Part shown: positions 1 to 32,465 of the stretch, piece after piece
Layout: every line of letters starts with the position of its first letter
Position numbering within the stretch: position 1 is the stretch's first letter
DNA from: an uncultured Eubacteriales bacterium
Lineage (GTDB): Bacteria; Bacillota; Clostridia; Lachnospirales; Lachnospiraceae
Assembly (NCBI GenBank): GCA_949294665.1
Contig: CASFID010000045.1
Location: 1 to 32,465 of the forward strand
Direction of reading: 5' to 3'
DNA length: 32,465 nucleotides
The notes under the pieces: generated by a model
The model's database searches: none
Seen by the model: only the letters and a program-made list of their open reading frames with translations
Told to the model about the DNA's origin: nothing
Position numbers and translations under genes: made by a program

Positions 1-15
1 GTTATAGAAAACAAA

Positions 16-61
16 AAAATCGCTATACGACAGCTTTCGCAGGCCATCGCGTAGCGATTTT
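16..61. terminator. possible bidirectional terminator hairpin
   Basis: A perfect 10-bp stem pairs AAAATCGCTA (16-25) with TAGCGATTTT (52-61), around a 26-nt loop that can pair further. The A-run at 13-19 serves as a T-run for the minus strand. It could end a gene lying left of the window or stop readthrough from the right. The loop is long for a classical terminator. Confidence 0.4.
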
Positions 62-65
62 GTTC

Positions 66-112
66 AATTCGTGTTTGTTGGAGTGACTGCCGATGCTATG
101 AGGTCTGAAAAC
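66..112 (+). repeat. left arm of a 47-bp inverted repeat
   Basis: This arm is the reverse complement of 812-858 at 45 of 47 positions. The match to the other arm starts at the glmM stop codon. The arm ends just before an 8-bp direct repeat (AAACGGAT at 114-121), beyond which similarity resumes only at about 541. Confidence 0.85.
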
Positions 113-200
113 CAAACGGATACAGTGTATTGGCTCACGTATTCGTATATGGCGGGAAAATGATTCCGGCTCCGGTTACAGGACGTAAGACAAAGTAACA

Positions 201-294
201 AATCCGTGTTGCAGCTAAAAACGATCGATCAAATGAATAAACTCGCATACGCTCAGACATATTCATTTGATCGATCAACGCTGTACCACGGATT
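201..294. repeat. long imperfect palindrome
   Basis: The core is a perfect 16-bp inverted repeat (223-238 with 261-276, GATCGATCAAATGAAT and its complement) around a 22-nt loop. After a 4-nt asymmetry it extends outward: 201-215 pairs with 280-294 at 13 of 15 positions. No T-run follows, so it does not look like a terminator. It lies within the 427-bp segment that interrupts the left repeat unit. Confidence 0.8.
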
Positions 295-540
295 TTAACT
301 TTGACTAACATCCTTCCACAGTCACCGTCCTCATTCTCCCTCCATATACGAAAGGTTCATCAGACCAGCTGTATCTGTTTGATTTTCTGCGTTTTCCCAA
401 GCGGAAGTGTCTCTCCGACAATCGCGGAATTTACAGAAAAGCGGTCGAAAACGATGGAGTTTATCGGCTATGTTCCCATTTCAACCGGTTTCTTCAAATT
501 TCAGTTTTGCCGGACTGACTGCCGGATTCAATGACGCAGA

Positions 541-810
541 AAACGGATGGCGATGAGGTGCAGGAAGACATAAAAGAGATGACCGGCTTGTGAAGAAGGC
601 GACTTCGGAATAATCTGTCAGAAAAAGTTGAGGATCTGGAAGCTGATGTTAAGCCGCAAAATGGATTGTTTGAGCCAACGGCGAGTTATCCGTTTTGCGG
701 CTTCGCTTTTCATCAGATTTCAGATCCTTTAGTTTTTCTCAGATTATGGAGCGGAGCCTGAAGCACAAGCCGGTCATCTCAAAGAAGTGTTCCGCGGCCT
801 CATCGCTGTC
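541..810. repeat. imperfect inverted repeat, inner arms of the duplicated unit
   Basis: The plus strand at about 549-666 and the minus strand at about 807-688 are clearly related, with shared blocks such as GCGATGAGG, GAGATGACCGGCTTGTG, AGGATCTG and GCCGCAAAA, plus scattered mismatches and small indels. With the outer 47-bp arms they form two inverted copies of a ~170-bp unit. The degree of mismatch shows that the duplication is old. Confidence 0.75.
653..701. terminator. glmM: hairpin at the centre of the palindrome, possible glmM terminator
   Basis: GCCGCAAAATGGAT (653-666) pairs with ATCCGTTTTGCGGC (688-701), 14 bp with one G-T pair, around a 21-nt loop. TTCGCTTTT follows on the plus strand. 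The A/T runs inside the stem give a terminator-like shape in both directions. It lies about 155 bases past the glmM stop and may be where that transcript ends. Confidence 0.45.
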
Positions 811-811
811 T

Positions 812-858
812 GTTTTCAGACCTCATATCATCGGCAGTCACTCCGACAAACACGAATT
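812..858 (-). repeat. right arm of the 47-bp inverted repeat
   Basis: Reverse complement of 66-112 with two mismatches. It overlaps the glmM stop codon (857-859) by two bases, so the duplicated unit begins exactly where glmM ends. Confidence 0.85.
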
Positions 859-2200
859 ACTCCGTCAATCCCTCTGCTTTGATCACATCGACTACACTGT
901 CCACGTATTTCCCGCACAATTCATCAGACTGCGCTTCTACCATAACGCGGATGAGTGGTTCTGTCCCGCTCTCGCGAACGAGGATGCGCCCTTCGCTGCC
1001 GAGTTCGTCCGCTGCTTTCTGCACAGCCGCCACGACTGTCGGGTTCTCTCTTGCCGTTTTCTTATCCTTTACACGCACGTTTTTCAGCAGCTGCGGATAT
1101 ATCTTTACCTCAGATGCAAGTTTTCCCAGTGTCTGTTTCTTCTCGAGTATCACTTCCATGATCATAAGTGAAGTCAGGATACCGTCGCCTGTGCGCGCGT
1201 GTTTACTGAATATAATGTGACCGGACTGCTCTCCGCCGAGGACAAAACCGTTTTTCATCATATTTTCGTATACATATTTATCCCCGACTGCCGTCTGCTC
1301 ATATTTCATGCCGATCTTGTCGCACGCTTTATAGAGTCCGAGGTTGGACATGACTGTCGTGACGATCGTATTGCCCTCAAGACGCCCCTGCTCCATAAGA
1401 TATTTGCCGCACACGTAAAGGATAAGATCTCCGTCTACAACATTGCCGTTCTCGTCCACAGCAATACACCTGTCGGCATCCCCGTCGTAGGCAAATCCTG
1501 CATCCAGCTTCTTCTCCTTTACAAATTCCTGCAGCACTTCGATATGTGTGGAGCCGCAGTTCGTATTGATGTTCGTTCCGTCCGGCTCGTTATTGATAAC
1601 ATAGGTCTTTGCTCCGAGCGCGTCGAATACACTTTTGGCAATAGCAAAAGCGCTTCCATTGGCGCAGTCCAGACCGATGCGCATGTCTTTAAAAGATCTG
1701 GTGGCAAGCGAGATGAGGTGACCGATATAGCGGTTCCTTCCCGCAGAATAGTCTACCGTACGTCCAATATTCTCTTTCGTAGCGAGCGGGAGTTCTTCTG
1801 TCTCTCCGTCAATGTACGCCTCGATCTTCTCCTCGACTTCCGCCTCCATCTTATGTCCCGCGCTGTTGATGACCTTGATTCCGTTGTCATAAAACGGATT
1901 ATGACTTGCAGAGATCATGATCCCACAGTCAAAATCCTCTGTCCTCACGACATACGAAACACTGGGCGTCGTTGTGACATGGAGGAGGTATGCGTCCGCG
2001 CCTGATGCGGTGATTCCGGCCGCCAGCGCATACTCGAACATGTAGCTGCTCCTTCTTGTATCCTTTCCGATAACTACTCTGGCCTTGTGCTCCTGACCAA
2101 AATACCAGCCCAGGTAACGTCCTACTTTAAAGGCATGCTCCACCGTCAGCACGACATTCGCTTCTCCCCGAAAGCCGTCGGTTCCAAAATATTTTCCCAT
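857..2200 (-). CDS. glmM: phosphoglucosamine mutase
   Basis: Converts glucosamine-6-phosphate to glucosamine-1-phosphate, feeding UDP-GlcNAc and hence peptidoglycan; cytoplasmic. The 447-aa product has the family start MGKYFGTDGFRGEAN, the phosphoserine loop ISASHNP (Ser99), the metal site DGDADRC and the C-terminal phosphate-binding RESGTEPLIRVM. Length matches the usual ~448 aa. Three in-frame ATGs exist (2224, 2206, 2200). I chose 2200 because AGAGG then lies 9 bases upstream and the protein starts where family members do; 2206 is too close to that site. It is divergent from the HAD gene, has its own promoter with a WalR-like box, and appears monocistronic. Confidence 0.96.
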   Translation of the reverse strand: MGKYFGTDGFRGEANVVLTVEHAFKVGRYLGWYFGQEHKARVVIGKDTRRSSYMFEYALAAGITASGADAYLLHVTTTPSVSYVVRTEDFDCGIMISASHNPFYDNGIKVINSAGHKMEAEVEEKIEAYIDGETEELPLATKENIGRTVDYSAGRNRYIGHLISLATRSFKDMRIGLDCANGSAFAIAKSVFDALGAKTYVINNEPDGTNINTNCGSTHIEVLQEFVKEKKLDAGFAYDGDADRCIAVDENGNVVDGDLILYVCGKYLMEQGRLEGNTIVTTVMSNLGLYKACDKIGMKYEQTAVGDKYVYENMMKNGFVLGGEQSGHIIFSKHARTGDGILTSLMIMEVILEKKQTLGKLASEVKIYPQLLKNVRVKDKKTARENPTVVAAVQKAADELGSEGRILVRESGTEPLIRVMVEAQSDELCGKYVDSVVDVIKAEGLTE

Positions 2201-2277
2201 ATTCATCTTCCTCTTGTTCTTCATAAATATTTATGCCGGTTCAGGGTACTTCATCTCCCTTTTTCCATCACGTTACC

Positions 2278-2306
2278 ATTATATTACCATTACAAAACAG
2301 TTACAA
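2278..2306 (-). promoter_or_regulatory. glmM: sigma-A-type promoter of glmM
   Basis: Reading the minus strand, TTGTAA (2306-2301), a 17-bp spacer and TATAAT (2283-2278). The -10 is perfect and spacing ideal. The leader to the start codon is about 70 nt. Confidence 0.8.
2289..2305 (-). promoter_or_regulatory. WalR-like box over the glmM promoter
   Basis: On the minus strand the sequence is TGTAAC, five bases, TGTAAT, which fits the WalR (YycF) consensus TGTWAH-N5-TGTWAH. It overlaps the -35 element and the spacer. Another TGTAAC lies about 20 bp further upstream. WalRK controls cell-wall turnover in Firmicutes, so a cell-wall precursor gene is a sensible target. The match is by eye only. Confidence 0.45.
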
Positions 2307-2345
2307 GTATTTCTTTTGTGTTACAAAGTTTTTATACTGTAAAAC

Positions 2346-2374
2346 TTTACTCCCGTATTTTTTTCAGTTATACT
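2346..2374 (+). promoter_or_regulatory. promoter of the HAD phosphatase gene
   Basis: TTTACT (2346-2351), a 17-bp spacer and TATACT (2369-2374), 36 bases before the start codon. It diverges from the glmM promoter. Confidence 0.6.
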
Positions 2375-2410
2375 AAACTTTGGTATAAACTTTCCTTGGG
2401 GGAATCTGTC

Positions 2411-3199
2411 ATGATAAAACTGATCGCAAGCGACCTGGACGGGACGCTTTTACAAAACGGAGCGCAGGAGCTTACGCCCCGCGCCATAGAACTGATACAT
2501 GCGCTTATCCAGAAAGGAGTCCACTTTGTAGCTGCGAGCGGACGCCAATACGACAACGAGCGCCGGCTCTTCGCAAAGATCCGAGATGAGATATCATACA
2601 TTGCGGAGAACGGTTCTCTGTGCATCTGCCAGGGCAAGGTAATCTCCCGGGGCGTCATCCCGGATGATCTGGCTTATCATATCATGAATGATGTCAAAAG
2701 GACTCCCGGATATGAGGTCCTTGTCTCACGTGAGGACGCCTGTTTCATCGAGGACGCCAATCCTGAATTCGTAGATTACATCGTCAACGTGATGAAAAAT
2801 ACGACCAGGATCGTGGACGATGTAACAAAGCTCAAAGGTCCGTTTCTCAAGATCGCAACCGCAAACATGGTATCTCACGACGTCAGCGATTACCTGAGAC
2901 GGCTTCAGGAGAAATATTCTCCCACGCTTAAAGTCGTCACCTCGGGCAACATCTGGATCGATTTTATCGTGCCCGGATATAATAAGGGCACTGCCCTTAT
3001 GAAACTGATGGACCTGTTCCATGTAAAACCAGAAGAATGTATGGCGTTCGGCGATCAATATAATGATGTGGAGATGCTGGAACTCGTCGGCCAGGGATAC
3101 GCTATGTCAAATGCTGCGCCGGGCATTGCAGGCCACGCGAAATATGTGACAGACTCTGTAGAAGAAGTGCTGGAAGATGTACTGGCCGGACTGAACTGA
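2411..3199 (+). CDS. Cof-type HAD-superfamily phosphatase
   Basis: A 262-aa cytoplasmic hydrolase of the Cof/YidA-like HAD subfamily (type IIB cap). Motif I is DLDGT (Asp8 nucleophile, Asp10 acid/base), the cap lies at about residues 80-190, the conserved Lys is in the GYNKGTAL segment, and motif IV is GDQYNDVEML. Such enzymes dephosphorylate sugar phosphates, nucleotides or flavin intermediates; the substrate cannot be told from sequence. The frame is open upstream to 2087, but that part is antisense to glmM and is not coding. The ATG at 2411 follows a G-rich ribosome site (TTGGGGGAA) and begins exactly at the family N-terminus MIKLIASDLDGTL. It has its own promoter and a strong terminator. 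Confidence 0.93.
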   Translation: MIKLIASDLDGTLLQNGAQELTPRAIELIHALIQKGVHFVAASGRQYDNERRLFAKIRDEISYIAENGSLCICQGKVISRGVIPDDLAYHIMNDVKRTPGYEVLVSREDACFIEDANPEFVDYIVNVMKNTTRIVDDVTKLKGPFLKIATANMVSHDVSDYLRRLQEKYSPTLKVVTSGNIWIDFIVPGYNKGTALMKLMDLFHVKPEECMAFGDQYNDVEMLELVGQGYAMSNAAPGIAGHAKYVTDSVEEVLEDVLAGLN

Positions 3200-3218
3200 G
3201 CCCCGGCCGGTCAGATAT

Positions 3219-3273
3219 AAAAAATTCCGTGTCTGCCCGGACACTGTCCCGGCTTTCAGACGCGGAATTTTTT
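3219..3273. terminator. bidirectional terminator between convergent genes
   Basis: AAAAAATTCCGTGTCTG (3219-3235) pairs with CAGACGCGGAATTTTTT (3257-3273), 17 bp with one G-T pair, with T-runs on both strands. The right arm is the last codons and stop of the minus-strand acyltransferase gene, so the hairpin is built partly from coding sequence. Confidence 0.85.
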
Positions 3274-5067
3274 CTGCACTTCTCTGATAAAATCTTTCCA
3301 TTTAAAGATCACAAGTCCCAGAAGGAACAGCAGGCTGACGCCGGAACATATGACGGAAGGATACGGCACAGACGCCGCACCCGCGATCAGCAGGATGAAC
3401 GGGAGCAGCCCGCACACACCTGCCTGTACCAGATAGAAAAGATATTCTGACACTTCCATCTTCCCCGCAGCCGAGATGATCACCATAGACAGCATATTTA
3501 CAAGGATTGCCAGAGGAATGACATAATCGACAGACCACCCCTGCCATCCGGTAAACAGATCCCACAGAAGAGCCCCCACCGTCACGATGAACAACTGCCA
3601 CATCCCGTTTTTCAGAGGATTCTTCCGTTTCCGGTACCCGACCATGATGAGGAGCCAGGTGCAGAATACTCCGGCGGTCACATAGCCGGCCCACCAGCGT
3701 CCGAATGTCAGAAGATAGTTCAGCATCCAGCAGATCACGACCGCTGCGGTACATGTAAACGAGAATATCTTAAGTCCCATAAGCGCTCTTCTGGACGGCT
3801 TTTCCTGATATCCCGGGAAATCGTTCTCCTGCACATGACACTCGATTTCCTCGCGCTCGAGTATCCTGATAAAGTTTCTGCATATGTTGGGATCTATGAT
3901 CTTCGATGTTAATCCCAGCACCATAGTATCCCCATATGAGCAGGAGCACAGCTGCATCTTGTCCGTGCTTGCAAAAAAGCCGAAACGTTCAATATAATCC
4001 TCATACTCGTCCGCCATCTGGATACGGCCCATATTAGAATATACGGCGGTTACACTGCGGCCGCCGAGGGTGGTCCCCGCCATCAGGAACAGATTTTTGA
4101 TCTCCAGTGGAACCGCTCGCAGAAACGGATTCTTTTCCAGACGTACCAGATCATTCATTCGCCCGGAAATTTCCTTTTCCACAGAGTCTTTCCCGAACAT
4201 TTCTTTCATTTTCCCAACGACAGTTTCCAGCTTTGTATTTTCGTCGAAATCACAGGCGGTCTCGATCCAGCTCCAGAAGTTCGTCATAGAACCGGACGGG
4301 AAGAAGTTTCTCAGGTTCACCGGGATCATAAGCGATACCGGACGTTTCAGTCTGCTTTTGGGCACTTCCTCATAGATCGCATAGAGAAATACCGCCGCCA
4401 GATACGCCGTCACAGAAACCCCGTATTCCTTTGCCTTTCTGTGGACTTTTGATGCGGAGAGGATGATCTCTGTGATCTGCATCTCAGACTGTTCCAGCCG
4501 CTCCCCTTTCAACTGAAATGCTTTCCTCGATTTCCCGGATCCGCTTTTCCTGCCTGTATAATACTGAGAAAAGCTGTCCTCCTCATAGTCGCTTTCCGTG
4601 AACACTTCCCCGATATCCGTCTCCGGGAATTTGACATCCGGATATGTAAGCGTCAGATAATTTCGCACAAGCTCTTTTAAAAACTGCATGGCGCCTGTTC
4701 CGTCCGTCAGTCCGTGAAATACCTCCAGATTGATCCTGTCTTTATAATAGGTAACTTCAAAGAGCAGTCTTTTCTGGTCCGGAACATAGATCCGGCTGCA
4801 CGGCGGCCTGTCTTCCTCCCTGACCAGAGCGGGAAGTTCCCGCGGTTCCATATAGAACCAGAACAGGCCTTTGCGCAGCACGGACCGAAAGAGCGGGTAT
4901 TTCTCCATGGTCAGCTCCAGAGCGCTCTGCAGGATATCCCTTTCTACTGTTTCTTTCAGAACGCAGTAAAAGCGGAATACCCTGGAGTCTTTCTTTCCGG
5001 TGGCAGCCGGAAATGCCTGCGCCGCATTGTCAAGTTTTCTCCACCGGCTCCGCCGTTTCTTCTTCAC
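3256..5067 (-). CDS. condensation-like acyltransferase with C-terminal membrane domain
   Basis: A 603-aa protein. The N-terminal ~420 residues resemble the alcohol acetyltransferase/condensation-domain fold, with the active-site pattern HGLTDG (His118, Asp122, Gly123), matching HxxxDG of CoA- or carrier-dependent acyltransferases. The last ~170 residues hold about five hydrophobic helices, matching my memory of a DUF6320-type tail seen in Firmicutes. It probably joins an acyl group to an alcohol or amine at the membrane; substrates are unknown. Start: the frame is open to 5106, but GGAGG (5076-5080) lies 8 bases before the GTG at 5067, so I place the start there. It overlaps the upstream esterase by 38 bases and is last in the thioesterase-esterase-acyltransferase group. 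Confidence 0.85.
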   Translation of the reverse strand: MKKKRRSRWRKLDNAAQAFPAATGKKDSRVFRFYCVLKETVERDILQSALELTMEKYPLFRSVLRKGLFWFYMEPRELPALVREEDRPPCSRIYVPDQKRLLFEVTYYKDRINLEVFHGLTDGTGAMQFLKELVRNYLTLTYPDVKFPETDIGEVFTESDYEEDSFSQYYTGRKSGSGKSRKAFQLKGERLEQSEMQITEIILSASKVHRKAKEYGVSVTAYLAAVFLYAIYEEVPKSRLKRPVSLMIPVNLRNFFPSGSMTNFWSWIETACDFDENTKLETVVGKMKEMFGKDSVEKEISGRMNDLVRLEKNPFLRAVPLEIKNLFLMAGTTLGGRSVTAVYSNMGRIQMADEYEDYIERFGFFASTDKMQLCSCSYGDTMVLGLTSKIIDPNICRNFIRILEREEIECHVQENDFPGYQEKPSRRALMGLKIFSFTCTAAVVICWMLNYLLTFGRWWAGYVTAGVFCTWLLIMVGYRKRKNPLKNGMWQLFIVTVGALLWDLFTGWQGWSVDYVIPLAILVNMLSMVIISAAGKMEVSEYLFYLVQAGVCGLLPFILLIAGAASVPYPSVICSGVSLLFLLGLVIFKWKDFIREVQKKFRV

Positions 5068-6019
5068 CTTGCCTGCCTCCTTGTCCATGGATTGTCTGTT
5101 CCACACTCAAAAAACGATAGATATGCCGAAAACTCTCCTGCACATATAAGTGCTGGATTCCGAGAGCAAAATACCCGTGCAGCGCCCCCTGGATCCTCTC
5201 GATGTGCACCCTGCATCCCGCCTGTCTCATCCGCCGTCCGTATTCTTCTCCTTCGTCCCTTAACGGATCAAACTCCGCTGTCAGGATAAGCGTGTCGGGA
5301 AGATCCGAATAATCCGCCGCACATAACGGAGCGAAATATGGATTTTCCCGGTCTTCCGGCTTCCCCTCATAAAGTTTCAGATAGTCCTCCATCTTCTCGC
5401 TTGTCAGCAAATATCCCGTGCCGTTCGTCCTCACGGATTCATACGGCGATTCCTCTGTATAGCAGTTACTCAGCGCCGGGTAAATGAGGATCTGGCGCTG
5501 TGGGCTGAAGTCCCCCGTATCCCTTGCTTTCATGCATACAGCCGCGGCGAGATTGCCTCCCGCGCTGTCTCCCATGACCGTGATCTGCTCCGGCCGTATT
5601 CCCGGCAGGATCTCTCCGGCAAACAGTGCCTTTGCCGCTACATAGCAGTCTTCAAATCCCGCCGGGAACCGGTGTTCCGGTGCGAGCCTGTATTCCACAG
5701 AGACTACCATCTGCCCGATGGACTGCGCCATTCGGGAGCATACCCGGTCGTAAGTTTCCACGCTTTCCGTCGTCCAGCCTCCTCCGTGGAAGAACAAGAT
5801 CACAGGAACATTTTCATTCCCGGATTCCATCGACGCCTCGTCGGCGAAATACAAACGCACCGGTACTTTATATTCTTTATTATATATCTCAATATCCAGT
5901 TTCTTTACAAAAATCCGCATGGGATCCAGTTTTTTCAGATCCGCGATCCTGCGGGCGGATTCCACATCGATCCCTCCGTAGGAAAGCGCCTGGAGGATTG
6001 CCTGCATTGTCTTATTCAT
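5030..6019 (-). CDS. alpha/beta hydrolase, hormone-sensitive-lipase family esterase
   Basis: A 329-aa cytoplasmic esterase. It shows the HSL oxyanion motif HGGGW (78-82), the nucleophile elbow GDSAGGN (Ser152), the acid in AEFDPLRDEG (Asp251) and the catalytic His in ALHGY (His281). Family members cleave short- to medium-chain acyl esters. The start is uncertain: the frame is open to 6085, but the ATG at 6019 has GGAAAAG just upstream and gives a normal family length, while 6085 has no good ribosome site. Its 3' end overlaps the acyltransferase gene and it follows the thioesterase, suggesting joint action in making or remodelling an acyl ester. Target ester unknown. Confidence 0.9.
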   Translation of the reverse strand: MNKTMQAILQALSYGGIDVESARRIADLKKLDPMRIFVKKLDIEIYNKEYKVPVRLYFADEASMESGNENVPVILFFHGGGWTTESVETYDRVCSRMAQSIGQMVVSVEYRLAPEHRFPAGFEDCYVAAKALFAGEILPGIRPEQITVMGDSAGGNLAAAVCMKARDTGDFSPQRQILIYPALSNCYTEESPYESVRTNGTGYLLTSEKMEDYLKLYEGKPEDRENPYFAPLCAADYSDLPDTLILTAEFDPLRDEGEEYGRRMRQAGCRVHIERIQGALHGYFALGIQHLYVQESFRHIYRFLSVEQTIHGQGGRQGEEETAEPVEKT

Positions 6020-6119
6020 TTTCTTTTCCAGTATCCTTCTGCGCGGCTTTTGCCATGCATCCTTTCCGGTAAAATGCAACGCCATTCATCTGATAATCAT
6101 AAAAGCCCCATTCCCTGCT

Positions 6120-6875
6120 TCACGGAAATTGCTCTTTCATCTCCACGATCGCATATGGTTTCCCGTCCGCATCACACAGTTCCACCACCGTGCGCTCCTG
6201 TTCCTGTGACAGCCTCGGATAGATCATATCTCCGAGCACCGCTGACTTTTTATAGTCCACTCTCAGCTGCCGTACCTGCACATCCCCCGGCACCATCTCC
6301 AGCGCCATCTGCACATACTGACAGTTATTGACATGTTCATTCGTATCGATATGATATTTCCGCACCGGGAAGGGTTCTTCTGTCTCCGCGTGTTCCGGAA
6401 GTACGATCTTCCTTCCCTCATAAGGCATGTCCAACGGTTCCCTTGTACCATACGGATCGATATGCTCTGCGGTCGGGCGCGCCGGCCTGCCTTTCTCCAG
6501 ATCCATAAACACCCAGATAGAATTGGCGCGGGCGATCATTTTCCCCGACTCGTCTTTCATATAGAAGTTACGGTTCCCGTAGAGGCCTTTGAACTCCGTG
6601 GCAAATGTCCCTGTTGTGATCTGTTCGCACATTTTAGGATAACGGTCTACGATAACCTGCCAGTAAGAGAGCACCCATGCTTTCCTGTCGTGTTTCAGCC
6701 TGTCCATGCCGAGTCCCACTGCCTCTGAGTGAAATGTACTGCAGTCCTGGAAATAATTGATCAGGGCCGGAAGCGTCATCGTCCCTCTGTGATCGATCTC
6801 GCTGTAACGTACTCTCCCGTTAAACTCATATCCTGCATTTTCATTCTTTTCCTGAATCATCGTGCTCTCTGTCAT
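6120..6875 (-). CDS. acyl-ACP thioesterase (FatA/FatB family)
   Basis: A 251-aa double-hotdog enzyme that releases free fatty acid from acyl-ACP. The first hotdog (about 15-125) carries the substrate-side segment RVRYSEIDHRGTMTLPAL; the second (about 170-250) carries the catalytic pattern D-x-N-x-H-V-N-N (Asp177, Asn179, His181). Length fits bacterial members. The ATG at 6875 follows GGAGTG with 7 bases spacing. It lies 30 bases after the CDF exporter and 100 before the esterase start. With the two genes that follow, it suggests a path in which a chain is cut from ACP and later re-esterified. Chain length is not readable from sequence. Confidence 0.93.
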   Translation of the reverse strand: MTESTMIQEKNENAGYEFNGRVRYSEIDHRGTMTLPALINYFQDCSTFHSEAVGLGMDRLKHDRKAWVLSYWQVIVDRYPKMCEQITTGTFATEFKGLYGNRNFYMKDESGKMIARANSIWVFMDLEKGRPARPTAEHIDPYGTREPLDMPYEGRKIVLPEHAETEEPFPVRKYHIDTNEHVNNCQYVQMALEMVPGDVQVRQLRVDYKKSAVLGDMIYPRLSQEQERTVVELCDADGKPYAIVEMKEQFP

Positions 6876-6905
6876 CTTTCTTCACTCCTTGTATATGCTT
6901 TTCTG

Positions 6906-8099
6906 TCATTTGTCCTCCGGGCTGCTCTGCGCAACATAATCAGACTCCACTGTTATCACACATTCACAGTGAGGATCTACTGCTTTTATTCTCTCGATCA
7001 GCTGTTGGGAAAGATCACTTTTCTTTTTCTCATCATAGTCGATGGGAACTACCATATCAAAGATGAGATTCGTCTGCTTTTCCCCCGGCACCATTCGGAA
7101 ATCATGGATCGTACAGGCAGGATCAAGGTCCTGCAGGATCTCTACAGTCTTATCGCGGATCCTCAGTACCCGCTTATCTCTCATCTCCACCGGGTCCATA
7201 TGGATCACAAGGAAGATCCCGAGTTCTTTCGCCGCATCCCGCTCGATTCGATCTATGATCTCATGAGACTGCTCGATATCCACGTCATTGGGCACCTCCG
7301 CATGGATCGACGCCATGCTGCGGCCCGGTCCGTAATTATGTACGATCAGATCATGAGTGCCCTCGATCCCGTCATATTTCTCCACAAAATGCTTGATCTC
7401 CTCATACACTTCCGGATCGATCGCCTGCCCGATCAGCGGCTCCAGTGTATCTTTCGCAATACCCACGCCGGCCCACATGACCACAAGCGCAACGCCCACA
7501 CCGACAATACCGTCGATATTGATATCTGTAATCGCGAAGAAGATCAGGGACAGAATGGTGGCCGATGTGGTGATCACATCACCCATGGAATCAGTAAATA
7601 CAGCCATCATTACTTTAGAGTCGATCTTCTCGCCCAGTTTCCGGTTAAACATACCGAGCCACAGCTTTACAGCTATGGAAAGGATCAGGATAACGACTGA
7701 GACGATCTGGAAATTCATTGTCTCCGGATGCAGGATCTTCCCGAAAGAATCTTTCAGAAATGTAAATCCTACTTCCAGCACAAGGAATGAAACGACCAGC
7801 GCCGCTATGTACTCAATCCGCCCGTGGCCGAAAGGATGATCCTTATCTGCCGGCTTCTCCGCCATCTTCACTCCGACAAAGCTGATAATAGACGAGCCTG
7901 CATCTGACAAATTGTTGAATGCATCCGCCGTAACGGACACGCTGTGCAGTACAAGTCCTACCACAAATTTTACCGCAAACAAAAAAACATTGCAGAAGAT
8001 ACCCACAATGCTGGCCAGCACTCCGTATGCGGTCCGCACGGATATCTTCTCCACGTCCTTATAGTCTTTTATAAAATGTCTGATCAAAAATTCTGTCAT
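6906..8099 (-). CDS. cation diffusion facilitator, manganese-type
   Basis: A 397-aa CDF exporter with six membrane helices (about 25-215), a cytoplasmic ferredoxin-like domain and an unusually long C-terminal extension. The transport site can be read: TM2 has NxxxD (Asn62, Asp66) and TM5 has DxxxD in TDSMGDV. Zinc CDFs usually carry His/Asp in these positions; the N/D-D/D set is that of manganese exporters such as MntE, so Mn2+ efflux is my inference. HPFGHGR after TM2 is family-typical. The ATG at 8099 lies only 10 bases after the spoIIR stop and its ribosome site is weak, implying translational coupling. Confidence 0.93.
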   Translation of the reverse strand: MTEFLIRHFIKDYKDVEKISVRTAYGVLASIVGIFCNVFLFAVKFVVGLVLHSVSVTADAFNNLSDAGSSIISFVGVKMAEKPADKDHPFGHGRIEYIAALVVSFLVLEVGFTFLKDSFGKILHPETMNFQIVSVVILILSIAVKLWLGMFNRKLGEKIDSKVMMAVFTDSMGDVITTSATILSLIFFAITDINIDGIVGVGVALVVMWAGVGIAKDTLEPLIGQAIDPEVYEEIKHFVEKYDGIEGTHDLIVHNYGPGRSMASIHAEVPNDVDIEQSHEIIDRIERDAAKELGIFLVIHMDPVEMRDKRVLRIRDKTVEILQDLDPACTIHDFRMVPGEKQTNLIFDMVVPIDYDEKKKSDLSQQLIERIKAVDPHCECVITVESDYVAQSSPEDK

Positions 8100-8109
8100 C
8101 TTTCTATCT

Positions 8110-8754
8110 TTACCAGAAGAACCAGCTGATCTTAAAATCTGTATCAGCCGTGACTCTGGAATACTCCTCTTCTGTCAAAACGTTTTTTAGTTTCTCTTTT
8201 CCCTCATCCGGCACGACTGCATTTACGGTATCCATAAAGCAGAGCCCCGGATAGAGAACACACCACCAGTTATGGCCTTCCGCCTTTCCGATCTCAATGC
8301 GGAGCGCCTCATAATTCCCTGCCGGAAACGTAACGTCGCCGTAACTTTTATCCGGGAACCAGCAGGTCGTCACCGCCGCACTCACAGGATATCCCTGCCC
8401 GGCCTCTGTAATAACGCCCCGGCTTACCTCCTCGATCTCATCGATATGTGTCCTCGCCCAGTCTTTTACTGCATCGGCGCTGTCCTCCTGCGGCATATTT
8501 TCTTCCATATATGCAAGGACTGCATCTCTGACCTGAAGCTTCAGGTCCTGATCTTCGTCACTGTCGCTGTTGGCGAGTACATGGAATCTCAGCACCTCCT
8601 GCGCCAGATGCTCCTGAAACTTTTCCTGCGCCGCCGCATCCACTCTGAAATATATCCCTGCAGTGATCAGCGCCGCCAGAATAACTGCCAGTATAAAACA
8701 GATCTTTACGGCCCGTTTCTCAATCACTCTATATAATCTCTCTGTCATATCCAT
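8110..8754 (-). CDS. spoIIR: stage II sporulation protein R
   Basis: In spore-formers SpoIIR is made in the forespore and signals across the septum to the protease SpoIIGA, which cleaves pro-sigma-E in the mother cell. The 214-aa product has an N-terminal signal/anchor helix (about 15-32) and the family blocks LRFHVLANSDSDEDQDLKL and GHNWWCVLYPGLCF. Start: GGAGG is embedded after an earlier ATG (8769) and lies 8 bases before the ATG at 8754, which I prefer. It sits 82 bases after the GntR gene. I could not find a convincing sigma-F promoter immediately upstream. This gene is the best evidence that the host sporulates. Confidence 0.95.
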   Translation of the reverse strand: MDMTERLYRVIEKRAVKICFILAVILAALITAGIYFRVDAAAQEKFQEHLAQEVLRFHVLANSDSDEDQDLKLQVRDAVLAYMEENMPQEDSADAVKDWARTHIDEIEEVSRGVITEAGQGYPVSAAVTTCWFPDKSYGDVTFPAGNYEALRIEIGKAEGHNWWCVLYPGLCFMDTVNAVVPDEGKEKLKNVLTEEEYSRVTADTDFKISWFFW

Positions 8755-8801
8755 ATGTAGTTCCTCCATATCTTTTCACCTGATATGGAGAGTATAGACA
8801 G

Positions 8802-8832
8802 ATCCCGGGATAATATTCAGCCGTACCGGGAT
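8802..8832. repeat. short inverted repeat between the GntR gene and spoIIR
   Basis: ATCCCGG (8802-8808) is complementary to CCGGGAT (8826-8832). There is no T-run on the minus strand, so it is a poor terminator for the regulator gene. It might be an operator or mRNA processing hairpin ahead of spoIIR. Confidence 0.35.
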
Positions 8833-8836
8833 TTTG

Positions 8837-9514
8837 TCACTCTTCCCGGTGGCGCAGCGTGCCTACCACAGTGTTCACCTGATTGTTGATGTGCTGGCCT
8901 GTGATCTCTGTCGCTTTATCTTTGTCATGTTCCTCGATCGCTTTCATGATCGTGGCATGCTCCTCCAGAAGCTGCGGATAACATTCCTTCTTCTTGAGAT
9001 ACTCAATCCGATAACGGTACATCTGTTCCCGCAGATTGTTCAGAAGCTGGATAAGACGTGCATTTCCGGTAGCGGTAAAGATCACATCGTGGAAAGCCTC
9101 ATCCGCCTCTGCGATCTCGGTGATATCATCACTTCCCAGTATATCCCGAAAATGAGCCGCCGCCTCGTGAAGCTCCTTTACCCTCTCCTTGTCAATACGA
9201 TCACAGGCAAGCTGTACCGCCAGTTCTTCAAGAGCGCACCGGACCTCCAGTACATCTCTTAGATTCTTCTCTGTGATCTCCGCTACTTCCGCGCCTTTTC
9301 TCGGTATCATGAGCACAAGCCCTTCCAGTTCCAGCTTACGGATCGCCTCCCGTATCGGCGTCCTGCTCACTCCGAGCTTATTGGCGAGCTGTATCTCCAT
9401 CAGCCTTTCGCCCGGTTTGAGTTCTCCGCGCAGGATCGCACGGCGGAGCGTGTTGAACACGACGTCACGCAAGGGGAGATATTCATTCATTGTAACTTCA
9501 AAATCAATCGACAT
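8837..9514 (-). CDS. GntR-family regulator, FadR/FCD subfamily
   Basis: A 225-aa transcription factor. The winged helix-turn-helix covers about residues 12-75 (recognition segment GVSRTPIREAIRKLELEGLV). The all-helical FCD ligand domain follows, with the usual metal-binding pattern of Asp/His in EADEAFHDVIF, a His in EEHATIM and a His in GQHINNQ. FCD regulators usually sense small carboxylates. The ATG at 9514 follows GAGGAGG with 7 bases spacing and overlaps the end of ispE by 11 bases. Its target is unknown; neighbouring operons, including its own (see 10478-10487), are candidates. Confidence 0.94.
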   Translation of the reverse strand: MSIDFEVTMNEYLPLRDVVFNTLRRAILRGELKPGERLMEIQLANKLGVSRTPIREAIRKLELEGLVLMIPRKGAEVAEITEKNLRDVLEVRCALEELAVQLACDRIDKERVKELHEAAAHFRDILGSDDITEIAEADEAFHDVIFTATGNARLIQLLNNLREQMYRYRIEYLKKKECYPQLLEEHATIMKAIEEHDKDKATEITGQHINNQVNTVVGTLRHREE

Positions 9515-10391
9515 GCTGATTCCTCCTCACACTGTGTATATTGGTCACATAGACCTGTCTGGTCAGTGCCTTTTCTCTGATGATACGCTGTGCTTCACGA
9601 GCCGAAGACCGGCTTTCAAACAGGCCGAACACCGTCGGTCCGCTGCCGCTCATCATGGCGCCAAGCGCTCCTGCGTCCGTCATCGCCTGCTTGATCTGCG
9701 CGATCACCGGATGCATGGGAATCGTAACGTCTTCCAGCACATTTCCCATCGCGCCTGCTATCTTCCGGATATCCTGCTGTTCAAGCCCTGCGATGATCCC
9801 GTCGATATCGGGATGCTCTGTGACCTCCTTAGAGTCAAGCGCTTCATACACGGCTTTCGTCGATACGCTGACCGGAGGCTTCGCGATCAGCACCGCGCAT
9901 TTCGGCATGGCGGGCAGAGGTCTTAGTTCCTCTCCGATCCCCTCCGCCAGCATCGTCCCCCTCACAATGCAGTAAGGAACGTCCGCTCCCAGCTTTACTC
10001 CCCGCTCCATCAGGCTTTTCTGAGAAAGCCCCAGCCGGAACATCCGGTTCATCCCGAACAGGACTGCCGCCGCATTGGAACTGCCGCCTGCAAGTCCTGC
10101 CGCTACCGGGATATGCTTTTTCAATGTGATCTTCACACCGTCGTCGATCTTAAATTCATCTGAGAGAAGTTTCGCCGCCTTATATGCGATATTGTCCCCT
10201 CCTGCAGGCAGATAACTGAGATTTGACGCCACCTCAATGCCCGGTGTATTCATTCTCTCGATCTTCACCTCATCGTACAGATAGATCGACTGCATGATCA
10301 TACGCACCTCATGGTAACCGTTCTCTCGCCTTCCCAGTACATCAAGCCCCAGATTGATCTTTGCCAGGGCTCTCAGTTCGATCTGATTCAT
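9504..10391 (-). CDS. ispE: 4-diphosphocytidyl-2-C-methyl-D-erythritol kinase
   Basis: Phosphorylates CDP-methylerythritol with ATP in the MEP route to isoprenoids; cytoplasmic. The 295-aa GHMP-kinase protein has the N-terminal AKINLGLDVLGRRENGYH, the ATP loop PVAAGLAGGSSNAAA (95-109), catalytic Lys11 and Asp137 (GADVPYC), and the C-terminal SGSGPTVFGLF motif. GGAGG lies 7 bases before the ATG. It heads a minus-strand run with its own promoter and overlaps the GntR gene by 11 bases. Confidence 0.96.
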   Translation of the reverse strand: MNQIELRALAKINLGLDVLGRRENGYHEVRMIMQSIYLYDEVKIERMNTPGIEVASNLSYLPAGGDNIAYKAAKLLSDEFKIDDGVKITLKKHIPVAAGLAGGSSNAAAVLFGMNRMFRLGLSQKSLMERGVKLGADVPYCIVRGTMLAEGIGEELRPLPAMPKCAVLIAKPPVSVSTKAVYEALDSKEVTEHPDIDGIIAGLEQQDIRKIAGAMGNVLEDVTIPMHPVIAQIKQAMTDAGALGAMMSGSGPTVFGLFESRSSAREAQRIIREKALTRQVYVTNIHSVRRNQHVD

Positions 10392-10422
10392 CCTGTGTCC
10401 TCCGTTTAAAATTAATCCATAT

Positions 10423-10451
10423 CGTATATTTTACAATACTCCGGCAGTCAA
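10423..10451 (-). promoter_or_regulatory. ispE: probable ispE promoter
   Basis: On the minus strand TTGACT (10451-10446), a 17-bp spacer and TATACG (10428-10423), 32 bases before the start codon. The -35 is strong, the -10 only fair. Confidence 0.55.
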
Positions 10452-10477
10452 GACCGGAATATTATCGCAGTTGTATC

Positions 10478-10487
10478 TTGTATACAG
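10478..10487. promoter_or_regulatory. candidate FCD-GntR operator
   Basis: TTGTATACAG is one base short of the palindrome TTGTATACAA, the kind of short site used by FCD-type GntR proteins. It lies about 27 bp upstream of the ispE -35 element. A second GTATAC occurs at 10498-10503, within the end of the preceding gene. Autoregulation of the ispE-gntR unit is a guess from position. Confidence 0.3.
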
Positions 10488-10492
10488 TGTGC

Positions 10493-12052
10493 TTATAGTA
10501 TACTCACATTTTCTTTAAAAATCAACAGTTTATCCCCTTGTGAGACTTTTTCATCATTTAATCCATTGATCTCCATGATTCCTTCGACAGTCGTCATGTA
10601 TTTTTTGGCCAGGCTCCACAAGTCTTCTCCTTTTTGCACAATGTGCCCTACGATCCCCGGGCGTTCGGCCATCTGTTCTACGTCAAGAGGCTCCATGCGC
10701 ACATCCGTTATGACATTTACCGGGATCAGCCTGCGCAGGAATACATCGAACGACAGGACCGCCTTAACTTCCACGGCCTCGCTCCCCGCGAGCGTCACTG
10801 CAAGCTGCTCCACATGATAGGACAGACTGCTGTTCACATGTTCCGGCATATCCGGATATTCAATAAGGAAAGAGAACGGGATCATACCCTGCCAGCTCCC
10901 ATACGGTTCCGTATCGCTGCCTTTCAGATAGAGAAACGACAGATGCAGGATCCCCTCCGTGCGTATCCCCTCAGGCGTGTGTTGTTCGCTCTCAAGCTGG
11001 ATACTCCCCTGACTGTGCAGGATCTGCAGCACGTCTTCTTTCAGTTCCGGCAGTGAGAGCCGCTCGGACACTTTACATTTTGACTGATTCTGCATCAGGA
11101 GTTCCTCGAGTTCTGTCTCCTGTGTGTCGAAGACGCACTGCTGCTCAAGAGAGTACAGATCAGACAGTATTGCCGTTTCCTCTTCTTCATATAGATTCAT
11201 CCGCAGAGCAAGCGCCGCCTCGATCCCGAGTATGCGCATCTCGCCGTCCTCGTCCAGACGGACGTCCAGAAGTGTATCTTCGAGGGTATGCTGAATGTGA
11301 TAATACATGTTCTCGGCCGCTCCTTCGCAGAGTATACGCCCTTCGAAGGGAACACTCTGGGATATCCAGTCCGCTTTCTCCTCCGCCGAGAGATACATGC
11401 AAAAGACCTCCAGTTCTCCTCTCAGCAGCACCTCGTCCTGTCCCATGCGGATATCCAGTCTCCGGACGCTCACGTCGTTAAGCAGCATCTGTCCGACACT
11501 TTCTTTCGTCCCGGGTATGGTAAGCTCTTCTTTGATCCGGTATGTATCTTTTCTTGAAACAGCGAGCCGGAGCAGATTCATTTTCTGAGTTTTTCGATAG
11601 ACTGTAACGTCGCTCTCCACGTCCTCAGTCAGCTCTTCATCTCTGATCCGCTCTCTTCCCACCTCGATCTCCGCCATGATGCGCAGACTCAGCTTTCTTG
11701 AGTGGACGACTGACGCCGTAAACTCAGTTCTTACATTTCGCAGGAAAAATGTCTCGTTCCCGTCGCTTGAGGCGTACACCATCTCCTCAAACGGCATGCT
11801 GCCCTCCAGCACTCCCGGCCGCGGATCTGCGGACGCAGTCATATAGAGGATCTTGAAATACATCTTGCCCGTTACTTTTACATAGTTTTCCACCGGACGG
11901 ATATCCTCTGCTTTCAGTTCGGCCCTCCCGTGGATGATCCTCTGCACATCCTCTTTCTGTTCCGGAACATTGTAGTCTCCATCCAGGTAAAACTGATCAA
12001 ATATGCTCTTCCCCTCCTGCGTATAGTGGATCGGTCTCCTTATCAGTTCCAT
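10493..12052 (-). CDS. triple DUF3794 (SPOCS) protein with C-terminal LysM
   Basis: A 519-aa protein. Three DUF3794 repeats lie at about 30-150, 175-290 and 325-445; the first and third contain the repeated pattern V-x-x-I-(I/L)-H, and each is a beta-rich unit. A LysM module ends the protein (about 465-515, starting HIVQKGEDLWSLAKKYMTTVE). No signal peptide. DUF3794 is shared with spore-coat morphogenetic proteins of the SafA/SpoVID type and LysM binds peptidoglycan glycans, so a role in spore coat or cortex assembly is likely. Start: GAGGAGG lies 6 bases before the ATG at 12052; the earlier TTG at 12067 sits inside that ribosome site. Just 11 bases separate it from the PrcB-like gene upstream. 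Confidence 0.88.
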   Translation of the reverse strand: MELIRRPIHYTQEGKSIFDQFYLDGDYNVPEQKEDVQRIIHGRAELKAEDIRPVENYVKVTGKMYFKILYMTASADPRPGVLEGSMPFEEMVYASSDGNETFFLRNVRTEFTASVVHSRKLSLRIMAEIEVGRERIRDEELTEDVESDVTVYRKTQKMNLLRLAVSRKDTYRIKEELTIPGTKESVGQMLLNDVSVRRLDIRMGQDEVLLRGELEVFCMYLSAEEKADWISQSVPFEGRILCEGAAENMYYHIQHTLEDTLLDVRLDEDGEMRILGIEAALALRMNLYEEEETAILSDLYSLEQQCVFDTQETELEELLMQNQSKCKVSERLSLPELKEDVLQILHSQGSIQLESEQHTPEGIRTEGILHLSFLYLKGSDTEPYGSWQGMIPFSFLIEYPDMPEHVNSSLSYHVEQLAVTLAGSEAVEVKAVLSFDVFLRRLIPVNVITDVRMEPLDVEQMAERPGIVGHIVQKGEDLWSLAKKYMTTVEGIMEINGLNDEKVSQGDKLLIFKENVSIL

Positions 12053-12063
12053 CTCTCTCCTCC

Positions 12064-12546
12064 TCAATCAAACAAGACATCTTTATCGATATATTCAAGC
12101 TGTACGACAACACAGGGAAATGTCGCGATCTCCTTGATCTCTTCGCCTTTCTCCGGGCCCAGAAGATTCGTGCGTATGTGAAGCGCGTCCTCCGTCTCGG
12201 AAAGTTCCAGGACTTCCACGCTGTAGCCGGTCGTCGGCTGTTCGCCGTATCCTTCCGCAATATAGAGCTGTCCCTGATCCGCATACGTTATCTGGAACGG
12301 CGTCTCCCTGCTCTGCTCGATCATATCCTTTAACTCCTGTGGTACATCCTCCCGATCCACCACGGTAAAATCGAGATTTCTGATCTTTTCTCCGCCGTCA
12401 TGCCTCGCGATGCACCCCGTAAGCAAAACGAGCAGCACGGCGGCCACTGCACACAGCGCCGTCAATACAGCCAGACGGTATGACCGGATCTGTTTTCCGG
12501 CGTCGGATCTGTCCCATGACCGTTTCATTTTCCTGCCTCGCAGCAT
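12064..12546 (-). CDS. PrcB-like (PrcB_C domain) lipoprotein
   Basis: A 160-aa protein with a basic N-terminus, one hydrophobic stretch (about 24-43) ending in the lipobox-like LLTGC, and an extracytoplasmic domain with a TTGYSVEV segment like the core of the PrcB_C domain. That domain is known from a protein stabilising the PrtP protease in Treponema. An anchored role outside the membrane, perhaps partnering a protease or envelope protein, is inferred. The start is 12546 or the in-frame ATG at 12528; both have imperfect ribosome sites. It is co-transcribed with the DUF3794/LysM gene. Confidence 0.75.
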   Translation of the reverse strand: MLRGRKMKRSWDRSDAGKQIRSYRLAVLTALCAVAAVLLVLLTGCIARHDGGEKIRNLDFTVVDREDVPQELKDMIEQSRETPFQITYADQGQLYIAEGYGEQPTTGYSVEVLELSETEDALHIRTNLLGPEKGEEIKEIATFPCVVVQLEYIDKDVLFD

Positions 12547-12566
12547 TTTTCCCTATAATCATATGT

Positions 12567-12595
12567 CCCCTGTCTGACGAATATTCTTACAGGGG
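12567..12595. repeat. 7-bp inverted repeat in the divergent intergenic region
   Basis: CCCCTGT (12567-12573) and ACAGGGG (12589-12595) form a perfect stem with a 15-nt loop, between the start of the PrcB-like gene and the plsC promoter. It is too far from any gene end to be an obvious terminator, so an operator is possible. Confidence 0.4.
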
Positions 12596-12601
12596 TTTAT
12601 C

Positions 12602-12630
12602 TTGTTTTTTATGTACGCCGGCTGTATAAT
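12602..12630 (+). promoter_or_regulatory. plsC: promoter of plsC
   Basis: TTGTTT (12602-12607), a 17-bp spacer and a perfect TATAAT (12625-12630), 67 bases before the start codon. Confidence 0.7.
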
Positions 12631-12697
12631 TGTTCTTAACGCTGACATCTATATGGCATTATATTTTACGAAAAAAGAGAAAATGAGGACCTGAAAC

Positions 12698-13432
12698 ATG
12701 ATTCGTTTTATATGCATTATGATTTTTCTTATCTTATTTCTTATCCTGACCATCCCTGTTCTGATCGCAGAGTGGATCCTCCACAAATTCAATCCCTATG
12801 CGAGTGATATCAGTTCTCTGAGGATCGTACAGTGGGCATTTAAGTTCATCATGAAAATAGCCGGGGTAAAAGCTACTGTCATCGGGGAAGAGAATGTCCC
12901 TGACGAACCCGTCCTGTTCATAGGCAATCACCGCAGCTATTTCGACATCCTTCTCACCTACAGCCGGTGCCGGCGGCTGACCGGTTATATCGCCAAGAAA
13001 GAGATGGAACGCTATCTCACCCTTACATCATGGATGAAGAGACTGCACTGCCTCTTCCTTGACCGCCGGAATCCCAAGGAGGGCCTCAAGACGATCCTCC
13101 AGGCGATCGAAGATATCAAAAACGGCATCTCCGTCTGCGTGTTCCCGGAAGGAACCCGTAATACAGGCGAGGAACTCAGTATGCTGCCATTTAGAGACGG
13201 CGCTTTTAAGATCGCCACAAAGACCGGCTGCGCTGTCATCCCCGTCTCTATGAACAATACGGCTGAAATATTTGAAAATCATTTTCCAAGAGTAAAAAAG
13301 ACTCATGTAGTGATCGAGTACGGACAGCCGATCTATCCCGATCAGCTTGACAAAGAGACGAAGCGGCATATCGGAGGCTATGTCGAGAACATTATCCGGG
13401 AGACGATACACAGAAACGCCGACCTTGTGTGA
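12698..13432 (+). CDS. plsC: 1-acyl-sn-glycerol-3-phosphate acyltransferase
   Basis: Adds the second acyl chain to lysophosphatidic acid to give phosphatidic acid at the inner membrane face. The 244-aa protein begins with a hydrophobic helix (about 3-24). It carries the acyltransferase motif NHRSYFD (HX4D), the second block with FLDRR, the substrate-binding FPEGTRN, and the fourth block AVIPVSM. GAGGA lies 8 bases before the ATG. It is divergent from the PrcB-like gene and followed 88 bases later by the AAA+ gene on the same strand. Confidence 0.93.
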   Translation: MIRFICIMIFLILFLILTIPVLIAEWILHKFNPYASDISSLRIVQWAFKFIMKIAGVKATVIGEENVPDEPVLFIGNHRSYFDILLTYSRCRRLTGYIAKKEMERYLTLTSWMKRLHCLFLDRRNPKEGLKTILQAIEDIKNGISVCVFPEGTRNTGEELSMLPFRDGAFKIATKTGCAVIPVSMNNTAEIFENHFPRVKKTHVVIEYGQPIYPDQLDKETKRHIGGYVENIIRETIHRNADLV

Positions 13433-13520
13433 ATTTTCCGTTCGTCTAAAAAACTTTTTCGGTTCTTACCTTGTCTATGTTATATAGCAAAGCAGAAAAA
13501 CGCGACAGAGGAGGCAAAAA

Positions 13521-15719
13521 ATGGCACGATATCTGGTAGGAAGAAACGGCTTTTTAAAAACAACATGGGATTTTTCCCAGGCAATAAATCTGGCAAACGA
13601 TGGGGATATCATAGAACTGGAAGAAGGCTTCTCCCCGTTCTATGAGCAGAATAATAAAGCTGTGATCATCACCAAGAACATTACGATCGAGGGGCATCTG
13701 GTCCGGAACCCGGAAAACGGCCAGACAACCGTGAACACGATCGACGGAATCGTTGTAAAAAACGGGGCTTCCGTTACTCTGAGAAATCTGGAGATCAGAA
13801 AAGCCACTGACAAATGCAACAGCATTACCGTCCGTGAAGGATCGTCTCTGACGGCGGAAAACGTTATCCTTACGTCTTATGCGTCCAAAGGAGAAAACTA
13901 TCCTGTTATCTTCATAAATGAGCAGTCACACGTCAGACTCGCCAATATCGAGATTTCTCCCGTGAATATACATGACCGTAAATACAGGATCTACGCAGAG
14001 GACTCGACACTGGAGATCACCAATTCTATCATAAACTCTAAAATAACCTTGAAAAATGCTAAACTGGACTGTCAGAACTCAAGTGTCAGATACGAAGAAG
14101 CACATGCACTTTATGCTGAAAAAAACAGTGTGATAAACGCGGTGCATACGACCTTTGAGGGCGGCGCCGAGGCGGGGAAGGACTACTGGCACTGTATCAG
14201 ATTGCTGGATTCCCGATTTGCCGCCACAAATATCACTGTAAATCAGCCGGAGTCTGCCCTTATAGCAACCTATGCCAAAAACTCGACACTGGAAATCACC
14301 AATTCTGCCATAAATTCAAGAATATATCTGGTAGACTCCAAGTTTAACTGTCAGAACTCGATCGTGAAATACCATCATTCAAATGCGCTTTTCGCAAGCA
14401 AAAACAGCGTCCTGACAGTGGCGGACACGACTTTTGAGGGCGGAATTAAAACCGAGAAAAGTTCTTGTCCCTGTGTAAAACTGGTAGATTCAAAGATAAA
14501 CGCATCTTATATCGCCGTGCAGCAGCCAAACTTCAGCGCTGCATTTGAAACAAAAAATTCTAAAGTCACAATGGACGCCGGCATATATGATTCTCTGTCT
14601 TTTATCGGATCTGAAGTTTCCATAACCGGTGTCACCGTCAGGGAAAGCATCGCCATCTGCAAATCTTCCCACCTGAAGGCGGAACAGATCGACATCCTGG
14701 GGAAGGACAACGGGAAAATCAATCTTTTTCTGGATAACCAGTCTTCGCTCGAGGCAGAAATAATCTATTTTGGTAAATTGAGTAAGCCGAATATAAAAGC
14801 CGAGCGGAACACAACTATAAAAGTCGGCAAAATGCAGCAGCTTGAGTATGACCTTGAATCCGAACAGTTTGTCGCCGATGAAGAAGGCTATTCTCAGGTT
14901 CTCAACGATGCATTGGAGATCACATACTTTGGCGAGAAGACCGCCTTTGAGACTCTGAATGAAATGATCGGACTCCGGCAGGCAAAAAAGGCTGTAAAAG
15001 AGTTTATCGCCCTGGCCGAGATGAATAAAAAGAGGGAAGCTCAAGGGGCTAAGAGCCCGGGATTCTCACTGCACTGCCTGTTCCTCGGGAATCCCGGCAC
15101 CGGAAAGACGACTGTCGCGCGTCTTATCGCAAAGATCCTGTACGAAAAAGGCGTGATCAAATCCAATAATTACGTGGAGGCCTCTCGTTCCAAGCTGGTC
15201 GGCCAGTACATCGGGCAGACAGCTCAGAAAACGCAGGAGATACTGAATTCTGCCCTGAATGGCGTCCTGTTTATCGATGAGGCGTACACCTTATGGAAAG
15301 GATCTGACTCCAAAGACTTCGGCCTGGAAGCCATCGAGGAAATCCTGAAGTTCATGGAGGATCACCGAACAGACATCGTTCTGATCTTCGCAGGTTATAC
15401 ACACAGTATGGAAGAGTTCCTTGAGAGCAACGAAGGTCTCCGCAGCCGTATCCCAAACAGGATCGAGTTTGAGGACTATTCAGTAGATGAACTGATCCAG
15501 ATCGGTCTTAAATCTCTGCATGAGTCCGACTACAAAGTAGATGAGAATGCATATTCTGATCTGGTCCGCAGAAAATATGCCGAGTCATTCGATCAGAGCA
15601 ATGCGCGCTGGGTGCGTAATCTGAATGAAGCGCTCACCAGAAAAATGGCAGTGAGAGTCATGGATACCGGATCGGACGATATCAGCCTGATTACGCAGGA
15701 GGACATAGACGCTGTATAA
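13521..15719 (+). CDS. parallel beta-helix / CbbX-type AAA+ ATPase fusion
   Basis: A 732-aa cytoplasmic protein without signal peptide. The first ~440 residues are repetitive, rich in Asn/Ser/Thr and short beta strands, typical of a right-handed parallel beta-helix; they include a 93-residue tandem repeat (158-250, 251-343). From about 480 on it is a CbbX/SpoVK-type AAA+ module: Walker A GNPGTGKTT (523-531), Walker B VLFIDEA (582-588), sensor 1 in IVLIFAGYT, and an arginine-finger region GLRSRIPNRIEF. Related modules remodel proteins (Rubisco activase CbbX, EccA of type VII secretion). The beta-helix probably recognises a large ligand or surface. GGAGG precedes the ATG by 6 bases. Target unknown. 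Confidence 0.9.
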   Translation: MARYLVGRNGFLKTTWDFSQAINLANDGDIIELEEGFSPFYEQNNKAVIITKNITIEGHLVRNPENGQTTVNTIDGIVVKNGASVTLRNLEIRKATDKCNSITVREGSSLTAENVILTSYASKGENYPVIFINEQSHVRLANIEISPVNIHDRKYRIYAEDSTLEITNSIINSKITLKNAKLDCQNSSVRYEEAHALYAEKNSVINAVHTTFEGGAEAGKDYWHCIRLLDSRFAATNITVNQPESALIATYAKNSTLEITNSAINSRIYLVDSKFNCQNSIVKYHHSNALFASKNSVLTVADTTFEGGIKTEKSSCPCVKLVDSKINASYIAVQQPNFSAAFETKNSKVTMDAGIYDSLSFIGSEVSITGVTVRESIAICKSSHLKAEQIDILGKDNGKINLFLDNQSSLEAEIIYFGKLSKPNIKAERNTTIKVGKMQQLEYDLESEQFVADEEGYSQVLNDALEITYFGEKTAFETLNEMIGLRQAKKAVKEFIALAEMNKKREAQGAKSPGFSLHCLFLGNPGTGKTTVARLIAKILYEKGVIKSNNYVEASRSKLVGQYIGQTAQKTQEILNSALNGVLFIDEAYTLWKGSDSKDFGLEAIEEILKFMEDHRTDIVLIFAGYTHSMEEFLESNEGLRSRIPNRIEFEDYSVDELIQIGLKSLHESDYKVDENAYSDLVRRKYAESFDQSNARWVRNLNEALTRKMAVRVMDTGSDDISLITQEDIDAV
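13992..14549 (+). repeat. 279-bp tandem duplication inside the beta-helix
   Basis: Two 93-codon units, 13992-14270 and 14271-14549, align without gaps. Protein blocks such as STLEITNS, NCQNS or DCQNS, and TTFEGG recur in step, and near-identical DNA runs remain (around 14002 and 14281). A third, partial copy starts at about 14550. The beta-helix has grown by whole-unit duplication. Confidence 0.85.
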
Positions 15720-15769
15720 TAATTGTTCCCGTTATCCCTGATTATAGATTGCTTTCCCTTATATAAACA

Positions 15770-15820
15770 AAACCCTCAGACCGGTAAGTTCACCTTACGT
15801 GGATCTGAGGGTTTATTTTT
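15770..15820. terminator. bidirectional terminator
   Basis: AAACCCTCAGA (15770-15780) pairs perfectly with TCTGAGGGTTT (15804-15814); ATTTTT follows on the plus strand and an interrupted T-run on the minus strand. It ends the AAA+ gene and the convergent 15822-17483 pair. Confidence 0.88.
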
Positions 15821-15821
15821 A

Positions 15822-16568
15822 TTACTCAGAATCCTGATCTGCTTCTTTTACAGCGGTCCCGCCGGTGAGTACCGAAGCCTCGTCCTCATCCGTGCTGTCG
15901 TCGACCGGGATCCTGTTTGTTGAGTCTGTTACAGTTTCATTGGTATCAGAGATCTTCTCTCCGACCTGTTCCAGCAGATCCGCAGATCTCGCCTCTATCT
16001 CCTGCACACGTTCGCGCTTGCTCTCCAGTGCTTTCCCGCCGTCAGACTTTATCTCGGCCTTAAGCACCCTCGCCTCTCCATCCATCTTTTCCTTTGCGGA
16101 AGAGATGGTTTCAGCCTGTTCCACTCCCGAAGACAGATCCAGGATGTCCATCATCCTGCGCTGTTCATACTCTTCTTCTGACATTACCTTATTGCTGTCA
16201 GACAGTTTTGATTCCTGCTCGTCGCCCTCTTCCGCGGCCTGCTTTGCCGCTGCCTCTGCGATCTGTTTGTCCAGCATCTCCAGCTGCTCGTTGTATTCAT
16301 CGATCTTGTCCTGATTTACATAGCCGTTTTCAAGACCTCTCTTCATCTCAGCGTCCTTGCTTTCCTGAATGAGCTGCTTCTGGTTCATGAGCTGCTGAAT
16401 GATATTCTGTTTCTTCCCCTGACCGGAAATAGAAAGAGTGTCTCTGTTTGCCTGCCGGATCGCCAGGCCGGTCTGCTGTCCATCGTTATTGTTCTGTCTG
16501 TTGATTTTCTGGTTTATGGCAGCCGCGTTAAATACACTGTTACCCGCTGCAATCCCTGTCAATCTCAT
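15822..16568 (-). CDS. uncharacterised coiled-coil-rich acidic protein
   Basis: I do not recognise a named family. The 248-aa protein has an N-terminus (MRLTGIAAGNSVFNAAAINQ) rich in small residues and Asn/Gln, then long Glu/Lys/Gln-rich helices (about 50-110 and 120-205) likely to form coiled coils, and a disordered acidic tail with many Asp, Glu and Thr. No signal peptide, membrane helix or cysteine. AGGAGG precedes the ATG by 9 bases. It starts 24 bases after the stop of the 16593-17483 gene, so the two are surely co-transcribed. Lack of Cys and a simple helical composition would suit an exported or structural filament protein, but this is speculation. Confidence 0.8.
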   Translation of the reverse strand: MRLTGIAAGNSVFNAAAINQKINRQNNNDGQQTGLAIRQANRDTLSISGQGKKQNIIQQLMNQKQLIQESKDAEMKRGLENGYVNQDKIDEYNEQLEMLDKQIAEAAAKQAAEEGDEQESKLSDSNKVMSEEEYEQRRMMDILDLSSGVEQAETISSAKEKMDGEARVLKAEIKSDGGKALESKRERVQEIEARSADLLEQVGEKISDTNETVTDSTNRIPVDDSTDEDEASVLTGGTAVKEADQDSE

Positions 16569-16592
16569 GTTTGTCTGCCTCCTGAACGTTCT

Positions 16593-17483
16593 TTATTCAT
16601 CTTCGGATTTCTCCTCAACAGCCTGCTGCAGGATCTCCCGGACGTCCTCATATGTGTCGTGGAAGATCGAGACACCGCCGTTCCACAGCGGCGGCGTCAG
16701 ATAACCGCCGGCCATCCTCTGCTGCTCAAAATAATCCATGTACGGATCGTCGCTATGTTTCCGGCGTTCCAGTTCCTTGTCGATCATAGACATTCCTTTT
16801 TGGAAAGTCTGCGTCATCTTCTGAACGGCGGAAAGCGCTCTGTCGACCTCCCCATAAATATCTTTGGCGTCAGCATCTATTTTCCAGGGAGACTGTTTCA
16901 GATCCCAGGAGAATGAATCATCGATCACGTCGGCGTATTCACCGTAATCTTTGAGCAGCGTCTCCGCTCTGTGCCGGTTTGCCTCATTCAGCGTATCCGC
17001 TCCGTCCCGCAGAAAAACATCCCGGGCCGTCTGCGTCGCTTTCAGCAGAGATTCCGCTTTCTCTGCGGACATCCCCTCCGGCATGGCCGTCGTCCCGTCC
17101 AGCATCTGCTGATACTGTTGGATCGACTGGTCAAATGTGGAGAGCTGGTCGCGGTATTCGGTGAGATCAGCTTCCATATGTCCCGTCAACTGTGCCCCAA
17201 AGCTGTATATAGCTCTGAGTGTTTTCAGTTCCTCATCCGACAGTTCGGAGAGTACAGACTCACTGCTCTCATCTGCTTTCAGTCTCGCGGCAAGCGTCAG
17301 ACTGTCCGTGCGCCGGACGCTGTCATCCTGCTTTGTTGTCATCACTGCATTTTCAGCGAGCTGGTTCAGGGTGCCGGTCACCGGATTGTTCTGCCGGGTT
17401 TGAGACATATTCAGAAACCCGTTCGCCCCAAAAACGTGCTTTCCCTGTGCATGGAACATATTATAAAAGCTCGTTATTACCAC
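16593..17483 (-). CDS. uncharacterised helical protein, GTG start
   Basis: A 296-aa protein that I cannot assign. The N-terminal ~60 residues are polar and low-complexity (NMSQTRQNNPVTG). The rest is helical, with coiled-coil-like stretches at about 95-140 and 205-245, and a WNGGVSIFHDTYEDVREIL segment near the end. No cysteine, signal peptide or membrane helix. The GTG at 17483 is supported by AAAGGGGTG 8 bases upstream; the next ATG is nine codons in. It is the first gene of a pair with 15822-16568. Both share a short Asn/Gln-rich N-terminal region followed by helices, so they may form one assembly. Confidence 0.8.
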   Translation of the reverse strand: MVITSFYNMFHAQGKHVFGANGFLNMSQTRQNNPVTGTLNQLAENAVMTTKQDDSVRRTDSLTLAARLKADESSESVLSELSDEELKTLRAIYSFGAQLTGHMEADLTEYRDQLSTFDQSIQQYQQMLDGTTAMPEGMSAEKAESLLKATQTARDVFLRDGADTLNEANRHRAETLLKDYGEYADVIDDSFSWDLKQSPWKIDADAKDIYGEVDRALSAVQKMTQTFQKGMSMIDKELERRKHSDDPYMDYFEQQRMAGGYLTPPLWNGGVSIFHDTYEDVREILQQAVEEKSEDE

Positions 17484-17697
17484 AGTCTGTTCACCCCTTT
17501 AAAGTGGTTTATGTTCTTCTGCTTTGTTATGGCTGAAATACTTACTCTCTGTTAATACTTTCGTCATGGATGCACATATGCATAAGCAGATATGGCGATT
17601 CTTCTCTAAAACTTTCTGATCATTGATGCGACAGCTCCTGGGTTAGTCCTCATAAGGGCCGGCTGCATACACGCCGCAAAGGGCGGTTACCATATCT
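17484..17697. other. intergenic region after the urease operon
   Basis: These 214 bases separate the end of the cytidylate-kinase-like gene from the GTG of the next unit. I see only short stems (for example CCGC/GCGG on the minus strand near 17676-17688) and no clear terminator. A weak minus-strand promoter may exist (TTAACA, 18 bp, CATAAC) about 45 bases before the GTG. Confidence 0.4.
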
Positions 17698-18321
17698 TTA
17701 TCGATCTAATCCAATGCCAAATTTAATTTTTGCACTGTCCATAATAATATCCGCCACTTTGCTAAAATCGGCCATGGAACTGTCTATCAGAAGATGCCGG
17801 AATTTATTACTGGTAAATCTATGCTTTGTACAATGTTTATAAAACACCTCTCTTGCCTTGTCTACTCCGGTAAGGTATAAATATGCTTCACCGGGATCTT
17901 CAATCTGCAGTTCTTCTTTACAGTTAATAAGCCTTTTTTCAATAGGCGCATAAATGAACACATTCAGCATATTTTCATCCGGAATACCGTATTCTCGAAG
18001 TACATAATCCGAACATCTGCCGACGATCACACAGTTTCTGCTGGCTGCAAGGTCTACCATGATACTCTTTTCCATTTCAAACAGAGCGCGCTTCATTTTC
18101 GTATTTCCAAGTCCGAGAGGATGCATCATCTTATCAAACGGTGAAATAGGCTGCTGGTCAAACGCGGACAGTTTTTCAATATCTCCCCGCATCTCTTTCA
18201 CTGCAAGTTCAATAATATCTCTGTCATAATACTCATAACCCAGATGATCCGCAACTTCTCTGGCTATTTTCCTTCCAAGACTTCCAAACTGCCTTGTTAC
18301 GGTGATCACATTATATGCCAT
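17698..18321 (-). CDS. cytidylate kinase-like protein, last gene of the urease operon
   Basis: A 207-aa protein of the cytidylate-kinase-like family (PF13189 type). The N-terminal ITVTRQFGSLGRKIAREVADHLGYEYYDRDII resembles the family start, where a Gly/Ser/Arg-rich loop replaces the classical GxxGxGKS P-loop. VIVGRCSDYVL and the basic lid-like segment KHRFTSNKFRH follow. True CMP kinases are essential; these paralogs usually have unknown substrates. Start: GGAGGG lies 8 bases before the ATG at 18321 (the ATG two codons earlier is too close, and the TTG at 18342 has no site). It overlaps ureD by 11 bases, implying coupled translation. Its link to urea use is unexplained. Confidence 0.88.
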   Translation of the reverse strand: MAYNVITVTRQFGSLGRKIAREVADHLGYEYYDRDIIELAVKEMRGDIEKLSAFDQQPISPFDKMMHPLGLGNTKMKRALFEMEKSIMVDLAASRNCVIVGRCSDYVLREYGIPDENMLNVFIYAPIEKRLINCKEELQIEDPGEAYLYLTGVDKAREVFYKHCTKHRFTSNKFRHLLIDSSMADFSKVADIIMDSAKIKFGIGLDR

Positions 18322-19054
18322 ATTCATTTCCCTCCATTGCAATTTTTTTCAAAAATCTCTCTGTCTCATCACTGCTGTCCCCAAGGACACGGACGACGGT
18401 TCCCTTTTTTGCACAGCTGTACGCAGCGGTCAGTGAGCCGCTTTCTGCCGGTATATCAACAGTCCTCCCATAAATATAGGCCATTCCCTGATGGGTATTT
18501 CCTTCAAAGAATCCGATTCTTCTCGGATTGTTCTCTTTCGGTACCAGTCTTGTATTATCTGCAAAAACAGGGATCTCTTCTTCAAAGACCACAGTGCGGG
18601 AATGATATTTTCGGAACTCAAATACTTCTCCCATCCCTTTTCTTCCGCATGCCAGAATATCCGTCATAGCAAACCGTGCGCCCTTTTCCAGTCTGACTTC
18701 ACCTGTATTTGTGAAGTCACTGTCCCTGAACGGGATCACCGGACACGGGAGATAGCAGAGAGAGGCGTCCTTTTCCACTGTGATCTTCAGTTTATGACGT
18801 GCCTGCCCTTTTTCCATACGGAACAGCTTTGTATAGGACTGTCCCGTGATGATCACATGGCTTCCTGTCCTGATCTTAAATTCCAGTTCATGGCTGTCCC
18901 CTTCCAGGATTCCGGCTGACGCCTGCATGATCATCAGTTCCAGTACATTGTGACTGACAAAAGGTTTTGTAATCTTGAACGGTGCGGTAAAATAGCTGTC
19001 TTTTACCACAGTCCTCCCATTTTCACAAACTGTCTCTATATACAGATATCCCAT
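18311..19054 (-). CDS. ureD: urease accessory protein UreD
   Basis: UreD (UreH) binds the urease apoenzyme and, with UreF and UreG, delivers nickel through an internal channel. The 247-aa protein has the family features: SASAGILEGD-like segment (QASAGILEGD, about 45-54), a beta-rich core, YTKLFRME, and PCPVIPFRDSDF. The ATG at 19054 overlaps the ureG stop in the arrangement TAATG, a typical coupled start. The order with ureD last, after ureG, is common in Firmicutes. Confidence 0.93.
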   Translation of the reverse strand: MGYLYIETVCENGRTVVKDSYFTAPFKITKPFVSHNVLELMIMQASAGILEGDSHELEFKIRTGSHVIITGQSYTKLFRMEKGQARHKLKITVEKDASLCYLPCPVIPFRDSDFTNTGEVRLEKGARFAMTDILACGRKGMGEVFEFRKYHSRTVVFEEEIPVFADNTRLVPKENNPRRIGFFEGNTHQGMAYIYGRTVDIPAESGSLTAAYSCAKKGTVVRVLGDSSDETERFLKKIAMEGNEYGI

Positions 19055-19662
19055 TATAATCCCTCAAATAGCACATCCCGCTTGATCCAGTTTATTACAT
19101 CGTCTACCCCTTCCATGCTTATCAGATTTGTAAACAGAAACGGGCGTCCGTCACGCATACGCCTGGAATCCGAAGCCATCACTTCCAGACTGGCTCCGAC
19201 CATGGGAGCAAGATCCGTTTTATTGATCACAAGAAGGTCCGACCGCATTACTCCCGGTCCTCCTTTTCTCGGAATTTTTTCTCCCTGCGCCACATCAATC
19301 ACATAGATGGAAGCATCCGCAAGATCCGGAGAAAAGGTTGCGCTTAAGTTATCTCCTCCGCTTTCAATGAAAATAATCTGGACATCCGGAAATTTTCCGA
19401 CCATTTCTTCCACTGCTTCCAGGTTCATGGAACAGTCCTCACGGATTGCCGTATGCGGACATCCTCCTGTTTCCACACCGATGATCCGCTCCGCCGGGAG
19501 GGCGGAATTTTTGATCAGGAATTCCGCATCCTCTTTCGTATAAATATCATTGGTAACGACGCAGATACTGTATTCTTTCGACATTTTTCTCGTCAGGCGT
19601 TCGATCAGAGCCGTTTTCCCCGATCCGACCGGTCCGCCGACGCCGATTTTTACATATGACAT
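19054..19662 (-). CDS. ureG: urease accessory GTPase UreG
   Basis: SIMIBI-class GTPase that powers nickel insertion into urease; it dimerises around Ni2+. The 202-aa product has the P-loop GGPVGSGKT (9-17), the metal-binding Cys-Pro-His in [13 protein letters not shown], the conserved FIESGGDNL, and the guanine-specificity motif NKTD. Length is standard. It starts 9 bases after the ureF stop and overlaps ureD by one base. Confidence 0.97.
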
Positions 19663-19671
19663 TTTTCTCTC

Positions 19672-20337
19672 CTACGATATATATAATCTTGAATATAATT
19701 TTTCATGCTGCATGGAACGGATGTCAAATCCGCATCCGGAAACTCCCAGTTCTTCTGTCTCCACATTCATTGCCGTCCTGACTGCTTCCGGTATTCCCTT
19801 TTCTGCCTCCAGAAGGGCTTTCTGTCCGTCCAGCTGCCGAAGCGGAATCAATTTTGCCGCATGATTTGCCATGGATGACAGAATACTGTAAGCATACAAT
19901 TGCAGAGCCGTCTTCACATCTGTTCCTGTTTCTTTTATAAACAGCCCCACTGCAATACAGTAATGTCCGTCACATACTCCCTGTACTGTCAGGTTCCGGT
20001 AATGTTCCAGTTCCGGATACGCATCCAGTTCTGTCTGGAGTTTCAGAAAACGGGTACACTGCCTGATACTTCCGGACCGCATCTCGGACGGCGACCTCAG
20101 AGCACCGCACAAAGCATCCAGCTGTGTGACCTCTTCCCCTTTCCACGCTTTTGCCGCAAAGGCCAGATCGTTATAGGAAAGCATATACAGATAGGACTTC
20201 AGATGTTTTTCCAGGTCCTCCCCGGTTTGCACCAGATTCTTCTGAACATAGGTCTCCATTCCATTGGATAAGGTGTAGCTTCCGATGGGGAAAAGAGGAT
20301 CCAGGCTCTGAACCAGTCGGAGCAATTCACTGTCCAT
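19672..20337 (-). CDS. ureF: urease accessory protein UreF
   Basis: All-helical scaffold that joins UreD and UreG and gates GTP hydrolysis during urease activation. The 221-aa protein carries the family N-terminus LLRLVQSLDPLFPIGSYTLS and ends with the Tyr-containing C-terminal tail needed for UreD/UreG contact (KLYSRLYIS). Start: AGGAGG lies 8 bases before the ATG at 20337; the longer frame from the GTG at 20361 would place that ribosome site inside the gene. It overlaps the end of ureE by 11 bases. Confidence 0.93.
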   Translation of the reverse strand: MDSELLRLVQSLDPLFPIGSYTLSNGMETYVQKNLVQTGEDLEKHLKSYLYMLSYNDLAFAAKAWKGEEVTQLDALCGALRSPSEMRSGSIRQCTRFLKLQTELDAYPELEHYRNLTVQGVCDGHYCIAVGLFIKETGTDVKTALQLYAYSILSSMANHAAKLIPLRQLDGQKALLEAEKGIPEAVRTAMNVETEELGVSGCGFDIRSMQHEKLYSRLYIS

Positions 20338-20788
20338 GATGATGTCCTCCTGCGCCGACACTGTGTGCGTGTCCTCTGCACTCGGTGTAATCTGTAAAAC
20401 GTTCTCTTACTTTCTCTACATGAAAGCCAAGTTTTTTGAGATACTCATATGTCGGAGCATCATAGGGAATTCTGACACAATCCGGTTTGATTGCCAGTGA
20501 AAGGTGCCGGTTTCCGATTTCAAAACACAGCCGCCCCATTTCAACCATGTCATTCACCTGTATCCGGATCAGATCCGTTTCCGCAATCTCAACCGCAATG
20601 ATTTTCCGCTCATCTTCATATAGAATATCTCCGTCATTAAGCGGACATTCTGTACATATCCCGATTTCCACGCCGTCTTCGGATGTCTTTTTTAACCTTT
20701 TTTTATCCCGCTCAAACCAGTCAATCCGGACCGGATCCACTTCTTTTTCCGTTTCCCCGAGATGTCCCAAAATTTTATCTACAACCAT
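20327..20788 (-). CDS. ureE: urease accessory nickel metallochaperone UreE
   Basis: Carries Ni2+ to the UreDFG complex. The 153-aa protein has the N-terminal peptide-binding domain (1-75), the C-terminal metal-binding domain with the conserved interface GNRHLSLAI (His at about 93), and a His-rich tail (GHAHSVGAGGHHHGQ, about five His). Tails like this store or bind extra nickel. AAGGA precedes the ATG at 20788. It starts 26 bases after ureC and overlaps ureF. Confidence 0.95.
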   Translation of the reverse strand: MVVDKILGHLGETEKEVDPVRIDWFERDKKRLKKTSEDGVEIGICTECPLNDGDILYEDERKIIAVEIAETDLIRIQVNDMVEMGRLCFEIGNRHLSLAIKPDCVRIPYDAPTYEYLKKLGFHVEKVRERFTDYTECRGHAHSVGAGGHHHGQ

Positions 20789-20814
20789 TTCCTTGCATTC
20801 CTTTCCCGATATCT

Positions 20815-22527
20815 TTAAAACAGATAATATTTCTGTGTCAGAGGCAGCCGTTCTGCAGCTTCGCAGGTAATGCTTTCTCCGTCTACGCTGACATGATAAG
20901 TATCCGGATCCACCTGAATATCCCCGGTCCTGTCATTAAATTTCATATCTTTTTTCCCGATATTTCTGCAGTTTTCAACCGGGATTACTATTCTGGAAAG
21001 TCCAAGCCTCTCTTTGATTCCGCCGTCTGCCGCGGCCTTTGATACAAACGTTGCGCAGGTACGTTTGCAGGCAAGTCCGTGCGCTCCGAACATATTTGTA
21101 TAAACAACCGGCTGGGGCGTAGGGATAGATGCATTGGCATCTCCCATCCTGGACGCAATGATAAATCCTCCCTTAATGATCATCTCCGGCTTTACGCCGA
21201 ACATAGACGGTTTCCATAATACCAGATCCGCAAGCTTTCCGGTTTCCACGGATCCTACGTATCTGGAAATCCCGTGTGTGACAGCCGGATTGATCGTATA
21301 TTTCGCTACATATCTCTTCACTCTGTAATTATCATTTCTGCTGTTGTCTTCCGGAAGCATCCCTCTCTGGTCCTTCATTTTGGAAGCAGTCTGCCAGGTC
21401 CTTGTGATGACCTCTCCGACTCTTCCCATTGCCTGAGAATCACTGCTCATCATGGAAAAAATACCCATATCATGCAGCACGTCTTCCGCCGCGATCGTCT
21501 CCGGCCGGATCCTGGAATCGGCAAAAGCCACATCTTCCTTTACTCTGCTGTCCAGATGATGGCAAACCATCAGCATATCCAGATGCTCATCTATGGTATT
21601 GACTGTAAACGGCATGGTCGGATTAGTGGACGAGGGCAGAATATTGGGGAAAGCGGCTGCCTTGATGATATCCGGGGCATGCCCGCCTCCTGCACCTTCC
21701 GTATGATAGGTATGGATGGTACGTCCGTCAATAGCATTCAGGGTATCTTCCACAAATCCCGCTTCATTCAGCGTATCCGTATGGATGGATACCTGTACGT
21801 CATAGTTATCGGCAGCCCGGAGCGAGCGGTCGATGACCGCCGGGGTGGCTCCCCAGTCTTCATGGATCTTAAGTCCGCAGGCGCCTGCTTCAATCTGCTC
21901 CGCAAGGGCATCATAGCTGGAACTGTTTCCCTTTCCAAGAAATCCAAGATTTACCGGGTAATCCTCCGCCGCTTCGATCATCTTTTCCAGATGAAATCGT
22001 CCCGGGGTACATGTGGTCGCATTCGTACCGTCCGCCGGACCCGTTCCGCCCCCGATCATGGTGGTGATCCCGGAATAAAGCGCTGTCTCGATCTGAGTCG
22101 GGCTGATAAAATGGATATGGGTATCAATCCCTCCTGCCGTCAGGATCAACCCCTCACCTGCGATCACTTCCGTACCGGAACCTACGACCAGTTCCGGGGA
22201 TACGCCGTCCATAATATCCGGGTTCCCGGCTTTTCCGACGCCGCATATCTTTCCGTTCCTGATCCCCACATCTGCCTTTACGATTCCTGTATAGTCAATG
22301 ATGACCGCATTGGTGATCACAGTATCCGGACAGTCCTTATCCGGGATATTGCAGGACTGGCCCATACCGTCACGCAGTGATTTTCCGCCTCCGAATTTTG
22401 CTTCGTCGCCCTTCACCGTAAGATCCGTTTCCACCTCAATAATCAGAGAAGTGTCCGCCAGACGGATCCTGTCCTTCTCGGTGGCACCATACATGTCTGC
22501 ATATTGTTTTCTACTCATCTTAAACAT
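20815..22527 (-). CDS. ureC: urease alpha (catalytic) subunit
   Basis: Nickel amidohydrolase that hydrolyses urea to ammonia and carbamate. The 570-aa product keeps every active-site residue: His137 and His139 (DTHIH), carbamylated Lys220 (GLKIHEDWG), His249 (SIHTD), His275 ([13 protein letters not shown]), the flap Cys322-His323, and Asp363 (SSDSQAMGR). Start: the ATG at 22527 follows AAGGGGGTGG and overlaps the ureAB stop by 8 bases; the longer frame to 22608 would run far into ureAB and add residues absent from the family. An intact active site, accessory set and importer argue for a working urease. Confidence 0.97.
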
Positions 22528-23218
22528 CTGTATCCACCCCCTTAAACCCTTCTTTTCCGGCCTTTTCCAGAGCTGTTTCGCGAACAGATTCTTCGTCAAA
22601 ATTCCCATTCACAAGATCGTTCAGGCCATAACCGTTTCGGGATCCCCCGATTTCAACCAGACGCACACGTTTGGTTTCTCCCGGCTCAAAACGTACTGCC
22701 GTACCTGCAGGAATATCCAGTCTCATACCATAAGACAGATGCCGGTTGAACAGAAGCTGTCTGTTCACTTCAAAAAAGTGATAGTGGGAACCGACCTGAC
22801 AGGGTCTGTCCGCCGTATTTGTCACACTGATTTCCACCGTATCTTTTCCTTCATTGATCACAAGCTCATCATCATCAAAGAAATATTCTCCGGGTGTCCG
22901 ATTCGGCTTCTTTCCATCCCGGATGGGAGAATGAACGGTCACAAGCTTGGTCCCGTCCGGGAACGTAGCCTCAAGCTGGATCTCCCCGATCATTTCGGGA
23001 ATACCTTCCATCACATCATCCGCCGTCAGCAGTCTGGTCCCAAGCCGCATCAGTTCCGTCACGCTCACCCCTTCGCGCGCCCGTTCCAGAAGCTGTGCCG
23101 ATATATATGCAATGGCTTCCGGATAATTCAGTTTTAATCCACGTTCTTTTCTGGATGCAGCCAGTTCTCCTGCATAATGGAGCATCAGCCGTTCCTGCTC
23201 TCTCGGTGTTAAATGCAT
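22520..23218 (-). CDS. ureAB: fused urease gamma/beta subunit
   Basis: One 232-aa polypeptide carries the gamma subunit (about 1-100: [31 protein letters not shown]) joined to the beta subunit (about 105-225: [45 protein letters not shown]). Most bacteria have separate ureA and ureB; fusion is known from Helicobacter UreA and some Firmicutes. GGAGTG lies 8 bases before the ATG. It starts 16 bases after urtE, linking transporter and enzyme in one transcript, and overlaps ureC by 8 bases. Confidence 0.93.
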
Positions 23219-23234
23219 ATCCCTTCACTCCTTT

Positions 23235-23927
23235 TTAATGCGTCATTTTGTCCTGTACTTCTTTGGCATCAAGCTCCGCTGTATTTCCCTGAATTATGAT
23301 CTCTCCCTTTTCCATCAGATACAGATAATCCGAGATACCAAGCACAAAATCCAGATACTGCTCAACGATCAGGACAGTCAGTCCCAGTTCACTGTTGATC
23401 TTCCGGATCACATTGCCGATATCCTGAATGACTGAAGGCTGAATTCCTTCCGTCGGCTCATCCAGAATCAGGATTTTGGGCTCTGTGACAAGGGCTCTTG
23501 CAATGGCCAGCTGTTGCTGCTGCCCTCCGGAAAGATCTCCTCCTTTTCTTTTTTCAAATTTTTTTAAAATCGGAAAAAGCTTGTAGATATATTCCGGCAT
23601 TTCCTTTTTACTGCCTTTTGCCTGAAGCCCCAGCATCAGGTTTTCATACACTGTCATCTGTGGGAAAATATCACGTCCCTGCGGCACATATCCGATTCCT
23701 TTTCTTACTCTGTTATAAGTGGGAGTTTTTATGATCTCTTCTCCATCCAGCAGAATGCTGCCTTTCGGGGTCCTCACCAGTCCCATAATGCTCTTGAGAG
23801 TTGTACTTTTTCCTACTCCGTTGCGTCCGATCAGGCAGACAATCTTTCCTTTATCCACATCCAGGGAAAGGGAAGAAATGATCCTGCTCTCCCCGTAATA
23901 AGAGTCGATATTCTTAATCTTCAGCAT
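23235..23927 (-). CDS. urtE: urea ABC transporter ATP-binding protein UrtE
   Basis: Cytoplasmic ATPase (230 aa, LivF-like) of the five-part urea importer. Walker A GRNGVGKST (34-42), signature LSGGQQQQLAIARAL, Walker B ILILDEPTEGI, and the family phrase GIGYVPQGRDIFPQMTV are all present. GAGGAGGGG precedes the ATG at 23927 and the start overlaps urtD by 14 bases; the longer frame to 23987 lies mostly within urtD. Pairing with the urease genes immediately downstream supports urea over amino acids as substrate. Confidence 0.94.
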   Translation of the reverse strand: MLKIKNIDSYYGESRIISSLSLDVDKGKIVCLIGRNGVGKSTTLKSIMGLVRTPKGSILLDGEEIIKTPTYNRVRKGIGYVPQGRDIFPQMTVYENLMLGLQAKGSKKEMPEYIYKLFPILKKFEKRKGGDLSGGQQQQLAIARALVTEPKILILDEPTEGIQPSVIQDIGNVIRKINSELGLTVLIVEQYLDFVLGISDYLYLMEKGEIIIQGNTAELDAKEVQDKMTH

Positions 23928-24693
23928 TTCTTTCCCCTCCTCTTCCAAGATATACGGCCTGAACAGTCTGATCAGCCAGCACCTCATCGCAGGTTCCCTC
24001 GATCAGGACTTTTCCTTCATGGAGTACAGTAACCTTATCGGAAATCTGCTTTACGAATTCCATGTCATGTTCCACCACAAGGATTGTACAGGTTTCCTTG
24101 ATCTTTTTCAGAATTTCGCCGGACTTGAACGTCTCGGGTTTCCCCATTCCGGCAGCTGGTTCATCAAGCATAATGATCTCCGGTTTCTGAACCAGCTGCA
24201 TACCGATCTCCAGCCACTGTTTCTGACCGTGCGCGAGAGATCCGGCTTTTTCATCTTTTTTGTCCAGCAGATCAATGGTCCTGAGCACCTCATTGATCTG
24301 CTCTTCTTCCTCTTTGGACAGACGGAAGAAAACAGACTGCAGCACTCCCTTGTTCCCTTTCAGCGACAAAATCATATTCTCCATAACGCTCAGATTTACA
24401 AATACAGATGGAACCTGAAATTTTCGTCCAATCCCCTCTCCGACAATTTTGTACTCTTTCATCCCCGTCAGCTTTACAGGCTTTCTTCCCTCCGGATAAA
24501 ACATACAGACGCCGGAAGTGGGCGCCGTTTTGGCACAGATAATATCAAGAAGGGTTGTCTTCCCGGCTCCGTTTGGACCGATAAAAAAGTGAATAGAATG
24601 TCTCCTCACATTTACATTTACCCGCAGCAGAGCACAGAATCCGTCAAAGTCAACAGTGATATCTTTTATTTCAAGTACATTTTCATTTGCCAT
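23914..24693 (-). CDS. urtD: urea ABC transporter ATP-binding protein UrtD
   Basis: LivG-like ATPase (259 aa). Walker A GPNGAGKTT (39-47); the signature is the slightly divergent LAHGQKQWLEIGMQL usual for UrtD; Walker B IIMLDEPAAGM; the His-switch is in VVEHDMEF. AAGGAGG lies 9 bases before the ATG. Only one base separates it from the urtC stop. Confidence 0.94.
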   Translation of the reverse strand: MANENVLEIKDITVDFDGFCALLRVNVNVRRHSIHFFIGPNGAGKTTLLDIICAKTAPTSGVCMFYPEGRKPVKLTGMKEYKIVGEGIGRKFQVPSVFVNLSVMENMILSLKGNKGVLQSVFFRLSKEEEEQINEVLRTIDLLDKKDEKAGSLAHGQKQWLEIGMQLVQKPEIIMLDEPAAGMGKPETFKSGEILKKIKETCTILVVEHDMEFVKQISDKVTVLHEGKVLIEGTCDEVLADQTVQAVYLGRGGERNAED

Positions 24694-24694
24694 A

Positions 24695-25774
24695 CTATTC
24701 CGCCTCCTTACGTGTCACTTTTTTCATCCAGACAGGCAGCTGATCTCTGACGATTCCCACAAGACCTCCCTTGAAAAAAAGAATCGTCACAACAAATATT
24801 GCTCCAAGGATATACTGCCAGATTTCCACCATTGTCCCGGAGGAAAAGTTATAGTCACACAGATTGATCAGGAAAGCTCCAAGCACTGCTCCAACCAGAG
24901 TACCTCTTCCGCCTACCGCAACCCAGATTACCATTGTAATAGAATAGGAAATCGTCATCTGTGCCGGTGTGATCGATCCGTTAAAGTTTACAAATATGGC
25001 ACCTGCAATCGCCGCAAAAACAGCCGACAGGACATAAACAAAATTTTTGTAACGACTGACACAGTACCCTGAAAAATAAGTCCTGTTCTCTCCGTCTCGG
25101 ATCGCGATGAGCAGTTTACCGAATTTTGTCTGTGTCAGGAAACTGGACAGTATATAGATCAGTACCAGGATGGCGACAGATATATAGAACAGAAGAAACA
25201 TTTTCCCTCTGTTAGCGTCTCCTTTAATACTTCCAAGCAAAGAAGTGATCTCCGTGATTCCCACATTTCCCCCGGTATAAGACTGAAGACCTGTAAACAG
25301 AGAGTAGGCGGCCCAGGTCAATGCCTGAGAGATAATGGAAAAATAAACTCCTTTGATACGGTTTCTGAAAATAAAAAACCCGATCACGCCGGATAGCACA
25401 GCCGGTACCAGTATTACCAAAACCATAGCCGGTCCCATATGCAGAAACGGTCTCCAGACCGCCGGAAGCTCTGTCATACCACCAGTCTGCATAAATGACA
25501 CAATCCTGCCGTTTGTTGTCTGAAGCTTGAGAAACATTGCCATGGCGTAGCCTCCCAGAGCAAAATACAGTCCATGTCCGAGAGACAGGATTCCCGTATA
25601 TCCCCAGATGAGATCCAGCCCGATGGCCACAATGGAAAATGCGATACATTTCCCGAGAAACAAAATAAATGAACTGCTTGTGATCACTCCGGCTGACAAC
25701 AGAAGCGGCGCAAGAATCAGCAGGACCACAATAATCGCAAAACAGATATGATAGCCCTTATTTTTTATTCTCAT
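24695..25774 (-). CDS. urtC: urea ABC transporter permease UrtC
   Basis: LivM-like inner-membrane permease (359 aa, about 9-10 hydrophobic helices). Family phrases include IWGYTGILSLGHGLYFALGGYAMAM and, near the ATPase contact, the cytoplasmic IRDGENRTYFSGY. AAGGAGG precedes the ATG at 25774. It lies 14 bases after urtB and forms the channel with it. Confidence 0.94.
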   Translation of the reverse strand: MRIKNKGYHICFAIIVVLLILAPLLLSAGVITSSSFILFLGKCIAFSIVAIGLDLIWGYTGILSLGHGLYFALGGYAMAMFLKLQTTNGRIVSFMQTGGMTELPAVWRPFLHMGPAMVLVILVPAVLSGVIGFFIFRNRIKGVYFSIISQALTWAAYSLFTGLQSYTGGNVGITEITSLLGSIKGDANRGKMFLLFYISVAILVLIYILSSFLTQTKFGKLLIAIRDGENRTYFSGYCVSRYKNFVYVLSAVFAAIAGAIFVNFNGSITPAQMTISYSITMVIWVAVGGRGTLVGAVLGAFLINLCDYNFSSGTMVEIWQYILGAIFVVTILFFKGGLVGIVRDQLPVWMKKVTRKEAE

Positions 25775-25788
25775 ATTTCTTCTCCTCC

Positions 25789-26694
25789 TTACTCATCAAG
25801 CTTTCTGCTCTTCACTGAAAACAGTCCCTGAGGCCTGAACTGAAGAACAATGATCACGATCAGCAGAACTGCTGCTTTTGCGATACTGGCGGATGTATAG
25901 TTCTCAAATCCGATACTGCCGAACCCGATGATCGAAGAGCCGAGTACTGTACCTGTCAGTTTCCCTACACCGCCGAGTACGACCGAGATAAAGGAATTGA
26001 CAATGTAACTCTGTCCGATGGTTGAGTCAATAGAGCCAAGCAGAGCCACGGAACATCCCGCGAGACCGGCAAGACCGGAGCCAAAAGAAAATGTGATCAT
26101 ATCAACCTTTTTTGAATTGATTCCCATACACTGTGCCATTGCTCTGTTCTGCATCACGGCACGCATCTGTTTACCGAAAGTTGATCTGTACATGATATAC
26201 CAGACAGCAATCAGACATACGATCACCAACCCGAGTATAAACATACGATTATATGAAAACGTACATCCCCCTATGGTGATACCTCCGTTCAGAAAGGATG
26301 GGGCTCTGACATTTACCCCCTGCATTCCGAAGATGTTTCTGGCCGCCTGCTGCAGGATCAAACTGATCCCCCATGTAGCCAGCAGACTGTCGATTTCACG
26401 TCCATAAAGTCTGGAAATGATCGTCCGTTCCAGAACAGCTCCAAGGAAAAAAGTCACCACAAAGGCTACGATAAGTGCAAAGAAATAGTATAGACTAAAA
26501 ATAGCTGTCGGAAAGAAGCGCTCAAAGATATTCTGCACGACATATGTCATATATGCTCCGATCATCAGGAATTCGCCGTGCGCCATATTGATTACCTTCA
26601 TAAGTCCGAATGTAATCGCAAGGCCTAATGATGTCAGCAGGATAATGGAGCTAAGACTTACACAGTTAAAAAATGTATTTACAAATTGTTCCAT
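25789..26694 (-). CDS. urtB: urea ABC transporter permease UrtB
   Basis: LivH-like permease (301 aa) with about 8 membrane helices; LGLAITFGLMKVINMAHGEFLMIGAYMTY and the ATPase-coupling segment FGKQMRAVMQNRAMAQCMGI are typical of UrtB. The frame opens at 26700, but GAGGT lies 7 bases before the ATG at 26694, so that is the likely start. It is separated from urtA by 111 bases containing a strong hairpin. Confidence 0.93.
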   Translation of the reverse strand: MEQFVNTFFNCVSLSSIILLTSLGLAITFGLMKVINMAHGEFLMIGAYMTYVVQNIFERFFPTAIFSLYYFFALIVAFVVTFFLGAVLERTIISRLYGREIDSLLATWGISLILQQAARNIFGMQGVNVRAPSFLNGGITIGGCTFSYNRMFILGLVIVCLIAVWYIMYRSTFGKQMRAVMQNRAMAQCMGINSKKVDMITFSFGSGLAGLAGCSVALLGSIDSTIGQSYIVNSFISVVLGGVGKLTGTVLGSSIIGFGSIGFENYTSASIAKAAVLLIVIIVLQFRPQGLFSVKSRKLDE

Positions 26695-26745
26695 GCTCAT
26701 ACCTCGCTTTCGTTAATAATGCTGCTGTTTTTTCTCATTCATACA

Positions 26746-26773
26746 GATAGAGCTGTCATGAAACAGCTCTATC
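26746..26773. promoter_or_regulatory. intercistronic hairpin between urtA and urtB
   Basis: GATAGAGCTGT (26746-26756) pairs perfectly with ACAGCTCTATC (26763-26773) around a 6-nt loop. No T-run follows on the minus strand, so it is unlikely to be a full terminator. Hairpins after substrate-binding-protein genes often protect upstream mRNA from 3' decay and so raise the binding protein above the membrane parts. Confidence 0.65.
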
Positions 26774-26805
26774 CATTGCTTTTCCTCATTGAAAGGAATG
26801 ATATG

Positions 26806-28038
26806 TTATTCCAGAGGCTGGATGTTTGCTTCTACTGCCCAGTCATATGATTCAAGATATGGATCCGGCACTACAGGCTCGGTTTCTTTCACCGTAGTAA
26901 TCTGTCCGTCAGCTCCGATCACACCGATTCTTACCGGCTTGATCAGATGGTGGTTTTCACCGTCTATCTCCACTGTGCCTTCCGGAGCGTCAAAAGTGAT
27001 TCCTCCTGCTTCCACTGCGGCGATTACATCTTCCGGCTCAAAGCTTCCCGCTTTTTCCACAGCTGCTTTCCACAGATATACCGCATCATATGCCGCTTCC
27101 GCAGGATCAGACGTTACTCTGTCGCTTCCATATGCATCCTGATATGCTTTTACAAATTCTTTATTTTCCGGCGTGTCTGTAGTCATGTAATAGTTCCATG
27201 AAACCATATGGCCTTTCAGAATATTCGCACCGATTGTCTTTACTTCTTCCTCCGCGATGGAAAAGGACATTGTCATATAGTCCTCAGATGTATAATTTTT
27301 TTCATTCATCTGTTTAAAGAAGGAAAGATTTCCTGTTCCGTTCAGCGTATTGATAATCACATCCGGCTGGGCTGCTTCAATCTTGGAAATAATGGAACTG
27401 AAATCTGTCTGATCCATCTGTGCATATTCCTCACCGACTACCTCAACCCCCTTTGCCTTACATTGTGCGTTGATGATCATATTGGCTGTTCTCGGAAATA
27501 CATAGTCAGAGCCAAGAAGGAAAAACTTTTTATACCCCTGCTCGATCAGGTAATCGATTGCCGGAACAATCTGCTGATTCGGTGCTGCTCCTGTATAAAT
27601 GATATTCGGTGAAGATTCCATGCCTTCATACTGAACCGGATACCAGAGAAGATTACCGTAATCTTCAAACACAGATTTAACCGCCTTTCGGGAAGCGGAT
27701 GTCCAACATCCAAATACTGTTTTGACTTTATCCTGATCTACCAGCTTTTCAGCCTTTGTTGCAAAAGTAGATGGTTCGGACGCTCCGTCTTCCTCGATAT
27801 ATTCGATCTGTTTTCCAAGGATACCACCGGCTTCATTAATCTGATCAATGGCGAGTACTTCCGCATCTTTCACTGCTCCTTCACTGATTGCCATGGAGCC
27901 TGTTGCAGAATAAAGGATACCTACCTTAACGGTGTCCTCACCGGAGTCCCCGCTGCCGGATTCGGAATTGCCACATCCTGCCATTGACAATGTCAAAGCA
28001 GCACACAAAAATAATGATATGATTGTCTTCTTTTTCAT
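26806..28038 (-). CDS. urtA: urea ABC transporter substrate-binding lipoprotein UrtA
   Basis: A 410-aa lipoprotein with signal peptide and lipobox MAGC (Cys22), a Ser/Gly linker, then the periplasmic-binding type I fold starting VKVGILYSATGSMAISE. The region CWTSASRKAVKSVFEDYGNLLWYPVQYEGMESSPNI and the phrase GAAPNQQIVPAIDYL are characteristic of urea/short-amide binding proteins such as UrtA and FmdD. Start: the frame is open to 28134, but that part lies in the hairpin leader; GGGAGTTG lies 5 bases before the ATG at 28038, which begins a normal signal peptide. First gene of the urt-ure operon. Confidence 0.95.
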   Translation of the reverse strand: MKKKTIISLFLCAALTLSMAGCGNSESGSGDSGEDTVKVGILYSATGSMAISEGAVKDAEVLAIDQINEAGGILGKQIEYIEEDGASEPSTFATKAEKLVDQDKVKTVFGCWTSASRKAVKSVFEDYGNLLWYPVQYEGMESSPNIIYTGAAPNQQIVPAIDYLIEQGYKKFFLLGSDYVFPRTANMIINAQCKAKGVEVVGEEYAQMDQTDFSSIISKIEAAQPDVIINTLNGTGNLSFFKQMNEKNYTSEDYMTMSFSIAEEEVKTIGANILKGHMVSWNYYMTTDTPENKEFVKAYQDAYGSDRVTSDPAEAAYDAVYLWKAAVEKAGSFEPEDVIAAVEAGGITFDAPEGTVEIDGENHHLIKPVRIGVIGADGQITTVKETEPVVPDPYLESYDWAVEANIQPLE

Positions 28039-28061
28039 AGTTTCAACTCCCTGTAGAATAT

Positions 28062-28106
28062 TATTAAAAGAGTCATCTGCCGAAAAACCTTCTCGGCAAA
28101 TGACTC
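28062..28106 (-). terminator. second leader hairpin (T2) of the urt-ure operon
   Basis: On the minus strand GAGTCATTTGCCGA pairs with TCGGCAGATGACTC (14 bp, one G-T pair) around a 9-nt loop, followed by TTTTAATA. It lies 24 bases before the urtA start. The T-run is weaker than that of T1. Its 5' arm lies within the second copy of the 13-nt leader repeat. Confidence 0.75.
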
Positions 28107-28201
28107 CTTTGTCTGGTATTCCCACAATGTGCACTCTGCGGATTGAGATATAAAAAAAAGGAGTCTGCTATGAATAGATTTCACAACGGACTCCTTTGTC
28201 T
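28102..28201 (-). repeat. 13-nt direct repeat in the operon leader
   Basis: GACTCCTTTGTCT occurs exactly at 28102-28114 and 28189-28201 (minus-strand RNA: AGACAAAGGAGUC), 87 nt apart. Each copy supplies the 5' arm of one leader hairpin. The T1 3' arm (GACUCCUUU) can pair with either copy. Confidence 0.9.
28152..28197 (-). terminator. first leader hairpin (T1), strong intrinsic terminator
   Basis: On the minus strand AAAGGAGTC (28197-28189) pairs perfectly with GACTCCTTT (28165-28157). Inner pairs (TGTGAA with TTCATA) extend the stem almost continuously, and the T-run has 8-9 residues. It begins less than 10 nt after the predicted transcription start and about 115 nt before urtA. By sequence it should stop most transcripts unless it is opened. 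Confidence 0.85.
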
Positions 28202-28211
28202 TATGCGCCTT

Positions 28212-28240
28212 AGTATAACAATCGTTTTTTCGTTTGTCAA
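28212..28240 (-). promoter_or_regulatory. promoter of the urt-ure operon
   Basis: Minus strand TTGACA (28240-28235), a 17-bp spacer, TATACT (28217-28212). The -35 is perfect and the -10 has 5 of 6 consensus bases. Expected start of RNA is at about 28205, giving a leader of about 167 nt. A promoter this strong followed at once by a terminator suggests control by antitermination. Confidence 0.88.
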
Positions 28241-28478
28241 ACAAATTTCTTTCCTCTTTTCAAGTTTGTACATCTTGAATAAGGCAACAGCGAATTTTGG
28301 CAAAAATTCTCTGTTTTATATAAACCCACCCAATACTTATCTGCTCCTGCACCACATTCTTCCGGTGTAATAGCCTGCCTTTCTCGTCATACTCAAAGGT
28401 TTCTTCGTCCGCTCCCCCGCTGCCTCGTAAGATAAATCCGGGATTGGGATTGACTCTCATGTTGTCGTTTAAAATCAT
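28237..28478 (-). pseudogene. small ORF broken by a probable single-base frameshift
   Basis: The ATG at 28478 follows a strong GGAGG (8-base spacing) and reads MILNDNMRVNPNPGFILRG, then an acidic stretch to DEKGR at about 28380. In that frame the remaining ~35 codons look random up to 28260. One frame away, from about 28378, the sequence continues sensibly as AITPEECGAGADKYWVGLYK and runs to a TGA at 28237-28239, which lies inside the urt promoter -35. Restoring one G in the AGGCT at about 28377-28381 would give one protein of about 80 aa. I do not recognise the family. A sequencing error is possible. Confidence 0.55.
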
Positions 28479-28561
28479 TGTAGTTGCCTCCTTTTTGTCA
28501 TTCTTTTTATTGGTTTCACTATGATAATATGTGGCTGAAAATTTGGATTTTTACATAAAGA

Positions 28562-28587
28562 AAAGCAGGAAGATGGCTCTCCCTGCT
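28562..28587 (-). terminator. terminator of the zinc-ribbon operon
   Basis: On the minus strand AGCAGGGA pairs with TTCCTGCT (8 bp, one G-T pair) around 8 bases, followed by TTTCTTT. It starts 20 bases after the last stop codon of the cluster. Confidence 0.75.
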
Positions 28588-28607
28588 CGCCTGTAAATGT
28601 ACTATTC

Positions 28608-30389
28608 TTACCATTGGTTAAATTCTAATGGTCTTGTATAAGTCTGATTATCTGTAATTCCCATAACAACGCCTGAATCTGTTCCTGTAAGTTCACCCTG
28701 ACCTGAAGCTGTCATGTTTTCTGAATCCGACCATGTAAGCGTTACTATATACCCATAAATATCTGCCTGTATCGTATTGCTGTTTATAATCTGCCCCTGA
28801 GCTGTTGCGACATCATAAGACAGGTCTAAAGCTCCAAGAGTAATGTCTGCGGTGCTGTCCGTAATGTTTGAAACCACAATTTTCCCCGTATAATCTCCAT
28901 CCAATGTAGAAGTGCAGATATATGTGCCGTCCATACCGATAAACGGCTCTGGTTCTTGATTGACTCCATTTATTTCATCTTCAACTTTTTTAATCAGCTC
29001 AACATTTTTCTTTTCAAAGTCATTGAATACCTCGTCCGCATTAAACTGATCTGCCGGGACGGTTCCTTTATACCACGGCATACTCTCAAAATACTGTTTA
29101 TAGGTATCCTCACTGAAAATATAACCGTGTCTTGCAAAAATTTCATTTCTTCCGATTGCAAGCCTGTCCACCTCTACGCTGCGTACTTCATCTTCTGACA
29201 GATATTTTTTGTCGCTGTCTGGAAATACATATGCTTCCTGCATGTAACTGTCAATTTCTTCTTGTGATATTTTTGTAATAATAATCTGTGTAATTTCATC
29301 TCCACTTGTCTCTAAACCAATACTTACACCCTTATCCATATTCAGATACACTGCCCGGTTATCCATCTGTCCTGCAGGCATATATGTATCTACTAGTAGC
29401 GTATCTGCGTCATTCAGGCTCATACCTGTCTTTACCCCATGAAACGACGGCATATTTACATCACTACCCTCCATCATAATTATGTACACTATCCCATCTG
29501 TACAGCTTATATAGAGAGTATCATCTAATGCACTGTATTCTCCATATTCATCTCCCTCTATTCCAAGTTCCTGTAACATTTCTTCCGGCTGTCCAAAATA
29601 CGTTTCCAAATCTACATCGGAATAATCTTCTTTCACTTCTTCCACATCTAAACTATTATCCATATCATCAGATATGTCATATGTAGAAAACGAATTGACC
29701 ATCAGAATAATACTTCCAATCATAAATACCCAAATCACAGCACAGATAATTAATACATTTCTCAGCAAATAGGGATGTGGTTTCCCTGTTCTATTTATTT
29801 CATCTGCACTCTTTTCCCCATTATAAATTTGCCCTATCGTATTCAGATTATCAAACAGGATATAGGATACAGCTAAGGAACTGATTCCAAACGTGACAAT
29901 ACCTAAAAGAGTCCAGAGCAAAATCGTGCTTCCTTTTTCCTGTATTTGAATCCCGTACTTTGGGGCAATCCTGTAAAGCCGTTCTCCCTGTGTATAAGAC
30001 CAGTATAATCCGTAAATTCCACAGGTTATCATCGACAATAAGATTACTATGATATAGTTCTTACTCTGTTTTCCATCCCCTTCACACACCTTGTTTATGT
30101 CTTTGACATATCCATACATTACATAAATACCGTATATACCAAAAGTGATACAAGATAGAATCAAAAATTTCCAAAAGCTCCTATATTTTATCTTACCTGT
30201 ATTTCCCATCTGATATTTCGGTATATACTCTGTGGATGAATTTTCATCTCCTTTATTCTCTGTCGGATTGCTATGTATTTCTGGCTGTGCATCCTGTTCT
30301 TTATCTTCATCACTTTCTACAACAGTTCCACAATATGGGCATTTTACCCATGTATCTTCAAGTTCTTTTCCACAATTCGTACAAAACAT
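28608..30389 (-). CDS. zinc-ribbon, DUF4234 and YARHG-domain membrane protein
   Basis: A 593-aa protein. Residues 1-24 form a zinc ribbon (CTNCG...CPYCG), followed by an acidic linker. A DUF4234-like membrane region (about 70-220) contains two related helix pairs ending in CITFGIYGIY and MITCGIYGLYW. One more helix (about 240-262) leads to an extracytoplasmic part with a middle domain, a YARHG module (IGRNEIFARHGYIFSEDTYKQYFES, about 415-475) and a C-terminal beta-rich domain. YARHG is an extracellular domain in envelope proteins of unknown role. Start: the frame is open to 30479, but the ATG at 30389 begins the zinc ribbon as in its neighbours and follows GAGAGGGCGG. It is last in its operon. 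Confidence 0.85.
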   Translation of the reverse strand: MFCTNCGKELEDTWVKCPYCGTVVESDEDKEQDAQPEIHSNPTENKGDENSSTEYIPKYQMGNTGKIKYRSFWKFLILSCITFGIYGIYVMYGYVKDINKVCEGDGKQSKNYIIVILLSMITCGIYGLYWSYTQGERLYRIAPKYGIQIQEKGSTILLWTLLGIVTFGISSLAVSYILFDNLNTIGQIYNGEKSADEINRTGKPHPYLLRNVLIICAVIWVFMIGSIILMVNSFSTYDISDDMDNSLDVEEVKEDYSDVDLETYFGQPEEMLQELGIEGDEYGEYSALDDTLYISCTDGIVYIIMMEGSDVNMPSFHGVKTGMSLNDADTLLVDTYMPAGQMDNRAVYLNMDKGVSIGLETSGDEITQIIITKISQEEIDSYMQEAYVFPDSDKKYLSEDEVRSVEVDRLAIGRNEIFARHGYIFSEDTYKQYFESMPWYKGTVPADQFNADEVFNDFEKKNVELIKKVEDEINGVNQEPEPFIGMDGTYICTSTLDGDYTGKIVVSNITDSTADITLGALDLSYDVATAQGQIINSNTIQADIYGYIVTLTWSDSENMTASGQGELTGTDSGVVMGITDNQTYTRPLEFNQW

Positions 30390-30405
30390 CTTTTCCGCCC
30401 TCTCA

Positions 30406-31047
30406 TTACTTTTTCTTTTCTTTGAGATACAGAACCCCAATGTATTCAAACATCTGCTTGATGCCTCCTGTTTCCGCATCCATATATGACTCTTGAATAT
30501 ATTTCATAATAGCAGCGATAATCCAAAGAAAAACTCCTCCTTTTACTGCCCATAAATACTTCAAAATGGACTCGATTCCAGAATACCCAAGTGCAGTCCA
30601 AGCCGTTTCTGCTAACGGTGCATTGATAAAACAGAAAAGTCCTACGATAGATGCCACAATTTCTATCCCCATCACTAGTTTAATCTTTCTTTTGTCCGCT
30701 ATTCCGCCCTCCGTTTCATCAAAAGATATAAGTATTCCTGTTATGTATCCAATAATAAATTGCCATAGACAATACCTCGGAATATCAGAGTTAAAAAATC
30801 TAATGATATAGACCACTATTTTATAATTTTCCCCTGCCTGTATTTCACTGATAATATAGCCAAATATCGCTAAAGTTGTAGCTACCGTAACGATTATATT
30901 AAGGACAATCATAACTATATTGCATCTTTCCCTATTTTTCCCACTAAAATTTGGGAAAAACATATACGAAATATCCACTTCTTTTCCACACACCGGGCAG
31001 GCTTTCCACTCCTCTTTTAGTTCTGTGCCACAATTTTCGCAAAACAT
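30406..31047 (-). CDS. zinc-ribbon multi-pass membrane protein
   Basis: A 213-aa protein starting MFCENCGTELKEEW and CPVCG, a four-cysteine zinc ribbon nearly the same as in the genes on both sides. It is followed by about five hydrophobic helices (about 43-67, 75-83, 92-107, 122-143, 168-183). I recognise no other domain. Start: AAGGA lies 7 bases before the ATG at 31047; the longer frame to 31080 overlaps the end of the gene upstream and lacks a ribosome site. It is separated from the next gene by 16 bases. Confidence 0.82.
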   Translation of the reverse strand: MFCENCGTELKEEWKACPVCGKEVDISYMFFPNFSGKNRERCNIVMIVLNIIVTVATTLAIFGYIISEIQAGENYKIVVYIIRFFNSDIPRYCLWQFIIGYITGILISFDETEGGIADKRKIKLVMGIEIVASIVGLFCFINAPLAETAWTALGYSGIESILKYLWAVKGGVFLWIIAAIMKYIQESYMDAETGGIKQMFEYIGVLYLKEKKK

Positions 31048-31079
31048 TCTACATTCCTTACTCCTATTCCTAAAATACA

Positions 31080-31670
31080 TTAATATTTTTCTACATCACT
31101 AATTATAAATACTGGAAATTTGTCAGTTTCCTTTTGTCCCAAATATTCTAATGTAGCTTCATATAAAACGTACCCCGGATCATTTCCAATTATATCTGTA
31201 TCGTCTACATTTTGCAGCCACTCCCATTCTGATATGGGTGCTTCATTTTCTTGTAGTACCACTACCGATTCCCCATCCGCTAAAACTGCATAGTTATTCC
31301 GTTCTACATTTTCCAAAGGAAAATACACTGTTACTATTGTCCTTACTTTTTCTTTAAACCCATTTTCTTCCCATTGTTCAAAGCCACCTATATCGTCCAA
31401 ATCTACAACCTCTTGCTTCTTCTCCGCCTTCGTTGCTTCTTCTCCTGAACCCCCTATAACAGATACTATAAAAATTCCACAAATAACAATTAATATCCAG
31501 AACCAAACCCTTTTGAATATCGGTTTCTTTACTTTATTCTTTTTTTCTCCGTTTTTGGCTGATATCATTACTGTCTCTTCTGTATTATTGCTGTTATTTA
31601 TCTGTGCCCCACAATGAGGGCACATTCTCCACTTTTCATCAACTTCTTTTCCGCATTTCTCACAAAACAT
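31080..31670 (-). CDS. zinc-ribbon protein with single membrane helix and outer domain
   Basis: A 196-aa protein: zinc ribbon (MFCEKCGKEVDEKW, CPHCG), a basic linker, one membrane helix (about 53-75), then an extracytoplasmic acidic domain of ~120 residues without known motifs. Topology is N-in, C-out. GGGAGG lies 8 bases before the ATG. Its zinc ribbon is close to those of its neighbours, while the rest is unrelated. Confidence 0.82.
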   Translation of the reverse strand: MFCEKCGKEVDEKWRMCPHCGAQINNSNNTEETVMISAKNGEKKNKVKKPIFKRVWFWILIVICGIFIVSVIGGSGEEATKAEKKQEVVDLDDIGGFEQWEENGFKEKVRTIVTVYFPLENVERNNYAVLADGESVVVLQENEAPISEWEWLQNVDDTDIIGNDPGYVLYEATLEYLGQKETDKFPVFIISDVEKY

Positions 31671-31713
31671 TTGTACTTTCCTCCCTTAACAAATTCTTTT
31701 TAACAACACACTC

Positions 31714-32052
31714 TTATTTTTTAGCTTCGACTAAACCACAAATTCCTGTCAAAAGGAAGCCCGCTCCCGCTACATATGACATAAAAGACCAGTCAAATGT
31801 TCCGGTTATAAAACCAAGCAATACCAAAAGTCCTCCTGCCACTGTCTGTCCAATCGGCACAAGTAAACGTGGAACTTTATTTTCTTTTTCCCTGTAAACA
31901 GGATAAACCTGCTGATTTTCGTCCGTATAACTTCTCTTTTGCATAACGGAGTCTCCGTATTGCTGTTCACTTTTTACTCCGCTTTGCTGTGTACAAGTAC
32001 ACACCTCTCCTTCTTTTAATGATCTTCCACAATTTTTACAAAATTTAGCCAT
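31714..32052 (-). CDS. zinc-ribbon protein with two membrane helices
   Basis: A 112-aa protein with a variant zinc ribbon (KFCKNCGRSLKEGEVCTC, where the second cysteine pair is CTC rather than CPxCG), a polar linker, and two hydrophobic helices (about 66-83 and 87-106) joined by a short turn. GGAGG precedes the ATG at 32052 by 8 bases. It is the first zinc-ribbon gene of the operon, after the 53-aa peptide gene. Function unknown. Confidence 0.8.
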   Translation of the reverse strand: MAKFCKNCGRSLKEGEVCTCTQQSGVKSEQQYGDSVMQKRSYTDENQQVYPVYREKENKVPRLLVPIGQTVAGGLLVLLGFITGTFDWSFMSYVAGAGFLLTGICGLVEAKK

Positions 32053-32067
32053 TTTTCTTCCTCCATT

Positions 32068-32229
32068 TTATTTATTCTTTTGGGATTCCATATCAATCTG
32101 TTGATGTCTTTCATAAGATTCTTTCCCTGCCTGTTTACCCCAATCCGTGGTCGCAAGAAAAGTAATCCCTACAACAAACAACACAATTACACTAATAATA
32201 ACAATACAAATCCTCTTTAGTAATTTCAT
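32068..32229 (-). CDS. 53-aa single-pass membrane peptide
   Basis: ATG at 32229 with GGAGG 8 bases upstream, stop at 32068-32070. The peptide has a basic start (MKLLKRIC), one strong membrane helix (about 8-25, IVIISVIVLFVVGITFL) and a charged polar tail. No cleavage site is evident. It sits directly behind the operon promoter and 15 bases before the next gene, so it is very likely translated. Its role is unknown; small membrane peptides of this shape often modulate a partner encoded next to them. Confidence 0.78.
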   Translation of the reverse strand: MKLLKRICIVIISVIVLFVVGITFLATTDWGKQAGKESYERHQQIDMESQKNK

Positions 32230-32268
32230 TCTTCTACCCTCCTTCTTTCATATGGCCCTATACAGTCT

Positions 32269-32297
32269 ATTATACCAATACTTTAGTATTTAGTAAA
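32269..32297 (-). promoter_or_regulatory. promoter of the zinc-ribbon operon
   Basis: Minus strand TTTACT (32297-32292), a 17-bp spacer, TATAAT (32274-32269), 39 bases before the ATG of the 53-aa peptide. Confidence 0.75.
32277..32290. promoter_or_regulatory. palindrome in the promoter spacer, candidate operator
   Basis: AATACTTTAGTATT has perfect 6-bp arms around a TT centre and lies entirely between the -35 and -10 elements. A repressor bound here would block RNA polymerase. No cognate regulator is encoded nearby. Confidence 0.5.
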
Positions 32298-32434
32298 TAT
32301 ATCTTCTTCAAAGTAAGCTAGAGAAAAGACTAACTATTAAAAGTCAAGACTAAAATGAAATTTTATGAATGAATTGCGGAAACGCATTTCAGATATATTT
32401 GTACCTTGAAAATCGTATGACAAACAGAGCATCA

Positions 32435-32464
32435 TAGACAGGTGCTCAAAGAGAGTGTTATAAA
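32435..32464 (+). promoter_or_regulatory. possible plus-strand promoter at the window edge
   Basis: TAGACA (32435-32440), 18-bp spacer, TATAAA (32459-32464). A 7-bp hairpin (GAGCATC at 32427-32433 with GGTGCTC at 32441-32447) covers the -35. Any gene it serves is outside the window. Apart from this, 32298-32434 shows only a short GAAA-loop stem near 32375-32390. Confidence 0.3.
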
Positions 32465-32465
32465 A

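Follow-up and report, generated by a model that had tools for sequence, protein, structure and literature searches.

Candidate Single-Hexaloop ANTAR Attenuators in the Leader of a Lachnospiraceae Urea Operon

Introduction

In the genome of an uncultured bacterium assigned to the Lachnospiraceae, two terminator-like hairpins sharing the same short repeat are placed between the promoter of a urea operon and its first gene, urtA. This raises the question of which signal allows RNA polymerase to pass them, and what the repeat is used for. The DNA analysed is contig CASFID010000045.1 of assembly GCA_949294665.1, a stretch of 32,465 nucleotides referred to here as the window. A preliminary description of the window, based on its letters alone, proposed either a riboswitch or a protein-dependent antitermination switch. 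The analysis presented here lends strong support to a protein of the ANTAR type, by the hexaloop, the regulon and a glnA-linked ANTAR gene, and none to a riboswitch. Most likely, the repeat is a candidate ANTAR recognition motif and not mainly an alternative-pairing switch, and it is very probable on the combined sequence evidence that the leader consists of two attenuators in series, at which a NitR-like ANTAR protein antiterminates via the hexaloop when nitrogen is short.

ANTAR control of glutamine synthetase genes is already known. In Clostridium saccharobutylicum, NitR, an ANTAR protein, was reported to induce the GS/GOGAT genes on nitrogen limitation (PMC6316151), and a similar role was suggested for an ANTAR protein in C. 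thermocellum (PMC4676874). The variant described here is the use of one hexaloop per terminator without a P1 partner. In the recognition hairpin of ANTAR antiterminators, induction was reported to fall when A1 or G4 is changed, both closing pairs are sequence-specific, and the second hairpin, P2, overlaps the terminator; EutV was described to need two hexaloops in vivo, separated by a linker of 5-12 nt (PMC3369931). The minimal ANTAR site was redefined as one hexaloop, with P1 still needed for antitermination in vivo (PMC8934654).

The Leader of the Urea Operon

The gene urtA (26806-28038) is the first gene of the urea operon, and its product scores above the cut-off of NCBIfam TIGR03407 (urea ABC transporter binding protein). 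All features of the leader described below are located, like urtA, on the minus strand, where a leader of about 167 nt connects the promoter with the urtA ATG at 28038-28036. The near-consensus promoter noted before was confirmed as a sigma-70-type promoter (28212-28240) consisting of TTGACA at 28240-28235, a 17-nt spacer and TATACT at 28217-28212, with a promoter score of 11/12. From the usual promoter spacing, transcription would start near 28205.

The two terminator-like hairpins before urtA were likewise confirmed, since both fold far beyond shuffled sequences. Terminator T1 (28152-28197), whose 5' arm starts inside the first hexaloop, ends with a U8 tract at 28159-28152, and terminator T2 (28066-28110) ends with a short U4 tract at 28069-28066. 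The region of T1 (28205-28152) folds at -21.9 kcal/mol (z -7.1) and that of T2 (28116-28060) at -29.5 kcal/mol (z -8.1), none of 200 shuffles being as good in either case; for the whole leader, a z of -7.5 was obtained. T2 looks like the weaker terminator because of its poor U tract, in which UUUU is followed by AAUAAU. A small hairpin whose loop contains GUGCAC is present between the two units at 28122-28141; it folds no better than shuffles (z -1.0; 31/200 as good). Similar hairpins occur in a few relatives, GUGCACA being common to the loci L004 and L007 and GUGUACA being found in L002 and L003, while the stem letters differ.

The exact 13-nt repeat described as common to both 5' arms, AGACAAAGGAGTC, was found at 28201-28189 and 28114-28102. 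No other exact copy exists in the assembly of 3.59 Mb, and with one mismatch it occurs at six places. Each copy holds the mini-hairpin GAC-AAAGGA-GUC, which has a stem of 3 bp with AC/GU closing pairs and a hexaloop with A at position 1 and G at position 4 (A1/G4). Hexaloop 1 (28189-28200, loop at 28197-28192) is located at the predicted 5' end of the RNA. Hexaloop 2 (28102-28113, loop at 28110-28105) is the best match of the assembly to the covariance model introduced below (E 0.0016), for which it was also a training unit. On their own, the mini-hairpins are weak (-1.7 and -2.2 kcal/mol, respectively), as would be expected if they have to be held by a protein.

In both units, the hexaloop together with its 3' stem strand forms the 5' arm of the terminator, and therefore the hairpin and the terminator are mutually exclusive. 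Both window units thus have an A1/G4 loop, AC/GU closing pairs in a stem that reaches the minimum of 3 bp, and an overlap with an intrinsic terminator. These features are shared with the EutV targets described in PMC3369931 and PMC8934654, and the AC/GU closing pairs are those needed in eutP (PMC3369931). The earlier statement that the pattern of ANTAR hexaloops is missing does not hold for the single units, both of which are A1/G4, but it stands for the paired pattern, as no dual hexaloop is present.

Conservation of the Unit before urtA

A DNA search with the leader in 299 genomes of the family gave matches only in the assembly itself, at two places, so relatives were compared by protein and motif searches. 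From 27 UrtA loci fetched, four (L026-L029) were dropped because only 27-51 N-terminal residues matched, and 23 were kept; the leader limits of L014-L016 and L021 were set by eye. A hexaloop-terminator unit was found before urtA by the detector in 17 of the 23 relatives, with one unit in some leaders and two in others. By eye, units missed by the detector were seen in L018 (GGU/GCC stem) and L020 (GGC/GUC and GGAC/GUCC). Neither the detector nor inspection revealed a unit at urtA in L011, for which the leader comprises 155 nt only, L013 and L019; the genomes of all three contain an ANTAR protein. The leader of L022 shows units where the detector found none, and this locus is doubtful: at about 2990-3010, a two-unit leader is joined directly to codon 114 of urtA in the MAG contig, which may reflect an assembly error or a broken gene.

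The assembly contains a second urtA (C25, about 95313-98456; L002), which is 90% identical and has its own two-unit leader. As this leader differs very little from that of L003, the locus may represent a second operon or contamination.

A Probable Regulon of Nitrogen Genes

A covariance model of the hexaloop and its flank was built on 38 of 48 units, ten being dropped as short, long or odd. In its own assembly, where 150 of 516 first-look candidates were scored, the model gave eight matches up to E 10. Six of them are training units, namely both window units, the unit before glnA, both units of the second urtA and an amt unit. The two matches outside the training set are the one before the ssnA-like aminohydrolase gene (E 0.079, 247 nt to the start) and the one before the second amt (151 nt to the start), the E value of which, 6.1, is at chance level when taken alone. 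Two units were missing from the output of this search: that of the glutamine synthetase III (GSIII) gene at C52, although it had been used for training, and the first amt unit, at C16. The GSIII gene was exposed by a pattern search of the assembly, which also led to the first amt unit; by count, this search was no better than its control (20 versus 21, several rows being one site) and did not list glnA, and its matches were judged by gene context. Altogether, units precede urtA, glnA, the GSIII gene, two amt genes and the ssnA-like gene; Pfam or NCBIfam supports the names GSIII, Amt (twice) and SsnA.

In 120 genomes of the family, searched with 49 candidates per genome and stricter filters than those for the own assembly, 70 matches were obtained at E up to 0.05, distributed over 51 genomes. 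Those given as new comprise 29 loci in other genera, two of which (L162 and L174) are training units, and here the first long frame behind each unit was named by Pfam. Glutamine or ammonium genes follow at 25 of these 29 loci: type I glutamine synthetase (15), GSIII (3), ammonium transporter (2), glutamate-synthase-like class-II amidotransferase (2), PurF-like amidotransferase (2) and CTP synthase (1). The remaining four are off this theme, with one diaminopimelate epimerase, one circularly permuted ATP-grasp protein, one solute-binding protein and one response regulator.

The genes for PurF-like proteins and CTP synthase, preceded by the units at L160, L185 and L182, code for glutamine-using enzymes, so the regulon may follow glutamine supply.

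The ANTAR Protein Encoded behind glnA

One ANTAR protein was detected in the assembly. It consists of 184 aa (L031:7095-7649), and its gene is located directly behind glnA, coding for type I glutamine synthetase, as in the NitR-type arrangement. Among 299 genomes of the family, each from another genus, 265 contain an ANTAR protein, mostly one each. The ANTAR gene adjoins glnA in 55 of 58 loci fetched, which were taken from the better-scoring ones. In the three exceptions, L109 is cut by the contig end, and L076 and L113 code for other ANTAR proteins. The protein of L113 is encoded in an apparent eut locus, and both its phospho-acceptor Asp and the acidic pair are kept.

In 55 proteins compared, no Asp is present at the column of EutV Asp54 (one has Glu), and the columns of the acidic pair are without Asp or Glu, the columns equivalent to EutV being assigned by hand from the alignment; Pfam recognised the ANTAR domain only, with no match to a receiver. 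Judging from these alignments, the glnA-linked regulator has lost the phospho-acceptor, and its receiver is degenerate. At the RNA-binding end, the columns of the EutV contacts Lys149, Glu160 and Met172, as given in PMC8934654, are kept in 55/55 proteins. The column of Tyr164, the residue stacking on G4, is occupied by His (46) or Phe (9); at the column of Arg142, which is variable, Arg is present in 11.

The degenerate receiver of the 55 proteins has conserved residues of its own, for example F-P-K, C-G-Y-R/K and an invariant D, which hint that a different input is sensed, for instance a ligand or glutamine synthetase. A possible model is the NasS-NasT system, in which an RNA-binding ANTAR protein is released from a partner, although there nitrate and nitrite are sensed through NasS (PMC3795266).

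For four of the 22 urtA-bearing genomes (L004, L006, L007 and L023), which are MAGs and perhaps incomplete, no ANTAR match was found, while their leaders carry units. Together with the His or Phe in the G4-stacking column, this would fit an RNA-binding factor other than an ANTAR protein as the reader of the hexaloop. We consider such a factor very unlikely, since the loop and its closing pairs match the published ANTAR target, the ANTAR protein is as widespread and as firmly placed behind glnA as described above, and the unit itself is present in 29 of 56 glnA leaders.

The origin of the regulator gene in this assembly has to be viewed with caution, as the assembly is 5% contaminated and may be chimeric. 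UrtA of the window is 99% identical to that of L024, and GlnA of the ANTAR contig is 94% identical to that of the L003 genome versus 87% to that of L024, so the window and the ANTAR contig may represent two species. In each of the L003 and L024 genomes, a separate glnA-ANTAR operon is present, and its leader contains a hexaloop.

Loop and Stem Statistics

The sample of 56 glnA leaders, each from a genome of another genus, was used for an analysis of the loop letters. A1/G4 hexaloops overlapping a terminator were found in 24 leaders versus 1.2 in shuffles. The next classes were G1/G4 with 6 (0.8 in shuffles) and G1/U4 with 4 (0.6 in shuffles), the latter being the highest of the 14 letter pairs other than A1/G4 and G1/G4, which ranged from 0 to 4. 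With a relaxed detector, the unit was seen in the 29 leaders mentioned versus 0-4 in 30 shuffles, and no R1/G4 unit was seen in the other 27. Earlier versions of the detector gave 13/56, which was too narrow, and 18/56 versus a shuffled mean of 0.9.

For the stem, units were anchored on the closing C-G pair, a purine-purine-N-G loop and a terminator, leaving stem pairs 2 and 3 unused. From 80 leaders, 55 anchored units were obtained, and 48 of them form stem pairs 2 and 3; in 5000 shuffles of the arms, the mean was 31.3 and the maximum 39, kinship not being removed from these figures. Bare background anchors form both pairs in 145 of 956 cases. Stem pair 3 is GC in 25, AU in 20, GU in 3, UG in 1 and UA in 1 of 54 units. 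Before the closing pair was fixed, the register of the test had been ambiguous, and 28/81 had been obtained versus a shuffled mean of 12.6 and a maximum of 21. Both versions omitted six urtA leaders that are near-duplicates (L003, L008, L010, L015, L016 and L024), and window unit 2 is absent from the 55 anchored units, probably owing to its short U tract. RNAalifold draws the hexaloop unaided, with both-sided changes at 3 of 4 pairs, in units that were pre-chosen for a stem. In the alignment of 38 units, conservation is confined to the hexaloop and the terminator end.

These data bear on the view that T1 and T2 are constitutive tandem terminators which damp expression, and that the hexaloop is a by-product of the terminator sequence. 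T1 and T2 are indeed strong and the mini-hairpin stems weak, and close to half of the glnA leaders are without a detected unit. However, no other letter pair is as prominent as A1/G4, covariation is seen in the 5' stem strand although the terminator core does not need it, and most units examined in other genera precede glutamine or ammonium genes. A purely constitutive role is very unlikely.

Alternative Pairing within the Leader

It was suggested earlier that the 3' arm of T1 pairs with the second copy of the repeat, thereby opening T1 and the base of T2, with a ligand or protein choosing between the structures. In the window, this pairing stands: the cross duplex and the arms of T1 reach -12.0 kcal/mol each. 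As a conserved feature it does not, as was seen in eight relatives with arms chosen by eye. The cross pairing is weak in L004, L005, L006 and L007 (-3.4 to -4.8 versus -8.2 to -12.1 kcal/mol for the T1 arms) and reduced in L002 (-9.7 versus -14.5 kcal/mol). It is comparable to the T1 arms in L025 (-10.7 versus -11.4 kcal/mol) and L022 (-9.4 versus -11.1 kcal/mol) and equal to them in L024, which is near-identical to the window. Of the two kinds of conservation proposed earlier as a check among related urtA leaders, that of the repeat unit was observed and that of the alternative pairing was not. Furthermore, leaders with a single observed unit, such as L009, L012, L014 and L023, are incapable of cross pairing, and T1 had its chance already before copy 2 is transcribed. 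The exact cross-match in the window is explained more simply by both copies being one protein-binding motif, and a pairing switch as the main mechanism is very improbable.

The length of the leader and its terminators would suit an attenuator controlled by a metabolite riboswitch, but this is the least credible of the readings, since no Rfam family was found in the leader at gathering score (up to E 10, the best match was a microRNA precursor model with E 0.01 and 23.8 bits versus a gathering score of 80), the predicted RNA start about 5 nt before hexaloop 1 leaves no room for an aptamer ahead of T1, and nothing besides the hexaloop and the terminator end is conserved among the aligned units.

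One Hexaloop per Terminator

The recognition of the hexaloop by an ANTAR protein, which remains the preferred reading, differs from the eut system in the number of hexaloops. Among the 48 stem-forming units, 29 have a promoter scoring at least 10/12, and the stems of these 29 begin without exception 7-17 nt downstream of the -10 box. The RNA would thus start only a few bases ahead of the stem, and no P1 fits there; the same holds for unit 1 of the window. The other 19 units, the second units among them, have no such promoter within reach. No excess of A1/G4 hexaloops was found near the 48 units, neither upstream (3/48, UA being commonest with 10) nor downstream (9/48, with UU 10 and UG 9), and a second hexaloop P1 located 5-12 nt before P2 was not found in these leaders. 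The small hairpin located 8 nt before window unit 2 does not have a hexaloop, and the distance of 75 nt between unit 1 and unit 2 is beyond the linkers working for EutV. The protein could in principle be recruited to unit 2 by the first unit or by the small GUGCAC hairpin.

The eut leader of L113 seems to have the normal arrangement of two hexaloops. The detector found one G1/G4 hexaloop that is associated with a terminator and located 55 nt downstream of the -10 box, and a second G1/G4 hexaloop about 15 nt before the first was seen by eye. L113 is a weak control for the dual motif, because the stricter dual scan missed the pair and neither loop has A1.

Proposed Mechanism and Relation to Known Systems

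By default, each terminator could fold and stop transcription. A NitR-like ANTAR protein with a degenerate receiver and an ANTAR domain, encoded behind glnA, would bind GAC-ANNGNN-GUC under nitrogen shortage; binding of the protein to the hexaloop is suggested by the likeness to the published targets, and induction by nitrogen limitation would follow the published work on NitR. As the 5' arm of the terminator is made up of the loop and the 3' stem strand, the terminator would be excluded while the mini-hairpin is bound, and RNA polymerase would continue into the urea operon, starting with urtA. With two units in series, the two readthrough probabilities would be multiplied. The regulator may be controlled without phosphorylation, perhaps through glutamine synthetase or a small ligand.

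For the bacterial family of the window as a whole, which is the Lachnospiraceae judging from its named relatives, we lean towards the view that a phosphorylation-free, glutamine-synthetase-linked ANTAR protein runs a nitrogen regulon through single 5'-terminal hexaloops, that the 5'-terminal position replaces the recruiting P1, and that the two-hexaloop rule is not general.

This system would share with NitR the link of an ANTAR protein to glutamine synthetase genes, antitermination and nitrogen limitation (PMC6316151), but here the units also precede genes for urea uptake, ammonium transporters and GSIII, and the target is one hexaloop per terminator. The eut targets are dual-hexaloop, and EutV has an intact phospho-acceptor Asp, which is lost here (PMC3369931, PMC8934654). 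Urea transporters were named among the matches of a search for ANTAR RNA elements (PMC3369931), likewise placing nitrogen genes including urea transport under ANTAR control; these elements came from a dual-hairpin model, which is expected to miss single units. Among the matches listed from the open-access literature, there was no report of single-hexaloop transcription attenuators, of this regulon in Lachnospiraceae or of ANTAR-controlled urt operons in Lachnospiraceae.

The analysis points to a likely regulator of urea use in a gut lineage and to its likely target, and it yields an RNA signature with which a nitrogen regulon can be searched for throughout the family. The leaders resemble attenuators that naturally work with one hexaloop, which opens a direct way to test the need for P1 and the switching of a receiver without a phosphate site. 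This bears on the question raised in PMC8934654 about the role of single hexaloops in ANTAR function.

Other Features of the Window

Matches to the Rfam family 5_ureB_sRNA were found at 22083-22377 on the plus strand, antisense to the gene for the large subunit of urease. Conservation of the coding sequence probably accounts for these matches, and they do not prove an antisense RNA. A Cytidylate_kin2 gene (Pfam; 17698-18342, minus strand) is located where the urea operon ends, and directly upstream of urtA in L009, L010, L013, L017 and L023, frames with an end similar to Cytidylate_kin2 were seen by eye.
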